NCBI RefSeq assembly: GCF_000296445.1
Contig: NZ_JH815198.1
Location: forward strand, 1,551,114 to 1,615,113
DNA: 64,000 bases
Source: Slackia piriformis YIT 12062
Lineage (GTDB): Bacteria > Actinomycetota > Coriobacteriia > Coriobacteriales > Eggerthellaceae
Direction: 5' to 3'
In this document: piece after piece, positions 1 through 64,000 of the stretch
How positions within the stretch are numbered: position 1 is the first letter of the stretch
Layout: each line of letters begins with the position of its first letter
Translations under genes and position numbers: made by a program
The notes under the pieces: model-generated
The model's input: the letters and a program-made list of their open reading frames with translations, nothing else
The model's database searches: none
What the model was told of the DNA's origin: nothing

Positions 1-28
1 CCGTGGTGCTGTTTGCAATGCGAGCCAT
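1..28 (-). CDS. 5' end of an unidentified gene, cut by window edge
   Basis: On the minus strand an ATG at 28-26 follows a good ribosome-binding site (AAAGGAG, spacing 6), and the frame stays open to the window edge. The visible peptide is MARIANSTT. Nine residues are too few to name a family. The start resembles ribosomal protein S13 (MARIAG) only superficially, and the next residues do not fit it. It lies just downstream of the NSS transporter on the same strand, so it could be read from the same transcript or from its own promoter in 29-147. Confidence 0.5.
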
Positions 29-53
29 TTCGCACTCCTTTCTGAAGAATCGT

Positions 54-73
54 GCTTCGCTTCGCAGCGAAGC
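54..73. other. Small stem-loop upstream of the edge gene
   Basis: GCTTCGCT at 54-61 pairs perfectly with AGCGAAGC at 66-73 across a 4-nt loop (TCGC). It sits about 25 nt upstream of the start codon of the edge gene. There is no T-tract on either strand, so it is not an obvious terminator. It may lie in the leader of the edge gene or at the end of the transporter transcript. Confidence 0.35.
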
Positions 74-147
74 TCTTGTGTACAACTACTTTATCACAGC
101 AGAGTGTAACAGCGATGTTAATTCGAACTAAAAACAACGAGGCAGAA

Positions 148-1485
148 TTATCCAATGCCACCGTAGAAAATTCCCAAAACAATAACCACTGCGGTAATGC
201 CGACGAAAAGATACTTCGTCATAGGTTCGAACCATGCGCCGATCTTCTTGTCACGGCCGAGCTGCGCCTGTTCTTTGGCGAAATGCTTCGGACACACCCA
301 GAAGAACATAATGGCCGCCAGCAGCGCGCCAAGCGGAATAGCGTAGATGGACACGGCGTCCATCCAGGCGCTCACCGCGTCGCCGCTTTCGATGAACACG
401 CCCACGCCGAACGCAACGGCCGCAACAATGGCAACCGCGCCCCAACGGGGAAGATGCAGCTGCTCCTGCAGCGCTTCAATGGGGGTTTCGAACAAGTTCA
501 CCAGGCTTGTAATGGCGGCACAGGCGACGGCCAGGAAGAACACGAAGCAGAAGATGCCACCCGCGGGCATTTCCTGAAACACCTGAGGCAGCGCAATGAA
601 CATCAGCGGAGGGCCGGACTGCGTATCCAAGCCGAACGCGAACACGGCGGGCACCACGATCATGGCGGAAAGCACCGCCGCCAACGTGGAGAAAACCACG
701 ACGTTTTTCGCAGAAGATACCACGTCAACGTCTTTCTTCAGGTAGCTGCCATAGACGAGCGTTCCGCTGCCGGCAAGAGAGAGTCCGAAGAATGCCTGAC
801 CGAGCGCGAACACCCACGTCTGGGGGTTGGCAAGCGCGCTCCAGTCGGGAACGAAGAGATATTTATATCCCTCAAGAGCACCCGGAAGCATGGCAACGCG
901 AACGAGCATGATGACGAACAGGACGAAAAAGAGGGGCATCATAATCTTGTTCAGGCGCTCGATGCCACGCGAGATTCCCAGCAACATGACGGCAAACGTG
1001 ATAGCCAGCGCAGCCACGTGATACCCCACGCTGCCGAAATCGCTTGCCAGGGTGCCGAAATACGCGCCCATGTCGGGAACCTGCAAAAGAGAACCCGTTC
1101 CCGCAGCAAGCAGATACTTCAAAAACCAGCCCAAAACCACCGAATACCCGATAGCAATGCCGAGCGAGCCGAGCGTGGGAACGGCGCCGATAACCTTGCC
1201 CAAGGGGCCGGCATGGTTGACCCCGCGCTTTTCAAGCGCCTTCGAGAATGCGCCCATAGGACCAGTGCCCATAGCTCGCCCAAACGCCATCTCCCCGATA
1301 ACGCCCGTCAGGCCAAGCAGGACGACGAAGATGAGATACGGGATAAGAAACGCCGCACCGCCCATTTCGGCAACGCGATACGGAAAAAGCCAGATGGCGC
1401 TCATGCCCACGGCCGAGCCGATACAGGCAATGATAAACGCCGTGCGCGAAGTGAACGAGTCGCGCGATGAGGTAGAGGTTGCCAT
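148..1485 (-). CDS. NSS-family sodium-dependent transporter, probable tryptophan symporter
   Basis: A 445-residue integral membrane protein of the neurotransmitter:sodium symporter (SNF/LeuT) family, which imports amino acids with Na+. The family's unwound first helix is visible near residues 22-50 (GSAVGMSAIWLFPYR, then GGAAFLIPYL). About 11-12 hydrophobic segments follow, and the length matches bacterial members such as MhsT and TnaT. The start is an ATG behind AAGGAAG. The substrate is inferred from the leader: a short peptide gene with three consecutive Trp codons and a terminator/antiterminator pair lie 56-200 nt upstream. That is the logic of tryptophan attenuation and suits a tryptophan importer. 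Bacterial NSS proteins that carry tryptophan are known. The family call is secure; the substrate is an inference from regulation. Confidence 0.93.
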   Translation of the reverse strand: MATSTSSRDSFTSRTAFIIACIGSAVGMSAIWLFPYRVAEMGGAAFLIPYLIFVVLLGLTGVIGEMAFGRAMGTGPMGAFSKALEKRGVNHAGPLGKVIGAVPTLGSLGIAIGYSVVLGWFLKYLLAAGTGSLLQVPDMGAYFGTLASDFGSVGYHVAALAITFAVMLLGISRGIERLNKIMMPLFFVLFVIMLVRVAMLPGALEGYKYLFVPDWSALANPQTWVFALGQAFFGLSLAGSGTLVYGSYLKKDVDVVSSAKNVVVFSTLAAVLSAMIVVPAVFAFGLDTQSGPPLMFIALPQVFQEMPAGGIFCFVFFLAVACAAITSLVNLFETPIEALQEQLHLPRWGAVAIVAAVAFGVGVFIESGDAVSAWMDAVSIYAIPLGALLAAIMFFWVCPKHFAKEQAQLGRDKKIGAWFEPMTKYLFVGITAVVIVLGIFYGGIG

Positions 1486-1540
1486 GCGTTCTTCCTTCCA
1501 AAAAGTCCCGAAGAGAGGCGGCTTGCCTCAAGGATTCCAT

Positions 1541-1612
1541 AAGAAAAGGCCCCGGTCGCCCGAAGCCTTTTATTCCACGTTTTTGCGTGACGAAAGCTCT
1601 CGATCGACCGAG
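1541..1612 (-). promoter_or_regulatory. Transcription attenuator (terminator and antiterminator) of the NSS transporter
   Basis: Read on the minus strand, AAAAGGC and GCCTTTT (1571-1565 and 1550-1544) form a terminator stem whose 3' arm runs into a T-rich tail. A competing helix is visible: CTCGGTCG (1612-1605), just after the leader-peptide stop, can pair with CGACCGGG (1558-1551) in the terminator loop and 3' arm, giving 8 bp with one G-U. The 5' partner is in turn enclosed by a helix between AAGCTC, just after the Trp codons, and GAGCTT. A ribosome stalled on Trp codons would free the antiterminator; a ribosome at the stop codon would block it. This is textbook attenuation read by eye; folding energies were not computed. 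Confidence 0.75.
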
Positions 1613-1615
1613 TGA

Positions 1616-1684
1616 TTAGGAGCTTCGCCACCACCATGCCCGAGAAGGAGCAATAGTCACGAACATGGAAAACGTCTGGTTCAT
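1616..1684 (-). CDS. Tryptophan leader peptide (22 aa, WWW)
   Basis: A 22-codon ORF starts with ATG behind GAAAGGAG (spacing 5) and ends in TAA. Its last residues are AWWWRSS, encoded by three consecutive TGG codons. Trp is the rarest residue, so three in a row in a 22-residue peptide with a strong ribosome-binding site is the signature of a trp leader. The stop codon directly abuts the antiterminator strand. The peptide itself probably has no function beyond sensing charged tRNA-Trp. It is transcribed in the same direction as the NSS transporter, whose start lies 130 nt downstream. Confidence 0.82.
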   Translation of the reverse strand: MNQTFSMFVTIAPSRAWWWRSS

Positions 1685-1868
1685 TACAACTCCTTTCGGA
1701 CCGAAGCGCACCGGCGAACCGCGTGCAGCCTGCATGCAAAACGGCACCATGCCGTGCCGCTTTCCGTATGGCGGTCACTTTACCATAAGAAAGTGTTAGG
1801 AGCCACTGCAGAATACAAGAGTCGGCAGACGGAGATGCGGGCGGCACGACGCGGCTTCCCGCGCAATC

Positions 1869-1898
1869 TTGAAAGGTAACGATACGGTGGCGTATTAG
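1869..1898 (+). promoter_or_regulatory. Promoter of hsp20
   Basis: TTGAAA (1869-1874) and TATTAG (1893-1898) are spaced 18 bp apart and resemble a vegetative sigma-70 promoter. The -10 box overlaps the start of the CIRCE operator, which fits repression by HrcA. Confidence 0.55.
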
Positions 1899-1921
1899 CA
1901 CTCTCACTTGCAGAGTGCTAA
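1895..1921. promoter_or_regulatory. CIRCE operator (HrcA site)
   Basis: TTAGCACTC (1895-1903), a 9-nt spacer, and GAGTGCTAA (1913-1921) match the CIRCE consensus exactly in both arms. CIRCE is bound by the heat-shock repressor HrcA, usually upstream of groES/groEL or dnaK. Here it lies about 110 nt upstream of hsp20, so this small heat-shock gene is probably in the HrcA regulon. hrcA is not in the window. Confidence 0.95.
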
Positions 1922-2031
1922 TAACGGGCTTATAGTACGAGACGTAATCAAGCAAGTCGAGCGAATGCAGAGCACATCCCGCAACGAAGAACCCTACGAG
2001 ATAGCATCCGCCGCACAGACAGGAGATGACC

Positions 2032-2475
2032 ATGATGTTGGTTCCCGCACGTAAGAACGATTTCTTCGCCGATTTTCTGAGCGACCCCTTCGATGCGTTC
2101 GGCAGCCGTCCGCAGCCGAAGCAAGCCATGCCTTCCATGATGAAGACCGATATCAAGGAGACCGAAAAGGCTTATGAGTTCGATATCGACCTTCCGGGCT
2201 TTAAGAAGGAAAACGTCCACGCCGAACTGCAGGACGGCTACCTCACCATTCAGGCAAGCACTGAATCCGAGACCGAAGAGAAGTCTGAAAACGGCACCTA
2301 CCTGCGCAAAGAGCGCTTCACCGGCAGCTGCCGCCGCAGCTTCTACGTAGGCGAGGAAATATCGGAAGACGATATCCGTGCGAAGTTCGAAGACGGCATC
2401 TTGCGCATTGTCGTTCCGAAGAAGGAGCTTCCCGCTCCCGAAGATGCCAAGAAGCTCATTTCGATCGAAGGGTAG
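2032..2475 (+). CDS. hsp20: Small heat-shock protein, Hsp20/alpha-crystallin family
   Basis: A 147-residue ATP-independent holdase chaperone of the cytoplasm. The alpha-crystallin domain runs from about residue 40 to 140: it opens with MKTDIKETEKAYEFDIDLPG, contains GYLTIQAS, and closes with the family's FEDGILRIVVPKKE segment. I place the start at 2032 because AGGAG (2021-2025) then has a spacing of 6; the in-frame ATG at 2026 is too close to it. Upstream is a perfect CIRCE element, so expression should rise on heat or protein stress when HrcA is inactive. It is a single-gene unit closed by a strong terminator at 2535. Confidence 0.95.
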   Translation: MMLVPARKNDFFADFLSDPFDAFGSRPQPKQAMPSMMKTDIKETEKAYEFDIDLPGFKKENVHAELQDGYLTIQASTESETEEKSENGTYLRKERFTGSCRRSFYVGEEISEDDIRAKFEDGILRIVVPKKELPAPEDAKKLISIEG

Positions 2476-2534
2476 TTCCCGCCAAGGCGCAGCCTCTAGG
2501 CCATCGACCTCCAAAGCATCGGTGCGTATGCACA

Positions 2535-2570
2535 AAGGGGACCCGATTCATTCGGGTCCCCTTCTTCGTT
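2535..2570 (+). terminator. Intrinsic terminator after hsp20
   Basis: A perfect 12-bp stem (2535-2546 with 2552-2563, 5-nt loop) is followed by a T-rich stretch (CTTCTTCGTT). It ends the hsp20 transcript. On the minus strand it could also stop read-through from ppx. Confidence 0.85.
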
Positions 2571-2646
2571 CTTCGAAGAGTATCGCAAGCCGGGCATGCG
2601 ATATCCATCATCCCACAAGCCTCAAGTCGATAGGCTTTTCCTGACC

Positions 2647-3558
2647 TTAATGCACGCTTTTCAGCATGCGATCGATCAGATATCCCTCACGCACGCCATT
2701 CGCGCATACATGCAGCATGCTTGCATCGAAGTCGTCGAAAAGCTCGACAAGAATAGCCAGGCCGCACGCAATCGTGTGCACGCGCTCCGGCGAAACGTGC
2801 AGAACCGCGTCCAAGAACGCACGCCGTCTTTCGAAAAGGTCGCACACGAGCCTGTCCACGTCTTCGTGCGTCATGTCCCGCTCGGAGGCATCGTCAAGCA
2901 TCCGTGCGTTCACTCCGGCAAGTGCACGGATACTTCCGCCGACGCCGAACAGGCGACGTACCCTGTGCTCGGACATGCCGTGGGCATCGGCGTCAAGAAG
3001 GTCTCGCACCGCACGCCGGATGGATGCGAATTCCTCTTCCGTCGGAAGAATATCCCCAACATGACCCTTGTAGGACGACAGAGACCCCACGGGCAGGCTT
3101 GCGCGCATCACGTCGTTGCCGTTCACGATGAGCGTAACTTCGGAAGAGCCTCCCCCGATATCGATCAGCACGCCATTTTCCATCGTGTCCCGAGAAGATG
3201 CTCCGACAAACCCCAGATGGGCCTCGTCTTCTTCCGAAAGCAGCACGATCGAGCAATGTGCCTCGGACTCGATGGCCGCGATTGCCTGGGCGCTGTTCGA
3301 GATATTGCGCAACACCGCCGTTGCAAACACATCGACACGCACCGGCTTCAAATAGCTCGCACGCTTGAGGCACTTGCTTATGCTTTCCGCAGCGACGGCG
3401 ATACCCTCTTCGCTGATTTTTCCATCGCGCACATATGACGCAAGACCGGCCATGGTCTTGCGATTCATGATGGTCTTGAACTTCTTCCCGTCGGCCGACA
3501 CATCGTAGACGCACAAGCGCACCGTGTTCGACCCGACGTCGATTACTCCATAGTTCAT
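2647..3558 (-). CDS. Ppx/GppA-family phosphatase (exopolyphosphatase-like)
   Basis: A 303-residue protein of the ASKHA (actin/hexokinase-like) fold that hydrolyses polyphosphate or the 5'-phosphate of pppGpp. The first phosphate loop is GVIDVGSNTVRL near residue 4 and the second is VLIDIGGGSSE near residue 134. The length matches the short form without the C-terminal HD domain. It starts 12 nt after the stop of nfo and is preceded by AAAGGA, so the two are probably co-transcribed. Whether polyphosphate or pppGpp is the main substrate cannot be read from sequence. A bifunctional rel gene lies elsewhere in the window. Confidence 0.9.
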   Translation of the reverse strand: MNYGVIDVGSNTVRLCVYDVSADGKKFKTIMNRKTMAGLASYVRDGKISEEGIAVAAESISKCLKRASYLKPVRVDVFATAVLRNISNSAQAIAAIESEAHCSIVLLSEEDEAHLGFVGASSRDTMENGVLIDIGGGSSEVTLIVNGNDVMRASLPVGSLSSYKGHVGDILPTEEEFASIRRAVRDLLDADAHGMSEHRVRRLFGVGGSIRALAGVNARMLDDASERDMTHEDVDRLVCDLFERRRAFLDAVLHVSPERVHTIACGLAILVELFDDFDASMLHVCANGVREGYLIDRMLKSVH

Positions 3559-3570
3559 CTTGCGTTTCCT

Positions 3571-4410
3571 TTACGAACAAGGCTTCGAGAACCCGCGCAA
3601 GAGCTCTATCTCTTCAGCATACCCGGGCAGTTCGTTGGGTGTTTCTAGAATAAAGGGCAATGCACTCAGGGCGGGATGGTTCACGATGCGCTCGAACGCC
3701 TCAAGACCGATATAGCCTTTTCCTATCACTTCATGGCGGTCTTTGTGCGCGCCGCACGGGTTCTTGCTGTCGTTGATATGAACCGCACGAAGACGCTCGA
3801 TGCCCAAAACCCGGTCGAATTCCTCGAGCACCCCATCAAGGTCGTTGACAATGTCATATCCGGCATCGTGCACATGGCAGGTATCTAGGCATACGCCCAT
3901 GTGGTCCGAAAGCTCAACGCGGTCAATGATGGCAGCAAGCTCCTCGAACGTGCGGCCGACCTCGGTACCTTTGCCCGCCATGGTCTCAAGCAGCACAACC
4001 GTGCTCTGATCGGGGGCAAGAACGTCATTGAGCACTTCGGCGATCATGGAAATGCCCGCTTCGGCGCCCTGCTTCACATGGCTTCCAGGGTGGAAGTTGT
4101 AGTAATTGTTCGGCAGAAACTCCATGCGCTGCAGGTCTTCCGCCATTGCCTGGCGGGCAAACTGCCGTGCATGAGGCTTATCCGAACAACAATTCAGGGT
4201 ATACGGCGCATGCGCGACGAGCTTGGCAAACCCTTCCACCTCCATATGCGCGCGCAACGCCTCCGCATCCGCCGGATCGATTGCCTTCGCCGCACCACCC
4301 CTTGGGTTGCGCGTGAAGAACGCAAACGTATTCGCCCCGATGGAAGAGGCAGCATTTCCCATGGCTGCGAACCCCTTTGACGATGACAGATGACATCCGA
4401 TAGACAGCAT
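3571..4410 (-). CDS. nfo: Endonuclease IV (AP endonuclease)
   Basis: A 279-residue TIM-barrel enzyme that cuts the backbone 5' of abasic sites in base-excision repair, using three zinc ions. Family motifs are in order: GCHLSSSKG at the start, [12 protein letters not shown] in the middle, [15 protein letters not shown], and the signature [25 protein letters not shown] near the C terminus, which carry the His/Asp/Glu metal ligands. Full length for the family. The ATG follows AAGGAAA. It is the first gene of a likely two-gene unit with the Ppx/GppA phosphatase. Confidence 0.95.
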
Positions 4411-4609
4411 GGTTTCCTTCCTCTTTGCAAAACCCCACTAGTATAGCGCGGACAAAAAGAGCCTTTGCAAAACCCATATCAAATGACACCCGAAATGAAG
4501 GGAGGGCGCGAAAGACGCTTCGAATCGATTTTCTTTCTCAATGCTGACGAAACGGCGTCTGCGCCCTACAATCCCCCGTATCCGCAGCATCGGAAACGGA
4601 GACGAAGCC

Positions 4610-5110
4610 ATGGAGAACCGACTTACCTGTCACATGATGGGAAAACCCCCGCACAAGCAAGCGCATGATTCATCCGCATGCAAATCGGACGAAGCAAACG
4701 GCAGGTCCCAAATGGCACAGCATATGGTCCTTCTTGGCGAGGAATTCTCTGCCTGCTCAGCGTTGCTTTCTGCCTTGGGAAACGAAAACCGACAGGCTAT
4801 TTTCCTTGACCTTCTTCGTAACTGGGGCGGCTTGAGAACGTATGAAATCGCCGAGCACGTCGGCCTTTCGAAGCCGACCGTATCTCATCATCTCAGCATC
4901 ATGAAAAAGGCAGGCATTGTATCGGTAGAGCATATCGGAACCGTACGAATTTATCATCCGAACGAAAATACGAAGCCGTGGAAAACCCTTTCACAGCTTG
5001 CTTGGAAAGCGTATCGCTTCGTTGAAGAAGAAGCCTCGAAAGAAACATGCCAGAGGATGCTCACCTTCGGGAAGGAAAGGAACATCGATGGACCTGATGC
5101 AAGCAATTGA
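4610..5110 (+). CDS. ArsR-type winged-helix transcriptional regulator
   Basis: A 166-residue DNA-binding protein. The first 45 residues are a polar extension rich in His and Lys. An ArsR-like winged helix follows (LLSALGNENRQAIFLDLL, then LRTYEIAEHVGLSKPTVSHHLSIMKKAGIV), then a basic/acidic tail. I chose ATG 4610 because a GGAG-like site lies 8-9 nt upstream; frames opening earlier lack one. No CxC metal-sensing pair is visible in the DNA-recognition helix, so a metal ligand is not supported. The 3' end overlaps the nitroreductase gene by 23 bp, implying one transcript and control of its own operon. Confidence 0.85.
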   Translation: MENRLTCHMMGKPPHKQAHDSSACKSDEANGRSQMAQHMVLLGEEFSACSALLSALGNENRQAIFLDLLRNWGGLRTYEIAEHVGLSKPTVSHHLSIMKKAGIVSVEHIGTVRIYHPNENTKPWKTLSQLAWKAYRFVEEEASKETCQRMLTFGKERNIDGPDASN

Positions 5111-5759
5111 AGAGCGCCATGCCGTGCGAAGTTATCGAGACAAGCCTCTTTCACATGAAGCTGTCGCACACCTCGAGAAGGTCATCGCACGGTGCAACGC
5201 CGAAGGGGGTCTTCGCTTTCAATTGGTCAGAGAATGTCCCTCCGCCTTCTCGCGGCTCGCCTCATACGGCATGTTCAAAGGCGTACGTGATTGCATCGCT
5301 TTCGTCGGGCGACAAGAAGACGGTCTCGAGGAGAAGATAGGCTACTATGGCGAGCTCATCGCGCTCGAAGCGCAGCGGGCCGGTCTGAACAGCTGCTGGG
5401 TAGCTTTAACGTATCGCAAAAAGCATCTGAAGGCACGTATAGGACCCGACGAAACGTGTCCTTGCGTCCTAGCGATTGGATACGGCGCCAATCAAGGAAA
5501 ATCCCACGTCACCAAATCGCTCGAGAAGCTCTGCCGCTGCGACGAAAATCCTGCACCTGACTGGTTCATCGCAGGAGCCCGTGCCGCACAGCTTGCACCG
5601 ACCGCTATGAACCGACAGCGTTTCCTCATCGAGCTGAACGAAAAAACCGTGCACATATCATCGCTTGGCGGCCCTTGCACCGCCATCGACCTTGGCATCG
5701 TGAAACGTCATTTCGAAATTGGCGCACAAAGCGTCCTGCCCTCGTGGCACTGGAGATAA
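5088..5759 (+). CDS. Nitroreductase-family flavoprotein (TM1586-like)
   Basis: A 223-residue FMN-dependent oxidoreductase. The N terminus MDLMQAIEERHAVRSYRDKPL is the nitroreductase FMN-binding opening (R-SYR). GYYGELIALEAQRAGLNSCWVAL marks the core helix. The C-terminal half (LAIGYGANQG, then APDWFIAGARAAQLAPTAMNRQRF) resembles the double-domain TM1586 subgroup more than classic NfsB. The ATG at 5088 lies inside the ArsR gene, giving a 23-bp overlap, so translation is probably coupled. The substrate is unknown; small nitro or quinone compounds are typical for the family. Confidence 0.85.
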   Translation: MDLMQAIEERHAVRSYRDKPLSHEAVAHLEKVIARCNAEGGLRFQLVRECPSAFSRLASYGMFKGVRDCIAFVGRQEDGLEEKIGYYGELIALEAQRAGLNSCWVALTYRKKHLKARIGPDETCPCVLAIGYGANQGKSHVTKSLEKLCRCDENPAPDWFIAGARAAQLAPTAMNRQRFLIELNEKTVHISSLGGPCTAIDLGIVKRHFEIGAQSVLPSWHWR

Positions 5760-5998
5760 ACGCCGAAAGCGCCAGAGGGCGGCGACCTCTACGAGCACAG
5801 ACGCAAAACCATCTCGCTCCGTCATAAACCGATATTCGCTGCGGCCACATGACAACCGAAGTCAATTATGACGATACAAAGGAGGACTGCTTACGGCACG
5901 GAAACGCACGCGTGACGCCGCAATGACGAAACGCACACGACGCCTAGGAAAGCCTTCCTCTTATGCCATAGTGCATTCATGCAGAGAAAGGCACCGCA

Positions 5999-6259
5999 AT
6001 GAGCACGAACAACGCACAGACAGTTGAGGCATACGTCATTGAGAAGGATGGAAGCAAGACGGCCATCCCCGCCGGCTTCGTTGGGCAGAAACCCTTCGCA
6101 AGCGCATCAGGCGCGGCGGCCATGCCGAAAAGAAGCCTCCATCTTGGCAGACGCCTCCTTGGTTTGGGCATAGCGCTCATCGGCGTACCGCTTCTTATCC
6201 TGCCCGGCCCGGGCCTTGCCCTCATCGGTCTTGGTCTGCTTATGGCCGTCATGCCGTAA
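5999..6259 (+). CDS. Small PGPGW-type membrane protein
   Basis: An 86-residue protein. After about 45 polar N-terminal residues there is one hydrophobic hairpin (LGLGIALIGVPLLILPGPGLALIGLGLLMAVM) containing the LPGPGLALIGLG core typical of the PGPGW putative transmembrane family. The protein is truncated relative to many family members, which continue with a second helix ending in W. Function is unknown. ATG 5999 follows GAAAGG at a normal distance. It stands alone, with a GC-rich inverted repeat downstream. Confidence 0.75.
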   Translation: MSTNNAQTVEAYVIEKDGSKTAIPAGFVGQKPFASASGAAAMPKRSLHLGRRLLGLGIALIGVPLLILPGPGLALIGLGLLMAVMP

Positions 6260-6307
6260 CCTCGGCAAGCGTACCGCAACCACCCTCCTCCGATACCGAC
6301 AGCCGCG

Positions 6308-6352
6308 CCTTCGGCCCCGCATTTCACCCCCCTCCAACCGCGGGGCCGAAGG
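6308..6352 (+). terminator. GC-rich inverted repeat after the PGPGW gene
   Basis: A perfect 13-bp inverted repeat (6308-6320 with 6340-6352) encloses a 19-nt C-rich loop. There is no T-tract on the plus strand, so it is either an atypical terminator of the upstream gene or an RNA-stabilising hairpin. I see no gene between 6260 and 6612. Confidence 0.5.
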
Positions 6353-6500
6353 ATCGGGCAGCAACCGCTTTTTTGCAACCGCGCACATGCCGCAGGCTGC
6401 GGTATCGAATTCCCTAGCCTCCTTAGTCGAAGCCGCCTCGCTTTGAATCGCACCCACACCTTGCGGTTCGTGCAGGCGGCTTTTCTAATTTCGACAGCAT

Positions 6501-6533
6501 AGAAAAAGGACGCTGACCTGAGCCAACGTCCTT
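6501..6533 (-). terminator. Terminator of hisS-aspS
   Basis: On the minus strand AAGGACG (6533-6527) pairs with CGTCCTT (6512-6506) across a 14-nt loop and is followed by TTTTTCTAT. It lies 80 nt beyond the aspS stop. Confidence 0.75.
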
Positions 6534-6612
6534 AATCATATTCAAAAGAACCTTGAAATGCGTCCGTTGCCACCTTTCGGGCCGGCAAGCCAGGACACAC
6601 GCAGCATTGCTT

Positions 6613-8391
6613 TTAGAGCGTACGCAGCGCTACTTCCTTGAGCTGGCGGCTCGTAACCTCGTTCGGAGCGCCCGTCATGGGGTCGGACGCGGAAGAGGTC
6701 TTCGGGAACGCGATGACATCGCGAATAGACTGCTTGCCCGCAAGTAGCATGACCAGTCGGTCGAGGCCGAGCGCGATGCCGCCGTGCGGAGGAGCGCCCA
6801 GCTCGAGAGCATGGATGAGGTGCCCGAACTTTTCGTCGATCTGCTCGTCGGTCAGGCCGCACACGCGCAGAATACGGCGCTGCAGCTCGGCAGTGTGAAT
6901 ACGGATGGTACCGCCACCGCATTCGAAACCGTCCATGACCAGGTCGTAGGAATAGCTGCCGCACTCAAGCGGAGCCTCTTCAATCTTATACTGCTCCTCG
7001 GGAGGAACCATGGTGAACGGATGATGCTCGGCAGCGTATTTCTTCTCTTCCTCGTCGTAACGGAACATGGGGAAGTTGACGACCCACAAAAGCGCATGGC
7101 CTTCGCGCGGGATGTTGAGAGCCTCTGCCATATGAAGGCGCAAAGCGGACAGCACGGCATTGGCTACATCGGCGGTGTCAGCGGCGAAAAGCACCAGGTC
7201 GCCGGGCTCCACGTTCAAAGCCTCTTTCATCTTTGCGTAGGTCTCGTCATCGAAGAACTTGATGATGGGGCTCTTCTCGGCGCCGTCGGTGGTGTAGGCG
7301 ATCCACGCCATACCCTTCGCGCCGTTGGCTGCAGCGATGTTTGCCAGTTTGTCAATGTCGCCGCGGCTCCAGTCACCTGCGCCCTTGGCGTTGATTGCCT
7401 TGACCACGCCGCCGGCCTCCACGGCCTTGGCGAATACGCCGAAGCCGCAGCCGCGCACTATCTCGGTCAGGTTGACGAGCTTCATATCGAAGCGAACGTC
7501 GGGGCGGTCGCAGCCGTAGTATTCCATGGCGTCTGCGTACTGCATGCGCTGCAGCGGGAACTCGTGCTCAACGCCGGCGGCGGCCAGCACTTCGCTCATG
7601 ACGCCTTCCATCATATCCATGACATCTTCGCCCTGGACGAAGGACATCTCAATATCCACCTGGGTAAACTCGGGCTGACGATCAGCGCGCAGATCCTCGT
7701 CGCGGAAGCAGCGGGCGATCTGATAGTAGCGCTCGATGCCGCCGCACATCAGCATCTGCTTGAACTGCTGCGGGCTCTGCGGAAGCGCGTAGAATTTACC
7801 CGGGTTCGGACGAGAAGGAACAATGTAGTCACGTGCGCCCTCGGGAGTGGAGTTCGCGAGAATAGGGGTCTCGACCTCGATAAAGCCGCGATCATTCAGC
7901 GCGGAGCGCATAGCCTGCGCCACGGTGTGACGAAGCTTGATGGCGTTAAACATCTCGGGACGGCGAAGATCCATATAGCGCCACTTCATGCGAGTGGTCT
8001 CATCGGTCTCAATGCCGTCTTCGATGGAGAACGGCGGAGTGACGGAGGTGTTGAGCACCTTGACGGACGTCGCCAAGACCTCGATTTCGCCGGTTGCCAT
8101 ATTGGGATTGACCGTGCCCTCCGCACGAGCGCGCACCTTGCCGACGATCTCGACAACGTACTCGCGGCCCAAATGCTCCGCGACGGCGAAGTCTTCGGCG
8201 CTGACGCAATCGGGGTCGATGACGACCTGGGTGTATCCCTCGCGGTCGCGCAGGTCGACGAAGATAAGTCCGCCGTGGTCGCGGTTATGCCACACCCAGC
8301 CGGTCAGCGTGACCTGGGAATCCACGTCGGACGCACGCAGCTGGCCGCACGTGTGGTCATGCATGCAGTAATCGTTCAAGTAATCCGTCAT
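6613..8391 (-). CDS. aspS: Aspartyl-tRNA synthetase, bacterial type
   Basis: A 592-residue class II synthetase that charges tRNA-Asp. An N-terminal OB-fold anticodon domain ([23 protein letters not shown]) is followed by the catalytic core, with motif 2 at [18 protein letters not shown], the bacterial GAD insertion, and motif 3 at GLDRLVMLL near the C terminus. Length is standard for the bacterial form. It starts 8 nt after the hisS stop, the common hisS-aspS operon. Whether it is discriminating or also charges tRNA-Asn cannot be told from the window; no gatCAB or asnS is present here. Confidence 0.97.
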
Positions 8392-8399
8392 TTGCTCTC

Positions 8400-9794
8400 T
8401 TACTCCTTATCGTCATTCTCAAGCGAGAACACAGTATCGATGTTGATGGGAGACGAAGCGCCCCCTACGCGCTGCCCGCCGAACTGGGAAAGCAGACGTT
8501 TCGCCGCAGCAATATCGACCAGCTTCTCGGCGTGACTGCGCATGTTGCGAATACGCGCCTTGCCTTGGGAAAGCTCGTCGGGACCGAGCACGATCACAAC
8601 GCGGGCATTGACTTTGTCTGCCATCTTGAACTGGCTTTTCAGGCTCTTCCCCTGATGGTCCATCTCGACGCAAAGCCCGGCGTCGCGAGCGGCGCATACC
8701 AAATCAAAAGCGGCCGCGCGAACAGAATCGTCCACGCAGGCGACATATCCGTCAACACGCTTGGTGCTTTCGCCCAGAGCGCCGGCGGCCTCAAGCGCGA
8801 GAACCATGCGTTCGAAACCGAGCGCGAAGCCGAGGCCCGGAGTGGGACGGCCTCCTACAGATTCGGCAAGCTTGTCGTAGCGACCGCCGCCGCCGATGGC
8901 GCTCTGAGAACCCATGCCCTCGGTGACCTGAGCCTCGAAAACCGTGCGCGTGTAGTAGTCGAGACCGCGCACCAGCGTGGGATCTTCGATGTAGGAAATG
9001 CCCGCAGCGTCAAGCAGAGCCTTGACCGCTTCGTAATGGGTTCGGCAATCGTCGCACAGATTGTCGGTGATCTTCGGGGCGGCCTCCATAACGCGAGAGC
9101 ACGTTTCGTTCTTGCAGTCGAACGCACGCAGCGGGTTGGTTTCCGCACGACGATGGCACTCTTCGCACATTTCGTCCTCATGGTCGAGAATGAATTGGCG
9201 CACGCTTTCGCGATATGCAGGACGACATGCGTCGTCGCCCATGGAATTAATGAGCAGGCGCATATTCTGACGAGGTACACCCATGGTTTCGTAGAAGCGC
9301 ATGAGCATGATAATCATCTCAGCGTCAGCCGTGGGTTCGGTTGCGCCCAGGCATTCGACGCCTATCTGATGGAACTGGCGCAGGCGTCCTTTCTGGGGAC
9401 GTTCCGCGCGAAACATCGGACCAGCATAGAAGAGCTTCGCCGGAGCCGCTCCCTGCTCGACCAGATTATGCTGAACCACCGCACGAACCACACCGGCCGT
9501 ACCTTCGGGGCGAAGAGAAAGCTTCTGCTTGGACTTCAAGCCCTCGTCGGAGCCGGCAGCAAGCGCGCGTTTGTAGTTTTCGCCGCTGCGAACAGTGAAC
9601 ATTTCTTTGCCCACGACATCGGTTGCTTCGCCGATGCCGCGCGTAAACACTTCGGTCATCTCGAAGATAGGCGTATCGATGGGCTCGTAGCCATACGCAG
9701 CAAAAAGCTTTGCCGCGGTTTCCGTCGTTGAGCGCCACAGGCGCGCGACGGCGGGAAGCATGTCGGCAGTTCCCTCGGGTGCATTGTAAGGCAT
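8400..9794 (-). CDS. hisS: Histidyl-tRNA synthetase
   Basis: A 464-residue class II synthetase. Motif 2 ([17 protein letters not shown]), the HisRS-specific [14 protein letters not shown] and motif 3 ([11 protein letters not shown]) are present. So is a Cys-rich insertion between residues about 220 and 260 (CEECHRR, CSRVM, CDDC) found in many bacterial HisRS proteins. I place the start at ATG 9794 (MPYNAPEG), 6 nt after AAAGGA; the upstream ATG at 9800 sits on the ribosome-binding site. First gene of the hisS-aspS pair. Confidence 0.96.
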
Positions 9795-10019
9795 GGACAT
9801 CCTTTGCGACGTGGCGTTATTCGTAACGCAACATTGTAGCACCTTGCGTGGGAAGTCTGATGAGAATACGCGCTACGCGCCACGCTTTCAACGCAAGACG
9901 CGGCGCGTCGCATGCCCGTCGGGCAGGATGCGCACCAAAGGACCCCCGAACGCGCAGGAGCGCCTGCGGCTTGCCGCTACGCCACAGGCCTGCAAATACT
10001 TCGTGAACCCGCAACGTAG

Positions 10020-10046
10020 AAAGGGGCGCAGCGATTGCGCCCCTTT
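10020..10046 (-). terminator. Terminator after the M16C protease gene
   Basis: An 11-bp perfect stem (10020-10030 with 10036-10046, 5-nt loop) lies 18 nt beyond the stop of the minus-strand protease gene. A short T-run follows on that strand. The rest of 9795-10019 holds GC-rich imperfect hairpins upstream of hisS but no recognisable riboswitch or His-rich leader peptide. Confidence 0.75.
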
Positions 10047-10063
10047 CTATAAACAGTCTTAGC

Positions 10064-13000
10064 CTATATCAATTCGATAACGTCGAGTTTCTCCGCCGAA
10101 GCGTGCACGACCTCTTCCCCGCCGAAGACGCAGACGCTGCCACGTCGGGCAACTTCGTCGAGCACCGCAGAGCACGCACGCAGCTTTTCCGGCGTTGTGG
10201 CCAGCTTTTCCGCCCGCAGCCGCTCGCGGTAGCCCGCAGGCTTTTCGCAGAAGAACTGGGCATCCTGGCGCCGGGCAACCTGCCTCGGCTTCGCCGGAGC
10301 ATCGTGCGATGCCACCGTGCTTACGATGTAGCCCTCCATCTCTTCTTCGCTCGGGTCAAACGACGCAAGCCACGAACCCGCCGCGTCGAAACGTTCGATG
10401 GTCGGGTCGACCGCTGGATCGCGGAAGGAGTAGAACCGTCCGAAGCCTTCGGGCGTACGACGGAAGCCCACGCCGTACGCGCCGCCTTTCACGCGCACTT
10501 CGTTCCACAGGTAGTCGAATGAAAGCGCGCTTGCGAGCACCTGCCATTCGCCCGCGTACGCTCCAAGGCTGCCCACGTCGGCGCCTTTGGCAACATAGCA
10601 CACGTCGCTCGGCACGATGAACGCCTCGCGCCTCATTACGGGATCGGGAATCTTCTCGCCGAAAGCGGGAACAGAGGGCTTGCCGTCGAACGCCCTTGCC
10701 TCTCCAGGCAGGCCGAAATCACCCGCCATACGGAAGAAAGCCTCCCTGTCAGCCTCCGATCCCGTAAAGCTCGCCACCACATCGCGCTTCGTGAAAACAC
10801 GCGAGCACACGTCTCGCAAACGCGATTGCAACGCGTCGAAACGTTCGTCGAAGTTGTCGATCAAATCGCACAGGAAGCGGTAGAAATCCACGCCCCCCAT
10901 GGCCTCTTTCAAAACCCCCGATTTGAATTCGTACGAGGAAAGCCTGTTCATCGCGCGCACGTGGCCTTCGTTGGCAAACGACTGCTCCATGGCAATGCGG
11001 CGCTGCACCAAGATATCGCGAATCTTGTCGGCGTCATCGAACTTTGTGGTTTCCCAGATTTCGCGCGGGATGCACGCCATCTGCTCGAGCTCTTCCGAAA
11101 GCGCGCTGGTGGCGACGGTCATCTTGAGCGACACCCTCGAAGGGTCGGCGTCGTCGACGAACGCATCGGCAAAAAAGCGCAGAGATCCCAGGTGCAAGCG
11201 CATAAGGACATCCAGATCGGCCGCAGTATGGCGCTCGATATCGAGGCGCGAAAGAAGCATGCCAAGCACGCTCAGGTACGGTACGTCCTCCCACGCAAGG
11301 TCGTCGATACCGAAATATAGGTAAAGGTAGCTTATCTTGCGCGTGGGCACGTTGTGGAACAGGCACGTGATGGGCCCCTCCGCAAAAACCTGCATCTCGG
11401 GGTCAGGACTCGCGGGGCCTATATCGCTCACGTGCAGACGCGGAAGGGTTTCGACGGCTTCGGGGGCATCGGGGCTTTCCTGCATTACGCGCAGCGCAGC
11501 CACCTCGTCGCGAATTTCTTGTTTGTCCGCTTCGTCCATCTGTGCAAGCTTGGTCGCAAGTTCGGCGGCTTCTTCGGAATCGCCCTCGGTTTTCTCAGGG
11601 ACAAGCTCGACTAAGGCCTTATGGTTGCTCTTGCATACGAGCGCTTCGAGCACGTCTTCGAAATAGCGCCCCTCGAGACCGGCGCGCATATGGGCAAGCG
11701 CGTCTTCGTAGCGCAAGTATGTCGTGGGCATGTCTTCGTCATACAGCCAACCCGCAAGCGCATTCATGGCCAAGGGCACGCCGTCAGCCATGCCGCGGTC
11801 GCGTTCGCGCAGGTCAAAAGACATCTGCGCAAGCGACGCCTCAAGCACGTCTCGGGGAATACCGTCACGAACCAGGCGACGGACCTCGGATTCAACAAGC
11901 TCCATGAACGGCCGCGCAGCGCCGTCGTTGGCATTGCGCAGCTGGAACATCGCCACAGGCTGCGCCTGCGAGTCGAGAAGATAGGCCATGGCGTCACCGC
12001 CGAGACCGGCATCGAGAATAGCGCGCTTGATAGGGGATTCGTTGCCGCCCATCAGCGCATCAAGAAGGATGTCGCACGCCAGCACGCGCTCGAAATCGCG
12101 CGCCTCGCCCACGACATAGGCCAGTCCGACACCCGCGTTTTCGGGAGCGGTCTCCATCCGAACCGTTTCGTCGAGCGTCACACACGGCTCCTGGGTTCCA
12201 ATGGCGTTCGGCGCCGCATCACTGCACGGCTCGAACACCGAAAGGTAGTTTTCGTCCAGAAAGCCCAGAATACGGTCGGCATCGAGGTTTCCGTACAGCA
12301 CGATATAAGAATTGTCCAGGCGATAGTGGCGCGCGTGGGTATCCAGATAGCCCTCATAGGTCAACTGGGGGATGGCCCTCGGATGCCCGCCCGATTCGAA
12401 AGCGTAGCACGTATCGGGGAAAAGAGCCCTGTTCACTGCGTGGTAGAGCACGCTATCGGGATCGGATAGCGCACCTTTCATTTCATTGAAAACAACGCCG
12501 TTGTAGCGCAGGCGCTCACCTGAAGCGTCTTTTTCGATGGCGACCTTATCAGGCGCGCCATTCTCGGCGGCCGCCCCACCCTCGAAAGCAGCAGCGTCGG
12601 CGATAGCCTCGCCTTCGGCCTCTTCGAGCTCGTAGTGCCATCCTTCCTGCTCGAAGATGGCGCGCTTACCATAAATCGCAGGATGCAAGACCGCATCCAT
12701 GTAGACGTCGATGAGATTAATCAGGTCCTGTTCGTTCGTACTGGCCACCGGATACATGGTTTTATCGGGAAACGTCAACGCATTAAGAAACGTCTGCATG
12801 GACGTTTTGAGCAAATCCACGAAAGGCTCTTTAACGGGAAACTTCTCGGATCCGCACAGTACCGAATGCTCCAAGATGTGAAAGACGCCCGTGTCATCCG
12901 CAGGCGGTGTTTTGAACGCTATGGAAAATGCCTTATTGGCATCTTCGTTCTGAAGGAAAAGTAGCCGAGCGCCGCTTTTCTCGTGCCTCATCACATGCGC

Positions 13001-13102
13001 AAACCCGTCAATTTCCGACAAGGGTTCGCTTGATTGGACGATGAAGCCGTGCGTCTGCACACCCGGCGCGAAATCGAAAGATGAATCGTGAGATGAAAGC
13101 AT
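10064..13102 (-). CDS. M16C metalloprotease (presequence-protease-like)
   Basis: A 1012-residue zinc peptidase of the insulinase/pitrilysin clan, subfamily M16C, which degrades peptides in an enclosed chamber. The inverted zinc motif HILEH is at residues 75-79, just after the M16C opening (FLQNEDANKAFSIAFKTPPADDTGVFHILEH). FPVKEPFVDLLKTSMQTFLNA and NEMKGALSDPDSVLYHA follow as expected. The C half is the inactive repeat. I chose ATG 13102 (GAAGGGA 6 nt upstream) over an earlier in-frame ATG at 13168. No signal peptide is seen, so it is probably cytoplasmic and recycles peptides. It stands alone, with repeat-rich DNA upstream. Confidence 0.92.
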   Translation of the reverse strand: MLSSHDSSFDFAPGVQTHGFIVQSSEPLSEIDGFAHVMRHEKSGARLLFLQNEDANKAFSIAFKTPPADDTGVFHILEHSVLCGSEKFPVKEPFVDLLKTSMQTFLNALTFPDKTMYPVASTNEQDLINLIDVYMDAVLHPAIYGKRAIFEQEGWHYELEEAEGEAIADAAAFEGGAAAENGAPDKVAIEKDASGERLRYNGVVFNEMKGALSDPDSVLYHAVNRALFPDTCYAFESGGHPRAIPQLTYEGYLDTHARHYRLDNSYIVLYGNLDADRILGFLDENYLSVFEPCSDAAPNAIGTQEPCVTLDETVRMETAPENAGVGLAYVVGEARDFERVLACDILLDALMGGNESPIKRAILDAGLGGDAMAYLLDSQAQPVAMFQLRNANDGAARPFMELVESEVRRLVRDGIPRDVLEASLAQMSFDLRERDRGMADGVPLAMNALAGWLYDEDMPTTYLRYEDALAHMRAGLEGRYFEDVLEALVCKSNHKALVELVPEKTEGDSEEAAELATKLAQMDEADKQEIRDEVAALRVMQESPDAPEAVETLPRLHVSDIGPASPDPEMQVFAEGPITCLFHNVPTRKISYLYLYFGIDDLAWEDVPYLSVLGMLLSRLDIERHTAADLDVLMRLHLGSLRFFADAFVDDADPSRVSLKMTVATSALSEELEQMACIPREIWETTKFDDADKIRDILVQRRIAMEQSFANEGHVRAMNRLSSYEFKSGVLKEAMGGVDFYRFLCDLIDNFDERFDALQSRLRDVCSRVFTKRDVVASFTGSEADREAFFRMAGDFGLPGEARAFDGKPSVPAFGEKIPDPVMRREAFIVPSDVCYVAKGADVGSLGAYAGEWQVLASALSFDYLWNEVRVKGGAYGVGFRRTPEGFGRFYSFRDPAVDPTIERFDAAGSWLASFDPSEEEMEGYIVSTVASHDAPAKPRQVARRQDAQFFCEKPAGYRERLRAEKLATTPEKLRACSAVLDEVARRGSVCVFGGEEVVHASAEKLDVIELI

Positions 13103-13375
13103 GGAATGTCCCTTCGCATCTGGATAATGCGGAGAATTATAGTCCACGCCCTTGCCGCCGCCGTTCACGCCCCGTCAACACACCGAAAAGGCTCAGACGC
13201 AGATTAAAATGCACCAAACTGCCGTGCGAAACTCGCAAAATGCGCGAAACGTACCCGATTTACAGCGCGCCTGCAGCTCATAGCACAATTTCCCTCACGT
13301 TATTCCACATTTATCAATACTTTGTCTATTTTCATAGATTATATCCTGAAATGCTCGGAACGCATTGATACACTT

Positions 13376-13499
13376 CGTGCGTTTTGCGAATCCGAGGGAG
13401 CGAGCTCGTGCATTTTGCGAGTCCGAAGGGGCGAACCCATGCGTTTTCCGAACCCAAGGGAACGAATCCGTGCGTCTTTCGAGCCCGAAAAACGCAGGC
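13376..13499. repeat. Four tandem imperfect 31-bp repeats
   Basis: Units at 13376-13406, 13407-13437, 13438-13468 and 13469-13499 all have exactly 31 bp. They share CGTGCGTTTT, then GAG/AAC-CCGA, then GGGAGCGA-like blocks. They lie 274 bp upstream of the M16C start and downstream of the LuxR 1 stop. Because 31 is not a multiple of three, the open frames seen across them are probably fortuitous. The rest of 13103-13671 contains no gene I can support. Confidence 0.8.
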
Positions 13500-13671
13500 T
13501 CCCGCACTTTGTCCCACGACGCAGGCACGACACCGATACAATGTCGAGCATGGACGACATAAAAACGGCGCCTCGAACTACCGAGCAAAAGCGGGCGACG
13601 CAACGTCGATAGGATGCCGACCGGCGCCGACACAGGAGGATTCATCGCACCCACTTGTCGGCCTGCGAAAC

Positions 13672-15132
13672 TCATCCTTTCGATTCAACAAGGTCTATCA
13701 ATTCCTGATGCGAATGCACTCCAAGCTTTGCGTACACGTGCGAAACGTGAGTCTTCACCGTATTGTACGAAACGACCAGGGTCTCCTGGATATAGCGAGC
13801 ATTGCGCCCGTGCGCCAAGAGCAGAAACACCTCCCGCTCACGCTCGGTCAGGCATGCGTCTGTGGCAAGCCTGCCGCAGCGCTCTTCCAGCGACCCTTCG
13901 TCGCCGCCTTCTTCTTTTCCTTCGACGACCTTGACGTCGACGGACGGCAAAACCGACTCGATGGTCTTCGAGAAGCTGAATGTGCCGAGCACGAACAGCA
14001 CGTAGGCAACCAGAACGAAAACCACAGCAGCCGAGATGATAGCAAGAACCGTGCCGTCGGTCCGATACGCCTCGTTCGTCACCCTTCCGAACACAGCCCC
14101 CAGGATGGTTCCCCACGAAGCCATTGCGTTACCCCAAGCAAACACGGAAAGAGCGCCCGTTGGATTTTTCGCTCCGATTGCAATAAGCACGTAGTACATG
14201 AGTATCTCGAAGATGCCCGTCCCCGCAGAGAGCAGCGAGCTCGCAAGCGCGTCGCGCGGAGTGCCCGTTATGGAGAGAACGAGAAAACCCGCCACCGAGA
14301 CAAGAATCGACACGCGGAACAACCCATCGGAAGAAAGAGGTTTGCTGCTGGCGAACACGCACACGGCAACGGCACACAGCGCAGCCAACGCCGAAAATGC
14401 AACCACGGGTACGCGATCGACTTCGCCGAAAGTCAGAGAATAGCCGTAAACAAATCGAAAGACGACCAGCGATATAAACACCTGATGGCCGAACGGAACG
14501 AACGAACCAGGCGAAGTGATGGATATCTGAGCAGGAGAATCGCTGCTGGAAAAATCACGCACACGCAGCGAAAGCCGCGCCGACAAAGCAACGGCCCCGA
14601 TCGGAAAAAGCAAAAACATCGCCAGATTTGCCTCGAGAGGCAGGATGCGGAAAAGACCGCGAAGCACAAACGATGCGACATAGGACCACACGACGACGAT
14701 GCCGGCACGACGCAAAGTAAGACCGGTGCAGGCAAGACCGACGCAGATGTTTGCAAGTCCTCCCCCAACAGTTACAAGCGAAGCGCCCGCAACCGTGAGA
14801 AAAACCGAATCGCACAACGTCCCCGCCACGCACAACGCGCCGCCGACCGCCATCAAGAAGACGACACCCCATGTGAAAATGCGGCCGTCGAGAGGATGCG
14901 ACCTCCAAAACGACAATACGGCGATAGCGGCAAGCGCCGCTCCTCCGACACACGCGCTCACTTCGCGCGTCCATATGAAAATCAAGTCGAACAGCGGAAA
15001 GGCGCTGTAATTCAGCAGCCAGTATTCGGAAAACGTCAGCGTGAGCGCCAAGGCGCACAGCATAGTCGGACCGTTCTCTCCCCCGCACGCACGAGCCTTG
15101 GCCAACATGGCCCGCTGCATGATATTGCCCAC
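13672..15132 (-). CDS. LuxR-type regulator 1 with 12-helix membrane domain
   Basis: About 486 residues. The first 400 form roughly 12 hydrophobic helices arranged like a transporter. The last 65 are a LuxR/FixJ-type HTH (LTEREREVFLLLAHGRNARYIQETLVVSYNTVKTHVSHVYAKLGVHSHQELIDLV). Proteins of this design in Eggerthella lenta are membrane sensors that control a neighbouring reductase operon. I favour the GTG at 15132, with AAGGGAGG 5 nt upstream; ATG codons at 15156 and 15120 are alternatives. It is divergent from the flavoprotein at 15545 and is presumably its activator. The ligand is unknown. Confidence 0.88.
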   Translation of the reverse strand: MGNIMQRAMLAKARACGGENGPTMLCALALTLTFSEYWLLNYSAFPLFDLIFIWTREVSACVGGAALAAIAVLSFWRSHPLDGRIFTWGVVFLMAVGGALCVAGTLCDSVFLTVAGASLVTVGGGLANICVGLACTGLTLRRAGIVVVWSYVASFVLRGLFRILPLEANLAMFLLFPIGAVALSARLSLRVRDFSSSDSPAQISITSPGSFVPFGHQVFISLVVFRFVYGYSLTFGEVDRVPVVAFSALAALCAVAVCVFASSKPLSSDGLFRVSILVSVAGFLVLSITGTPRDALASSLLSAGTGIFEILMYYVLIAIGAKNPTGALSVFAWGNAMASWGTILGAVFGRVTNEAYRTDGTVLAIISAAVVFVLVAYVLFVLGTFSFSKTIESVLPSVDVKVVEGKEEGGDEGSLEERCGRLATDACLTEREREVFLLLAHGRNARYIQETLVVSYNTVKTHVSHVYAKLGVHSHQELIDLVESKG

Positions 15133-15191
15133 CAAACCCTCCCTTACAGTGCGCATTCATGCAGGGTATTCTAGCAGGAGAGACTCCTCGA

Positions 15192-15210
15192 CGTACGGGC
15201 TAAGCGTACG
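15192..15210. promoter_or_regulatory. Possible operator between LuxR 1 and flavoprotein 1
   Basis: Two copies of the palindromic hexamer CGTACG (15192-15197 and 15205-15210) are separated by 7 nt, forming a symmetric site close to the LuxR 1 start in the divergent promoter region. This is the strongest dyad I see there. Binding by LuxR 1 is inferred from position only. Confidence 0.35.
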
Positions 15211-15360
15211 AAAACATCTCATACCGCAACTACATTTTCCCAGTTCAAATTACATTTCGATAAATCTCACCCGAGTAGTACGACGCGTTTTTCGCACACG
15301 AGGCATACGATTTCGTCGTTCGAACGCTTCGTCCGTGAAACGCCGTCGCGTTGCACGACC

Positions 15361-15449
15361 CGCAAGGCCGCGTCCGCACCAGCATCGGCCCGCAGGGCGC
15401 GTCCGTATCGGTATCGACCTGCAAGGCCGCGTCCGCAGCAACATCGGCC
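15361..15449. repeat. Three tandem 29-30-bp repeats in the flavoprotein 1 leader
   Basis: Units 15361-15390, 15391-15419 and 15420-15449 share GCAAGGCCGCGTCCG and CATCGGCC cores. The second unit is one base shorter. They end about 95 nt before the flavoprotein start, so they may lie in its 5' untranslated region. No ORF with a ribosome-binding site reads through them. Confidence 0.75.
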
Positions 15450-15544
15450 TCGCTGTCTTTTGCCGAACGCAGCTGCACCGCTGTGCAACGCAAGCGCGCC
15501 GCATATGGATACGAAGCAGAAACGACATACAAGGAGGGAATTTC

Positions 15545-17238
15545 ATGAAGACCGAAACCAAGGGCATGTCTCGCCGCGCATTCTTGGGCCTTGGCGCCGC
15601 CACGGCGGCTATCGCAGGAGCAGGCCTTGCCGGGTGCTCCGCCGGAAAGCCTGCCACCGCGCCTAAGGCAGGCGGCGCAGCCGAAGACTGGCTCGGCTCC
15701 GCACCGGAAATCGCCGAAGACGAAATCGTCGAAACCATCGACACCGAAATCCTTGTCTGCGGCGCAGGCACGTCAGTGTCTGCGGCGCAGGCACGTCAGG
15801 ACTTTTTGCCGCATGCTCCGCAGCCGAAGAAGGCGCAAAGGTAGTCTGCCTTGAAAAAGGCGCCATCGGCGGCGGCGTGCGCGACAACCTCGGAGCACTC
15901 AACAGCCGACTGCAGCAAGAGGCGGGCGAGACGATCGACGAAAACGAAATCGTCAACGACATGATCCGCTACGCGGACAACTACTGCAACCCACGCCTGT
16001 ACCACATCTGGGCGCAAAACTCCGGTGAGGCGATCGACTGGTATCAGGACCGTCTCGAAGAAGCAGGATTCGAGCTCTTCTTCGAGGGCGCGAAAGATGC
16101 CAAGCCCTCTCTGTACAAACACTGGGCTACCGGCCATATTCCCAGCTGGCCCGCCGATACTGAATTCGCCGGCCTTTCCGACGTTGTCAACGGCAAAATC
16201 GTCCTGGGCGATTACGCGGAATCCAAGGGCGTCGAATTCCGCTTCAACACCCCCATGGTCAAGCTTGTCCAGGACGAAAGCGGCGCAGTAACGGGCGCAA
16301 TCGCCGAAGGACCCGACGGCTATATCAAAATCAACGCAAGCAAAGGCACGGTGGTGTGCACGGGCGGCTACGCACGCAACGAAGACATGCTCAAAGCCCT
16401 GCAGCCTCAGACCATGGACAAGTACTCCCTCTCCATTGCCATCGATGGCACCACGGGCGACGGCATCAAGGCATGCCTGTGGGCGGGCGCTCACATGGAC
16501 GAGGTCCACACCGCGATGGTCTTCGACCGCGTTGCCGTAAAGCCCGACGAGTTCGGCGGATCGGACACGGTCGGCTCCTTGTTCTGGATGGGTTCCAACC
16601 CGTGGCTGAAGGTCAATCTCAACGGCGAGCGCTTCGCCAACGAAGCCGCACCGTACGATTACATCCTCAACGCCACGCTGACACAACCGCACCATACCGT
16701 TGTCGATATCTGGGACTCGGACTACGAACAGTATCTCGAGCAGTTCGACATCCACGGATGCGCACGCGTCAACGGCGCTCCCACCAACATGACGCTCGAT
16801 GCCGTCAAAGGCCTCAACCAGGGTCTGATCGACGACGGATACATTGTCGTCGCCGACACCATCGAAGAACTCGCCGAGGGCCTGGGCATCCCCGCCGATG
16901 CGCTTAAGGCGACGGTCGAGCGACAGAACGAAAACTTCGATGCCGGCGTTGACCCCGATTTTGGCAAAGACACGCACCGTCTGTCCGCTATCCGTACCGC
17001 TCCGTTCTACGGCGTGCGCACCTCCGGCTACATGCTGTGCACCCTGGACGGCATCACCATCAACGAGAACTTCCAGGCCGTAAACGACGGAGGCGAAGCG
17101 ATCGAGGGCCTCTATGTCACGGGCGTCGATTCGGGATCGTACTACGCGCATACGTATCCGAATATGTCCACCGGCAACTGCTGCGGATGCTCCGTCACCT
17201 TTGCACGTATGATCGGCAAGGCGCTGGCCGCGAAGTAG
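15545..17238 (+). pseudogene. Tat-exported FAD reductase (fumarate-reductase-like), frameshifted by a 23-bp duplication
   Basis: A flavoprotein of the fumarate reductase/3-ketosteroid dehydrogenase type. It starts at ATG 15545 behind AAGGAGG with a twin-arginine signal (SRRAFLG) and lipobox (LAGC, Cys31). Just inside the FAD-binding loop (TEILVCGAGTS) the frame shifts: 15754-15776 is repeated exactly at 15777-15799. Removing one copy restores the frame precisely and gives the expected GAGTSGLFAACSAAEEGAKVVCLEKG, then an intact reading frame to 17238 (556 residues). The rest shows no decay, so the lesion looks recent or switchable; an assembly error is also possible. It lacks an FMN or heme domain. 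It is divergent from LuxR 1. Substrate unknown, presumably an organic electron acceptor. Confidence 0.92.
15754..15799. repeat. Exact 23-bp tandem duplication in flavoprotein 1
   Basis: The 23 bases at 15754-15776 recur identically at 15777-15799. The copies encode the glycine-rich dinucleotide-binding loop (CGAGTS). A 23-bp insertion shifts the frame, and excision of one copy by slippage or recombination would repair it. Confidence 0.97.
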
Positions 17239-17273
17239 CATCGCCGAATACCGAAGCATTTTTCGGGCGACAT

Positions 17274-17309
17274 CCGCGCGGTGCCGACAGCACCCATGAC
17301 ACCGCGCGG
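17274..17309 (+). terminator. GC-rich hairpin after flavoprotein 1
   Basis: A perfect 10-bp stem (CCGCGCGGTG, 17274-17283, with 17300-17309) and 16-nt loop lie 36 nt after the flavoprotein stop. No T-tract follows, so termination strength is uncertain. Confidence 0.5.
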
Positions 17310-17310
17310 G

Positions 17311-17412
17311 CGCATCCGCTGCCGCAATAGCCGGTGTTTCTCGCAAGCGTATCCTTCGCTGCGACAGCCGGCGCTTCGCGCAAGCGCATCCGTCGCCGCA
17401 GCCGGCCGGCTC
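17311..17412. repeat. Tandem 37-bp repeats after flavoprotein 1
   Basis: Two clear 37-bp units (17311-17347 and 17348-17384) share CGCATCC, GCCGC/CTGCG, AGCCGG and CGCAAG blocks. A degenerate third copy begins at 17385. They sit between two hairpins. No gene is supported in 17239-18233. Confidence 0.65.
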
Positions 17413-17473
17413 GCCCCGCATCGGCGCATTTGCCGGCTACGACGACCCTCCTACCGTAGACCCACCCTCCGCA

Positions 17474-17510
17474 GCGTGGGCGCGCTCTCGATACTGAGGT
17501 GCGCCCACGC
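17474..17510. other. Perfect stem-loop in long intergenic region
   Basis: GCGTGGGCGC (17474-17483) pairs exactly with 17501-17510 across 17 nt. There is no adjacent T-run. It is one of several stem-loops in the gene-free stretch 17239-18233. Confidence 0.6.
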
Positions 17511-17705
17511 CGTAACGACGCACCGGCGCCGCATCATAGCGAACCTTCACACGCCAGGCGCCCCTTTGCGCAATCCCCTTCGTGCAAGACCTACCCTCCA
17601 TTCAAGACCCCTCACACAAGACCCCTCGTGAAAAACCCCTCCCTTGCGTCTTCGCGAAGACTCGCTTTTATCCGATTCCGAGCATCTGGCCCCTGAACAA
17701 CGTTC

Positions 17706-17767
17706 ATCCATACTATCTCGTAGGTTTTTGACACGCGAAACGCACGAGAATACGAGATAGTATGGAT
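17706..17767. repeat. Inverted repeat A sharing an ATCCATACTATCT arm
   Basis: A perfect 17-bp inverted repeat, 17706-17722 with 17751-17767, has a 28-nt loop. The arm begins ATCCATACTATCT, which recurs in the next inverted repeat at 17861. A T8 run follows at 17792-17799. Confidence 0.8.
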
Positions 17768-17860
17768 TTCCGAAGCACATCGTCGACCGCGTTTTTTTTC
17801 GAAACATGAAACCCCTGTTCACAGGCTTGTTGTCACAAGGATCGCCCAAGTACCCGAAAT

Positions 17861-17925
17861 GCATCCATACTATCTAGGCAAAACGTGCATTTTCCCTGCA
17901 AAAACCGCCTAAATAGTATGGATGC
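17861..17925. repeat. Inverted repeat B sharing the same arm
   Basis: A 19-bp inverted repeat, 17861-17879 with 17907-17925, has one mismatch and a 27-nt loop. Its arms carry the same ATCCATACTAT core as inverted repeat A, 155 bp upstream. The shared arms and similar loops suggest a duplicated element, either a small non-autonomous repeat or a paired protein-binding site. Confidence 0.8.
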
Positions 17926-18233
17926 GGCGCACGATGCGCTCTCAACAAGCACTCCAATGGATGCCATGTATGACGCACCTTGGCAGGCGTTCCCCGAGGG
18001 AGACAACACCCGATGCGCTTTCGGTGGCATGCTCCGACAGATTGCCGCATACCGCACTTCCAACAGACACGCAGCATGAACGAGTCGCGTGGCGCTTTCG
18101 GCAAGCATGCTCCGCCCTTTCCCTCTGTTCTTTTTCTCCCGCACAATCATTGCGACCAGAACGTCGGGCGCCCTATGCCACAATGAGGGCATCTTCTGGT
18201 CGAATGAAGCGTTTCGCATGCAAGGAGGCTTCC

Positions 18234-19076
18234 GTGGAAATAAGCGCAATGGAGGGGCAAACCTCCCCTTTCGAAATAGACGTACGTCTCGAGGCGGAGG
18301 AAGTGGACAGTCTTGCAGCCGGCGCATGGAAGCGCATGGCTCGTATTCTCAAATGCGACGAAAGCCGTGTGCGACAACGTACCGAGGAGCTTCTCACCGC
18401 ACGTGAGATACAAAAGTTTCTCGAAGAAACCATTATGGCGCGCGCCTCAGAGACGGCCCTCGAGAAAACGGCGCCTTTATTCATGGGCGCGCCCGAGCTC
18501 GAAAGCAACTCGCCCTTGCGCGAACAGGAGTCTTTCTCTTTCCATGCCCGCGTCTACCCCGTTCCCTCAATGGATATAGATTGTGAAGCCCCCATTGTCC
18601 GCAGGCGTCCCAAAACGGCAAAAGACGGAGCGCGTCGCACCTCGTCGCTTTCCGATCGAGTCCTCGTGCAGGAAACACTTCGCGCACGGGTCAACGGCAC
18701 TATACCCGATCGGCTGCTGCGCAAAGCCCTCGCTTTGAAGAAAGAGCAGTTCCAGCAATACCTCGCCGACAAAGGTCTGACGTATCGGGAGTACCGCATT
18801 GCCCACCGCGTAAAGCCCCAAGAAGTCGAAGACGAGCTTTATGACGAAGCTTTCGACGAACTCTCAACCGATATCGCGCTCGATCTTGTATTCATCAAGC
18901 AAGGGCTTTCCGTTGACCAGGACAAGATAGACGCAACGCTCACAGAGCTTGCCCCCGGAAAAGAGAAAGAGCTTCTCGAAGAACTTACGGCTACGGGAAA
19001 GACCTGGATGCTCTATCAAAAAGCGCGACGAGATGTCGCGCTTGATTGGGCGGTAGAGCATTTGTTGCAACGGTAG
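18234..19076 (+). CDS. Trigger-factor-like chaperone lacking the ribosome-docking signature and PPIase domain
   Basis: 280 residues, starting at GTG 18234 (AAGGAGG, spacing 5). The N-terminal 100 residues resemble the trigger-factor ribosome-binding domain (FEIDVRLEAEEVDSLAAGAWKRMARIL), but the GFRxGxxP docking loop is absent. No FKBP-type domain follows. The C-terminal 130 residues read like the trigger-factor C domain: VNGTIPDRLLRKALALKKEQFQQYLADKGLTYREY, VEDELYDEAFDEL, LVFIKQGLSVDQDKIDATLTELA. Such C domains cradle unfolded clients. A specialised, non-ribosomal chaperone is my inference; an ordinary tig gene is expected elsewhere. It has no close operon partner. Confidence 0.7.
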   Translation: MEISAMEGQTSPFEIDVRLEAEEVDSLAAGAWKRMARILKCDESRVRQRTEELLTAREIQKFLEETIMARASETALEKTAPLFMGAPELESNSPLREQESFSFHARVYPVPSMDIDCEAPIVRRRPKTAKDGARRTSSLSDRVLVQETLRARVNGTIPDRLLRKALALKKEQFQQYLADKGLTYREYRIAHRVKPQEVEDELYDEAFDELSTDIALDLVFIKQGLSVDQDKIDATLTELAPGKEKELLEELTATGKTWMLYQKARRDVALDWAVEHLLQR

Positions 19077-19201
19077 AAACCGCGAGCGGAAACCATTCGG
19101 CAAAACAGCGACAGCTTTGAACGCGTTCGAAAAAGCACCCATCCCTCGAAACAGCGGCCTCAAGCGCACCTCATGTACGAGATATCCAGCGAAGCAGCGC
19201 C

Positions 19202-19831
19202 TTACGCGTACTTCATGATAATGGAGTCCATAATGTCGGATGCACGCTCGCACGTGTCTGCCGTGTTCTCCATGCGCTGGAACAGCTTGTCCCAGATGAA
19301 GATGTCGAGAGCGTCCTCTCGCGATTCCTTGTACAGACCGTGCATCGCCGTGAAAAAGAGGCTATCCATCTCCTCTTCCGCATCGCCAACCTTCACGATA
19401 AGGGCAGGAAGCTTCTTGGAATTCTTGAAGTTCCTGAATTCCCCCATGGCAACCTTCAGGGCTTCGCAGCTCTTAAGCAGCAGGCGCGCAAAATCGATAG
19501 CGCGCGGGTGCATGGAAGCGAGATTGAACATGTAGAAACGTTGGATGGTCGCTTCCATGTAGTCAAGAATATCGTCCATGCTCTGCGTCAGAGAGATGAT
19601 GTCTTCTCGGTCGATCGGCGTGATGAAGTCAACGCTGACAGCCTGGAAGATGCTATGGCAGACCTTGTCGGCGGCATGCTCGATTTCGTGAGCACGTTCG
19701 ATGTCAGGCAGAAGCGTGTCAGACGTGGTGAAGTTCTCGATGATTTCAATAAGAAGCTCCGCCTCCCGGCATGCCAGATCGGCCTGCTTTTCGAACGCGT
19801 CGAAATAGTTGAATTTCTGCTTGAGAGACAT
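19202..19831 (-). CDS. DUF47/PhoU-like phosphate-transport accessory protein
   Basis: A 209-residue all-helical cytoplasmic protein of the DUF47 family, related to PhoU. Features are KFNYFDAFEKQADLACREAELL at the start, HEIEHAADKVCHSIF, and LTQSMDDILDYMEATIQRFYMF with the family's acidic metal-binding helices. ATG 19831 is preceded by AAAGGG. It lies 90 nt downstream of a PiT phosphate permease on the same strand, the usual pairing, and probably adjusts the permease's activity. Confidence 0.9.
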   Translation of the reverse strand: MSLKQKFNYFDAFEKQADLACREAELLIEIIENFTTSDTLLPDIERAHEIEHAADKVCHSIFQAVSVDFITPIDREDIISLTQSMDDILDYMEATIQRFYMFNLASMHPRAIDFARLLLKSCEALKVAMGEFRNFKNSKKLPALIVKVGDAEEEMDSLFFTAMHGLYKESREDALDIFIWDKLFQRMENTADTCERASDIMDSIIMKYA

Positions 19832-19921
19832 CGCTGCCCTTTCTCGCTCGCGCGGCAACAGCCGCGCCTTCCCCAGAGCGCTTCGCGCATGCACAGTTCG
19901 GACGAAGCGAAGCGCAACCTC

Positions 19922-20974
19922 TTATACAAACAGGAGGAACAACTCCGCCGTTAAGAAACCGATAAGACCGCACCCGGGAAATGTCAGAACCCAGGTTTTC
20001 ACCATATCAATGGCAACCTGCCATTTCACGGCGCTTTTGCGCTTGGCCGCTCCAACGCCCATGATGGCCGTGGTCTTCACGTGCGTGGTGGAAACCGGCA
20101 TGCCGGTAAACGTGGCAAGCATGAGACACAACGTGGCAGAAAGGCTTGCCGCGAAGCCTTGGTAAACCTCGAGTTTCACCATGTTCATGGCGACGTTTTT
20201 GATGATTCTCTCTCCGCCGATCGCCGTGCCAAGGCCCATGTTAACCGCACAGAGCACCATCAGCCATACGGGAAGCGCTAATTCAGCGGGCTGTCCTAAT
20301 CCGGCGGTAAGCGCAATGCCAAGCATGAAGATGCTCATGAACTTCTGTCCGTCCTGAGCACCGTGCATAAAGGCGACGCCTGCGCCGGCGATTATCTGGC
20401 CCCAATGAAAGACCTGGTTCGCCTTATTGCGCGGAGCTCTTCTGCAAAGTCGCGCGATAAGGCGCGCAGTAAGCCATCCCATGCCGAAACCCAGAAACGT
20501 GGAAAGAAGGATTCCATAGATAACCTTCATCCACTCATTCCAGTTGATGGCGTCGAAGCTGCCGACCGCGGCTATAGCCGCACCCGTCAAGCCGGCGATA
20601 AGCGAATGACTCTGCGACGTGGGTATGCCGAAAAACCAGGCAGCCGCGCCCCAGACGATGATGGCCACCATCGCGGCAGCTAGGGCGGCAAGGGCCGCCT
20701 GGTTGTCTCCGCCGAAATCGACCATTTTGAAGATGGTGTTGGCGACGGCGCTCGTGAAAAGCGACACCACCAGCAAACCTAGGAAATTGCACACGGCCGC
20801 CATGACGATGGCGGGGCGCGGTTTCATAGAGCGAGTGGAAACCACTGTTGCAATAGCGTTCGGGGCATCGGTTGCTCCGTTCACTACGATGACGCCGATA
20901 TTGAGAAGGGTCACCGCAAGCATGAGGGGGTCAGACATAAGCCCCGCGACAAAAGTTCCAAGCTCGACGCTCAA
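19922..20974 (-). CDS. pit: PiT-family inorganic phosphate transporter
   Basis: A 350-residue integral membrane protein with about 10 helices that imports phosphate, usually as a metal-phosphate complex. The two inverted PiT signatures are visible: GATDAPNAIATVVSTR near residue 33 and THVKTTAIMGVGAAKR near residue 305. The start is TTG at 20974, 5 nt after a GGAGG site; no ATG is better placed. It forms a unit with the DUF47 gene downstream. Confidence 0.93.
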   Translation of the reverse strand: MSVELGTFVAGLMSDPLMLAVTLLNIGVIVVNGATDAPNAIATVVSTRSMKPRPAIVMAAVCNFLGLLVVSLFTSAVANTIFKMVDFGGDNQAALAALAAAMVAIIVWGAAAWFFGIPTSQSHSLIAGLTGAAIAAVGSFDAINWNEWMKVIYGILLSTFLGFGMGWLTARLIARLCRRAPRNKANQVFHWGQIIAGAGVAFMHGAQDGQKFMSIFMLGIALTAGLGQPAELALPVWLMVLCAVNMGLGTAIGGERIIKNVAMNMVKLEVYQGFAASLSATLCLMLATFTGMPVSTTHVKTTAIMGVGAAKRKSAVKWQVAIDMVKTWVLTFPGCGLIGFLTAELFLLFV

Positions 20975-21014
20975 AAGGTCCTCCGATCACACGAATGCGC
21001 CAGGTCTAAGCCCG

Positions 21015-21695
21015 CTAGAAAGCCTGGATGACGCGACGGCGCTCCATGCCGATCGTCGTCAAGCCTTCGTGGCCGGGATAGACAATGGTCGAATCGGGAA
21101 GCGGAGCGAGCTTCGTACGAAGGCTTTCGCGCATTTCGCGTTCGCTGCCGCCTTCGAAGTCCACGCGACCCGTCGCGCCGCGGAACAACGTATCGCCCGA
21201 GAAGAGAATGCCGGGCTTGCCGTCGAACCCCTTCAGATACAGGCAGATGCCTCCCTTGGTGTGACCAGGGGTAAGCAGAACTTCGAGCTCGAGGGAGCCA
21301 AGCTTGATGGTCTCTCCGTCTTTAACCTTGCGATCGACGTGAACAGGGGCGACAGCATCCCAGTCTCCGAAATAGCCGCCTTGCCCGCGTTCGATGATTT
21401 TGGAATCCGCAACGCTCGAAACAACCTTCGCTCCCGTCGTCTTTGCGAGCGCGGGAAGGCCCACCAGATGGTCGTTATGGTCATGGGTGCAAACTATGTA
21501 CTGAAGGTCGAGCCAGCCAAGAGCCTTCTTGATGGCTTCAGGGTCGCCCGCAGGATCGACCACGAGCGCCGGAGCCCCTTCGTCGCGGCCGTCAGACACG
21601 ATGAAGCAGTTATTATCCATCATTCCGATAACGAGGATGGTCACCGGGACGCAACCGTTCGAATCGGTAACGACACGCTTGCAGTTCGCACGCAT
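21015..21695 (-). CDS. Metallo-beta-lactamase-fold hydrolase (glyoxalase II-like)
   Basis: A 226-residue hydrolase with the metal motif THDHNDHL near residue 71 (HxHxDH), downstream ligands at TPGHTKGG and FSGDTLF, and a final histidine in YPGHEG. This is the glyoxalase II/persulfide dioxygenase-like branch. ATG 21695 follows AAAGGA. The physiological thioester or sulfur substrate cannot be read from the sequence. It lies between rel and pit on the same strand, 113 nt after rel. Confidence 0.9.
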   Translation of the reverse strand: MRANCKRVVTDSNGCVPVTILVIGMMDNNCFIVSDGRDEGAPALVVDPAGDPEAIKKALGWLDLQYIVCTHDHNDHLVGLPALAKTTGAKVVSSVADSKIIERGQGGYFGDWDAVAPVHVDRKVKDGETIKLGSLELEVLLTPGHTKGGICLYLKGFDGKPGILFSGDTLFRGATGRVDFEGGSEREMRESLRTKLAPLPDSTIVYPGHEGLTTIGMERRRVIQAF

Positions 21696-21808
21696 CGAAC
21701 ATTCCTTTCAACCGGCGAAAGCACTTCGCTTTCGCATCCAGCATATTACAACCCCGACCGAAAACCGGCCGGGGTGGCTTCGCGTCTGCGCGCCAGGCGC
21801 ACAGACCT

Positions 21809-24175
21809 CTATTTCTTCTTATGAGCCGCATCTCCTGGAAGCATGCGCCTGGCGTCGAAGACGCCGTCGATCCTGAGCAAAGACTCCAGGATGTTCTCTA
21901 TGTGCGACACCTGAGAGACCTGGAACAAATACCGCATCTCGACTATGCCGTCGGAATGGCTCACCGTGTTCGACGCAAGCACGTTTACGCCCGTATCGGA
22001 CAACGTGTTGATAATATCACGCAAAAGGTTCATGCGATCGAGGGCTTCGATAAAGACCTCCACTTGATACGAACTTGTAGTTTCCGCGGTTGCTTCCCAT
22101 TCAACCTTGATCAAGCGTCCCTGGTCACGCATGAGGTCTTTCGCATTCGGGCAATCGGCCCGATGGACGGACACGCCGCGACCTCGCGTAACGAAACCGA
22201 TGATTGCGTCACCCGGAACGGGATTGCAACAGCGAGAAAGGCGCACCGGGGCATTTTCCAACCCGGCGACAATAACCCCATTCGAGGCATGGGCCTTCCT
22301 GCGCACGTTCGGGCGCTTGACCGACGTGATAAGCGGAGGCATGACGCCGCTGCTCATCATGGGAATGCTCGGCGTGTCGTTGACCGGCTGGGGGTTGAGA
22401 ATCTTCAGGAGACGGTTGGCCACATGCAGCACGGTCTCTTTGCCCGCGCCTATGGCAACCATCATGTCCTCTACGTCTTTGTAACCCATCTGCTCAGCGA
22501 CGGATTTCTGAGCGCGCACCGACGATGTGGACCCAAGCCCGAAGCCATGCTTCTTCATCTCGCGAGCGAGCTTGTCTCGGCCTTGAATGAGATCGTCGCT
22601 TCGGCTCACCTTGGAAAAATAGCTGCGGAGCTTGCTGCGCGCCGACGGAGTTTTGACCATCTTGATCCAGTCGCGCGACGGCGTAGCGCTCTTCTGCGTG
22701 AGGATTTCCACGCGATCGCCCATCTGAAGCTCATAAGAAAGCGGAACGATCGCGCCGTTGACCTTCGCCCCTACGCAGTGGTTGCCCACTTCGGAATGAA
22801 CGTTGTAGGCGAAGTCGACCGGCGTCGAGCCGCTGCGCAGGCTCATGACATCGCCTGCGGGCGTGAACACGAAGACCTCCGTAGGCGCCAAGTCAACCTT
22901 CAAATCGCTCAGGAACTCGCGGGAATCCTTCGTCTCCTCCTGCCAGTCCACCATCTGGCGCAGCCAGGCGATCTGACGATCGAACGCTTCGTCGGCCTTG
23001 CTGCCCTTTTCCTTATAGCGCCAATGCGCGGCAACGCCGTATTCGCTCATGCGATGCATTTCCTCGGTTCTGATCTGAACCTCAAGCGGGCGGCCCGACG
23101 GACCGATGACGGTGGTATGCAGGCTCTGATACATGTTGAGCTTCGGCATGGCGATATAGTCTTTGAATCGGCCGGGCATAGGGTGCCATAACGCATGAAC
23201 GGCGCCGAGCACTGAATAGCAGTCCTTGACCGTCTTCACGATAACGCGCACGGCAATCAGGTCATAGATCTCGGAGAAGCCTTTGCCGCGCTTCGTCATC
23301 TTCTGATAGATGGAGTACAGATGCTTCGGACGCCCCGCAATGTGGCCGGTGATATTGACTTTGGTAAGCTCGCCCGTAAGCGTTTCTATGACGTCGGCAA
23401 GGTAGCGCTCGCGCTCTACACGGCTTTCCGCCACCATGCGGCTGATCTGACCGAATTTCGCCGGATCGAGATAGTAGAACGAAAGGTCTTCAAGCTCCCA
23501 CTTGATGGAGCCGATACCAAGGCGATGGGCTATAGGGGCATAAATTTCAAGCGTTTCGCGCGCCTTGAAGATACGGCGATCTTCCTTGAGCGCCGAAAGC
23601 GTACGCATGTTGTGCAGGCGGTCGGCAAGCTTGATGACGATGACGCGAATGTCTTTGCTCATGGCGACGAACATCTTACGAATGGTTGCCGCCTGCTCAT
23701 CGGTCAGGCTTCCCACCTCGATGCGCGTAATCTTCGTAACGCCCTGCACCAGCTGAGCGACCTGCGGGTTGAACAGCTCGGACACTTCTTCGACCGTCGT
23801 CGGCGTATCTTCCACCGTGTCGTGAAGAAGAGCCGCACACAGCGTGTCGGCGTCCATGCGCAAATCGGCAAGAATGAGCGCCACTTCTATGGGGTGGGCA
23901 ATGAACGGCTCGCCGCTTTTACGCTTTTGCTCCTTGTGAGCCTCGCTCGCAAAACGATACGCTTTCTCAAGCAGAGCCTGATCATCTTCGTTGATGTACT
24001 CCGCCGTAACTCCCTGAAGCTTCGCAAAGCGCACTTCGGGAGCCCTTGCCTCGGAAGGCTTCGCGGAAGGGGCTATGCCGCCCTCGTATATCTCGAAGGC
24101 CCACGCTCCCGAAGCCCTGGCGAGAACAGGATCGATCGGAGCACCGACCTGCGAAGCGTTTTTCTCATCGGACAT
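21809..24175 (-). CDS. rel: Bifunctional (p)ppGpp synthetase/hydrolase
   Basis: A 788-residue RelA/SpoT homologue that makes and degrades the stringent-response alarmone. An N-terminal HD hydrolase domain is intact (HPIEVALILADL, then LHDTVEDT at about 117-124), so hydrolysis is expected. The synthetase domain has the YQSLHTTVIGP motif, followed by TGS (VFVFTPAGDVMSLRSGSTPVDFAYNVHSEVGNHCVGAKVNG), the RIS zinc-finger-like segment and a C-terminal ACT domain. I chose ATG 24175 behind AAGGGGG; the upstream alternative at 24202 lacks a site. The start overlaps the end of the recJ-like gene by 11 nt, so translation may be coupled. Confidence 0.95.
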   Translation of the reverse strand: MSDEKNASQVGAPIDPVLARASGAWAFEIYEGGIAPSAKPSEARAPEVRFAKLQGVTAEYINEDDQALLEKAYRFASEAHKEQKRKSGEPFIAHPIEVALILADLRMDADTLCAALLHDTVEDTPTTVEEVSELFNPQVAQLVQGVTKITRIEVGSLTDEQAATIRKMFVAMSKDIRVIVIKLADRLHNMRTLSALKEDRRIFKARETLEIYAPIAHRLGIGSIKWELEDLSFYYLDPAKFGQISRMVAESRVERERYLADVIETLTGELTKVNITGHIAGRPKHLYSIYQKMTKRGKGFSEIYDLIAVRVIVKTVKDCYSVLGAVHALWHPMPGRFKDYIAMPKLNMYQSLHTTVIGPSGRPLEVQIRTEEMHRMSEYGVAAHWRYKEKGSKADEAFDRQIAWLRQMVDWQEETKDSREFLSDLKVDLAPTEVFVFTPAGDVMSLRSGSTPVDFAYNVHSEVGNHCVGAKVNGAIVPLSYELQMGDRVEILTQKSATPSRDWIKMVKTPSARSKLRSYFSKVSRSDDLIQGRDKLAREMKKHGFGLGSTSSVRAQKSVAEQMGYKDVEDMMVAIGAGKETVLHVANRLLKILNPQPVNDTPSIPMMSSGVMPPLITSVKRPNVRRKAHASNGVIVAGLENAPVRLSRCCNPVPGDAIIGFVTRGRGVSVHRADCPNAKDLMRDQGRLIKVEWEATAETTSSYQVEVFIEALDRMNLLRDIINTLSDTGVNVLASNTVSHSDGIVEMRYLFQVSQVSHIENILESLLRIDGVFDARRMLPGDAAHKKK

Positions 24176-27100
24176 CGCGTCCCCCTTCCCCTTGCATGTC
24201 ATCGGGCAGGATGGGTCGAATAATGCGATCGCGCAGAACCGATGCGGGACTGCGCATCACCCATTCGGTAAAGTGCGCAAACGCTTCGGCCTCCCCCATG
24301 CCTTCGCGATAACGCACGCTATCGCCCAATTCCACCTTCCCGCCGAAATCGCACACATGGACCTCGTAACGCTGGTCGCATGCGCACGAGCATGAACGCA
24401 TACGCACGAGGCCAAGCTCTTCGAAGACGGCGAGCCCGCACGCGCACATATCGGGCGTTATCGGGAAATGGGGCGAACGCTGCGTGCATATATGCGCCAA
24501 CCCATCGGTAGTCATTGTAAAGAAAACATCGCCATCGTGGGTAGAAACGGACACGACGTCTTTTTCCATCCGGGATTCATCGCCGGCAACGGCGCTTTCC
24601 CGACCGCGAACCGGCACGAAGGCTCCGGACGAGCCGACAGCGACACCCTGGGCAGCCTCTCGCTGCATGCGACGCAGCTCGCGGTATATCTGGGCCATGG
24701 CGTCATGCTCAGGAGTTCCCTGGTTGAGCACGCCCCTGTTCGAAGCGGCATCGCGCGATCCGAACAGCAGATGAACCGTTGCATCGCCGCCATTTCGACC
24801 AGCGCGACCGCTCATCTGATTGAACTCTATCTCCGAAAACGGCATGCCGTAGAGAACCACATGGCGCACGTCGGGGATATCGATGCCCTCGCCGAAAGCC
24901 GACGTGCATACCAGGACGCGCAAGACGTTCTCGCGGAAAAGACGTTCTATGCGCAAACGCTCATCTCGCGAAAGTCCCGCATTGTAAAAACCGACCTGCA
25001 TAGCAACCTGAGGGACCATAGCGCGCAAATGACGCGTGAGGTCGACCGACCCCATGCGAGAATTCACATAGACAATCGTCTTCTCGCCCGATGCGACGAT
25101 GCGGGCAAGATAGCTATCCTTGTCGCGCAGGCTTCGGTGGTCGTCGACAGTGAGGTTGCACCGGTCAGCTTCGTCGCGTACGACCGCCTGAATACCGAGC
25201 GATTGCACAATATAGGAGGCAACATCAATCGGGGCCGTTGCAGTGACGGCGAGAACCACGGGGTCTGCGAGCTTGCGGGCAAACGCGCCCAAGACGTCAT
25301 AGGCCGGCCGCTTTCCAGCGCCCGCTTGCGCCATATGGTGGGCTTCGTCAACAACCATGAAGCCGATACGCCCGCATGCGGACACATCGTCCGCATGACA
25401 CGCGAGGTACTCGGGCGTGGTGAGCACCACGTCGATTCCCCCGCTGGAAAGCCCCTCGTATACCGCGCCGCGCTGAGCCGAAGGCGTCTCACCGGTCAGG
25501 GCAGCCGCGCGAAGACCGAACTGTTCGAAAAGCGCGTTGAGATGAAACTCCTGGTCGGAGATGAGAGCGCGCAACGGATACACCAGAATGCTCGCCTTGC
25601 CCTGGCTCAAGGCGCAGCGTGCGGCATGTATTTGAAAGATGAGCGATTTCCCGCGTCCCGTTCCCATGACGGCAAGCGTGTTGACGCCCTCGGCAAGGCA
25701 CTTCAGCGCACGTTCCTGAGAAGGATGCAGAGCCCTTTTCCCAATGCATGCCTCCACCAGCCTTCCTGTCAGGGCCTCAGGCTCGCGACGTGCGATCTCC
25801 TCCCACTGCTCGCGGCGGCGGCACCGTTCGGAAGCGCACCCGCAATCGGCGGTTTCCTCCATTTCCTGCGTTGCCTCGCAAAGCTCTTGGATGAAGTCCA
25901 CATCCTCGCTCGGAAGACAAGCGCGCAACGCGGGGCATGGACAAGCCGGCTCTATGGCGTCGAGCATGCACTTGACCGTCCTGCGACCGCGCCATTCGTC
26001 AATCTGCACCTGGAATGCAGCGTCCACCACGCTTCCGCAGGCCATGAGGGAATCGATCCCGTCACAATGAAACATAATCGCATCGACCGACGAAGCCCCA
26101 TCGGTAAGCGTGCAGGCGAGGTGGTTCTTTCCCGCGCCGACTGCGCGGCAGTTAGCAAGGCGAACATTGCGGGCCAAGTAGCGCGGCGTCAGGTTTTCCT
26201 GGCCGAAAGGAGCAAGACGATCAAGCTCTTCGACGTTTTCAATCGTGAGCTCCGAAAGATTGACCATAGAGTCGATCTCGATGAGCGGATGGAAGCTGTC
26301 CTCGGGAAGCTCGTCCATATATGCGCGCAATCGCTCGGAGAACTCCGGAAGCTTATCGGCCGGAAGGGTCACTCCAACCGCAGCTCCGTGCCCCCCGAAA
26401 CGCGTGAGAATGTCGGATGCGGATTCGACGGCCTTGAACAGGTTCACCTGACCGACGCTTCGGCCCGACCCGCGCGCTTCGCCGTCCTCTATGGTGAAGA
26501 GCAAAGACGGAACGCCGAACGCATTGACCAGTCGGGACGCGACGATGCCCTTGACTCCTTCGTGCCACCCCTCGCCTGCCACGACAAGCGCACGCTGACC
26601 GTCGTAGATGGCATCCGCCTTCGCGCGTGCCTCTTCGGCAAGGTCGGCCTCGATTGCGCGGCGTTCGTCGTTGACGCGGTCCAGCTCTGCAGCTTTCGCC
26701 TGAGCGGCCTCGAAATCGTCCGTCATCAAAAGCTCAAGAGCTAGATCGGCAATGCCCATTCGCCCCGCCGCATTCAAGCGAGGAATAAGCGAAAACGAAA
26801 GGTTCGTCGAGGAAAGCGGTTTCCCCGCCACGTTGCACACGCCTACGAGCGCGGCGATGCAAGGACGAGGATGCTTGTTCATTTTCTCTATGCCGTCCGC
26901 CACCAAGGCGCGGTTCTCCCCACGCAAAGGCATGAGGTCTGCAACCGTTCCCAGGGTGGCGAAATCGGTGTAATCACGCCACAGATGGGGCTTTCCGAGG
27001 CGACCGCCGAGCACCTGAACCATCTTGAGAGCAACACCGACGCCCGCAAGAATAGAGCTTTCGCATTTCGGATCGCATTTCGGGTCGGCAACGGGAACCC

Positions 27101-27629
27101 CCTCGGGCACCGTGGAACCGGGCTCGTGATGGTCGGTGATCACCACGTCTATTCCGTCGGCCTTGACCGCCTCCACCTCCTCTTTGCAGGAGATGCCGCA
27201 GTCCACCGTGACAATAAGATCGGGGTCGTACCCTTTCGCCCGCTCAAGGGCTGCAGAAGTAAGGCCGTAGCCTTCCTCGAACCGCTTGGGAATAAGCGGC
27301 GTAACGTTCGCGCCAAGCGCGCGCAAACCCCGGGTAAGCACCGTCGTGGCCGAGATGCCATCAAGATCGAAATCGCCGAAGATGAGAATCTTCTGGCCTG
27401 AACGAACAGCCTCCTCAAGACGGTCGGCCGCTCGGTCCATGTCAGGAATTTCGTAAGGATTGCGCCAATCGCGGGCAAGGTCGGGCGAAAGAAACGCTTC
27501 GGCCTCTTGGATGCTTTCGATACCGTGGGCCGCCATGGTCTTGGCGATAAAGCGAGGCAAGCCGAATTCTTGCTGGAAAGATGAAACAAGCGTCTCGTCG
27601 GTCGACGCCACATGAAATTGCGCTGTCAT
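24165..27629 (-). CDS. RecJ exonuclease fused to a RecQ-type helicase
   Basis: A 1154-residue fusion. Residues about 1-560 are RecJ, a 5'-3' single-strand exonuclease: DHH motifs are GDFDLDG (85-91), VDCG (142-145) and DHH (166-168), followed by the DHHA1 and OB-like segments. A Cys-rich linker (CPCPALRAC, then DCGCASERC) leads to a superfamily 2 helicase from about 640: Walker A GTGRGKS, DEAHH near 760, TATAP, and motif VI QMSGRAGRNGG. The C-terminal tail has another Cys cluster (CACG, then CSCAC). RecJ and RecQ cooperate in end resection, so fusion couples unwinding to digestion. No clear Shine-Dalgarno precedes ATG 27629. Confidence 0.92.
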   Translation of the reverse strand: MTAQFHVASTDETLVSSFQQEFGLPRFIAKTMAAHGIESIQEAEAFLSPDLARDWRNPYEIPDMDRAADRLEEAVRSGQKILIFGDFDLDGISATTVLTRGLRALGANVTPLIPKRFEEGYGLTSAALERAKGYDPDLIVTVDCGISCKEEVEAVKADGIDVVITDHHEPGSTVPEGVPVADPKCDPKCESSILAGVGVALKMVQVLGGRLGKPHLWRDYTDFATLGTVADLMPLRGENRALVADGIEKMNKHPRPCIAALVGVCNVAGKPLSSTNLSFSLIPRLNAAGRMGIADLALELLMTDDFEAAQAKAAELDRVNDERRAIEADLAEEARAKADAIYDGQRALVVAGEGWHEGVKGIVASRLVNAFGVPSLLFTIEDGEARGSGRSVGQVNLFKAVESASDILTRFGGHGAAVGVTLPADKLPEFSERLRAYMDELPEDSFHPLIEIDSMVNLSELTIENVEELDRLAPFGQENLTPRYLARNVRLANCRAVGAGKNHLACTLTDGASSVDAIMFHCDGIDSLMACGSVVDAAFQVQIDEWRGRRTVKCMLDAIEPACPCPALRACLPSEDVDFIQELCEATQEMEETADCGCASERCRRREQWEEIARREPEALTGRLVEACIGKRALHPSQERALKCLAEGVNTLAVMGTGRGKSLIFQIHAARCALSQGKASILVYPLRALISDQEFHLNALFEQFGLRAAALTGETPSAQRGAVYEGLSSGGIDVVLTTPEYLACHADDVSACGRIGFMVVDEAHHMAQAGAGKRPAYDVLGAFARKLADPVVLAVTATAPIDVASYIVQSLGIQAVVRDEADRCNLTVDDHRSLRDKDSYLARIVASGEKTIVYVNSRMGSVDLTRHLRAMVPQVAMQVGFYNAGLSRDERLRIERLFRENVLRVLVCTSAFGEGIDIPDVRHVVLYGMPFSEIEFNQMSGRAGRNGGDATVHLLFGSRDAASNRGVLNQGTPEHDAMAQIYRELRRMQREAAQGVAVGSSGAFVPVRGRESAVAGDESRMEKDVVSVSTHDGDVFFTMTTDGLAHICTQRSPHFPITPDMCACGLAVFEELGLVRMRSCSCACDQRYEVHVCDFGGKVELGDSVRYREGMGEAEAFAHFTEWVMRSPASVLRDRIIRPILPDDMQGEGGRDVR

Positions 27630-27832
27630 AATGTCACATGCCTTAGGTCATGAACTCTTTTTCACGTGTCATTGTCGCACATTTGACGCGCTTTCAAGAT
27701 GCAGCAACAGAGGTTGCACAGATGAACCCGCAGACGTTTTGGACCGCAGAGCGAAACGGAGCCCGGGCCTTTGCTCCTTGGCTTGCGAAGACGCTGCCGA
27801 CGCGGCTTAAACCAGGCGCTTTGAGCAAGACG

Positions 27833-29278
27833 TCACGAATTCAGGCCGAATTCGTCGAAAAGCTCGGCGCGGCTGTGAACCCCGAGCTTTCGATACACGT
27901 GGCAAACGTGCGATTTCGCCGTGCCGGGCGCAACAACCATGGCTTCGGCAATTTCAGCCGCGGTTTTGCCAGCAAGCAAAAGCTCAAGCGTCTCTTTCTC
28001 ACGGCGGCCAAGGCCGCACCGGTCGGCTGCGGCATCAATGCGCCTTTGCACAAGAAGCTCGTCAGAAGGCCGGGCAAGCGGGGCGACGCATAAGTCCACG
28101 TCGGATTCATGCACAGACGACGAGCCGGCCCTGACACATAGAAGAAGCGCGCCCATGACCGCAAGAATGGACAGAAACATGACGGTATTCGACGAAACGG
28201 AACCCCATGCAACGGCGAACGCCGAGCCAATACGCCCCACGACGCAACCGCCGGCAAACGAGGCGGCAATGGCAAGAAACGCCCGGTACGAAGCAGACGA
28301 CGAACCGTACAGGGAAAACAGGACCGTCATGACGGCGTGGACGAGAAAAAGGAACATGCCCGCAACGGCCAGATCGAACGACAGCACGGGCTCAACCCCG
28401 AAAAACGACACAGACATGACCACGGCGGTGATGATGGGCACGGCCATGTTCAAAAGCGAAGACACCGTAAGCCCGCGAAGCACCAGCAAACAGACGCATG
28501 CAATCAGCACGGGCGCGAAAAACGTACCTGTGGCATATGATGACGAAGCTCCGCGAGACTCCGCCGACGAAATGGCAATTGCAAACGCAAAGGCCATCAG
28601 AAAGCAGGCCGCGAACAAACGCACGGGGAGCTTCTGCTCGCCATCGCTTTCCCCCGACCGGGAAAACACGCTTTCCTGCGCGGCGGCAACCGCCCTCCCA
28701 AGCATGTACGTCCCCAGCAAAAGCATGCTGTCCGACGCCACCAAAAGACGCGCCGGACCCATGTCGCCCAAAAACCACACGAGCACCGATCCAAGCGCGC
28801 CAGCAAGCAGGATGGTCCACACAATCTCTTCGGGGTCGTGGGCCGCACACACCCGCAGCCACAGGGGAATCACGTATGCAAGGTATGCCCCAAACAGCGC
28901 CCCGCCGACAAGAAACATCGCGTTCGTGGCGAAATTCACCGAGGCTATGTCGTTCACGTCGGTTATCAAAAGCCCGTACAGCGCGAACAAAACCGCCATG
29001 GCAAGCGAAAGCCCCCAAAGCAGCGGCATGCTCATGCGGGGCAACGAGCCGCGAGAGCGCACGAGCAAAAACGCCGCACACAAGGCGCCGAATACATACG
29101 ACATGTCGGTAAACGAAAGCATGAACGGCGTGACATGCGTCATCGCCGGAGCGAAAAACACCTGGGTCACGAAGGCGAAATTGCACGCCATTCCCACAAG
29201 AAGGCCGTCGCGCGAAGCGTCGCGCATTCGCGCATCAAGCGCATGCAGCATAGTGGCCGCCTTCGTCGTCTTTTTCAC
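27833..29278 (-). CDS. LuxR-type regulator 2 with 12-helix membrane domain
   Basis: 481 residues: about 400 in transporter-like hydrophobic helices, then a C-terminal LuxR HTH (LGRREKETLELLLAGKTAAEIAEAMVVAPGTAKSHVCHVYRKLGVHSRAELFDEF). The start is GTG 29278, preceded by GGGGGA at 4-5 nt. It is divergent from the flavoprotein at 29596, with a 20-bp perfect palindrome between them. By analogy with Eggerthella regulators it should sense a substrate at the membrane and switch the adjacent reductase. The ligand is unknown. Confidence 0.9.
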   Translation of the reverse strand: MKKTTKAATMLHALDARMRDASRDGLLVGMACNFAFVTQVFFAPAMTHVTPFMLSFTDMSYVFGALCAAFLLVRSRGSLPRMSMPLLWGLSLAMAVLFALYGLLITDVNDIASVNFATNAMFLVGGALFGAYLAYVIPLWLRVCAAHDPEEIVWTILLAGALGSVLVWFLGDMGPARLLVASDSMLLLGTYMLGRAVAAAQESVFSRSGESDGEQKLPVRLFAACFLMAFAFAIAISSAESRGASSSYATGTFFAPVLIACVCLLVLRGLTVSSLLNMAVPIITAVVMSVSFFGVEPVLSFDLAVAGMFLFLVHAVMTVLFSLYGSSSASYRAFLAIAASFAGGCVVGRIGSAFAVAWGSVSSNTVMFLSILAVMGALLLCVRAGSSSVHESDVDLCVAPLARPSDELLVQRRIDAAADRCGLGRREKETLELLLAGKTAAEIAEAMVVAPGTAKSHVCHVYRKLGVHSRAELFDEFGLNS

Positions 29279-29340
29279 GATTCCCCCATCGAAATTCGTT
29301 GAACAGGCAAAACGCTTGCTTTCAAGAGCAATGCGGCGCA

Positions 29341-29360
29341 GGGTTATTGGCCAATAACCC
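29341..29360. promoter_or_regulatory. Perfect 20-bp palindrome between LuxR 2 and flavoprotein 2
   Basis: GGGTTATTGG and its exact reverse complement abut with no spacer. A weaker relative (GGTTACT, then ATTGACCC) lies at 29397-29415. The site is 63 nt upstream of the LuxR 2 start and 235 nt upstream of the flavoprotein. It is the best candidate for the LuxR 2 operator. Nothing else in 29279-29595 stands out. Confidence 0.6.
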
Positions 29361-29595
29361 CCGAACGGCGTAATAAAGCACCGCTTTCGCCGCAGAGGTT
29401 ACTCATTATTGACCCCTTTTGCCAACGCTATGGTAGCAGCGTCGATGCGCGTTCGCCAATCCGCAAGAGCGGGCAATTGCGCTGCTTCGTCCACGCAAGC
29501 GAGTCAAAGCCTGCACGAAGACGAATCGCCGCGAAGCGCGACGCATCGACGCGTGATGTATCGACGCATACCGCATTCAAACACAGGAGGGAACA

Positions 29596-31560
29596 ATGGG
29601 AGAGTATTCACGCAGAAACTTCCTCAAAGGCTCCGTCGTCGGCCTTGCCGCCATGGCAGGCGCAGGGGCGCTTGCAGGTTGCGCTCCGAAAGGCGCCGGC
29701 TCCGGAGGCGGCGCTGCCAAAGACGGCATGACCTACGCCGACACGATTGAGTGGAACGGCGAATACGACGTCGTGGTGGTCGGCTTCGGCGGCGCGGGCG
29801 CGGTGGCCGCGCGCTATGCGGCCGAAGAGGGAGCCCGAGTGCTTCTGATCGACAAGGCCCCGCTCGGCAACGAGGGCGGCAACACCCGCTATTGCGGCCA
29901 GCTCATCGTGTATTCCGAGGACAAAGAGGCCATGAAGAAGTACTACGCGGGCCTCGCGGCGGGACACGACCTGCCCGAAGACGTGCTGGAAACCTACTGC
30001 CAGGGCCTCACCGAGACCAAGCAGATGCTGATTAACGACTTCGACGTGCCCGAAGAGAACTTCCAGCACTGGAAAGACGACTGCAGCCTGCAGCCGCTGA
30101 TCGCGCACTTCCTTCCCGAGTACCCCGAAATCGAAGGCGGCGAAGCGCTCGACCTCATCAGCGTCAACCGCGAAGAGCAGGGCTTCTCGCATCTGTGGAA
30201 GGCCTACCGCAAGAAGATCGACAGCATGAGCGACAAGATCGACGTCTGGTGCAACGCGCCCGCCACGCACCTGTTCCAAGATCCCGTGAGCAAGGCCGTC
30301 ATCGGCCTGACCGTCGAAAAAGACGGCGAGCCCGTCAACGTGCGCGCGCTCAACGGCGTGGTTTTGAGCTGCGGCGGCTTCGAGAACAACAAGACGATGG
30401 TCGAGAGCTACCTGGGCCTTTCCAAGTTCACCGTCAGCGGAACGCTTTTCAACACGGGCGATGGCATCAAGCTCGCCTCCGAAGTCGGCGCGGATTTCTG
30501 GCACATGGAGGCCTACGAGGGCAACTGCTTCCATTTCGGCGGCGCGTCCTTCCCCATCAAGGAGACCGAGCATTCCCTGCGTAGCGTCATGAACAACCCG
30601 TATCTGGTCAGCGGCAGCTACGTGGTGGTCGGCGACGACGGCCAGCGTTATATGACCGAAGACGCCGTGGCCCGTCACGGACACATGCCCGTGAACGGCG
30701 AATGGGTCATGATCAAGCGCCCACACACCACCTGGTGGGTTTGGGACAGCGCGCACAACGAGCTCATCGAGAAGATGAACGGCCTTGCGGGCTATGACGA
30801 GACGCTCGTGACCGCCAATACCATCGCCGAACTTGAAGCTGCGCTGGGCATCCGCGAAGGCGCGCTGCAGTCGACCATCGACGGATTCAACCGTTCCGCC
30901 AAAGACGGGTTCGACCCCGACTTCCGCCGCGCCCCCGAATCCATGCGACCCTTCTCGGAAACCGGCCCCTACTACGCCATCGAGCTGCGCCAGGCCATCC
31001 TCAACACGCAGGGCGGCGCGCGCCGCAACGGTAACGCCGAGGTCATCGGTATCGACGGCGAGCCGATCCCCCATCTGTACAGCGCGGGCGAATTCGGCGG
31101 CATCACCCCGTATCAGTACAACGGCGGCGGCAACATGGCGGAATGTCTGATCTTCGGCCGCCTCGCCGGCAAGGGCGCCGCAGCGCAGAAAGATCCGCTG
31201 CCTCCTTTGCCCGTCAACGTGGAATCCGAAATCGAATACACGCAGGGCAGCGGCAGCAGCACCGTGGAAACCGACCCGGCAAGCGTCAAGACCGAGGCGA
31301 ACCAGTACGTCGGCGCTTCCGATTCGGGCATGGGCGGCCAGGCGCTCGTCAAGGTGACGCTGGACGGCTCCACCATCACCAACGTCGAAGTCGTCGAGCA
31401 TCATGAAACCGCCGGCATCGGCACGCCGGCCATCGAGACGATTCCCTCCGCAATCGTCGAGGCCAACTCGGCCGACGTCGACGTCGTCGCAGGCGCTACC
31501 ATGTCGAGCCGCGCCATCATCGACGCGACCAAAGACGCCCTGGCAAAGGCCGGCCTGTAA
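29596..31560 (+). CDS. Tat-exported flavoprotein reductase with C-terminal FMN-binding domain
   Basis: 654 residues. A twin-arginine lipoprotein signal (SRRNFLKG, then LAGC with Cys29) is followed by an FAD-binding fumarate-reductase-type domain (YDVVVVGFGGAGAVAARYAAEEGARVLLIDK; later GEFGGITPYQYNGGGNMAECLIFGRLAG). The final 80 residues are an FMN-binding domain ending in VVAGATMSSRAI. The Thr in the (S/A)GAT motif is where ApbE normally attaches FMN covalently. Such enzymes are extracytoplasmic terminal reductases of organic acceptors (fumarate, urocanate, cinnamates and similar). AGGAGGG precedes the ATG. Divergent from LuxR 2. The substrate cannot be named. Confidence 0.93.
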   Translation: MGEYSRRNFLKGSVVGLAAMAGAGALAGCAPKGAGSGGGAAKDGMTYADTIEWNGEYDVVVVGFGGAGAVAARYAAEEGARVLLIDKAPLGNEGGNTRYCGQLIVYSEDKEAMKKYYAGLAAGHDLPEDVLETYCQGLTETKQMLINDFDVPEENFQHWKDDCSLQPLIAHFLPEYPEIEGGEALDLISVNREEQGFSHLWKAYRKKIDSMSDKIDVWCNAPATHLFQDPVSKAVIGLTVEKDGEPVNVRALNGVVLSCGGFENNKTMVESYLGLSKFTVSGTLFNTGDGIKLASEVGADFWHMEAYEGNCFHFGGASFPIKETEHSLRSVMNNPYLVSGSYVVVGDDGQRYMTEDAVARHGHMPVNGEWVMIKRPHTTWWVWDSAHNELIEKMNGLAGYDETLVTANTIAELEAALGIREGALQSTIDGFNRSAKDGFDPDFRRAPESMRPFSETGPYYAIELRQAILNTQGGARRNGNAEVIGIDGEPIPHLYSAGEFGGITPYQYNGGGNMAECLIFGRLAGKGAAAQKDPLPPLPVNVESEIEYTQGSGSSTVETDPASVKTEANQYVGASDSGMGGQALVKVTLDGSTITNVEVVEHHETAGIGTPAIETIPSAIVEANSADVDVVAGATMSSRAIIDATKDALAKAGL

Positions 31561-31694
31561 GAGCCATTCCCAATCGCGGGATGCACGCCCCTCCCTCTTT
31601 ATATCGCGCATCCCGCCTTATCCAAGTTTTGCGATAGCGCCGTATCAACTGCATGCATTCAAGGCGGCACGGCGCAAACACCAACCCCTCCATG

Positions 31695-31722
31695 AAAAAG
31701 GACAGCTTCGGCTGTCCTTTTT
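31695..31722. terminator. Bidirectional terminator between flavoprotein 2 and pth
   Basis: A perfect 12-bp stem with a TTCG tetraloop (31695-31706 and 31711-31722) is flanked by A5 and T5 runs, serving the plus-strand flavoprotein and the convergent pth. Confidence 0.9.
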
Positions 31723-31790
31723 CTCGTTCTCTTTTCAGCGCCGTCTTCCTCGGCACACCAAGCAGACGAAGACAGGTAACGCGGGCTGTA

Positions 31791-32348
31791 TCAGTTAAAG
31801 CGCTGCTGGGTTTTCTCCAAGCCGTTTTCCAACAAGAACAGCACCGCTTCGGCCGCCAGATGTGTGGCCTGGTCGAAATCATCGCGCGCCTCTTTTTTCG
31901 GAAGGCTCAAAACCCAGTCCGCAACAGGCATGCGTCCCGGAGGGCGACCGATCCCTGTGCGCACACGCGTCCAATCCTTCGTCTGAAGCTTGTCAGCAAT
32001 CGACTTCAAGCCGTTATGCCCCGCCAAGCCGCCACCGAATTTGACGCGAACCGTGCCGGGGTCTATGTCCAGCTCGTCATGTATGACCACGATGTCGGCA
32101 GGTGCTATTCTGTATGTAGCACACAGCTGCTTCACCGGCCCGCCCGAAACGTTCATATAGCTTTGCGGCTTGGCCAAGATGAGCTCCTCACCGCGGTATT
32201 TCACCTTTGCGGTCAGAGCGCCGCATTCGGTCTTCCAATATGTAGCCCTAAGCTGCTCGGCCAAATCGTCAATGGCATCGAAGCCAGCATTGTGGCGCGT
32301 ATGGGCGTAGTCGTCGCCGGGATTTCCCAGGCCAACAATCAATCGCAT
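31791..32348 (-). CDS. pth: Peptidyl-tRNA hydrolase
   Basis: A 185-residue enzyme that releases peptides from prematurely dropped peptidyl-tRNA. It shows GLGNPGDDYAHTRHNAGF with the catalytic His, KPQSYMNVSG, and IHDELDIDPGTVRVKFGGGLAGHNGLKS with the active-site Asp. ATG 32348 (MRLIVGLGNPG) has AAGGAGG upstream. Standard length. It is the last gene before a convergent terminator. No gene is seen in the 120 nt up to the next coding region. Confidence 0.96.
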   Translation of the reverse strand: MRLIVGLGNPGDDYAHTRHNAGFDAIDDLAEQLRATYWKTECGALTAKVKYRGEELILAKPQSYMNVSGGPVKQLCATYRIAPADIVVIHDELDIDPGTVRVKFGGGLAGHNGLKSIADKLQTKDWTRVRTGIGRPPGRMPVADWVLSLPKKEARDDFDQATHLAAEAVLFLLENGLEKTQQRFN

Positions 32349-32470
32349 GCATTCCTCCTTGCAGTATTTCGACAAGAATTGTGCCATGCGTCACGCAGCG
32401 CTTCCCGAAATGCACAAAACACGCACCCCGTGCTGAGCCTTCTTGGCAACGATCCGCGCATAATCGGCCC

Positions 32471-33613
32471 TTATCTTTTCTGCCCATACCATGCACGGCG
32501 CGCCGCCACCTCGGCCAGATCCCCGATAGCGTCCATGAGCGTAGCCCGCGTCTTCTCGTCGGTGTTTTTGGCAGCGTCCCGCAGCAGCGCGAGAGTCCTA
32601 GGCCCCGGCTGGATGATTTCGGCAAAATCCTGCGCCCCGCTCGCCCGCATGGCCGAAAACATCGCGTCCACGATAACGCGAGCCTCTTTGTCATCGTAGC
32701 GAGCAAGCCAATCGTTCAAGACGTCGTGCGCGAACCGGGCCGATTGGGAAAGCTCGTCGCACGTCTCGAATTCGAAGCCGTCTATCCCCCATGTGAAAGG
32801 ATCGTGCTGCCAAGCGCCGGAAGCACTCGATTTCACCACGGTATACGGAGAAGCGTGCTTCATGAGCATGCCGATCAACGACTCACGCGGCACATAGCGC
32901 TCTATCAGAGGAACAACCGCAGCACGTTCGTTTTCGGAAAACATGCCCGAGCGAAAACCAGGAGCGTCGAGGCAGTACACGCGCCGGATGCGCCTGCGCG
33001 TCTTCTCGTTGCATTTCGCCGCGGCGTACACGGCGAGGTTTCCGCCCTTGGAATGACCGCCGACATACAGCGTCTTCGGCAGACGGCACGCAACGGCTTC
33101 CAAGTACCGCAACGCGCCCGTCTGAGAGGGCACGCGGTCCATGTAGGCCATATCGAAATCTTCGCGCCATCCCGTAAACGAGCAGTCCGTGCCGCGAAAC
33201 CCCACAAAGGCGAATTTGTTTTTATACGAGAACGAAAGCGCGGCAAACTGCGTGTTGTTCTTCTCGTCGAACACGCTCGCGCATTCGCTCATATGCATAT
33301 CGCGAAACCGAGGACTCGCCGCCAAGGCAAGCATGAGGTCTTTGATCTTATGGGGAACAAGGCCGACGAACATCTCGTCGTAGCACTCGGCAAGAAGCGC
33401 GTCTTTGAACCGAAGGCCCCGCTGAGACGCTAAAACCGAGCGCAAACGTGCCGCAGCAATGCCACCAAGCGTCTTCTCTTCTCGCATGGGGGGCATAACT
33501 TTCTCCATGCGCACCATGCAGAACTCGGAAAGAACAAGCGCGTCGACCGCACAAAACGGCACCTCTTCGAATGTGGCGAACTCGGTCGCCAGATAATCCA
33601 TGATGGTTTTCAT
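32471..33613 (-). CDS. DUF2974-type alpha/beta hydrolase (Mbeg1-like)
   Basis: A 380-residue cytoplasmic protein with a lipase-like nucleophile elbow GGHSKGGNLAVYAA near residue 193 and the family's FVGFRGTDCSFTGWREDFDMAY upstream of it. This matches the DUF2974/Mbeg1-like hydrolases of Firmicutes and Actinobacteria, whose substrates are not established. The N terminus (MDYLATEFATFEEVPFCAVDALVLSEFCMVRME) is typical of the family. No signal peptide. ATG 33613 follows AAAGG. It lies between pth and prs on the same strand with gaps of about 120 and 245 nt, so it is probably its own unit. Confidence 0.85.
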   Translation of the reverse strand: MKTIMDYLATEFATFEEVPFCAVDALVLSEFCMVRMEKVMPPMREEKTLGGIAAARLRSVLASQRGLRFKDALLAECYDEMFVGLVPHKIKDLMLALAASPRFRDMHMSECASVFDEKNNTQFAALSFSYKNKFAFVGFRGTDCSFTGWREDFDMAYMDRVPSQTGALRYLEAVACRLPKTLYVGGHSKGGNLAVYAAAKCNEKTRRRIRRVYCLDAPGFRSGMFSENERAAVVPLIERYVPRESLIGMLMKHASPYTVVKSSASGAWQHDPFTWGIDGFEFETCDELSQSARFAHDVLNDWLARYDDKEARVIVDAMFSAMRASGAQDFAEIIQPGPRTLALLRDAAKNTDEKTRATLMDAIGDLAEVAARRAWYGQKR

Positions 33614-33784
33614 ACGCGACCTTTCCGCATAGATTCCTTACCCACAAGAACAAGCGCCCGTAAACGACTGCCAACGAAGGAGGCCCGAAGACACGGACAA
33701 GGCAGCCTGTCCGCGAAAATGGCCGCAAAAGGTTTTCCGTGCACCTGCAAGCCCGTTACTTCGACGCGCCATCACCTTCCCATA

Positions 33785-33814
33785 CAAAAGGCCCGCTGCA
33801 CAAGGCGACGGGCC
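33785..33814 (-). terminator. Terminator after prs
   Basis: On the minus strand GGCCCG pairs with CGGGCC (33814-33809 and 33795-33790, 13-nt loop) and is followed by TTTTGTATG. It lies 45 nt beyond the prs stop. Confidence 0.75.
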
Positions 33815-33858
33815 GATTGATAGCAAAACGTCAAACGCGCACGCATGCGCGCATGCTC

Positions 33859-34815
33859 TTATTCGAACAGAGATGCAACAGAGCCGTTCTCGTAGACGTT
33901 GCGAATGGTCTTTGCGAACAACGGAGCAACGGAAAGAACCTTGATCTTGCCCGTCTGACGCTCAAGAGGAACGGGGATAACGTTGGTGACGACGACCTCT
34001 TCGATGCAGGAATTGGCAATGCGCTCATATGCCGGGCCGCTGAAGATGCCGTGCGTCGCGCATGCAAAGACCTGCGCAGCGCCCTTCGCCTTCAGCGTTT
34101 CGGCGGCGGCGACAAGAGAGCCCGCCGTATCGATCATATCGTCGTTGAGGATGCAGATTTTATCCGTGACATCGCCGATCAAAGCGGTGATTTCCGCCTG
34201 GTTGTGACGCGGACGGTCCTTGTGCATGATCGCGATATCACTGCCAAGCATGGTCTGGAACTTCTTGGCGGCCTTGGCACGTCCAACGTCGGGAGAAACG
34301 ACGCACAGCTTCTCGGGGTCGAAGCCCTTCTTCTTGAAGTAGTCGACAAAGATGGGCATAGCGGTCATGTGGTTGACCGGACGGTCGAAAAAGCCCTGGA
34401 TAGCATCCTGATGAAGGTCGATCGTAATCACGTTGTTCACGCCGGCGGTCTCAAGCAGGTCGGCCACGAGCTTCGCCGTGATGGGCTCGCGCGGTGCGGC
34501 CTTGCGGTCCTGACGCGCATAGCCGAAGTGGGTGATAACGGCCGAGATGGTACGGGCGGACGCGCGCTTGGCGGCATCAATCATGATCAGAAGCTCCATG
34601 AGCGCATCGTTGATGTGAGCACCAGCGACGGACTGGATCAAGAACACATCGGCGCCGCGCACGCTCTCAAGGTAGCGCGCATAGATTTCGCCGTTCGCGA
34701 ACTTCTCGAGCTTCACATTGCCAAGGGAAACTCCCAGCTCATTGGCAATCTGGTCAGCAAGCTCAGGGTTCACGGAACCGCTGAAAACGGCTATGCTCTT
34801 CTTCATTTCGGTCAT
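33859..34815 (-). CDS. prs: Ribose-phosphate pyrophosphokinase
   Basis: A 318-residue enzyme making PRPP from ribose 5-phosphate and ATP, the precursor of nucleotides, His and Trp. It shows FANGEIYARYLESVRGADVFLIQS, HFGYARQDRKAAPREPITAKLVADLL (flexible loop), the metal-binding VITIDLHQDAIQGFF, and the PRPP loop LNDDMIDTAGS. Typical class I length. ATG 34815 is preceded by AAGGAG. It follows glmU in the same direction, the frequent glmU-prs order, but a strong hairpin with T6 lies between them. Confidence 0.97.
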   Translation of the reverse strand: MTEMKKSIAVFSGSVNPELADQIANELGVSLGNVKLEKFANGEIYARYLESVRGADVFLIQSVAGAHINDALMELLIMIDAAKRASARTISAVITHFGYARQDRKAAPREPITAKLVADLLETAGVNNVITIDLHQDAIQGFFDRPVNHMTAMPIFVDYFKKKGFDPEKLCVVSPDVGRAKAAKKFQTMLGSDIAIMHKDRPRHNQAEITALIGDVTDKICILNDDMIDTAGSLVAAAETLKAKGAAQVFACATHGIFSGPAYERIANSCIEEVVVTNVIPVPLERQTGKIKVLSVAPLFAKTIRNVYENGSVASLFE

Positions 34816-34852
34816 GGATGATCGCTCCTTATTTTCCTCAAGACCTCTGCCG

Positions 34853-34889
34853 AAAAAAGCTCCTGCCCGCCAAGTGCGCGAACAGGAGC
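34853..34889 (-). terminator. Terminator between glmU and prs
   Basis: On the minus strand GCTCCTG (34889-34883) pairs with CAGGAGC (34865-34859) and is followed by T6 (34858-34853). It sits 38 nt after the glmU stop and 37 nt before the prs start, so it would limit or regulate read-through. Confidence 0.8.
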
Positions 34890-34927
34890 GCGTGTACGTA
34901 TAGCGTATTATGCCCTATTGCGCGAAC

Positions 34928-36355
34928 TTATTCAGCTTTCGCCTGCTGCGCCTGGGCTTTTTTATCGCGCAGCTTCGCCATGTGCTTGGACGCCCAGCCC
35001 GGAATCTGACGCTGCTCGGCACGTTCGAGCGCAAGAGCGTCAGCCTCGACATCGCGCGTGATGCACGACGCCGCGCCGATGATGGCGCCTTCACCGATGG
35101 TCACGGGAGCAACCAGCATGGAATCGCTTCCGACGAATACGTCGTCTCCGATAACCGTGGCATGCTTGCTCACGCCGTCGTAGTTGCAGGTGATGGAACC
35201 CGCGCCAATATTGACGCCCGATCCCATGGTGGTATCGCCGATATAAGAAAGGTGCGGAACCTTGCTGCCGGCACCGATGGTGGATTTCTTGATCTCCACA
35301 TGCGTGCCCGCCTTGGCTCCCTCGCACAGATGGGTGCCGGGGCGCAGGTATGCGCGGGGGCCGGACGTCGCGCGATCATCGAGACGCGCGTCTTCGGCGA
35401 CCGTCTCGTCAATGCGGCAGCCGCGGCCTACCACGGTATCCGTAAGGCGCGTATTAGGACCGATAACGCTATCGCGACCGACGGAAGTCTTTCCCATCAG
35501 AAACGTCATGGGCAACAGTTCGACATCGTTTTCTATCTTGACGTAGGGGCCGATCCATACCGTGGAAGGATCCCACATGGTAACGCCGGCGGCCATGTGA
35601 CGCTGGTTGATGCGATGCTGCATGGCAACACTTGCCTGAGAGAGCTGGATGCGCGAATTAACGCCCATGGCCTCTTCGGCATCGTCGGTGACCAGGGCAA
35701 GCACGTCGCGGCCGTCGTTGCGGCAGATCTCAAGCACGTCGGTAAGGTAGTACTCGCCCTGCGCGTTGTCGTTCGTAATGCGGGAAAGCGCGTCGAAAAG
35801 CGCCGGCGCATCGAAGCAGTAGAAACCGGCGTTGCATTCGTTGATGGAAGCCTCTTCAGGCGTTGCGTCCTTCTGCTCGACGATGCGGGCAACCGAATCG
35901 CCTTCGCCTTCGCGCACAATGCGACCATACCCGAAAGGATCGTCCATCTTCATGGTGAGCACCACCACGGCGGCGTTCGTCTGCTCGCGCTTGGCGACAA
36001 GGGCAGAGATGGTTTCAGGGGTGATCAGAGGACAGTCGCCCGAGAGGACAACCAAAGAACCCTCGGCAATAGAGCCGTCTTCGCAGGTCATGGCTTCACG
36101 AGCGGCATTAACGGCATCGCCCGTGCCAAGCTGCTGCGTCTGGATGACGATTTGAGTGTCGGACTCGACCAAGGGAGCCACCTTTTCGCTCATATGGCCA
36201 AGAACGGAAATAACGTCGGAAATACCGGCATCGTGCGCCGCATCGACGACCCAGCGGACAAGCGGCTTGCCCAAAACCTCATGTGCCACCTTGGGCTTCT
36301 CCGACTTCATGCGAGTGCCTGCACCCGCAGCAAGAATCAAAGCTTTAGCGTTCAT
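34928..36355 (-). CDS. glmU: Bifunctional GlmU (UDP-GlcNAc synthesis)
   Basis: A 475-residue cytoplasmic enzyme that acetylates glucosamine 1-phosphate and then uridylylates it, giving UDP-GlcNAc for peptidoglycan. The N-terminal pyrophosphorylase begins LILAAGAGTRMKSEKPKV. The C-terminal left-handed beta-helix acetyltransferase shows hexapeptide repeats and VPHLSYIGDTTMGSGVNIGAGSITCNYDG. ATG 36355 (MNAKALILAAG) follows GAAGG; longer frames lack a site. glmM, the preceding step, is about 10 kb away in this window. Confidence 0.96.
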   Translation of the reverse strand: MNAKALILAAGAGTRMKSEKPKVAHEVLGKPLVRWVVDAAHDAGISDVISVLGHMSEKVAPLVESDTQIVIQTQQLGTGDAVNAAREAMTCEDGSIAEGSLVVLSGDCPLITPETISALVAKREQTNAAVVVLTMKMDDPFGYGRIVREGEGDSVARIVEQKDATPEEASINECNAGFYCFDAPALFDALSRITNDNAQGEYYLTDVLEICRNDGRDVLALVTDDAEEAMGVNSRIQLSQASVAMQHRINQRHMAAGVTMWDPSTVWIGPYVKIENDVELLPMTFLMGKTSVGRDSVIGPNTRLTDTVVGRGCRIDETVAEDARLDDRATSGPRAYLRPGTHLCEGAKAGTHVEIKKSTIGAGSKVPHLSYIGDTTMGSGVNIGAGSITCNYDGVSKHATVIGDDVFVGSDSMLVAPVTIGEGAIIGAASCITRDVEADALALERAEQRQIPGWASKHMAKLRDKKAQAQQAKAE

Positions 36356-36530
36356 GCGAGAACCTTCTTCGCATCGACAATAAGACACGCGCAGTATACC
36401 GCAGGTCAGCTCCAAGCCCTTGCAGCTACGACGAAGACCCACGCAATTCGCAGGAAACAAATGGGCAATGGGCGCCATCAAGCGAAGCGGCGCTCAAACA
36501 TGACGCAACGCGCAAGAAAAAGCGCGCGAA

Positions 36531-37412
36531 TCAGATAATCGGCCTCGTCCATTCGGGAAGACCCTTCGCACGTCTGTTCGCGCGGCGGCCGCGCATGTTC
36601 TCCACGCAGCCTTGCATGCCGTGGGGAACGTATTCCAAGCTCTCGATATCTTCGGGCAAATAGCTCACCAGGCTCAACGGAGCAGTCTGCACGATGCTCT
36701 CCGGGTCAGGGCCCGGAATGCGCGGCGTGGCCTCGAAGCCGTATACCGTAGCGCCCTGGGCAACCAGCTTGTTTTCGTAGCCGCTCCAAGGTTCTTCCGG
36801 AAACATCGCGCGCACATCATCGGTGCACCAACGTACCTCATAGCCCGCCAGCTCGAGCTGCGTCAGAGAAAAATCGCGCAGCGGCTGGCTGTCGGTGCGC
36901 AAACGCACCATGCCTCCTTCGGCCAACACGGCGCGATACGCCATGAGCCTATCCACGTACGTCAAACGCAACGGGGCTTTTTTCTTCTTGGGAAACGGCG
37001 TCGAGAAATTCAGCAGGATGGCATCAAGCTCGCCCGGAGCGAATATGGTCGAAAGATCGAGGTCGGGATCTTCCTCGAACACGAACACCGCGTTCGAAAC
37101 GCCTTCGGCCAGAGCGCGCTCGGCGCCGCGCATCACGCACACGCCTTCGATATCAAGCCCGATGAACAGCACGTCGGGGTTCGCCTTCGCGCATGCCACC
37201 GTATACTCCCCTTTTCCGCAGCCTAAATCGAGGCACACATGTTCGTATGGCCTTTCGCGGAAGGCTCGTTCGGCGAAAGGCTCCTCCTGAGGAGCCCACC
37301 TGCGCCACGAACCGGCCCATGAACCGGGCTGAGATTCCACCGCCCGGGCGCATCCCGCAAGGCGCTCTTCGAGCGAAAAGCTTTTCGGCATACGAGAGCG
37401 AGCGGTGCGCAT
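36531..37412 (-). CDS. trmB: tRNA (guanine-N7-)-methyltransferase, divergent TrmB
   Basis: A 293-residue SAM-dependent methyltransferase that makes m7G46 in tRNA. The SAM motif is CLDLGCGKGEYTVACAKANPDVLFIGLDIEG. The TrmB signature, usually PDPWPKKRH, reads NFSTPFPKKKKAPLRLTYVDRL here: the PKK core is kept but D and W are missing. Helices downstream (MVRLRTDSQPLRDFSLTQLELAGY) fit the family, as does FPEEPWSGYENKLVAQG. About 40 extra C-terminal residues end in basic RRANRRAKG. ATG 37412 lies 8 nt after AAAGGA. I am confident of the family; the altered signature leaves activity slightly open. Confidence 0.82.
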   Translation of the reverse strand: MRTARSRMPKSFSLEERLAGCARAVESQPGSWAGSWRRWAPQEEPFAERAFRERPYEHVCLDLGCGKGEYTVACAKANPDVLFIGLDIEGVCVMRGAERALAEGVSNAVFVFEEDPDLDLSTIFAPGELDAILLNFSTPFPKKKKAPLRLTYVDRLMAYRAVLAEGGMVRLRTDSQPLRDFSLTQLELAGYEVRWCTDDVRAMFPEEPWSGYENKLVAQGATVYGFEATPRIPGPDPESIVQTAPLSLVSYLPEDIESLEYVPHGMQGCVENMRGRRANRRAKGLPEWTRPII

Positions 37413-37594
37413 GGGGACGGTCCTTTCTGACGGCAATGAACGCGCTTCGCGAAAATCGGCGCATGCGACCGAACGCATAAAGCAATCGGATACGCGAAAA
37501 ACGATCCGGCATGCAAACGATCGGGCGTGCGAAGCAATCGCCAATCTTAACGCGTCAGGGCGTTCTTGACGAGAAAAAACAACGAAGAATATCC

Positions 37595-38185
37595 CTACAG
37601 CTCGACCATGCGAGTCGCCACGCGTCGCAGCAGCGCGGGAGAATGCGAGACTAGCAAAACGCCTATTTCCCGATCGCTCGTGTATTCCATGAGGAAACGC
37701 CACACCTGGGCCTGCGTCACGGCGTCGAGCATGGCGGTCGTTTCATCGCAGATGAGATATCGCGGATTCGATGCCAAGGCGCGAACGATGCAGAACCGCT
37801 GCAGCTCTCCGCCCGAAAGCTCATGCGGGTGGCGAAGCATCCATTCCTCGCGAATGCCCAAAGCTTCGCACAAGTCGCTGCGCACCGGGCCCGCCTCTTC
37901 CAAAACGGCCCGCATGCGCATGCGCGGATCGACCATGCGCTCGGGATGCTGGCCTATGAGCTGCACGGGGCATGCTCCCCGCTTCGGCAAAGCAACGCCG
38001 TCTACGAGCACCCTGCCCTGCTGCGGGCGAAGATAGCCGGAAAGAATGCGGCACAGCGTGGTCTTTCCCGTACCGCTCGGCGAAGAAAGCGCCACGCGCT
38101 CCCCTTTGTCCACCGAGAGCGAGAATCCATCATACAACGGTCTGTCTCCTGGGTAGGCGAAACGAATATCGAGAGCCTCTAGCAT
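37595..38185 (-). CDS. ABC importer ATPase 2 (probable nickel/peptide system)
   Basis: A 196-residue ATPase, compact for the OppF/NikE type because the C-terminal extension is missing. Walker A SPSGTGKTT near residue 35, the ABC signature LSGGELQRF near 119 and Walker B YLICDETTAML follow in order. It overlaps the first ATPase gene by 7 nt, so it is the last gene of the five-gene importer operon. ATG 38185 follows AAAGGTGG. It presumably pairs with ATPase 1 as a heterodimer on the cytoplasmic face of the two permeases. Confidence 0.9.
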   Translation of the reverse strand: MLEALDIRFAYPGDRPLYDGFSLSVDKGERVALSSPSGTGKTTLCRILSGYLRPQQGRVLVDGVALPKRGACPVQLIGQHPERMVDPRMRMRAVLEEAGPVRSDLCEALGIREEWMLRHPHELSGGELQRFCIVRALASNPRYLICDETTAMLDAVTQAQVWRFLMEYTSDREIGVLLVSHSPALLRRVATRMVEL

Positions 38186-39114
38186 GTCCCACCACCTTTC
38201 GGGATGTCGAAATCGTGATCGGGCAACGCGCGCCAAAGCTCCTTGGTAAAAGGATGACGAAGCAAATCCGGAGAAGCGAAATTTGCGACGGCGGTCTCTT
38301 CTACCACGGTGCCGTCCTTGAACACCGCCACGCGGTCAGCAACGCGCAGCGCAAGTTCGATGTCGTGCGTGATCAGCAAGACGCCGCCTCCCCCGTCAGC
38401 GAACGACCGCAGGTCGTCTAAGGCTCTCACGGCCAGGTCGAGGTCAAGCCCGGGCGTCGGCTCGTCCGCAACGATGAGCTTCGGCTCGTCCACCAGCGCG
38501 CAGCACAGAAGAACACGTCGAACCATACCGCCCGAAAGCTCGAACGGATACAGATTGGCAACCTGCGGCTCAAGACCGTAACGTGCGAAAAGCTCCCGCT
38601 GAAGGGCGGCGCGCCTTTTCGCATCTTCGGCGTCTTTCGCCACGCCGCGCACCTGACGGCCCACTTTCATGAGGGGGTCAAGGTTCGCGCTGCTTTGGGG
38701 GACCAGCGATATGCCTCTTCCGCGCAAGCGCTCGAGGTCTCGCGCGTCGCATTGCCGTCCGTCGAACCAAATCGTTCCCGTCACCGTAGCATTCGGCTCG
38801 AAAAGGCCCAGAACGGAATCGGCCAAAAGCGTCTTGCCCGAACCCGACGCGCCCACCACAGCCACAATCTCGCCCGCATGCACCGAAACGCTCAGGTCGT
38901 GAATGACCTGGACCGTTCGTTTCCTCGCCCGGAAAAAACACCTGTCGGACGAATCGTACATGGAAAACGAAACCCCGAGGTTTTCCACCTGGAGCAGATG
39001 ATGCCCGCCGATATGCTTCGAAGCCGTCGCGTGGCTATGGTGATGATGCAGCTCGGCCGAAGCATGGTCGGTCTGCTCGTGCGCAAATGCGCTTTCGTTG
39101 CTCTGCTCTACCAT
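38179..39114 (-). CDS. ABC importer ATPase 1 with histidine-rich N terminus
   Basis: A 311-residue ATPase of the OppD/NikD type: Walker A GASGSGKTL, signature LSGGMVRRV, Walker B LIVADEPTPGLD. Before the ATPase domain lies a 40-residue extension carrying ten histidines, including HHHH at 23-26. Such stretches bind Ni2+ or other transition metals and support metal import rather than peptide import. ATG 39114 is the only start between the permease stop (39117, 2 nt upstream) and the domain, with AGGAG upstream. Fourth gene of the importer operon. Confidence 0.92.
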   Translation of the reverse strand: MVEQSNESAFAHEQTDHASAELHHHHSHATASKHIGGHHLLQVENLGVSFSMYDSSDRCFFRARKRTVQVIHDLSVSVHAGEIVAVVGASGSGKTLLADSVLGLFEPNATVTGTIWFDGRQCDARDLERLRGRGISLVPQSSANLDPLMKVGRQVRGVAKDAEDAKRRAALQRELFARYGLEPQVANLYPFELSGGMVRRVLLCCALVDEPKLIVADEPTPGLDLDLAVRALDDLRSFADGGGGVLLITHDIELALRVADRVAVFKDGTVVEETAVANFASPDLLRHPFTKELWRALPDHDFDIPKGGGTC

Positions 39115-39116
39115 AG

Positions 39117-40052
39117 CTACTCCTGCGACGTATGGGGATCGACAAGCGTGCGCAAACTGGACCCTGCCATGTCGAACAGCAGCACGACGGCTACCAGCGC
39201 CAAGCCCGGAAACACCGCGAGCCACCACATGCCGGCGGAAAGGTAACCCATAGATTCGCTGAGAATGATGCCGATGGCCGGCTGCTCGGGCGGAAGGCCG
39301 AACCCCAGAAACGTAATAGACGCTTCGTGCAATATGGCATGGGGAAACAGCAAGATCAAGCCCACGAGATACTGGGGAAACACATACGGAAGCATGTGAC
39401 GAACGGCTATAGCAACCGGGCTTTTCCCAAGCCTTCGAGCCATCGCCACAAAGTCCGCCTCCTTGCATTGCAGCACTTCGGCACGCACCACACGCGCCAA
39501 ACTCGGCCAATGCGTAATAGCGACACCCACGGCAACGCCCCAGAAGCCCTTGCCGAGCGCGTAAGAGATCAAAATGAGCAAGACAATGTGAGGAACGCCC
39601 ATCATAAGGTCGATGAGCCAGGTCACCGCGGCATCGACGCGCTTTCCTCCCAGGGCGGCCGCCGTTCCGAGCACCACGGCTATGACCGAGGAGACCCCCG
39701 CAGCCAGAAGCCCCACCAACACGCTGGTGGAAAGCCCCGCCACGGTGCGCACCAGCATATCGCGTCCCATCCAGTCGGTTCCAAACGGGTGAGCAAGGCT
39801 CGGCGCCAGATTCTTCTGCGTGAAGTCCGTCGCGCTTGCCGCGTCTTGCAGCACAGCGCCGGCAACGACCACTGACGCAAGCACCGCTACGGCAATGGCA
39901 AATTTCACAAGAGTCGCCATGCGATTCGAAGACTTCACGCATGGAGCATGAAGCAGCACGCCTTCGGTCAACGGGCGCTGCGCGAACATCCCCCCGCGCA
40001 GCGAAAAAGCCCCCTGGGAGGCCGCGGCCTGAACAGCAGGCTCTTTAAGCAT
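39117..40052 (-). CDS. ABC importer permease 2 (DppC/NikC type)
   Basis: A 311-residue inner-membrane permease with about six helices after an unusually long 45-residue N-terminal extension. It has the DppC-type periplasmic entry (LAPSLAHPFGTDWMGRDMLVRTVAGLSTS) and the EAA loop (AEVLQCKEADFVAMARRLGKSP). The start at 40052, behind GAAGGAG, overlaps permease 1 by 8 nt, and the stop is 2 nt before ATPase 1. Partner of permease 1 in one transport channel. Confidence 0.92.
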   Translation of the reverse strand: MLKEPAVQAAASQGAFSLRGGMFAQRPLTEGVLLHAPCVKSSNRMATLVKFAIAVAVLASVVVAGAVLQDAASATDFTQKNLAPSLAHPFGTDWMGRDMLVRTVAGLSTSVLVGLLAAGVSSVIAVVLGTAAALGGKRVDAAVTWLIDLMMGVPHIVLLILISYALGKGFWGVAVGVAITHWPSLARVVRAEVLQCKEADFVAMARRLGKSPVAIAVRHMLPYVFPQYLVGLILLFPHAILHEASITFLGFGLPPEQPAIGIILSESMGYLSAGMWWLAVFPGLALVAVVLLFDMAGSSLRTLVDPHTSQE

Positions 40053-41028
40053 GGCGCGTCTCCTTCCTCATGCGAGGGTCGATGACGCCGTAGAGAATGT
40101 TCGCGGCCAAATTGCCTCCGAACACGAGCGCAGCCGATGCAACGGCAATGCCGGCAAGCAGCGCGGCATCGCCGCCAAGACCGGCCGTGATGGCCGCTTG
40201 GCCGAGCCCAGGATAGGAAAACACCTGCTCCACAAGGACCGAACCGCCGAATATTTCGGAAATAGACGCAAACTGCAGCGTCAAAGCGGGAAGCGCCAAA
40301 TTGCGCAGACCGTGACGGCGGACTGCCGCCCACGTGCTCAGACCGCGCGCACGGGCAAACCGCATGTAGTCGGACTCCAGGATGTCGACCAGTTTTTCAC
40401 GCGTATGCAACGCGATGTTGGCAACGCCCACCACGGATAACACCAACGCGGGAAGTGCCATATGATGCACGGCGTCAGCAAGTGTCACGTCCGCAGCAGA
40501 CATGCCGATGGGAACGGAGAAGCCCAGCGGGAACCACCCAAGCCATACGGAAAATACCATCAAGGCCACAAGACCAAGCCAAAACGTCGGCGTGGAAGCA
40601 AGCACGAAGCAATACCCCTTCACCACGCGATCGGGCCAACGCCCCTTGAACACGCCGGCTATAACGCCAAGAGCAAACCCGAGAACGCCGCTTACCGCCC
40701 AGGCGACGGCCATGAGCGCAAATGAATTCAAAAACCGCACGGCAACAACCTCGGAAACGGGCGCATTGAACCGCAGCGACGTTCCCATGTCGCCCTGGAC
40801 GAACGCAACCAACCAGTTCGCATAACGCTCCCACAGCGGGGTGTCGACCCCCCAATAGGACGCCAACTGGGCGCGCTTCGCCTCGCTCATGCTCACGTAG
40901 GCAGCCTGTCCAACATTGGCCTGCACCGGATCGATCGGCGAAAGGCTCACCAGGATGAACACCACCGCGCTTACCGCAAGCATGAGCAGCACGAATTTGA
41001 CGATATGTCGAGCGATGAATTTGAGCAT
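40045..41028 (-). CDS. ABC importer permease 1 (DppB/NikB type)
   Basis: A 327-residue permease with the DppB-like N terminus (MLKFIARHIVKFVLLMLAVSAVVFILVSLSPIDPV), the TPTFWLGLVALMVFS helix, and the EAA loop (DYMRFARARGLSTWAAVRRHGLRN). It starts 48 nt after the binding-protein stop. Together with permease 2 it forms the channel of the importer. Confidence 0.93.
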   Translation of the reverse strand: MLKFIARHIVKFVLLMLAVSAVVFILVSLSPIDPVQANVGQAAYVSMSEAKRAQLASYWGVDTPLWERYANWLVAFVQGDMGTSLRFNAPVSEVVAVRFLNSFALMAVAWAVSGVLGFALGVIAGVFKGRWPDRVVKGYCFVLASTPTFWLGLVALMVFSVWLGWFPLGFSVPIGMSAADVTLADAVHHMALPALVLSVVGVANIALHTREKLVDILESDYMRFARARGLSTWAAVRRHGLRNLALPALTLQFASISEIFGGSVLVEQVFSYPGLGQAAITAGLGGDAALLAGIAVASAALVFGGNLAANILYGVIDPRMRKETRHA

Positions 41029-41076
41029 AGGGTTGCTATTGTACCTTTTCTTCGTTCGTGCGAAGCCGCGCGATGG

Positions 41077-42726
41077 CTACGCCCAGCTCCACCGGTCGAC
41101 GTTGTTCACCAGGCTCCAGCCATGCCCGTGCGGATGAGGCTTCTGCTCGGCAACCTCGAGACCTGTGCGCTTGAAGTACAGATGGTCCACGTTGGCAAGC
41201 CACACCCACGTAGCCGCGCCCTGAGGAGCAACCCCCTGCGTTCCGTCCCACTGCGCCTTCTGGAACAGTTCGTAGGAATCTTCGATATAGGGAACAGCGA
41301 GCGCTTCGTCCAGATAACTGTCGATTTCGGCGTTGTCATAGCATGCGTAGTTGCCCCAGCCCTTCGAATAGGTGAGCTCGTAAAGCTCCGTCGGCGCATT
41401 AGACCCCCAGCCCCACAGAATGGGCGTGGCAAACTCGTGGGGATAGATGTCGTCCCAGCTTGCCCCCTTGATACTCACCTCGATGCCCAGCTCTTTCATC
41501 TGGTCGGCGAACTCGGCGGCCAACGCCTGACGAACAGAGTCGTCCGACGCGTAATACATGTCGAACGCCGCACGAACGCCGTCTTTCGAACGAATGCCGT
41601 CTTCGCCCAAGGCCCATCCGGCTTCGTCAAGCAGCTTTTTCGCAGCCTCGACGTCGGTTTCGACCTTCATATCGGGGCTTCCCCACGGAGACGAATCGCA
41701 TACGCTGTACGCCGGTGTGCCGTACCCGTTGAGCACGTTGTCAATCATAGCCTGCCTGTCCACACCGTAGTTGATGGCTCGACGAACCGTCAAATCGCAG
41801 GTCACGTCGTTGCCGGCAGGATATTCGTTCGCTCCGTCGGCCTTGGTCTGCCCCGCAGCGATGCTCGGAAGAGAAATTCCACGCGAATCGACCGTTTCGC
41901 ACGCAAAAAGCTCGTAGCCTTCGCTTGTCTGGTCGCTGTAGGTGGCAGACGTGTAGGCAATGTCCACCTGACCGGCGCGCACCGCAGCAAGAGCGGCATC
42001 TTCCTCCATGAAGACCACCACGACGCGTTCCATCTTAGGGGCCTCGCCGTAGTAGTCGGGGTTCGCCTTGAGAATGACCTGCTGGCCGCGATCCCACTGC
42101 TCAAGCATATAGCGGCCCGAACCGATCGGATTGGCGCCGTAGTCCTCCCCATGGGCATGCTCGGGCACGATGCCCACGACGGCAAGCGTGTACAGAAGCG
42201 CGTTATAAGGCTTCGTCATGGTAATTTCCACATGCGTGTCATCGGTCGCCACGGCCTTTTCGACCATGGAAAGGTCGGCCTCGGCCGCCTCGGATTCGAT
42301 AATGCCGTTGATGGTGAACGCCACATCAGATGCGCTCAGAGGCTCTCCGTCGGTGAACTTCGCGTCGTCACGAATAGTGAAATACCAGGTCATTCCATCG
42401 TCTGCGCAGTAATACTCCGTGGCAAGATCGTTGACGAACTCGAGATTGGCATCCGTGGTGATGAGGGTGGATTGGATCAAGGGCTCATGCACGTGTTCGC
42501 CGCAGCCCCACGACACAAAGGGGTCGAAGCCGGCGGCCGGCTCGCTGTTCATGTTCATGGCAACAATGACCTGGTTCTTTACCCCCGCGTCGTTCGCAGA
42601 AGGGCTTCCGTCGGCGCCGTTGCCGCCGCATGCGGAAAGCACGCCGGCGCATGCGACGCTCGCACCTCCGGCAGCAATCAGCTGCGCAAAACGGCGGCGG
42701 GTCATATTCGTGGGAAGTGCAGACAT
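41077..42726 (-). CDS. Substrate-binding lipoprotein of the ABC importer (probable nickel)
   Basis: A 549-residue family 5 solute-binding protein (peptide/nickel group). It begins with a Tat-like signal (TRRRFAQ) and lipobox (LSAC, Cys33), so it is anchored outside the membrane. Family landmarks are GCGEHVHEPLIQS and LATEYYCADDGMTWYFTIRDDAKFTDGEPLSASDVAF. The first gene of the operon, it starts at ATG 42726 with GAAGGAG upstream. The promoter carries two NikR-type operators, which argues for nickel, perhaps bound as a chelate. Peptide binding cannot be ruled out from the protein alone. Confidence 0.88.
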   Translation of the reverse strand: MSALPTNMTRRRFAQLIAAGGASVACAGVLSACGGNGADGSPSANDAGVKNQVIVAMNMNSEPAAGFDPFVSWGCGEHVHEPLIQSTLITTDANLEFVNDLATEYYCADDGMTWYFTIRDDAKFTDGEPLSASDVAFTINGIIESEAAEADLSMVEKAVATDDTHVEITMTKPYNALLYTLAVVGIVPEHAHGEDYGANPIGSGRYMLEQWDRGQQVILKANPDYYGEAPKMERVVVVFMEEDAALAAVRAGQVDIAYTSATYSDQTSEGYELFACETVDSRGISLPSIAAGQTKADGANEYPAGNDVTCDLTVRRAINYGVDRQAMIDNVLNGYGTPAYSVCDSSPWGSPDMKVETDVEAAKKLLDEAGWALGEDGIRSKDGVRAAFDMYYASDDSVRQALAAEFADQMKELGIEVSIKGASWDDIYPHEFATPILWGWGSNAPTELYELTYSKGWGNYACYDNAEIDSYLDEALAVPYIEDSYELFQKAQWDGTQGVAPQGAATWVWLANVDHLYFKRTGLEVAEQKPHPHGHGWSLVNNVDRWSWA

Positions 42727-42772
42727 GGCTTCTCCTTCGAAAGAGCGGCGCGGATTTGCTCCGCACCCAAGA

Positions 42773-42799
42773 GTGTTACTTTTTCAAAACTCGTAACAC
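42773..42799. promoter_or_regulatory. NikR-type operator, proximal
   Basis: GTGTTAC (42773-42779), 13 nt, then GTAACAC (42793-42799). This matches, from memory, the half-sites and spacing described for Desulfovibrio-type NikR. It overlaps the -10 box of the importer promoter, so nickel-bound NikR should repress. Confidence 0.72.
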
Positions 42800-42826
42800 C
42801 ATAAAGCAAGGGTATTACTTAATCAA
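42798..42826 (-). promoter_or_regulatory. Promoter of the nickel-type importer operon
   Basis: On the minus strand TTGATT (42826-42821) and TATGGT (42803-42798) are separated by exactly 17 bp. The -35 lies in the spacer of the distal operator and the -10 touches the proximal one. Confidence 0.65.
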
Positions 42827-42838
42827 TATTCGTAACAC
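42812..42838. promoter_or_regulatory. NikR-type operator, distal
   Basis: GTATTAC (42812-42818), 13 nt, then GTAACAC (42832-42838): one mismatch to the proximal site and the same spacing, placed 39 bp upstream of it. Tandem sites suggest cooperative binding. Confidence 0.68.
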
Positions 42839-42873
42839 CAGAGGCTCAAGATTGCTGCAAGCGGTAGAAAGAG

Positions 42874-42927
42874 CGAAGGGGGTCACGGGAGGCGCGTCGC
42901 ACGGCCGCGGGACCCAAACCCCCTTCG
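42874..42927 (-). terminator. Long stem-loop after the UvrA paralogue
   Basis: CGAAGGGGGT (42874-42883) pairs exactly with 42918-42927, enclosing a 34-nt GC-rich loop that can also fold. It lies about 100 nt beyond the stop of the minus-strand uvrA-like gene; a CTCTTTCT stretch follows on that strand. It insulates the importer promoter. Confidence 0.55.
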
Positions 42928-43029
42928 AGGTCCTCCGCATCCGCACGCCAAACACCGCGCCCCACACGGAGCCCTCCTGCTCGTCCAACCTGCATGCACG
43001 CACCGAACGCTGCGCTTCGCACGAGCACG

Positions 43030-45636
43030 CTAGAGCTCAAGCTCCTCTTTGATATAGCGCCCCGTCACGCTTCGCTCACACGATGCAACGTCTTCGGGCG
43101 TGCCACACACCACAACTTCACCGCCGTCCTCGCCACCACCAGGCCCTAGATCTATCACGTAATCGGCGTTGGTGATCATATCCAGGTCGTGCTCAATCAC
43201 CACCACGGTGGCACCGGCGTCAACCAGACGTTGCAAAACGTCCAACAGCACTTCCACATCAAGAGGATGCAGCCCGATGGTAGGTTCGTCGAACACAAAC
43301 AATGCATTGTCCTGGCTGCGCGTCAACTCCCCCGCAAGCTTCAGGCGCTGCGCTTCGCCGCCCGAAAGCGCCGGCGTCGCCTCGCCGAGCGTGAGGTATC
43401 CCAGCCCCAAATTGTGCAGAACGTCGAGCTTGGTCTTAACGCTGCGCAAACCCGCAACAGAGCCGCACGCTTCATCCACCGTCATGGCAAGAAGCTCAGG
43501 AAGGGATACCTCCTGTTCGCATGCGACCGATTCAGACGAAGCGCCGGCAACCTCAACGTCTGAGGCGCCGTTTAGCCGGCCCGCCGAAACCGTTCGCTTC
43601 ACCTCATACGCCTCGCGGCCATAGCGCGAACCTCCGCACGAGGGACACGGCATGTCCACATCGGGAAGGAACTGCACGTCAAGCGAAACCTGACCCGTTC
43701 CATCACAGACTTCGCAACGCAGCGAACCCGTATTGTAGGAAAATGCGCCCATTTTAAGGCCTCGCTCCTGCGCCACAGGCGTTTTCGCGTACGCGCGGCG
43801 CAAATCGTCAAGCACGCCTGAATACGTCGCTACGGTCGAGCGCACATTGGCCCCTACAGGACTCGCGTCAATCAGATGAACACGCTCGATACCAGCCGGC
43901 TCAAGGCTCCTTACATGCTTCGGCATTGCCGCGCCTTCGGCGACCGCGCGCAACGCGGGCACAAGCCCCTCGAGAACCAGCGTGGTCTTCCCCGAGCCGG
44001 AAACACCCGTCACCGCCACAAGGCGTCCACGAGGAATGCGCACCGAAAGCGGCTTGACCGTGTGCATCTTGCCCGTCGAAAGCTCGATGCAGCCAAGGTC
44101 GAACATGGTCGCCTTTTCCGCACGATTGCGCACACGCACGCGCCGGCCGCCCGAAAGAAACGCGCCCGTCCGAGACCGAGGGCACTCTATGAGCTCCGAC
44201 GGAGACCCCTGCGCTATGACGTGACCGCCGTTCGCACCCGATCCGGGGCCTATCTCCACAAGATGGTCGGCATGGCGAAGCACCCTTACGTCATGGTCGA
44301 CCAGCACCACGGAGTTCCCGTCGGCAAGAAGATCGTCCACCACGCCCAAAAGACCGTCGACGTTCGAGGGGTGCAAGCCTATGGACGGCTCATCAAGAAC
44401 ATAAAGCGCACCCGTTGTACGACCCCGCACGGCACGAGCAAGCTGTACGCGCTGACGCTCTCCCGTCGAAAGCGATGAGCTTGCACGATCAAGGCTCAAA
44501 TACCCCAAGCCCAGCTGCTGCAGGCGCCGCATGGGCTCGGCCATTTCGCCTACGATCGCGCGTGCCATATCGCGCACTTCGGAGGGCACCGCATCGGGAA
44601 CCGAAGCCGCCCATGCCGAAAGTTCATCGAGCACCATCGCGCTTGCCTGCGGCAAGGTAACGCCGCCAATACGCGGCGCGCGGGCGCGGGCGGCAAGACG
44701 CGTTCCCCCGCAATCGGGACAAACGCCTTCTTTCAGGAACTTCGCCACGCGAGCAAGACCTTTTTCGTCCTTTGCCTTCGAAAGCGAATTTTCAACGGTA
44801 TAGACCGCGTTGAAATACGTGAAATCGAGCTCGGCGACTTGGCCCGTTTTCGGAGACTGGTAGATAATGTGGCGCTTCTCCGCAGGACCGTGAAATACGA
44901 TATCGCGCTCTTGCTCGGTCAATTCGCGAAACGGCACGTCTATGCGCACGCCCATCTCCTGCGCCACCTGCGGCATGAGAGACCACATGAGCTGACGCCA
45001 CGAAGCCACAGCGCCGTCTTGGATACTCAGCGATTCGTCCGGTACCAACGTGGATTCGTCCACTTCGCGCACCACGCCTGTGCCCGAGCACGCAGAACAG
45101 GCGCCCGCACTGTTGAACGCTAGTTCTTCGGCGCCAGGGCCGAAGAACTCCGCGCCGCAGACAGGACACGCAAGCGGCCTCTCAAGCGCCACATTCACCG
45201 AAGCCGGCACGTAATGGCCGTGGGGACACACGTGCTCCGCTACGCGCGAAAACAGAAGGCGAAGATAATTCAACAGCTCCGTGGAGGTGCCGAACGTGGA
45301 ATGAACGCCGGGAATGCCCGGGCGTTGACGAAGCGCAATGGCCGCGGGCACGTGCAGCACTTCGTCGACCTGCGGACGAGAATCTTGCGCGATACGGCGA
45401 CGTGTGTACGTGGAAAGCGCATCGAGGTAGCGGCGCGAGCCTTCGGCGTATAACACGCCCAAGGCAAGAGAGCTTTTGCCCGAGCCGGAAACGCCCGCAA
45501 TGCCCACAAGCTTTCCCAGGGGAATATCGACGTCGATATTCTTCAGGTTGTGAACCCGCGCGCCGCGCACCTCGATGCAATCCGGTGCGGCAAACGCCTG
45601 AGCGCCCCTGCCACCTTCTTCGTGCATCTTTCGCAT
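43030..45636 (-). CDS. UvrA paralogue (UvrA2-like class III ABC ATPase)
   Basis: About 868 residues with two UvrA ATPase halves: Walker A GVSGSGKSS near 50 and GVSGSGKTT near 565, signatures LSTGERQR and LSGGEAQR, and zinc modules CPVCG/CSACSG and CEVCDG/CPSCGG. It is shorter than repair UvrA (about 940). The segment between the first Walker A and its zinc module is compact, suggesting the UvrB-interaction region is reduced, as in UvrA2 proteins linked to drug tolerance. I prefer ATG 45636 (AAAGGGG upstream) to ATG 45672. No uvrB or uvrC is nearby; canonical UvrA is expected elsewhere. Confidence 0.87.
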   Translation of the reverse strand: MRKMHEEGGRGAQAFAAPDCIEVRGARVHNLKNIDVDIPLGKLVGIAGVSGSGKSSLALGVLYAEGSRRYLDALSTYTRRRIAQDSRPQVDEVLHVPAAIALRQRPGIPGVHSTFGTSTELLNYLRLLFSRVAEHVCPHGHYVPASVNVALERPLACPVCGAEFFGPGAEELAFNSAGACSACSGTGVVREVDESTLVPDESLSIQDGAVASWRQLMWSLMPQVAQEMGVRIDVPFRELTEQERDIVFHGPAEKRHIIYQSPKTGQVAELDFTYFNAVYTVENSLSKAKDEKGLARVAKFLKEGVCPDCGGTRLAARARAPRIGGVTLPQASAMVLDELSAWAASVPDAVPSEVRDMARAIVGEMAEPMRRLQQLGLGYLSLDRASSSLSTGERQRVQLARAVRGRTTGALYVLDEPSIGLHPSNVDGLLGVVDDLLADGNSVVLVDHDVRVLRHADHLVEIGPGSGANGGHVIAQGSPSELIECPRSRTGAFLSGGRRVRVRNRAEKATMFDLGCIELSTGKMHTVKPLSVRIPRGRLVAVTGVSGSGKTTLVLEGLVPALRAVAEGAAMPKHVRSLEPAGIERVHLIDASPVGANVRSTVATYSGVLDDLRRAYAKTPVAQERGLKMGAFSYNTGSLRCEVCDGTGQVSLDVQFLPDVDMPCPSCGGSRYGREAYEVKRTVSAGRLNGASDVEVAGASSESVACEQEVSLPELLAMTVDEACGSVAGLRSVKTKLDVLHNLGLGYLTLGEATPALSGGEAQRLKLAGELTRSQDNALFVFDEPTIGLHPLDVEVLLDVLQRLVDAGATVVVIEHDLDMITNADYVIDLGPGGGEDGGEVVVCGTPEDVASCERSVTGRYIKEELEL

Positions 45637-45751
45637 ACCGCCCCTTTCGTCTTTCGAAGCCCATTCATTCATAGCCAGAAAACCTTGCTAGAGCGCCTTG
45701 GGGCGCATTTGAGCTGGTACAATATGCATATCAGGATAGAAAGGAGCCATG

Positions 45752-45895
45752 ATGAAAGTTTTTGGGCTCGGCTTTCCCGAATTGGCAATCACTTCTGCCG
45801 TCTTCGCAATTCCCCTCGTTATCGGAGTGCTGCTCATTGTAGCCCTTGTCCTTGGCATCAGGGCGCTTCTGAAATACCTCCGCAACACCGACTGA
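45752..45895 (+). CDS. 47-residue single-helix membrane peptide
   Basis: A short ORF with a strong ribosome-binding site (AAGGAG, spacing 5 to ATG 45752; an ATG at 45749 is also in frame) and a TACAAT -10-like box at 45718-45723. It encodes KVFGLGFPEL, then about 25 hydrophobic residues (ITSAVFAIPLVIGVLLIVAL) and a basic tail (RALLKYLRNTD). It is followed 26 nt later by a strong terminator. The combination of site, helix and terminator makes it likely real. Function is unknown. It is divergent from the UvrA paralogue and convergent with glmM. Confidence 0.65.
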   Translation: MKVFGLGFPELAITSAVFAIPLVIGVLLIVALVLGIRALLKYLRNTD

Positions 45896-45920
45896 CAACA
45901 ATCGCATCTTGAATTAACGA

Positions 45921-45955
45921 AGAAGGCTGGCGCAATCCTGTTGCACCAGCCTTCT
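45921..45955. terminator. Bidirectional terminator between the small ORF and glmM
   Basis: AGAAGGCTGG (45921-45930) pairs perfectly with 45946-45955. It lies 26 nt after the small ORF stop and 18 nt beyond the glmM stop on the other strand. Confidence 0.8.
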
Positions 45956-45972
45956 GTACATACGAAACGAAT

Positions 45973-47343
45973 TTACGCCAGCTGCGCCTCTACCACATCG
46001 GCGATGGTACGAGCATGGGCGTCGGCCACATCCTGCGTTTCAGCCTCCACCATGACGCGCACCAAAGGTTCGGTACCGCTAGTGCGAACCAGCACGCGGC
46101 CGGAATCCCCCATGGCCTCTTCGGCGGTACGCACGGCGCCCCAGATTGCCTCGTTGCCGTCAAGCGCATGCTTGTCCTTCACGCGCACGTTAATCAGCGT
46201 CTGGGGGAAGCGAGTCATGACCTTGATAGCCTCCTCGACCGGCTTTTCGCTTCGACGAACCGCCGCCAGGAACTGACATGCCGTCATAAGGCCGTCGCCC
46301 GTGGAATTGTGCTCGAGCAAAATCATGTGGCCCGACTGCTCGCCGCCAAGGACGTAGCCGCCTTCGCGCATGGCTTCGAGCACATAGCGATCGCCCACCT
46401 TGGTCTGAAGCACCTCGATACCCGCTTCGCGCATTGCATGCACGAAGCCCAGATTGGTCATGACCGTGGAAACGGCGACGTTGCCCGGCAGGCAGCCGCG
46501 ATTCTTCAGGTCAACGGCAAGCACGGCCTCCATCATGTCGCCGTCAATCTCTGTGCCGTCAACGGCAAGCATCATGACGCGATCGGCATCGCCATCGTGA
46601 GCAATGCCCACGTCGGCGCCGCTTTCCGCCATAAGCTCAGACAACGGACCCAGGTGGGTCGATCCGCATTCGACGTTGATGTCGTTTCCATCGAAGTCGT
46701 CGTTGATGACCGTCACCTCGGCGCCTAGGCGGCGAAGCGCTTCTGCGCTGGTAAGAGACGAAGCGCCGTGGCCAGTATCAAGCGCCACATGCAGCCCCGA
46801 AAAATCGATGCCTTGGGCCTGAATGGAATTCACCACGTGATCGATATACATCTCGCAGGCATCTTCGACCTCCACGGCAACGCCTACCAAGGCGCCTGCG
46901 GGCATGGAAGCTTCTTCTCCCTGCTTGAGCACGCGCTCGACCGCACCTTCAAGACCGCCTTCGGCGATAAACTGCTCGATTTCGTCTTCCACGGCATCAG
47001 GCAGTTTGAAACCCTGAGCGTCGAAGAACTTAATGCCGTTGTACTCCGGCGGATTGTGAGAAGCGGAGATGACGATGCCGCCGTCGGCGTGCAGCTCGCG
47101 CGTAAGCAGCGCCACGGCGGGCGTGGGAATCACTCCGGCAAGCAGAGCGTCGCCACCGGCGCTGGTGATGCCCGCAACAACGGCCGCTTCCAGCATGTCG
47201 CCGCTTTTGCGCGTGTCCTTGCCGAGCACGATGGTCTTGCCCATGAATGCAACGGAAGCTTGTCCCAAACGGTATGCGAGTTCGCACGTCAAATCGACGT
47301 TTGCGACGCCGCGCACACCGTCGGTTCCGAAAAGTCGAGCCAT
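45973..47343 (-). CDS. glmM: Phosphoglucosamine mutase
   Basis: A 456-residue alpha-phosphohexomutase interconverting glucosamine 6- and 1-phosphate, the step before GlmU. The start MARLFGTDGVRGVAN is diagnostic. The phosphoserine loop is ISASHNPPEYNGIKFF near residue 101, the metal loop is AHDGDADRVM near 240, the sugar loop GGEQSGHMI near 325, and the phosphate-binding loop RTSGTEPLVRVMVE is at the end. Standard length. ATG 47343 follows AAAGGAG. Single gene with its own terminator. Confidence 0.97.
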   Translation of the reverse strand: MARLFGTDGVRGVANVDLTCELAYRLGQASVAFMGKTIVLGKDTRKSGDMLEAAVVAGITSAGGDALLAGVIPTPAVALLTRELHADGGIVISASHNPPEYNGIKFFDAQGFKLPDAVEDEIEQFIAEGGLEGAVERVLKQGEEASMPAGALVGVAVEVEDACEMYIDHVVNSIQAQGIDFSGLHVALDTGHGASSLTSAEALRRLGAEVTVINDDFDGNDINVECGSTHLGPLSELMAESGADVGIAHDGDADRVMMLAVDGTEIDGDMMEAVLAVDLKNRGCLPGNVAVSTVMTNLGFVHAMREAGIEVLQTKVGDRYVLEAMREGGYVLGGEQSGHMILLEHNSTGDGLMTACQFLAAVRRSEKPVEEAIKVMTRFPQTLINVRVKDKHALDGNEAIWGAVRTAEEAMGDSGRVLVRTSGTEPLVRVMVEAETQDVADAHARTIADVVEAQLA

Positions 47344-47463
47344 GAAGTGCTCCTTTCAGGTGAATGAACTCCTACATTCTACCACTGCAGGCTAAAAGAG
47401 CGTTCACGCGCCGACGAACGTGGGCAGACCGAGGCGCCGGGGGTCGCCTCTTCTTTGCGCTCG

Positions 47464-47925
47464 CTAGTTGCCTGCGCCCATCTCGCCCGCATCGGACAAC
47501 CGCTTCATGAAGCGGTAATCTATCCACGAATCGACAACCGCAAGCGCCAGCGAAGAGACGGCAAGCGCCGCCCATGATGCAGACACGGAATCCATAAAGA
47601 CATCGACCACCGCAAGGCAGCCAGCCGTGAAAAGCGCGTCTGCGGCGGTGTGAAGCGCGTAAAAGCCTACGCCCCCTTCGTTTTTCAACGCGCCAATCTT
47701 GAAAAGCGCTACGGGGATTGCCTCGACAATGAAATCAAACGGGGTGCAAATCAGATACCCCAAAAAGAAAAAGAGGAAGAACGCGCCGACGGATTCGTAT
47801 TCGAACCCTAGATAGGACATGACGCCGCCCTGGAACAGCGCGCAGATACCCACCACGACGAAAAACAGCACCGCGGCAAGCACCGTTGCAAGAATACCGC
47901 CCGCAATACGGGGAGGCTGCATCAT
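47464..47925 (-). CDS. Four-helix membrane protein, YrvL-like
   Basis: A 153-residue protein with four hydrophobic helices and little else. The segment MSYLGFEYESVGAFFLFFFLGYLICTPFDFIVEAIPVALF resembles the YrvL family (regulatory membrane proteins of Firmicutes), but I would not put the family above moderate confidence. ATG 47925 follows AGGGAG and overlaps the stop of the upstream exporter gene by 4 nt (ATGA), so translation is coupled. It may be an accessory to the exporter. Confidence 0.7.
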   Translation of the reverse strand: MMQPPRIAGGILATVLAAVLFFVVVGICALFQGGVMSYLGFEYESVGAFFLFFFLGYLICTPFDFIVEAIPVALFKIGALKNEGGVGFYALHTAADALFTAGCLAVVDVFMDSVSASWAALAVSSLALAVVDSWIDYRFMKRLSDAGEMGAGN

Positions 47926-48884
47926 TGGAAACTCCCTTTCCCTTCCAGCGAGTCTTTGTCGCCCTCTCGAATGGCTTTCTTCCCTTGGCTTGCATCGCCT
48001 TTCTTCGCCAAAAGAAAGACCGTTGCCATGATTAGCACGAACCCGATCATGTCCATCGCTACAAATTCGGTCCGCAGCCACAAGAGCGCGCATAGCGTTG
48101 CCGAAACCGTCTCGACGCTTGCAAGAAGACTTGCGCGAGCGGCGCCGATGTCGTTGATGGCCGTCAAATATGCCGCGAATCCCACGAGCGTGCCGACGCC
48201 CGTCAGACCGCCGTACATGGCGAGCAGCCCCGCAATGTCAAGATCAGGAGCCCGGTTCCAGCAGCCAGCACCTAGGTATAGCACCACTCCGCCCAAAAGC
48301 AGGCCGCATGCGACAACTGACACGCTCCCGTATTCTTTCATGAGAGACCCAGGAAGCAGGGAGTAAATTGCCACGGCGACGGCGGCGGACAGCCCCCAGA
48401 ACACGCCCTCGAAAGATAAAGCCATGGTCGAGGGGTTGCCATGCGTGGCAAGCAAATACGTTCCCAGCACCACGCACGCAACCGCAACGGCCTCCTTCGC
48501 GCTTGGAGGACGGCGTTTTGAAAAACACGACGCCACAACGATGAGAACGGGGCCGACGTATTGCAGCACCGTTGCCGTGCCCGCGTTCGAATATTGAATG
48601 GCCAGCAAATACGTCACCCTGCAAAGCGTGAGTCCTACCAGGGAAAACAGAACCAGCCGAGCAACGGAGCGCGGGTTCGAGAACAATGCGCGCAACGATT
48701 CTCTTCTGCGCGTTGCGGCATAAAGCATTAAAGCGGCACCGGCAACCGCCATAGCCACCGCCGATGCCCATAAAGGATCGACGTTTTGAGCGAAAAGATA
48801 CTGAGAGCATGCGCCAGAAAAACCCCAGCCCGTGCCCCCGATGAGAGCCAGCAAAACGCCGCGTGTATTTCGATTCGTTTTCAT
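47922..48884 (-). CDS. EamA/DMT-family transporter
   Basis: A 320-residue protein with ten helices arranged as two EamA repeats: GVLLALIGGTGWGFSGACSQYLF at the start of repeat one, and FEGVFWGLSAAVAVAIYSLLPGSLMKEYG at the start of repeat two. Members export amino acids or other small metabolites. ATG 48884 is chosen because the hydrophobic repeat starts right after it, although no good Shine-Dalgarno is visible; longer in-frame options begin with low-complexity repeat DNA. First gene of a two-gene unit with the YrvL-like protein. Tandem repeats lie upstream. Confidence 0.85.
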   Translation of the reverse strand: MKTNRNTRGVLLALIGGTGWGFSGACSQYLFAQNVDPLWASAVAMAVAGAALMLYAATRRRESLRALFSNPRSVARLVLFSLVGLTLCRVTYLLAIQYSNAGTATVLQYVGPVLIVVASCFSKRRPPSAKEAVAVACVVLGTYLLATHGNPSTMALSFEGVFWGLSAAVAVAIYSLLPGSLMKEYGSVSVVACGLLLGGVVLYLGAGCWNRAPDLDIAGLLAMYGGLTGVGTLVGFAAYLTAINDIGAARASLLASVETVSATLCALLWLRTEFVAMDMIGFVLIMATVFLLAKKGDASQGKKAIREGDKDSLEGKGSFQ

Positions 48885-48996
48885 GACGAACAGGATAACA
48901 TGCACGAACGTCGCAAACGAACGGCTCAGCGACACGCTCCTCTTCCCGTTTGCCCCGCAGCGCGCCCGCCCTTCGCCATCCGACGATACGCGCCCG

Positions 48997-49116
48997 CAAC
49001 ACATGGCCTTCTCCTCGTTGCGAGGCAATACGCCCCACAATGCACGGCTTCTCCCCGTTGCGAGGCAACACGCCCCACAATGCACGGCTTCTCCCCGTTG
49101 CGAGGCAACACGCCCC
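48997..49116. repeat. Three tandem 40-bp repeats between the DMT transporter and luxS
   Basis: Units 48997-49036, 49037-49076 and 49077-49116. The last two are identical and the first differs at a few positions. Each contains GTTGC-GAG-GCAAC, a 5-bp hairpin, and ends CACGCCCC. They lie in the divergent region, starting 112 bp upstream of the transporter and ending 100 bp upstream of luxS. Confidence 0.85.
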
Positions 49117-49216
49117 CGCAACGCGCGCTTTCCCTCTGAGTGCGCTATTCTGTACGACGACCAAAAGATACGCAGCGTCCCGCAAAGGGGCCTCTTAGCG
49201 CGAAACGGAGCACCCT

Positions 49217-49681
49217 ATGGAATTGAAGCAGATTGCAAGCTTTCAGGTAGACCACACCAAACTCGTCGAGGGCATGTACACCTCCCGCGTCGACGGCGAC
49301 ATCACCACCTACGACATTCGCATGGTGAAGCCGAACTGCGGCACCTATCTCCCCTACGCGGCCATTCATAGCTTCGAGCACCTCTTTGCCACCTATGTTC
49401 GCAGCACGGAACTGTCCGACCAGGTGATTTACGTCGGACCTATGGGCTGCCGCACGGGATTCTACTTCCTCGTACGCAATATGGAACCTGCCGTTGCCAT
49501 CGATCTCATCAACGACATGCTGGCTTTCATCGCCGATTTCGAAGGCGACGTTCCCGGCGCAACCGAAGTTGAATGCGGCAACTACCGCGAACAAGACCTC
49601 GAGGGTGCTAAGAATATCGCACGCAAGATGATTCCCATTCTGCGCGATTGGACTCCTGCCGACTTGGCATACGAGAAATAG
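49217..49681 (+). CDS. luxS: S-ribosylhomocysteinase (autoinducer-2 synthase)
   Basis: A 154-residue metalloenzyme that splits S-ribosylhomocysteine to homocysteine and DPD, the AI-2 precursor, in the activated methyl cycle. The metal ligands are His51 and His55 in HSFEHL plus Cys120 (VECGN), with Glu54 as base and Cys78 in GPMGCRTGFY. Full length. ATG 49217 lies after GGAG. It stands alone. Its stop is followed within 20 nt by a perfect 8-bp x15 repeat and then a terminator, an unusual 3' end. Confidence 0.96.
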   Translation: MELKQIASFQVDHTKLVEGMYTSRVDGDITTYDIRMVKPNCGTYLPYAAIHSFEHLFATYVRSTELSDQVIYVGPMGCRTGFYFLVRNMEPAVAIDLINDMLAFIADFEGDVPGATEVECGNYREQDLEGAKNIARKMIPILRDWTPADLAYEK

Positions 49682-49696
49682 AGCCCCCGGCGAAAC

Positions 49697-49820
49697 GCGC
49701 ACCCGCGCACCCGCGCACCCGCGCACCCGCGCACCCGCGCACCCGCGCACCCGCGCACCCGCGCACCCGCGCACCCGCGCACCCGCGCACCCGCGCACCC
49801 GCGCACCCGCGCACCCGCGC
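49697..49820. repeat. Perfect 8-bp microsatellite (ACCCGCGC)15 after luxS
   Basis: Fifteen uninterrupted copies of ACCCGCGC occupy 49701-49820, preceded by a partial copy from 49697. The array lies between the luxS stop (49681) and the terminator at 49838, so it would be transcribed in the luxS 3' untranslated region. The open frames across it are consequences of the repeat. Confidence 0.97.
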
Positions 49821-49837
49821 TGAATTATCCCGCATGC

Positions 49838-49870
49838 AAGAAAGCCGCCACAGTGGCGGCTTTCTTCGTT
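49838..49870 (+). terminator. Terminator of luxS
   Basis: A perfect 13-bp stem (49838-49850 with 49854-49866, loop CAG) is followed by CGTT with TTTCTT in the 3' arm. Confidence 0.88.
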
Positions 49871-50385
49871 TCTCGCAAAGCCCCCTTCTTGACGATGAGC
49901 AATCGATTCCGGAATTGGCCAAAAACGCATCATGTGGCGAAGTAGTTCCGTCCTGTTTAGCATCCATGGTCAAAAACCCCTAATATGGCGAAAGATGCTT
50001 GCCGTTCACCGCCGTATTACGCCCGTTTACCCATCGAAAAGCGCTCAACTAAGATGACCTGAAAACAGCCAATTGCATATTGCCTGTTCAGAGCGACGAC
50101 GGTTCTTCGCAATCAAGGGAAGAATTCTCCATATCACCCTCGTTTGACCACGCGCCGCAAAAAGAGCGTCCGCGTTTCTCCATACTCAGCCACATTGACC
50201 ATGCAAACGAAGCGAACCAACGCAAAACGCCTCGACCCATTTAACGCGCAAGCACAAACACGACCCGACAAACCCTGAGCAGAGCTCTGAAGCCACCGCG
50301 ACGCGTTCGCAAATCGAAAGAAGGCTCCCAAAGATATCCGGTGGTTTCGGACGAACATGACGTCGGAGCCGCCGAACGCAAGAGG
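49871..50385. other. Gene-free stretch after luxS
   Basis: I see no supported gene, repeat or structured RNA here. Short frames on both strands lack ribosome-binding sites and family resemblance. The composition is somewhat richer in A/T than the neighbouring genes. Confidence 0.6.
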
Positions 50386-51801
50386 CTAAGCCGCGGGCTT
50401 TTCGGCGCAAGCCGTCCAGCCAAGACGTTTTCCGAGCAGAACCGCCACAATGGCGACTGCAATAGGATAGAGATAGCAGAAGAAGGCGAAGGGCAAGTAT
50501 TCTACGCAAGCCACGCCGAGAATCGTGACCATGTAGATTGAACAGGTGTTCCACGGAACAAGAACGGAAGTGATTCCCGCGCTCGAATTCACGATATTAC
50601 TCCATACCTCGCCCGGCACCTTGCGCTCCTTGAACGCATCGCCGTACATCTTGCACGAAAGCGCGATAGCCGGATATTGATCGGGAAGCAGCACGTTGAA
50701 TGCGGCGCCGCTCGCGACGGTTGCCCCAGCAAGCGACCCGAAGCTTTTAAGCCTCGAGGTAATGGGCTCGATAAGCGACTGCATGAGGCCCGTATGCTGG
50801 AGGATACCCACATAGGCCATGACCAGAATCACGATGGAAATGGTCGGCAGCATCTCTTCGATGCCTCCCGTGGAGAACAGGCTGTCGAGCACCTCGAAGC
50901 CCGTCTCGCTCACCACGCCGGTGTTCGCTGCGGCCACGGCAACGCCCAGGTCAGCCCCCTGCAACAACACCGCTTCGACAATGGCCAGAAGCACACCGAG
51001 CAAAAATGAAGGAATGGCAGGGACCTGCATTACGATGCAGGCGATCATAACCACGAGAGGAATCAACGTCACAGGCCCGATCGCGTAAGACTGGTCAAGC
51101 GCGGAAAGCAGCTCATCGACTTGGCTCGCGCCTGCCTCCGTCATGCCGGTTCCTAGCGTGCTGCCAATAAAGAAATACAGCCCGACGCTCACGAGGCATA
51201 CCGCGATCACGATGGGAAGGAACTTTTTGCACAGCGAGAACACGCTTACGTCGGCGATGGCCGCACACAGCACTGGGCCGTCCGTCAGAGGCGAGGCAAT
51301 TTCACTCACATAAGCAGCGGCGATGATGGCACCCGCTGCCATGCCGAGCGGAATATCAAGCGCAGCGGCAATGCCCATGAACGCAATGCCAATTGTGCCG
51401 GCAGCGCCCCACGACCCCAGCACGATGCCCACCAGGAGCGTTCCTAAAAATGCCACAGGCAAAAACAGCTCAGGGCTGATTACGCTAAGCCCGTAGTAAA
51501 TAAGGGTCGGCACGGTGCCGGAGAGAATCCACGTACCCACGAGCATACCGATACACATCAGGATAAGAACAGCCTCCATGGCATCGAGAACGCCCTTCAT
51601 GGCGCCGTTGAGAACCTCCTCCCAACTGTTGCCCAAATACATCGCGATAGCGCCCGCGATAGCACAACCCGCGACCATGGGAATCTGCGGCTCCGACCCC
51701 AGGCCTACGACGCATCCGAACATGACCGCCGCAAGCAGAGCGAAGGCGAGCAGTCCGTGACGGAATTTCACCTCTTTTTTCGTCTTTGTCTTCCCAGCCA
51801 C
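50386..51801 (-). CDS. NhaC-family Na+/H+ antiporter
   Basis: A 471-residue membrane protein with about 12 helices, exchanging cations or small organic acids for protons or sodium. NhaC features are GNSWEEVLNGAMKGVLDAMEAVLILMCIGMLVGTWILSGTVPTLIYYGL and AAYVSEIASPLTDGPVLCAAI in the first half, and NIVNSSAGITSVLVPWNTCSIYM near the end. The start is GTG 51801 (AAGAAGG, spacing 6); no ATG is well placed. Monocistronic. Substrate unproven: NhaC relatives include malate-lactate antiporters. The upstream region shows no lysine riboswitch that I can recognise. Confidence 0.9.
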   Translation of the reverse strand: MAGKTKTKKEVKFRHGLLAFALLAAVMFGCVVGLGSEPQIPMVAGCAIAGAIAMYLGNSWEEVLNGAMKGVLDAMEAVLILMCIGMLVGTWILSGTVPTLIYYGLSVISPELFLPVAFLGTLLVGIVLGSWGAAGTIGIAFMGIAAALDIPLGMAAGAIIAAAYVSEIASPLTDGPVLCAAIADVSVFSLCKKFLPIVIAVCLVSVGLYFFIGSTLGTGMTEAGASQVDELLSALDQSYAIGPVTLIPLVVMIACIVMQVPAIPSFLLGVLLAIVEAVLLQGADLGVAVAAANTGVVSETGFEVLDSLFSTGGIEEMLPTISIVILVMAYVGILQHTGLMQSLIEPITSRLKSFGSLAGATVASGAAFNVLLPDQYPAIALSCKMYGDAFKERKVPGEVWSNIVNSSAGITSVLVPWNTCSIYMVTILGVACVEYLPFAFFCYLYPIAVAIVAVLLGKRLGWTACAEKPAA

Positions 51802-52004
51802 GATTAACCTTCTTTCGCATTCCGAAACCACGCATGCATGCAATCCATGCCCGAAAGGCCGATGGATGCAGTAGCGCGTATTCTTTCGATTCTATTCGCT
51901 GCAGCATCGACGAGCCGGCCTCAAGCGGGGTCGATACCGTCCCGACACCACAAAGGACCAGCCTATGCATCGTTGCGCAATTGTCCAAAATACTCCATGC
52001 ACAA

Positions 52005-52030
52005 AGAAAGCCCGCCGAAGCGGGCTTTCT
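52005..52030 (-). terminator. Terminator of rplM-rpsI
   Basis: AGAAAGCCCG (52005-52014) pairs perfectly with 52021-52030 (6-nt loop). On the minus strand it ends in CTTTCTTTGTG. It lies 25 nt beyond the rpsI stop. Confidence 0.85.
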
Positions 52031-52054
52031 GAAGCATACAGATATATGTAATGC

Positions 52055-52447
<393 letters not shown>

Positions 52448-52449
52448 TG

Positions 52450-52887
52450 TTAGTTCTCCTCCATCTTGATCTCACGAGGCTTCTGAGCTGCATGCGGATG
52501 CTCAGGACCGACGTACACCTTCAGCTTCTTGCCCTGCTTGCGGCCAAGCGTGTTCTTGGGAAGCATGCCCTTGACAGCATGCTCGATAACGCGCTCGGGA
52601 TGCTTCTGCATGGCCTCAGCGAAGGTCTCCATCTTCAAGCCGCCGGGGAAACCGGAGTGACGGTAGTATTCCTTGCTGGTAGCCTTGGTGCCCGTCATGC
52701 GGATCTTGTCAGCATTCACGATGATGACGAAGTCGCCGGTGTCAACATGGGGAGTGTACTGCGGCTTATGCTTGCCCTTGAGAATATGGGCAGCCTTAGC
52801 GGCAACACGACCCAGAACCTGGTCGGTGGCGTCGATAACGACCCACTCGCGCTCAACCTCAAGCGGCTTTGCGTAATACGTCTTCAC
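52450..52887 (-). CDS. rplM: 50S ribosomal protein L13
   Basis: 145 residues with the L13 core ([47 protein letters not shown]) and [19 protein letters not shown]. The real start is GTG 52887 (KTYYAKP), 5 nt after GGAGG; an upstream TTG in frame overlaps the ribosome-binding site. A consensus promoter lies about 160 nt upstream, leaving a long leader. Confidence 0.97.
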
Positions 52888-53045
52888 TGTATCCTCCAAT
52901 AGAATCTTTGTTCTAGTTCAAAAGTGCTGGCAACAAGACTGTTCGGGTTCCTACGCCAAACCAACGCCGCCGGATCTGGACTTCCTTAAGCGCTGTGCCC
53001 TGTTTTTGCGCAGCAAGTACGGGGCTTTTGAAAGCGAACTTTTTC

Positions 53046-53074
53046 AGTATAAAAATGACCCAACGTCCCGTCAA
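53046..53074 (-). promoter_or_regulatory. Promoter of rplM-rpsI
   Basis: On the minus strand TTGACG (53074-53069) and TATACT (53051-53046) are exactly 17 bp apart, close to the sigma-70 consensus. The transcript would carry a leader of about 150 nt before rplM, where ribosomal-protein feedback could act. Confidence 0.8.
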
Positions 53075-53284
53075 TAAAAATTAACGAAAAAATGTGTGCA
53101 TTTTCCGCATATGACATGCGGTTTCTTTTAGAAACCATAAACGCACGACAACATTTCGCAGCCGCCTGCCCGATGCGCCTCGAGAAGGCCCGAAGTCCTC
53201 GGAAAACACGAAGCACCCGCAAGCACAGACTCGACCCGTCGAAGCCGATGGCCGCATGCACGAACCTGTTGACTGCATACATGC

Positions 53285-53313
53285 AGAGAGACCGGGGGAT
53301 GCCCGGTCTCTCT
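53285..53313 (+). terminator. Strong isolated stem-loop upstream of the decayed LuxR
   Basis: AGAGAGACCGGG (53285-53296) pairs perfectly with 53302-53313 across a 5-nt loop. There is no long T-run, and no intact gene precedes it on the plus strand, so it may be the leftover terminator of a lost gene. I see nothing else supportable in 53075-53460. Confidence 0.5.
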
Positions 53314-53465
53314 GGCGCCAAAGCGCCTAGTCTGCTCTTTCCCGACAAGCTACCATGCGGCCCGCTACATGACGAAAGTCAGCGGTACGGCGGCCATCAC
53401 CACCAAAAAACAGCGGAGAAATTACTTCTATCGTCGTTTTTAAGCGGCGCGGGGACTCGCCGTTC

Positions 53466-53809
53466 GTGTTCATCCGGCTTCTTAAAACGGCATACAGCGA
53501 CGCAGGAGCCGCGCAGGAAAACACGCAGCGCCTTGAAAAGCTCCTTGGCCTGAAAGGAACGCAGCTCAGCAGCGCTTCCATGCGCAAGGAGCTCATCTTG
53601 CACGATGCAGAAAAGCTAAAGGAAGAATTCGGCCTGTCCGACCGTGAAGCCGAGGTCATAGCGCTTTATGCCCTGGGCAAAACCCAGCAGGCAATTGCCG
53701 AAGACCTTTCATCACGCCCGCAACCGTGCGCGTGCACATCAAGCACGTCTACGCTAAAACCGACCTGCATTCGCGCCAGGAAATCATCGATCGCATGGAG
53801 AGTGCCTAA
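53466..53809 (+). pseudogene. Remnant of a LuxR-type regulator (C-terminal HTH, frameshifted)
   Basis: The frame running to about 53710 encodes a linker and the first half of a LuxR HTH (LKEEFGLSDREAEVIALYALGKTQQAIAEDLS). The second half continues in another frame: ITPATVRVHIKHVYAKTDLHSRQEIIDRMESA, then TAA at 53807. A single missing base near 53710 explains the shift. The membrane domain expected by analogy with the four other LuxR proteins here is missing; the open frame can be traced only a short way upstream. No reductase gene is adjacent. This is a decayed copy rather than a working regulator. Confidence 0.82.
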
Positions 53810-53851
53810 AGGCGTATTTGAGCCCGACATTACTCCAATTCAATGGATAAC

Positions 53852-53869
53852 TATGAATTTTAATGCTGT
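53852..53869. promoter_or_regulatory. Possible ArgR box before argC
   Basis: TATGAATTTTAATGC resembles the arginine-repressor box (TGAAT, A/T-rich, ATTCA), with its right half imperfect. It lies about 45 nt upstream of argC. Suggestive only. Confidence 0.35.
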
Positions 53870-53910
53870 AAAATGCATAGTCACGAATACACTGGGGTAC
53901 GGAGGCCATG

Positions 53911-55002
53911 ATGGACAGCATACGCGTAGGAATCGTCGGCGCAACAGGATTCGCCGGAGCAGAGCTTGCCAGGCTGATCGCGCAGCATCCCGTCTTTGAG
54001 GCGGTCGCCCTTACGGCAGGAGCCGAAGCGGGCACCGAAATAGGCAAGCTTTACCCAGCACTTGAACACGCCTATCCCAAGACAACCCTCGTACCCCATG
54101 ATGACGAATCGCTGCTTTCCTGCGACGTAGTGTTTACCGCCGTTCCCCACACCGCTGGCATGCAGCATGCACAACGGCTTGCGGAAGCAGGCGTTTCCGT
54201 CGTCGACCTTTCCGCCGACTTCCGCTTCTCCGACAAGGACCGTTACGAGAGCATCTACAAAACCACCCACACCGCGCCGGAACTCCTCGAACACGCCGTG
54301 TACGGCCAACCCGAAACCATGCGCGCAGAGCTCGTCCGCCTCGCCGAAGAACACGCCCAAGGGGATGCCGTCGTCGTAGGGTGCGCCGGCTGCTACGTCA
54401 CGGCATCCATCCTCGCCGCCGCGCCCGCCATGCACGCAGGGCTTGCGCAGGAGGCATCCCCCGTAATCATCGATGCCATATCCGGCGTCACCGGAGCCGG
54501 ACGCAAAGCCACGGCAAAGACCCACTTCTGCTCCGCGGACGAATCCGTTGAAGCGTACGGGCTTCCCCATCATCGCCATGCACCCGAAATAGCCCAGGCT
54601 TACGCCCGCCTTCATCCGCGCCTTGACGACGGTGGCCTGGTGCATGTCATTTTCACGCCGCATCTCGCACCGCTTCGCCGCGGACTTCTTTCCACGGTCT
54701 ACATTCCCCTCGCGAAGCAGACCACAACCCGCGATCTTCACGCGCTCTACGAAAAGCACTATGCCGACGAAGCTTTGGTTTCCGTGCTTCCCGAAGGCGT
54801 GTGGCCCAAAACCGCGTCGGTCGAAGGAACGGCCCGCGCGCACGTCAACGTATCGGTCAACGAGGAAGAGCAGGTTGCCGTGTGCATGTGCGCCATCGAC
54901 AACCTTGGAAAAGGCGCATCGGCCCAGGCGGTCCAATGTGCCAACATCGTATGCGGCCTGCCCGAAAACACCGGCCTTGAGCTGCTCGCATGTATCCCTT
55001 AG
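53911..55002 (+). CDS. argC: N-acetyl-gamma-glutamyl-phosphate reductase
   Basis: A 363-residue NADP-dependent enzyme of arginine/ornithine synthesis. The nucleotide-binding start is VGIVGATGFAGAELARLI; VDLSADFRF and the active-site Cys in GCAGCYVTASILAA follow; ISGVTGAGRKA and PHLAPLRRGLLSTVY complete the family pattern. I prefer ATG 53911 (GGAGG, spacing 5); ATG 53908 is also in frame. It is followed by argD after 76 nt. argJ and argB, which often lie between them, are not here. Confidence 0.96.
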   Translation: MDSIRVGIVGATGFAGAELARLIAQHPVFEAVALTAGAEAGTEIGKLYPALEHAYPKTTLVPHDDESLLSCDVVFTAVPHTAGMQHAQRLAEAGVSVVDLSADFRFSDKDRYESIYKTTHTAPELLEHAVYGQPETMRAELVRLAEEHAQGDAVVVGCAGCYVTASILAAAPAMHAGLAQEASPVIIDAISGVTGAGRKATAKTHFCSADESVEAYGLPHHRHAPEIAQAYARLHPRLDDGGLVHVIFTPHLAPLRRGLLSTVYIPLAKQTTTRDLHALYEKHYADEALVSVLPEGVWPKTASVEGTARAHVNVSVNEEEQVAVCMCAIDNLGKGASAQAVQCANIVCGLPENTGLELLACIP

Positions 55003-55078
55003 CCAACGCCGCGCCCGCAACCACCGACCTATCACCCGCACCATCAGGTATGGCAGACCCTAGAGAATGGAGAACCCC

Positions 55079-56350
55079 ATGAATGCGCCATCCCAATCGA
55101 TCGCCCATGTAAAAGAGCTCGAAGACCGCTACGTCATGTCCACCTTTGCCCGCAACAATGTCGAATTCGTACAGGGTTCGGGCATGGAGCTTACCGATTC
55201 CACCGGTAAAACCTACCTCGATTTCCTCGCTGGCATTGCCGTATGCAGCCTTGGCCACAACCACCCCGTTCTGACGAAGACGCTGCAGGAACAGGCCGGA
55301 AATCTCCTGCATGTTTCCAACTACTTCTACGTAGAACATCGCGCCGAAGTGGCCGAGCTCATCAACAAACTTGCCAACGAACGCGCCGACGCCGCCGAAC
55401 GTGCCGACGAATCCGCATCGGGGAAGGAAGTCGCCTGGAAGACGTTTTTCGCCAATTCCGGCGCCGAAGCCAACGAATGCGCCATGAAGCTCGCTCGCCT
55501 TCGCCAGAAACGCGCAGGCAAAAGCGCCAACACCATCGTCTGCCTCAGGGGAAGCTTCCACGGACGCACGCTTGAAACGGTTGCCGCAACCATGCAGGAC
55601 CGCCTCCAGAATGACTTCCAGCCCCTGCCCGGCGGCTTTCTCCCCTGCACCCCGAACAACGAAGACGAGCTCGAGCGCATCTTCGCCGAACACGGCAAGG
55701 ACATTTGCGCGGTCATGCTCGAGCCCATTCAGGGCGAAAGCGGCGTGCACCCCATGACGAAATCGTTCATGCAGGCCGTTCGACGCCTCACCCTTGAAAA
55801 CGACGCGCTCATGATCTGCGACGAAGTACAGACGGGCGTCTTCCGCTGCGGAGCACCTTTCGCCTTCCAGCTCTTCGACGTTGTCCCCGACATCTTCACC
55901 ATGGCGAAGGGCATTGCGGGCGGCGTACCCATGGGCGCCTGTGCCGCACGGGCGGAAATCGCAGACGTATACCGCCCAGGAGACCACGGCACCACCTTCG
56001 GCGGAAGCCCCCTCGCCTGTGCCGCCGCCCATGCCGTTCTTTCCGAGCTTGACGAGGGCGGCTATCGCGAAAAAATCAAAGAAGTGGGCGCGTATCTTTC
56101 CGATGCCCTTTCCGCGCTTGACCACGTGGTCGAGGTGCGCGGCAAAGGCCTCATGATCGGATGCGACCTCGCAGAAGGAATGCCCGACGCGCACGATATC
56201 GTTGCCGCCATGCTTGACGAAGGGTTCGTCCTCAATGCAACCGGCCCGCGCACGCTGCGTTTGCTTCCTCCCCTGATTTGCGAAAAATCGCACGCGGACG
56301 CCTTCGTGGAAGCGCTGGATCGCGTTTTGGAGAAAGTCTCGCAAAGCTAA
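55079..56350 (+). CDS. argD: Acetylornithine aminotransferase
   Basis: A 423-residue class III PLP aminotransferase converting N-acetylglutamate semialdehyde to N-acetylornithine. Key segments are YLDFLAGIAVCSLGHNHP, FFANSGAEANECAMKLAR (PLP phosphate), FHGRTLETVAATMQ, ICDEVQTGVFRCG (Asp contacting the pyridine nitrogen), and FTMAKGIAGGVPMGA with the Schiff-base lysine. An extra acidic insert (ERADAAERADESASGKE) sits near residue 105. I prefer ATG 55079 (GGAG, spacing 6) over 55067. It forms a two-gene unit with argC and ends in a strong terminator. Confidence 0.95.
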   Translation: MNAPSQSIAHVKELEDRYVMSTFARNNVEFVQGSGMELTDSTGKTYLDFLAGIAVCSLGHNHPVLTKTLQEQAGNLLHVSNYFYVEHRAEVAELINKLANERADAAERADESASGKEVAWKTFFANSGAEANECAMKLARLRQKRAGKSANTIVCLRGSFHGRTLETVAATMQDRLQNDFQPLPGGFLPCTPNNEDELERIFAEHGKDICAVMLEPIQGESGVHPMTKSFMQAVRRLTLENDALMICDEVQTGVFRCGAPFAFQLFDVVPDIFTMAKGIAGGVPMGACAARAEIADVYRPGDHGTTFGGSPLACAAAHAVLSELDEGGYREKIKEVGAYLSDALSALDHVVEVRGKGLMIGCDLAEGMPDAHDIVAAMLDEGFVLNATGPRTLRLLPPLICEKSHADAFVEALDRVLEKVSQS

Positions 56351-56446
56351 CTGCCAACAAGTGGAATTCGGACACGCAGCCGAATAAGAAATGCATCGTC
56401 TTCATCGAAACGCGCAGCGGCAATCACCGCCATCGGCAAACAAATG

Positions 56447-56477
56447 AAGGGGCGAGCCAAACGGCTCGCCCCTTTTC
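56447..56477 (+). terminator. Terminator of argC-argD
   Basis: A perfect 12-bp stem (56447-56458 with 56463-56474, loop AAAC) with T4. It also faces the convergent flavoprotein 3 gene, which ends at 56540. Confidence 0.9.
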
Positions 56478-56539
56478 GTGAAAGCAAACGCGTAAGGGAG
56501 GGGGTATGCGTTTGCGAGAATTGATTCACGCGCTTGCGC

Positions 56540-58189
56540 CTACGCTTTCGCCAAGTCTCGACCGAGCAGATAGCCGTAGGTAATGCAGCGGCCGTGGCTG
56601 TTGCCGGCAACGTTGATCGGATAGTCCACCGCAGTGATGTCGCCTTGGCAGTTGCCGAGCGCATACAGGCCTTCAATGGGCTTTCCTTCGGCATCAAGGC
56701 ACTGGAAATCTACGTTGGTCTTCAGGCCGCCCGTAACCGCAAGCAGCGCGGGACCGACCTTGAGCGCATAGAACGGGCCTTCTTTGACCGGCGTCAGGAA
56801 CACGGGCTTTTTGTAATAGTCCGTGTCTTCCCCCGCCTCGCACATGCCGTTGTAACGCTCAACCGTGGCCTTGAACGTCTCGGCGTCGCAGCCGATCTTC
56901 TCGGCGAGCTCGTCAAGCGTGTCCGCCTGATATGCCATGCCGCTTTCAATATAGGTGGGAATCTGGGTCTTGAAGTACTCGGGAGCCAGGCTCAGGTCGG
57001 AACCATACGGGCGGAAGCTATCCCAGAACATGCCGCCGCCATACGGAAGGCCGTCCACCAAGTCGGTCTCCCAGTTCGCATCGAAGATAGACCACGCCTC
57101 GCCATTGGGCTGACGGTTGATGGCCAGGGATTTGCCCTGAACCCACGTGTCTTCGCACATAAAGCGCTCACCGTTGTCGTTCACGAACAAGAACGGACCG
57201 TGGAACCAGCAAAACGCCTGCGGGTGCATCATCGTCGGGAACGGAAGATCCTGCAGCTGCGCGCCGGCCCACATGCCCATCTTGTGACCGTCGCCCGTGT
57301 TCATGCCCACTGGCGTGTACTGGCTGCGCGGCTGGCCGTATTCGACGCAAATGGGAGCGTACGCTTTGCACATCTCAAGATTGCCGCCGATATCGCCCGT
57401 GCACAGCACCACGCCCTTGCTCGCGTTGTACTGCACATAGCCCTCGGACGTCTCGCAAATGCAGCCGGTCACCTTCTCGCCTTCTTTGACAAGCTGAACC
57501 GCCGGAGAATCAAACACGAACTCCGCACCAGCCTCAACGGCGCCGTTGTACAGAATCTCAGCACCGGCAAAACCCGTCGAAGTAAGACCGCTATCCTCGG
57601 GAAGAATGAGCATGTGGTACCCGGGCTGTTCGGCATACACGTCGTCGTGGCTGTAGAACGCACCCACCATGGCGCTGCCGCCTATGGCCTCCACCTTGTC
57701 GAGCAGCCAGTTGCTAGCCTCTTCGGAATTGTTGAAGAACTTGACGATGAGGTCTTCGTTGGCACGGCTTGCGCACTGAGCGATCCAATGCTGCTTCGCG
57801 TTCACCTTGTCAACCTTGATGCCCAGCTCGTCCATATAACGCGAGTTGATGGCGCCGAATCCGCCGCCGCGCCCATTCCAGCTCGAGGTTTTCTCGACAA
57901 CCGTCACCTTGCCGCCGTTTTCGGCAGCAGAGCATGCCATTGCGCAACCGGCAAGGCCTGCACCGATAACCAGGATGTCGGTATCGACCGTCTTTGCGAT
58001 ATCGGTGATAGGTTCCGGGGCAATTTCCCACTCATAGCGAGCCTCGCCCGTTGCAGCGGTCTCGGAGCCAGAAGTCCCTTCGCCGCCGCCCTGGGAAGGC
58101 GAGCAGCCGACAAGCCCGGCGCCCGCTGCGGCAACCCCGGCAAATGCCGCACCGGTCAAAAAATTACGACGCGAAATCCCTTCGTTCAT
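56540..58189 (-). CDS. Tat-exported FAD reductase 3 (fumarate-reductase-like, no FMN domain)
   Basis: 549 residues. A twin-arginine lipoprotein signal (SRRNFLTG, LVGC with Cys29) precedes an FAD domain (TDILVIGAGLAGCAMACSAAENGGKVTVVEK) and a C-terminal FAD-contact region (GLYALGNCQGDITAVDYPINVAGNSHGRCITYGYLLGRDLA). It is built like flavoprotein 1 (shared ETIDTEILV/KTVDTDILV opening) and has no FMN or heme domain, so its electrons must come from a separate carrier. AGGAGGG precedes ATG 58189. Divergent from LuxR 3, which presumably controls it. The acceptor is unknown. Confidence 0.92.
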   Translation of the reverse strand: MNEGISRRNFLTGAAFAGVAAAGAGLVGCSPSQGGGEGTSGSETAATGEARYEWEIAPEPITDIAKTVDTDILVIGAGLAGCAMACSAAENGGKVTVVEKTSSWNGRGGGFGAINSRYMDELGIKVDKVNAKQHWIAQCASRANEDLIVKFFNNSEEASNWLLDKVEAIGGSAMVGAFYSHDDVYAEQPGYHMLILPEDSGLTSTGFAGAEILYNGAVEAGAEFVFDSPAVQLVKEGEKVTGCICETSEGYVQYNASKGVVLCTGDIGGNLEMCKAYAPICVEYGQPRSQYTPVGMNTGDGHKMGMWAGAQLQDLPFPTMMHPQAFCWFHGPFLFVNDNGERFMCEDTWVQGKSLAINRQPNGEAWSIFDANWETDLVDGLPYGGGMFWDSFRPYGSDLSLAPEYFKTQIPTYIESGMAYQADTLDELAEKIGCDAETFKATVERYNGMCEAGEDTDYYKKPVFLTPVKEGPFYALKVGPALLAVTGGLKTNVDFQCLDAEGKPIEGLYALGNCQGDITAVDYPINVAGNSHGRCITYGYLLGRDLAKA

Positions 58190-58319
58190 GATTCCCTCCT
58201 CCTGTATTTGGATTTTGTACGCCGCAAGAGCATTCCTTTTTGTTTTGTCTCCTCTTGCGTCGACAGATGAAGCATGCCACGGACAGCTGCCGCGCCCAAT
58301 CGGCGCTGCGACCCATTTC

Positions 58320-58348
58320 GCCATATGGGCCGAATTGGACCATATGGC
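58320..58348. promoter_or_regulatory. Paired CCATATGG operator between flavoprotein 3 and LuxR 3
   Basis: GCCATATGG (58320-58328) and CCATATGGC (58340-58348) are mirror copies; their shared CCATATGG cores are spaced about two helical turns apart (11 nt between arms). The whole 29 bp is an interrupted palindrome. It lies just upstream of the LuxR 3 -10 box and in the leader or promoter of flavoprotein 3. Confidence 0.65.
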
Positions 58349-58366
58349 ATCCATCAGGTAAAACGC

Positions 58367-58372
58367 TATAAT
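58367..58372 (+). promoter_or_regulatory. -10 box of LuxR 3
   Basis: TATAAT, a perfect -10 element, lies 33 nt before the LuxR 3 start. The matching -35 position overlaps the CCATATGG site and is poor, consistent with regulated transcription. Confidence 0.6.
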
Positions 58373-58404
58373 CGCCTGCATTCGAATAAACAGGAGGGGA
58401 AGTA

Positions 58405-59814
58405 ATGGGACAGCCCGCAGCGCACACGAGCAGCCTGGCGCGACATCATCTAATCGGACTCGGGTTTTGGCAGGCGTGGCAAATGGCCGCTTTCTGTTCG
58501 AGTGCCATCATCGACGATACGCCCCATTCGGGCATCTCTCTCAAGACCCTCGCCATAGCGTGCACGACGCTTGGCTACCTTGTCGTCATGGCGGCAAGCG
58601 AGAAAAGCGCTTTGCGTCCCAAGCGACCGTTCGACCTCATGGGGTCGTCTTTCTCCATGGCCTTCGGCACGCTCGTCTTGATGTTCGCACCGTACCTCAG
58701 CGACCCAAGCCTTGAAGTTGTCGCCCTGGTCTTCTCGCTCACAAGCATATCCTTCGGCAATGCATCGCTTCTCATGATGTGGGGAGAGCTCTGGGGAACG
58801 CTTGCAACGGGGCGGGTCGGAAGGCATCTCTACCTCTCTTATGCATTCGCATTCCTGCTCTTCTTCGGCGTCTTCGCCCTCCCCCATCCGTTCGCAGGTC
58901 TTCTGGTCTGCACCTTCCCTTTGCTTTCGGCGACTATTCTTCATTCGTGCGAAAGCGAGCCTAAAAGAATGCAAGGACTTTCGCCTCATACAATCAACAG
59001 GGTCTCCTCCATAAAAGCCATCGCGTTCATGCTGGTTCTCAGCATGGTGTGGGGAATCAGCCAAAACATCGTTCCTCACGTCGCCGCAAACGCTTCTTCG
59101 GGAAACTTCATGGGCATGACTATGTTCGTGGCTGGCATCGCCATAGGGGCGTTCGCTCTTAATCTCACCCTCAGCGCACCGCCGTCCGAAACCGCCGCGC
59201 TCTATCGCCCCGTCATACCCGCCATGGCGGCGGGGCTGATGGCCCTCATAGCGCTGCCACCGTCGTTCGCCTTCATAGGCAACGGCCTCATTGCCATGGG
59301 AATCTACTGCCTTGACATGTTCTTGATGCTTGCATCGACCGACCTGGCGTTTCGGTGCAAAATCCCCACTACGCGCATTTTCGGAACCGCCGTATTCGTA
59401 TCGCGCAGCGGAACGCTCCTCGGGTCGGTTGCCGGAGCAACCATGATGCCGCACATGGCCTGGGACGCCTCGTTTATTACCCTTGCCGCACTGTGCCTGG
59501 GGGTGCTCGCCATCGCAGGAACGCTTTTATTCACGCAGACCGACCTGCAGCAATGCTACGAAACCCCGCGTACGTCGCTCGACGACGAAAGACCCACGCT
59601 CTCGCAGCGTTGCGACGCGATAGTGAAGTCCGCCGGCCTGACGTCGCGCGAAGCCGAGGTACTCGGTCTGCTTGTGCGCGGACGCACCGTACAAGACGTA
59701 TGCAACGAGCTGGTCATTGCGCAAGGAACCGCGAAGCACCATGTGAGCAACATCTACCGTAAACTCGGAGTAAGCGATCGGCGAAGCCTTTATGACGTCG
59801 TAGAGCAGGCGTAA
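58405..59814 (+). CDS. LuxR-type regulator 3 with 12-helix membrane domain
   Basis: 469 residues. The N terminus (HLIGLGFWQAWQMAAFCSS) opens about 12 hydrophobic helices. The C-terminal 65 residues are a LuxR HTH (LTSREAEVLGLLVRGRTVQDVCNELVIAQGTAKHHVSNIYRKLGVSDRRSLYDVVEQA). GGAGGGG precedes ATG 58405. Divergent from flavoprotein 3, with a symmetric operator between them. Ligand unknown. Confidence 0.9.
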   Translation: MGQPAAHTSSLARHHLIGLGFWQAWQMAAFCSSAIIDDTPHSGISLKTLAIACTTLGYLVVMAASEKSALRPKRPFDLMGSSFSMAFGTLVLMFAPYLSDPSLEVVALVFSLTSISFGNASLLMMWGELWGTLATGRVGRHLYLSYAFAFLLFFGVFALPHPFAGLLVCTFPLLSATILHSCESEPKRMQGLSPHTINRVSSIKAIAFMLVLSMVWGISQNIVPHVAANASSGNFMGMTMFVAGIAIGAFALNLTLSAPPSETAALYRPVIPAMAAGLMALIALPPSFAFIGNGLIAMGIYCLDMFLMLASTDLAFRCKIPTTRIFGTAVFVSRSGTLLGSVAGATMMPHMAWDASFITLAALCLGVLAIAGTLLFTQTDLQQCYETPRTSLDDERPTLSQRCDAIVKSAGLTSREAEVLGLLVRGRTVQDVCNELVIAQGTAKHHVSNIYRKLGVSDRRSLYDVVEQA

Positions 59815-59832
59815 TCGTCCGCGAACGACAAA

Positions 59833-59865
59833 CGGCCCCTTTCGCACGGATAGCAAAAGGGGCCG
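59833..59865. terminator. Terminator after LuxR 3
   Basis: CGGCCCCTTT (59833-59842) pairs with 59856-59865 across a 13-nt loop. It lies 18 nt past the LuxR 3 stop and could serve the convergent molybdopterin-protein gene as well. Confidence 0.7.
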
Positions 59866-59997
59866 CAAGCGCTCTTGGCGACGAAAAGGAGGGGGCGTCG
59901 CCCGCGCGGGCGTACGAGAATATGCGAAGACAAATCAAGAGCAGAGCCGCGATTTCGTCTTCAGCATGCCCAGCTTCGGCAAGAACCGCCCGAAAGG

Positions 59998-61077
59998 TTA
60001 CAGAACCTCGAACGAAAGGCTCGCTTCGAGCGGAGAGACCACTCCGTCAGTCGTGCGAGCGCGAACGGTGAGCTGATACTCGCCTGCTTCTTCGAACGAA
60101 GTCTCGAACTGCCAGTTCACCCATTTGTCGGCGGTAGCGCCTTCGGTGGGGCACTCGGTCCAGGTTTCGCCGCCGTCGAAGGAGAATTCGATCGCCTCGA
60201 TGGGGCTGCCCAGATCGTCCGCCACGCCCTCGAACGTAATGGAGTTGCCGGCGAAGAACACGCAGCCGTCGGCGCTGTTCATGATTTCAATCTTGTTGCG
60301 ATACGCAGGATCGACAGATTGCACATCGGGCACCCGCTCTTCGGCAGTCAGTTTGATGTCGACAACGTTGCGCGTGAAGTAACGTGCCACGGTTTCGGGC
60401 ATCCACAGCTGGGCGGAAGGGCCGGCTTCGCTCTGGAGTTTTTCGCCGTTAACCTCGTAGACCAGCAGCGCGTCGCGGTCGAGGCAGTACTGCAAAGGCA
60501 GCGCCTGGCCGAAGCCGTCAACGCCGTAGGCAGTCACCGTGTTCACGCCGTCTTCCAGGTCGGCCATATCAATCACGGCTGCAAGCGGAACGCCCACCAC
60601 AGCGGCCTGGCCGAACGGCGCGCCTGTCGCGCACGAGCACACCATGGTCTGCTCCTCGGATTCGTCCTCCATATCTTCGAGGTTCACGGAGAAGTTTTCC
60701 TTGATATTGCCGCCGACGTTGACATAATACGTCGCCACGCCTTCGGCGGGCTCTCCCGCCATAAGCTCGTTAGCGGGCTTGGAACACATCGAGGTGATGG
60801 CCGTGCCGAACACGTTGAACAACTCGTCATTAGGGGTCACGCCGTCCTGGTTGAAAAAGAACGCGCCCTCCTTGTTGGCAATCTTGGTATAGTCGCTCTC
60901 CTCGAGCATCAACGTATGGGAATCAATCTGATACCCGTTGTTTTCGTGCGTCGCGCCCTCGGGGGCATCCGAACCGTCCAGGATCGCAGGACCGCCCGCC
61001 GCCACGGCAACGCCGGTCATTCCCAGCAGAAGGGCGCCACCAGCCGCTCCTGCAGCCATTGCTTTCTTCTTGTTCAT
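59998..61077 (-). CDS. Exported sulfite-oxidase-fold protein, heme-less paralogue
   Basis: 359 residues with a Sec-type signal peptide (MNKKKAMAAGAAGGALLLGMTGVAVAAGG). The middle resembles a reduced oxidoreductase molybdopterin-binding domain: MVCSCATG with Cys147 at the usual molybdenum-ligand position, and GVPLAAVIDMADLEDGVNTVTAYGVDGFG. The C terminus is the Ig-like dimerisation domain (IEAIEFSFDGGETWTECP, then WVNWQFETSFEEAGEYQLTVRARTTDG). It parallels the C-terminal half of the upstream triheme protein but has no CxxCH. ATG 61077 is 19 nt after that gene's stop, so they are co-transcribed and may form a heterodimer. Whether it binds Moco is unproven. Confidence 0.83.
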   Translation of the reverse strand: MNKKKAMAAGAAGGALLLGMTGVAVAAGGPAILDGSDAPEGATHENNGYQIDSHTLMLEESDYTKIANKEGAFFFNQDGVTPNDELFNVFGTAITSMCSKPANELMAGEPAEGVATYYVNVGGNIKENFSVNLEDMEDESEEQTMVCSCATGAPFGQAAVVGVPLAAVIDMADLEDGVNTVTAYGVDGFGQALPLQYCLDRDALLVYEVNGEKLQSEAGPSAQLWMPETVARYFTRNVVDIKLTAEERVPDVQSVDPAYRNKIEIMNSADGCVFFAGNSITFEGVADDLGSPIEAIEFSFDGGETWTECPTEGATADKWVNWQFETSFEEAGEYQLTVRARTTDGVVSPLEASLSFEVL

Positions 61078-61096
61078 AAGAAAACGCTCCTTCGCT

Positions 61097-62782
61097 CTAT
61101 GCTTCGTTCTCAAGGCCGGTCGAGAACATCAAGGGCAGATCGGAATCGGGACCGCCGGCCTTGATGACCTTGTCTTCTGCCGGTAACTCGTCCTTCGCGT
61201 TCACCATGACTTCGTGCTCGCGATAGCTCACTTCGCCCTCTTCAGTGGTGGCGCGCACGCTTAGGCAATATGCGCCATGCTCGGGCGGGGTCCACTCGAA
61301 CGTCCACCAGATCCAACGATTCACATCGGTGTCCCCGAGGTCGTAGGTTGTCCACGTTTCGCCGTGGTCCATGGAGAATTCGATGCTTTTGACCTTATGG
61401 TCGAACGCGTCCACGTAACCCTGGAAGGTATAGGGCTTGCCCGTCTCGATAATGACGCCCTCGGGAGTTCCGCAGATCGTTGCGTTCGGGCGGTTCACAT
61501 GCGCATCCTCCTGGTTCACCTGACCGCATACTCGCTCGTCCATGACGTCGGAAGAAACCATGTAGCCAGAAAGCTGCTTGCTGAAAATCTGCGCGTCATA
61601 GCCTTCAACCCAGTTGGTGCAGGGGAAGCCACGACGGGCATCAAGGTATTCGCCGCCCATTTTGTAGACCAGATAATTGTCTTCGAGCTTGGCGACGTCA
61701 ATACCGCTCTTGGAGGAGCCGTCGGCACGCACGCAGCGGACAGAATTCGTCCCCTCGGTCATGCCGCCCGCACGCTCGATAAGCCAGCTTACAGGAATGC
61801 CCGTGATTTCAGTCTGGCCGATGCCGCCGCCACCGATGGGGTTGAGCTCGCAGACCATCTTGGAAGGCTTGGTCACCACGACGCCGGCCTCTTCGGCCTC
61901 TTTGATTAGATCAACGAGCTTTGCGGTGTAGGGATTGGGCACATTACCCTCGATGGTGATTTCCCATTCGTCCATCATGCTCTGCGGAAGCTCAAGATTG
62001 AGAGCCGCCTCGCTGCAGGCGTAGCGCATGTGGTCGTAGTAGCCGTGAACGAAATCATAGCTATACAGATCGTCCATGCCCTGAACCTTGTCCTGCGTGA
62101 AATTGAATGTTCCCTCGACGTTTTCGACCGTCGTAATGCTATCGCCGAGCGCCTCGTACTTCACGTTCTCCCACAGCTGAAGGCCCTCGCCGTTGCCCGT
62201 AGCGCTGTGACAGGAATCGCACGTGCCGTTGAGACCTTCGGAGAACTTCTCGGTATTACGGCTGTTGAAATGGATGCCGTGTATCAAGCGGCCAAACTCA
62301 TCGCCGTTGTCGCGATGGCAGGTGATGCACTGTTCGACATCGCTGTACGTTTCGAGATCTTTGTTAGGAAGCACTGCATGACGGTATTCCATGCCCATAA
62401 TCATCTCGTTGAGGTCGGCATGGCAGGAGTTGCACCCCTTCTTGTCGGCGTCGAGATAGTACGTGTTGTACGAAATGGTCCAGCTTTGCTGCATCCAATG
62501 CGGGCACTCGTACTCGCTCGGCGTACGCTGCACCAGTTTGCCGTTGGGAAGCTGGCGAACTTCAGGCGCGTAGTCCTCAGCGATCTGGTCCCACTTCTCG
62601 TAGTTTTCGACGATGTATTCCTTGCCAGGATACTGAACGTCGCCGTCCGGCTCTCCGCCTCGGACGATCTCGTCCGCAGTGGAAGCCGAGTCAGCAGCAA
62701 AAGCAGGCACTATGAGAGCCGACGCTGCGAGCACTGCCGCGATGCCTGTCACCATGGCGCCACGCTTCGTCACCTTCTTCAT
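61097..62782 (-). CDS. Exported triheme cytochrome fused to a sulfite-oxidase-type molybdopterin domain
   Basis: 561 residues with a Sec signal (MVTGIAAVLAASALIVPAFAADS). The N-terminal third carries three heme c sites: CNSCH (117-121), CITCH (152-156) and CDSCH (188-192). The rest has the sulfite oxidase fold: EITIEGNVPNPYTAKLVDLI, MVCELN with Cys311 as likely Mo ligand, GIPVSWLIERAGG, and a C-terminal dimerisation domain (SIEFSMDHGETWTTYD). This suggests a periplasmic or cell-surface redox enzyme passing electrons between hemes and a Mo centre. ATG 62782 lies 4 nt after AAGGGGGA. First gene of a pair with the heme-less paralogue, divergent from LuxR 4. Substrate unknown. Confidence 0.87.
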   Translation of the reverse strand: MKKVTKRGAMVTGIAAVLAASALIVPAFAADSASTADEIVRGGEPDGDVQYPGKEYIVENYEKWDQIAEDYAPEVRQLPNGKLVQRTPSEYECPHWMQQSWTISYNTYYLDADKKGCNSCHADLNEMIMGMEYRHAVLPNKDLETYSDVEQCITCHRDNGDEFGRLIHGIHFNSRNTEKFSEGLNGTCDSCHSATGNGEGLQLWENVKYEALGDSITTVENVEGTFNFTQDKVQGMDDLYSYDFVHGYYDHMRYACSEAALNLELPQSMMDEWEITIEGNVPNPYTAKLVDLIKEAEEAGVVVTKPSKMVCELNPIGGGGIGQTEITGIPVSWLIERAGGMTEGTNSVRCVRADGSSKSGIDVAKLEDNYLVYKMGGEYLDARRGFPCTNWVEGYDAQIFSKQLSGYMVSSDVMDERVCGQVNQEDAHVNRPNATICGTPEGVIIETGKPYTFQGYVDAFDHKVKSIEFSMDHGETWTTYDLGDTDVNRWIWWTFEWTPPEHGAYCLSVRATTEEGEVSYREHEVMVNAKDELPAEDKVIKAGGPDSDLPLMFSTGLENEA

Positions 62783-62976
62783 CATTCCCCCTTCTCTTTT
62801 CGCGACAGCTGGCTCGCTTCGCCCTGTCGAAAACGAACCCGCCGTCGCCCCCTCCGGGCTTTCCAAAGCCCGCCTTACGCACAGGACAATACCGCTGCGC
62901 TATACGCGCGCGCATCAACACATCCGCGCTAAATGCCTGGTAGAGGACATAGCCCGTTTTGGTTGATGCGAGAAAA

Positions 62977-63008
62977 GCGTCCTTTCGAGCTTTCGCTCGA
63001 AAGGACGC
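62977..63008. promoter_or_regulatory. Perfect 14-bp hairpin in the LuxR 4/triheme divergent region
   Basis: GCGTCCTTTCGAGC (62977-62990) pairs exactly with 62995-63008 across a 4-nt loop. It lies between two divergent genes, so it is not the terminator of a neighbouring gene. It may be a regulator site or an early attenuator in one leader. No gene is seen in 62783-63113. Confidence 0.6.
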
Positions 63009-63113
63009 GATAGACAGCTCCGCCGTTTTAACGGACAATGTTGCACACATCGAAAACGCCTCGCATCGAAAAGGCGCGTCTTCGGGCCTCGTTGCACAAC
63101 CAGGGGAGGGGAA

Positions 63114-64000
63114 ATGCTCGCATCTTTCAAGGATGCCGGCTTTTGCGCGCTTTTCGCCGCCGTCGGCCTTACCGTGAACCTGACGTGGTGTACGCTCGCA
63201 GGGCATACGCCCGGCTTCACCAACGCCCTTGCAAGCCTGGACGTTCCCGTGAATCCACGCGCATTCTTTCTTATGGGCATCCTCGTCATGAGCGTGGTTT
63301 TCACCGTTTTGCCGAGAAAAGCGCGCGAGGTTGACGCATCCCTGTGGCCTGCCGTAGCGCTTCTTGCCTGCATGGGAACGGCGTGTTTCGCCATCGCCTC
63401 AAGCCAAAGCGCTTTCTCCCCCGCCGTTCTCTCCATAGGCGGACTTTTGTTATTCGGCATAGGATACTTCTGGCTTACCGCCCGATTCGTCCTGCTTCTT
63501 GCACGAACGCAAACCTATTCCTGTACCATCGCCTGCTTGGCGTTTTCCCTTATCGTCGAACCCATGCTCGTCGCATTCGTGGAGCATTCCCTGCATGCCG
63601 AACTACAGGTGTCCATCGTCGTTTTGATGCCCATCCTGTCCGCAGCGCTTTTCCAATGCGCCCGCCACGCCGCACTTAAACAGCGAAGCAGCGAGAAGGG
63701 CAGCGGACGTACGGTATTTGGAATCCCCTCGCGGCCGCGCACCCCTTCCGCAGCCGAAGGACGAAGCGACACGAGCAGCGCGCTCATCCTCATAGCAGCG
63801 GCTTCTCTGCTGCTTGCGACCGTGCGAAGCCTGAGCTTCGTGGGGCTTTGGGGAGAAGGGCACATGGATGCCGATGGAGAGCCCTCTATGACATCGAACC
63901 CGTTGCTTTGGCTCGGCTATGCCGCGGGCCTCGCCGTCTTTTCATACGCCGCCCTCGGACGCACGGCGAATTGGTCGCTGCGACTGCGCTTTCAGCCGTC
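63114..64000 (+). CDS. LuxR-type regulator 4, membrane domain only (cut by window end)
   Basis: ATG 63114 follows GGGGAGGGG and the frame is open to the window end (295 codons). The visible part is hydrophobic helices (FCALFAAVGLTVNLTWCTLAG, FFLMGILVMSVVFTVL, PAVLSIGGLLLFGIGYFWL, ACLAFSLIVEPMLVAFV, SALILIAAASLLLATV), with a polar loop near residues 185-220. Size, composition and divergence from a reductase operon match LuxR 1-3, so I predict a C-terminal LuxR HTH beyond the edge. The HTH itself is not visible. Confidence 0.75.
   Translation, partial: MLASFKDAGFCALFAAVGLTVNLTWCTLAGHTPGFTNALASLDVPVNPRAFFLMGILVMSVVFTVLPRKAREVDASLWPAVALLACMGTACFAIASSQSAFSPAVLSIGGLLLFGIGYFWLTARFVLLLARTQTYSCTIACLAFSLIVEPMLVAFVEHSLHAELQVSIVVLMPILSAALFQCARHAALKQRSSEKGSGRTVFGIPSRPRTPSAAEGRSDTSSALILIAAASLLLATVRSLSFVGLWGEGHMDADGEPSMTSNPLLWLGYAAGLAVFSYAALGRTANWSLRLRFQP

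Follow-up and report, generated by a model that had tools for sequence, protein, structure and literature searches.

Tandem duplications in capsule genes of Streptococcus pneumoniae (the type 3 locus, cap8E and tts) are said to have been described by Waite in 2001 and 2003. In the pneumococcus, insertions no longer than 9 bp have an expected reversion of at most about 1e-5, according to the portion of one report available to us (PMC4022640). In Eggerthella lenta, three 12-TM LuxR regulators were found to activate adjacent catechol dehydroxylases in response to the substrates of these enzymes, and flavin-dependent enzymes are encoded close to 50 regulators of this type, according to the portion of a second source at hand (PMC9734109). 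Groups of E. lenta differ markedly in their sets of reductases, as stated in the part of a preprint that could be consulted (PMC13060105).

Here, we consider a reductase gene of Slackia piriformis YIT 12062 that is interrupted by a 23-bp tandem duplication, known from one assembly of one strain. The draft genome comprises 2,119,335 bases in 5 contigs. The gene lies in a stretch of 64,000 nucleotides (58.5% GC) that was analysed as a whole and is called the window; unlabelled positions refer to it.

An Exact Duplication in the Dinucleotide-Binding Loop

The frame of the reductase gene starts at an ATG at 15545, preceded by a ribosome-binding-site-like AAGGAGGG (15531–15538, plus strand), and stops at a TAG (15842–15844) after 99 codons. 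This 5′ fragment (15545–15844, plus strand) carries the stretch SRRAFLGLGA and a LAGC motif, which we take to be a Tat-type signal and a lipobox, followed by the start of the FAD loop. The relatives have a stretch similar to SRRAFLGLGA, and the signal is a putative one. The rest of the enzyme is encoded in a second frame (15667–17238, plus strand), which is open from 15667 to 17235 and contains an intact VCGAGTSG loop.

The two frames result from an exact repeat. A 23-bp unit at 15754–15776 (plus strand) is directly followed by an identical copy at 15777–15799 (plus strand). The period-23 run occupies exactly 15754–15799 (46 bases, 2.0 copies, 100% identical), with 0 extra matching bases on either side. 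The duplicated stretch spans the VCGAGTSG dinucleotide loop, and the translated product exits this loop after GAGTS, leaving no intact N-terminal GxGxxG loop. Taking one copy of 23 nt out of the 1691 nt leaves 556 codons, to be compared with 558–566 codons in nine named relatives, counts that depend on the start picked by the analyst for each. An earlier note on this DNA had described an exact abutting duplication, a frame break inside the dinucleotide-binding loop and a complete 556-residue enzyme once one copy is removed. All three points are borne out, and the relatives are single-copy. As a control for chance, 20 order-3 shuffles of the window yielded a total of one exact tandem with a period of at least 12; by this measure, the 23-bp tandem is beyond chance.

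The 453-codon remainder (15877–17238, plus strand) has no dinucleotide loop and matches FAD_binding_2 (PF00890) in a Pfam profile search, with 111 bits against a gathering cut-off of 20.4. Internal initiation giving a cytosolic enzyme with the intact second copy of the loop was considered and rejected, since the second frame has no ATG, GTG or TTG between 15667 and 15877; only CTG (15688 and 15757) and ATC (15865) are found there. By sequence, the closest solved structures are those of urocanate reductase and flavocytochrome c fumarate reductase. An AlphaFold model of an intact relative is poor (mean pLDDT 49) and usable only for the first strand-loop-helix. Within this zone, the most confident part of the model, the loop lies between the first strand (62–73) and the first helix (77–88) of the dinucleotide fold.

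Intact and Broken Relatives

The extra 23 bases are absent from all nine named relatives in an alignment made at the DNA level. Twenty orthologue rows, corresponding to 13 distinct sequences after removal of 7 duplicates, all read unbroken through the GxGTxG loop; one of the 13, L015, has N near the loop. As settled by the sequences of these relatives, the duplication is the derived state. The idea that the repeat is a general feature of the locus was rejected, the unit being single-copy in 13/13 distinct intact orthologues.

A survey of 138 genomes of the family included S. piriformis itself, a genome of the same genus designated G005, and 11 others with a full-length orthologue at at least 75% identity, all of which have open frames of at least 563 codons. 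At this identity threshold, 11 distinct intact loci stand against 3 broken ones, which bear three different lesions. G005 has kept only the C-terminal 209 residues of the reductase, with unrelated sequence ahead (L030 1501–2139, equivalent to C14:2720–3358). No orthologue-level front half was found in G005, where the best match to the front half of the reductase, 34% identical, is a paralogue. An orthologue-level match is also absent from the other 10 of the 12 genus genomes. In Adlercreutzia agrestimuris (L018 4719–5858), the last 286 residues of the reductase abut the last ~95 residues of the regulator (minus strand). The simplest reading would be that one deletion took the promoter region together with the fronts of both divergent genes. 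With its shortened gene, L018 was omitted from the orthologue alignments and analysed separately. Neither the G005 lesion nor that of A. agrestimuris can be undone by repeat collapse. As far as sequence tells, the reductase locus has been lost repeatedly in these bacteria.

Further Changes in the Gene and Signs of Selection

In an alignment of 15 sequences, made up of the window copy, the G005 remnant and 13 full orthologues, two other changes are confined to the window copy. At 16770/16771 (plus strand), an in-frame deletion of 12 nt removes an x-P-F-x loop found in 14/14 aligned relatives, and a Cys codon at 17188–17190 (plus strand) replaces an Arg that is likewise found in 14/14. The earlier note had held that the gene has no other lesions. 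This stands as regards stops and frameshifts, since no second one of either kind was found in the gene besides the break caused by the duplication; it does not stand as regards these two changes. Their effect on activity may or may not be significant. The deleted loop falls in a part that is not aligned to the solved structures. The Arg position aligns with an Asp of flavocytochrome c, and we take it to be distinct from the catalytic Arg of that family. A first count had given 12 window-only columns among 306 that are invariant in 11 other sequences. Four of these (positions 257, 357, 365, and 367) are shared by the G005 remnant and are therefore older; five in the front half (26, 29, 95, 120, and 137) lie where G005 has no sequence.

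Selection was evaluated with a codon model on 13 sequences and 459 sites, using a fixed FastTree topology in which the window copy is paired with G005 (support 0.993). The two most divergent relatives, L015 and L017 (70% and 58% identical), were left out. Over the whole tree, omega is 0.052, against 0.037 for the window branch; synonymous sites are near saturation and the indel is left uncounted. Forcing omega to 1 on the window branch loses 6.4 log units, and letting a fraction of 0.05 at the end of this branch be neutral already costs 1.9 log units. Hence, no relaxed selection is observed: at most about 5% of the window branch is neutral, the test being a soft one. Seven other tips, fitted singly, gave omega values from 0.021 to 0.158. 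The lowest value belongs to the shortened G005 remnant, whose branch is saturated and which is surely not functional, and the highest to the intact L048. Because of the saturation, and because the G005 remnant is lower still and the intact L048 higher, omega is a weak clock. Within the limits of this soft clock, the absence of relaxed selection makes the break look recent, that is, young relative to the split from G005. The earlier note's proposal of a very recent knock-out is supported in this respect, as it is by the identity of the two copies and by the lack of any other stop or frameshift.

The Divergent Regulator and the Reductase Set

Upstream of the reductase, a divergent gene (13672–15156, minus strand) has an intact frame of 494 residues. 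The predicted protein combines a hydrophobic part, in which a plain hydropathy scan marks 14 partly overlapping stretches (residues 63–400), with a C-terminal LuxR-type HTH (PF00196, residues 435–489). The intergenic region between the two genes (15157–15544), a putative promoter region, contains imperfect 30-bp repeats at 15359–15449; these and imperfect 31-bp repeats at 13375–13482 flank the regulator gene. Twelve genomes were searched for this neighbourhood. In all seven that have a full-length reductase orthologue, the best match to the regulator (48–56% identity) lies divergently beside it, which is evidence of position only. By analogy with the E. lenta systems, the broken reductase would be the target of a substrate-sensing regulator.

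The gene belongs to a large set. A PF00890 search of the S. piriformis genome returned 42 rows. We read these as three relics and 29 full-length loci, of which 26 are single rows and 3 are divided over two rows; short weak rows were set aside, and some of the 29 loci may be housekeeping enzymes. The relics are a two-frame gene with an extra TGA (C2:191819–193137) and two C-terminal pieces (C1:190047–190424 and C1:1745540–1745842). No tandem duplication was found in the two of the three relics that lie in stretches scanned for tandems; the relic at C1:190047 was assessed by translation only. In the coordinates of single stretches, broken or shortened reductase genes of this genome stand at L097 11699–13329, L075 5540–5842 and L099 2048–2425. 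The one in L097 lies near two frames that we take to be transposase-like.

Other Tandem Repeats

Exact tandems with periods of 10–500 were searched for in the window and 40 further stretches, that is, in 864 kb of the 2119 kb genome, excluding compound units. Ten are listed. The 23-bp tandem is the sole one of its unit length and the only one with a period of 15–35 that has no extra matching base. The units of the other nine are 11, 13 (two), 14, 18 (two), 30, 40, and 113 bp, and the surroundings of five of these nine were inspected. The 11-bp tandem lies inside a frame that we take to be larC-like, and this frame remains open through it. The 14-bp tandem is at the end of a transposase-like frame, whereas a transporter-like frame has the 40-bp tandem at its front edge. 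One of the 13-bp tandems precedes the first long frame there, and the other follows a terminator-like hairpin. The notion that 23 reflects an assembler word length acting genome-wide is weakened by the lack of a second 23-bp tandem in these 864 kb of 2119 kb.

Several other repeats were observed. At 49696–49820 of the window, a perfect octamer array, CGCGCACC x 15.6, lies after a stop codon, between a gene that is presumably luxS-like and a hairpin. Arrays of this kind often vary in length. A divergent transporter-like frame has at its front edge (49008–49116) a 40-bp unit that is repeated 2.7 times, with copies 97% alike. Elsewhere in the genome, Thr- and His/Asp-rich simple repeats flank a run of 95 N in a larC-like frame (L075 9220–10497). 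A 113-bp unit is repeated 2.7 times at L088 10782–11086, an array that, judging from the letters, we take to resemble a tRNA gene array.

A Probable Recent Loss and Its Alternatives

The locus is probably a young pseudogene: a large set of reductases that changes quickly would have lost one of its members recently, in a way that could potentially revert. In such a scenario, a duplication of 23 bp would have arisen in the S. piriformis lineage and shifted the frame in the loop predicted to bind the FAD pyrophosphate. Only a stub of 99 residues would then be translated, and the remaining frame would have no common start codon taking in the loop. The product lost would be a flavin reductase that is inducible and exported. 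The predicted membrane regulator of LuxR type, encoded divergently in an intact frame, would probably still sense the substrate, with a target that yields no enzyme. Rare slippage or recombination between the exact copies could drop one of them, so the state would be potentially reversible. It is doubtful that activity would be regained after such a collapse, because of the two further unusual changes (the 12-nt deletion and the Arg-to-Cys replacement). Beyond what the sequences show, we infer the presence of the duplication in the cells, an inactive enzyme, a low frequency of reversion and a former role of the gene product as an electron-acceptor reductase. The "respiratory reductase" of the earlier note is reasonable in this regard, given the family and the context, from which the assignment is predicted.

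Besides the weakness of omega as a clock, two observations weigh against this reading. The exactness and the recency of the duplication are equally expected of an active switch. In addition, the ends of the duplication show no microhomology (extra matching bases = 0), so no origin by slippage between pre-existing short repeats is visible. Such ends fit short-repeat slippage less well than they fit either an assembly overlap left unmerged or the joining of ends at a staggered break, both of which would give this pattern.

An assembly error is the first alternative to be weighed: the cells would be single-copy, and the assembler or a gap-closer would have abutted two pieces overlapping by 23 bases. 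A repeat made up of two whole 23-bp units and not a base more bears the signature of an unmerged overlap. The draft genome, in 5 contigs, has N runs (which may be gaps or withheld stretches) in 2 of the first 20 stretches, and the gene otherwise appears to be under selection. However, the window itself has no N, the tandem search gave no second 23-bp case in 864 kb of 2119 kb, and the two additional changes, seen in this copy alone, point faintly to a gene that is truly decaying. Overall, we consider an assembly error unlikely, though by no means negligible.

Apart from assembly, it can be proposed that the gene alternates between a one-copy (ON) and a two-copy (OFF) state by gain and loss of the repeat, as bet-hedging for a respiratory reductase. 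Exact tandem copies are able to revert, and pneumococcal capsule genes phase-vary through in-gene duplications, according to the part of the report that we could consult (PMC4022640). The doubled unit reaches −19.8 kcal/mol when folded as single-stranded DNA, a value matched by 6 of 1000 doubled shuffled units, and this strong hairpin may favour the loss of one copy. The absence of relaxed selection and the intact frame of the regulator also agree with a switch. However, none of the 13 intact relatives carries a standing repeat, and every passage to OFF would thus require a new duplication of unique sequence. The single-copy unit has an ordinary tendency to fold (z −0.45), the breaks of the gene in relatives are non-reverting, and the enzyme, with its two additional changes, may be impaired already. 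The on/off switch put forward in the earlier note has gained no positive evidence, the unit being single in 13/13 intact orthologues and the lesions of the other species irreversible by collapse; ordinary gene loss, occurring repeatedly, accounts for the findings better than a dedicated switch does. A phase-variable gene is in our view improbable, and the fuller version, in which the reversible duplication is a bet-hedging switch of one reductase in the large set of a gut actinobacterium, with the regulator kept ready, is highly improbable.

There is a very slight chance that the 12-nt deletion or the Arg-to-Cys replacement impaired the gene first, the duplication being a passenger. Both changes are absent from 14/14 relatives, including the nearest (G005); against such an older decay stand the low omega on the branch and the lack of any stop or second frameshift. 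Recoding is hardly credible. The frames share the interval 15667–15844, and a −1 slip in translation or transcription, for instance at the CTTTTTG immediately behind the repeat (15802–15808), would restore the frame and have the sign of common programmed frameshifts. However, this site is not a canonical heptamer (X XXY YYZ), the eight extra residues would fall inside the GxGxxG loop, and no frame shift is seen at this point in any of the 20 orthologue rows.

Neither of two further searches returned a trace of the lesion: an exact match to copy 2 with its right flank was not found in viral contigs, and a literature search gave nothing pointing to this 23-bp lesion, from which no claim of its absence from print is made. 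A scan of genome contigs listed no further genome of S. piriformis, a result of little weight, since records close to the window's own may be missing from such a list.

Comparison With Known Systems

If the duplication is real, the recent loss of this gene provides a clean example of how a member is lost from the large sets of exported reductases of Eggerthellaceae. Three species have this enzyme-regulator pair in broken form, each through a different kind of lesion. In that case, genome-based predictions of respiration or transformation by such a strain also need frame checking. If switching were true, phase variation would extend to anaerobic respiration in gut actinobacteria, and it would concern an electron-acceptor enzyme and not a surface structure.

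In having a duplication inside the open reading frame as a potentially revertible OFF state, the locus is similar to the capsule genes of S. pneumoniae (type 3 locus, cap8E and tts). It differs from them in that phase variation of the capsule genes was reported in culture, whereas here a metabolic reductase is seen in one assembly. With its predicted Tat-type signal and its PF00890 domain, the enzyme resembles the exported flavin reductases of Eggerthellaceae, which are fumarate-reductase-like (Cgr2, for example; described in the portion of PMC5953540 at hand), except that the frame is broken here. A LuxR-type regulator, here a predicted membrane protein, in divergent adjacency is also shared with systems of this family, whose neighbouring LuxR regulators are of the 10–12-TM kind (as far as the accessible parts of PMC5953540 and PMC9734109 go). 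However, the E. lenta regulators tested, in the part of the latter source available, control catechol dehydroxylases rather than this reductase (PMC9734109). With urocanate reductase (PDB 6t85) and flavocytochrome c fumarate reductase (PDB 1d4c), the region of the dinucleotide loop aligns, although the similarity is low (E about 1e-23 for the single sequence) and the loop at 16770 is unaligned. Finally, the gene is like an ordinary bacterial pseudogene or a strain-variable loss, being frame-broken, otherwise open, and lost separately in relatives. It departs from an ordinary pseudogene in that the lesion is an exact tandem duplication, which is easier to reverse than a deletion.
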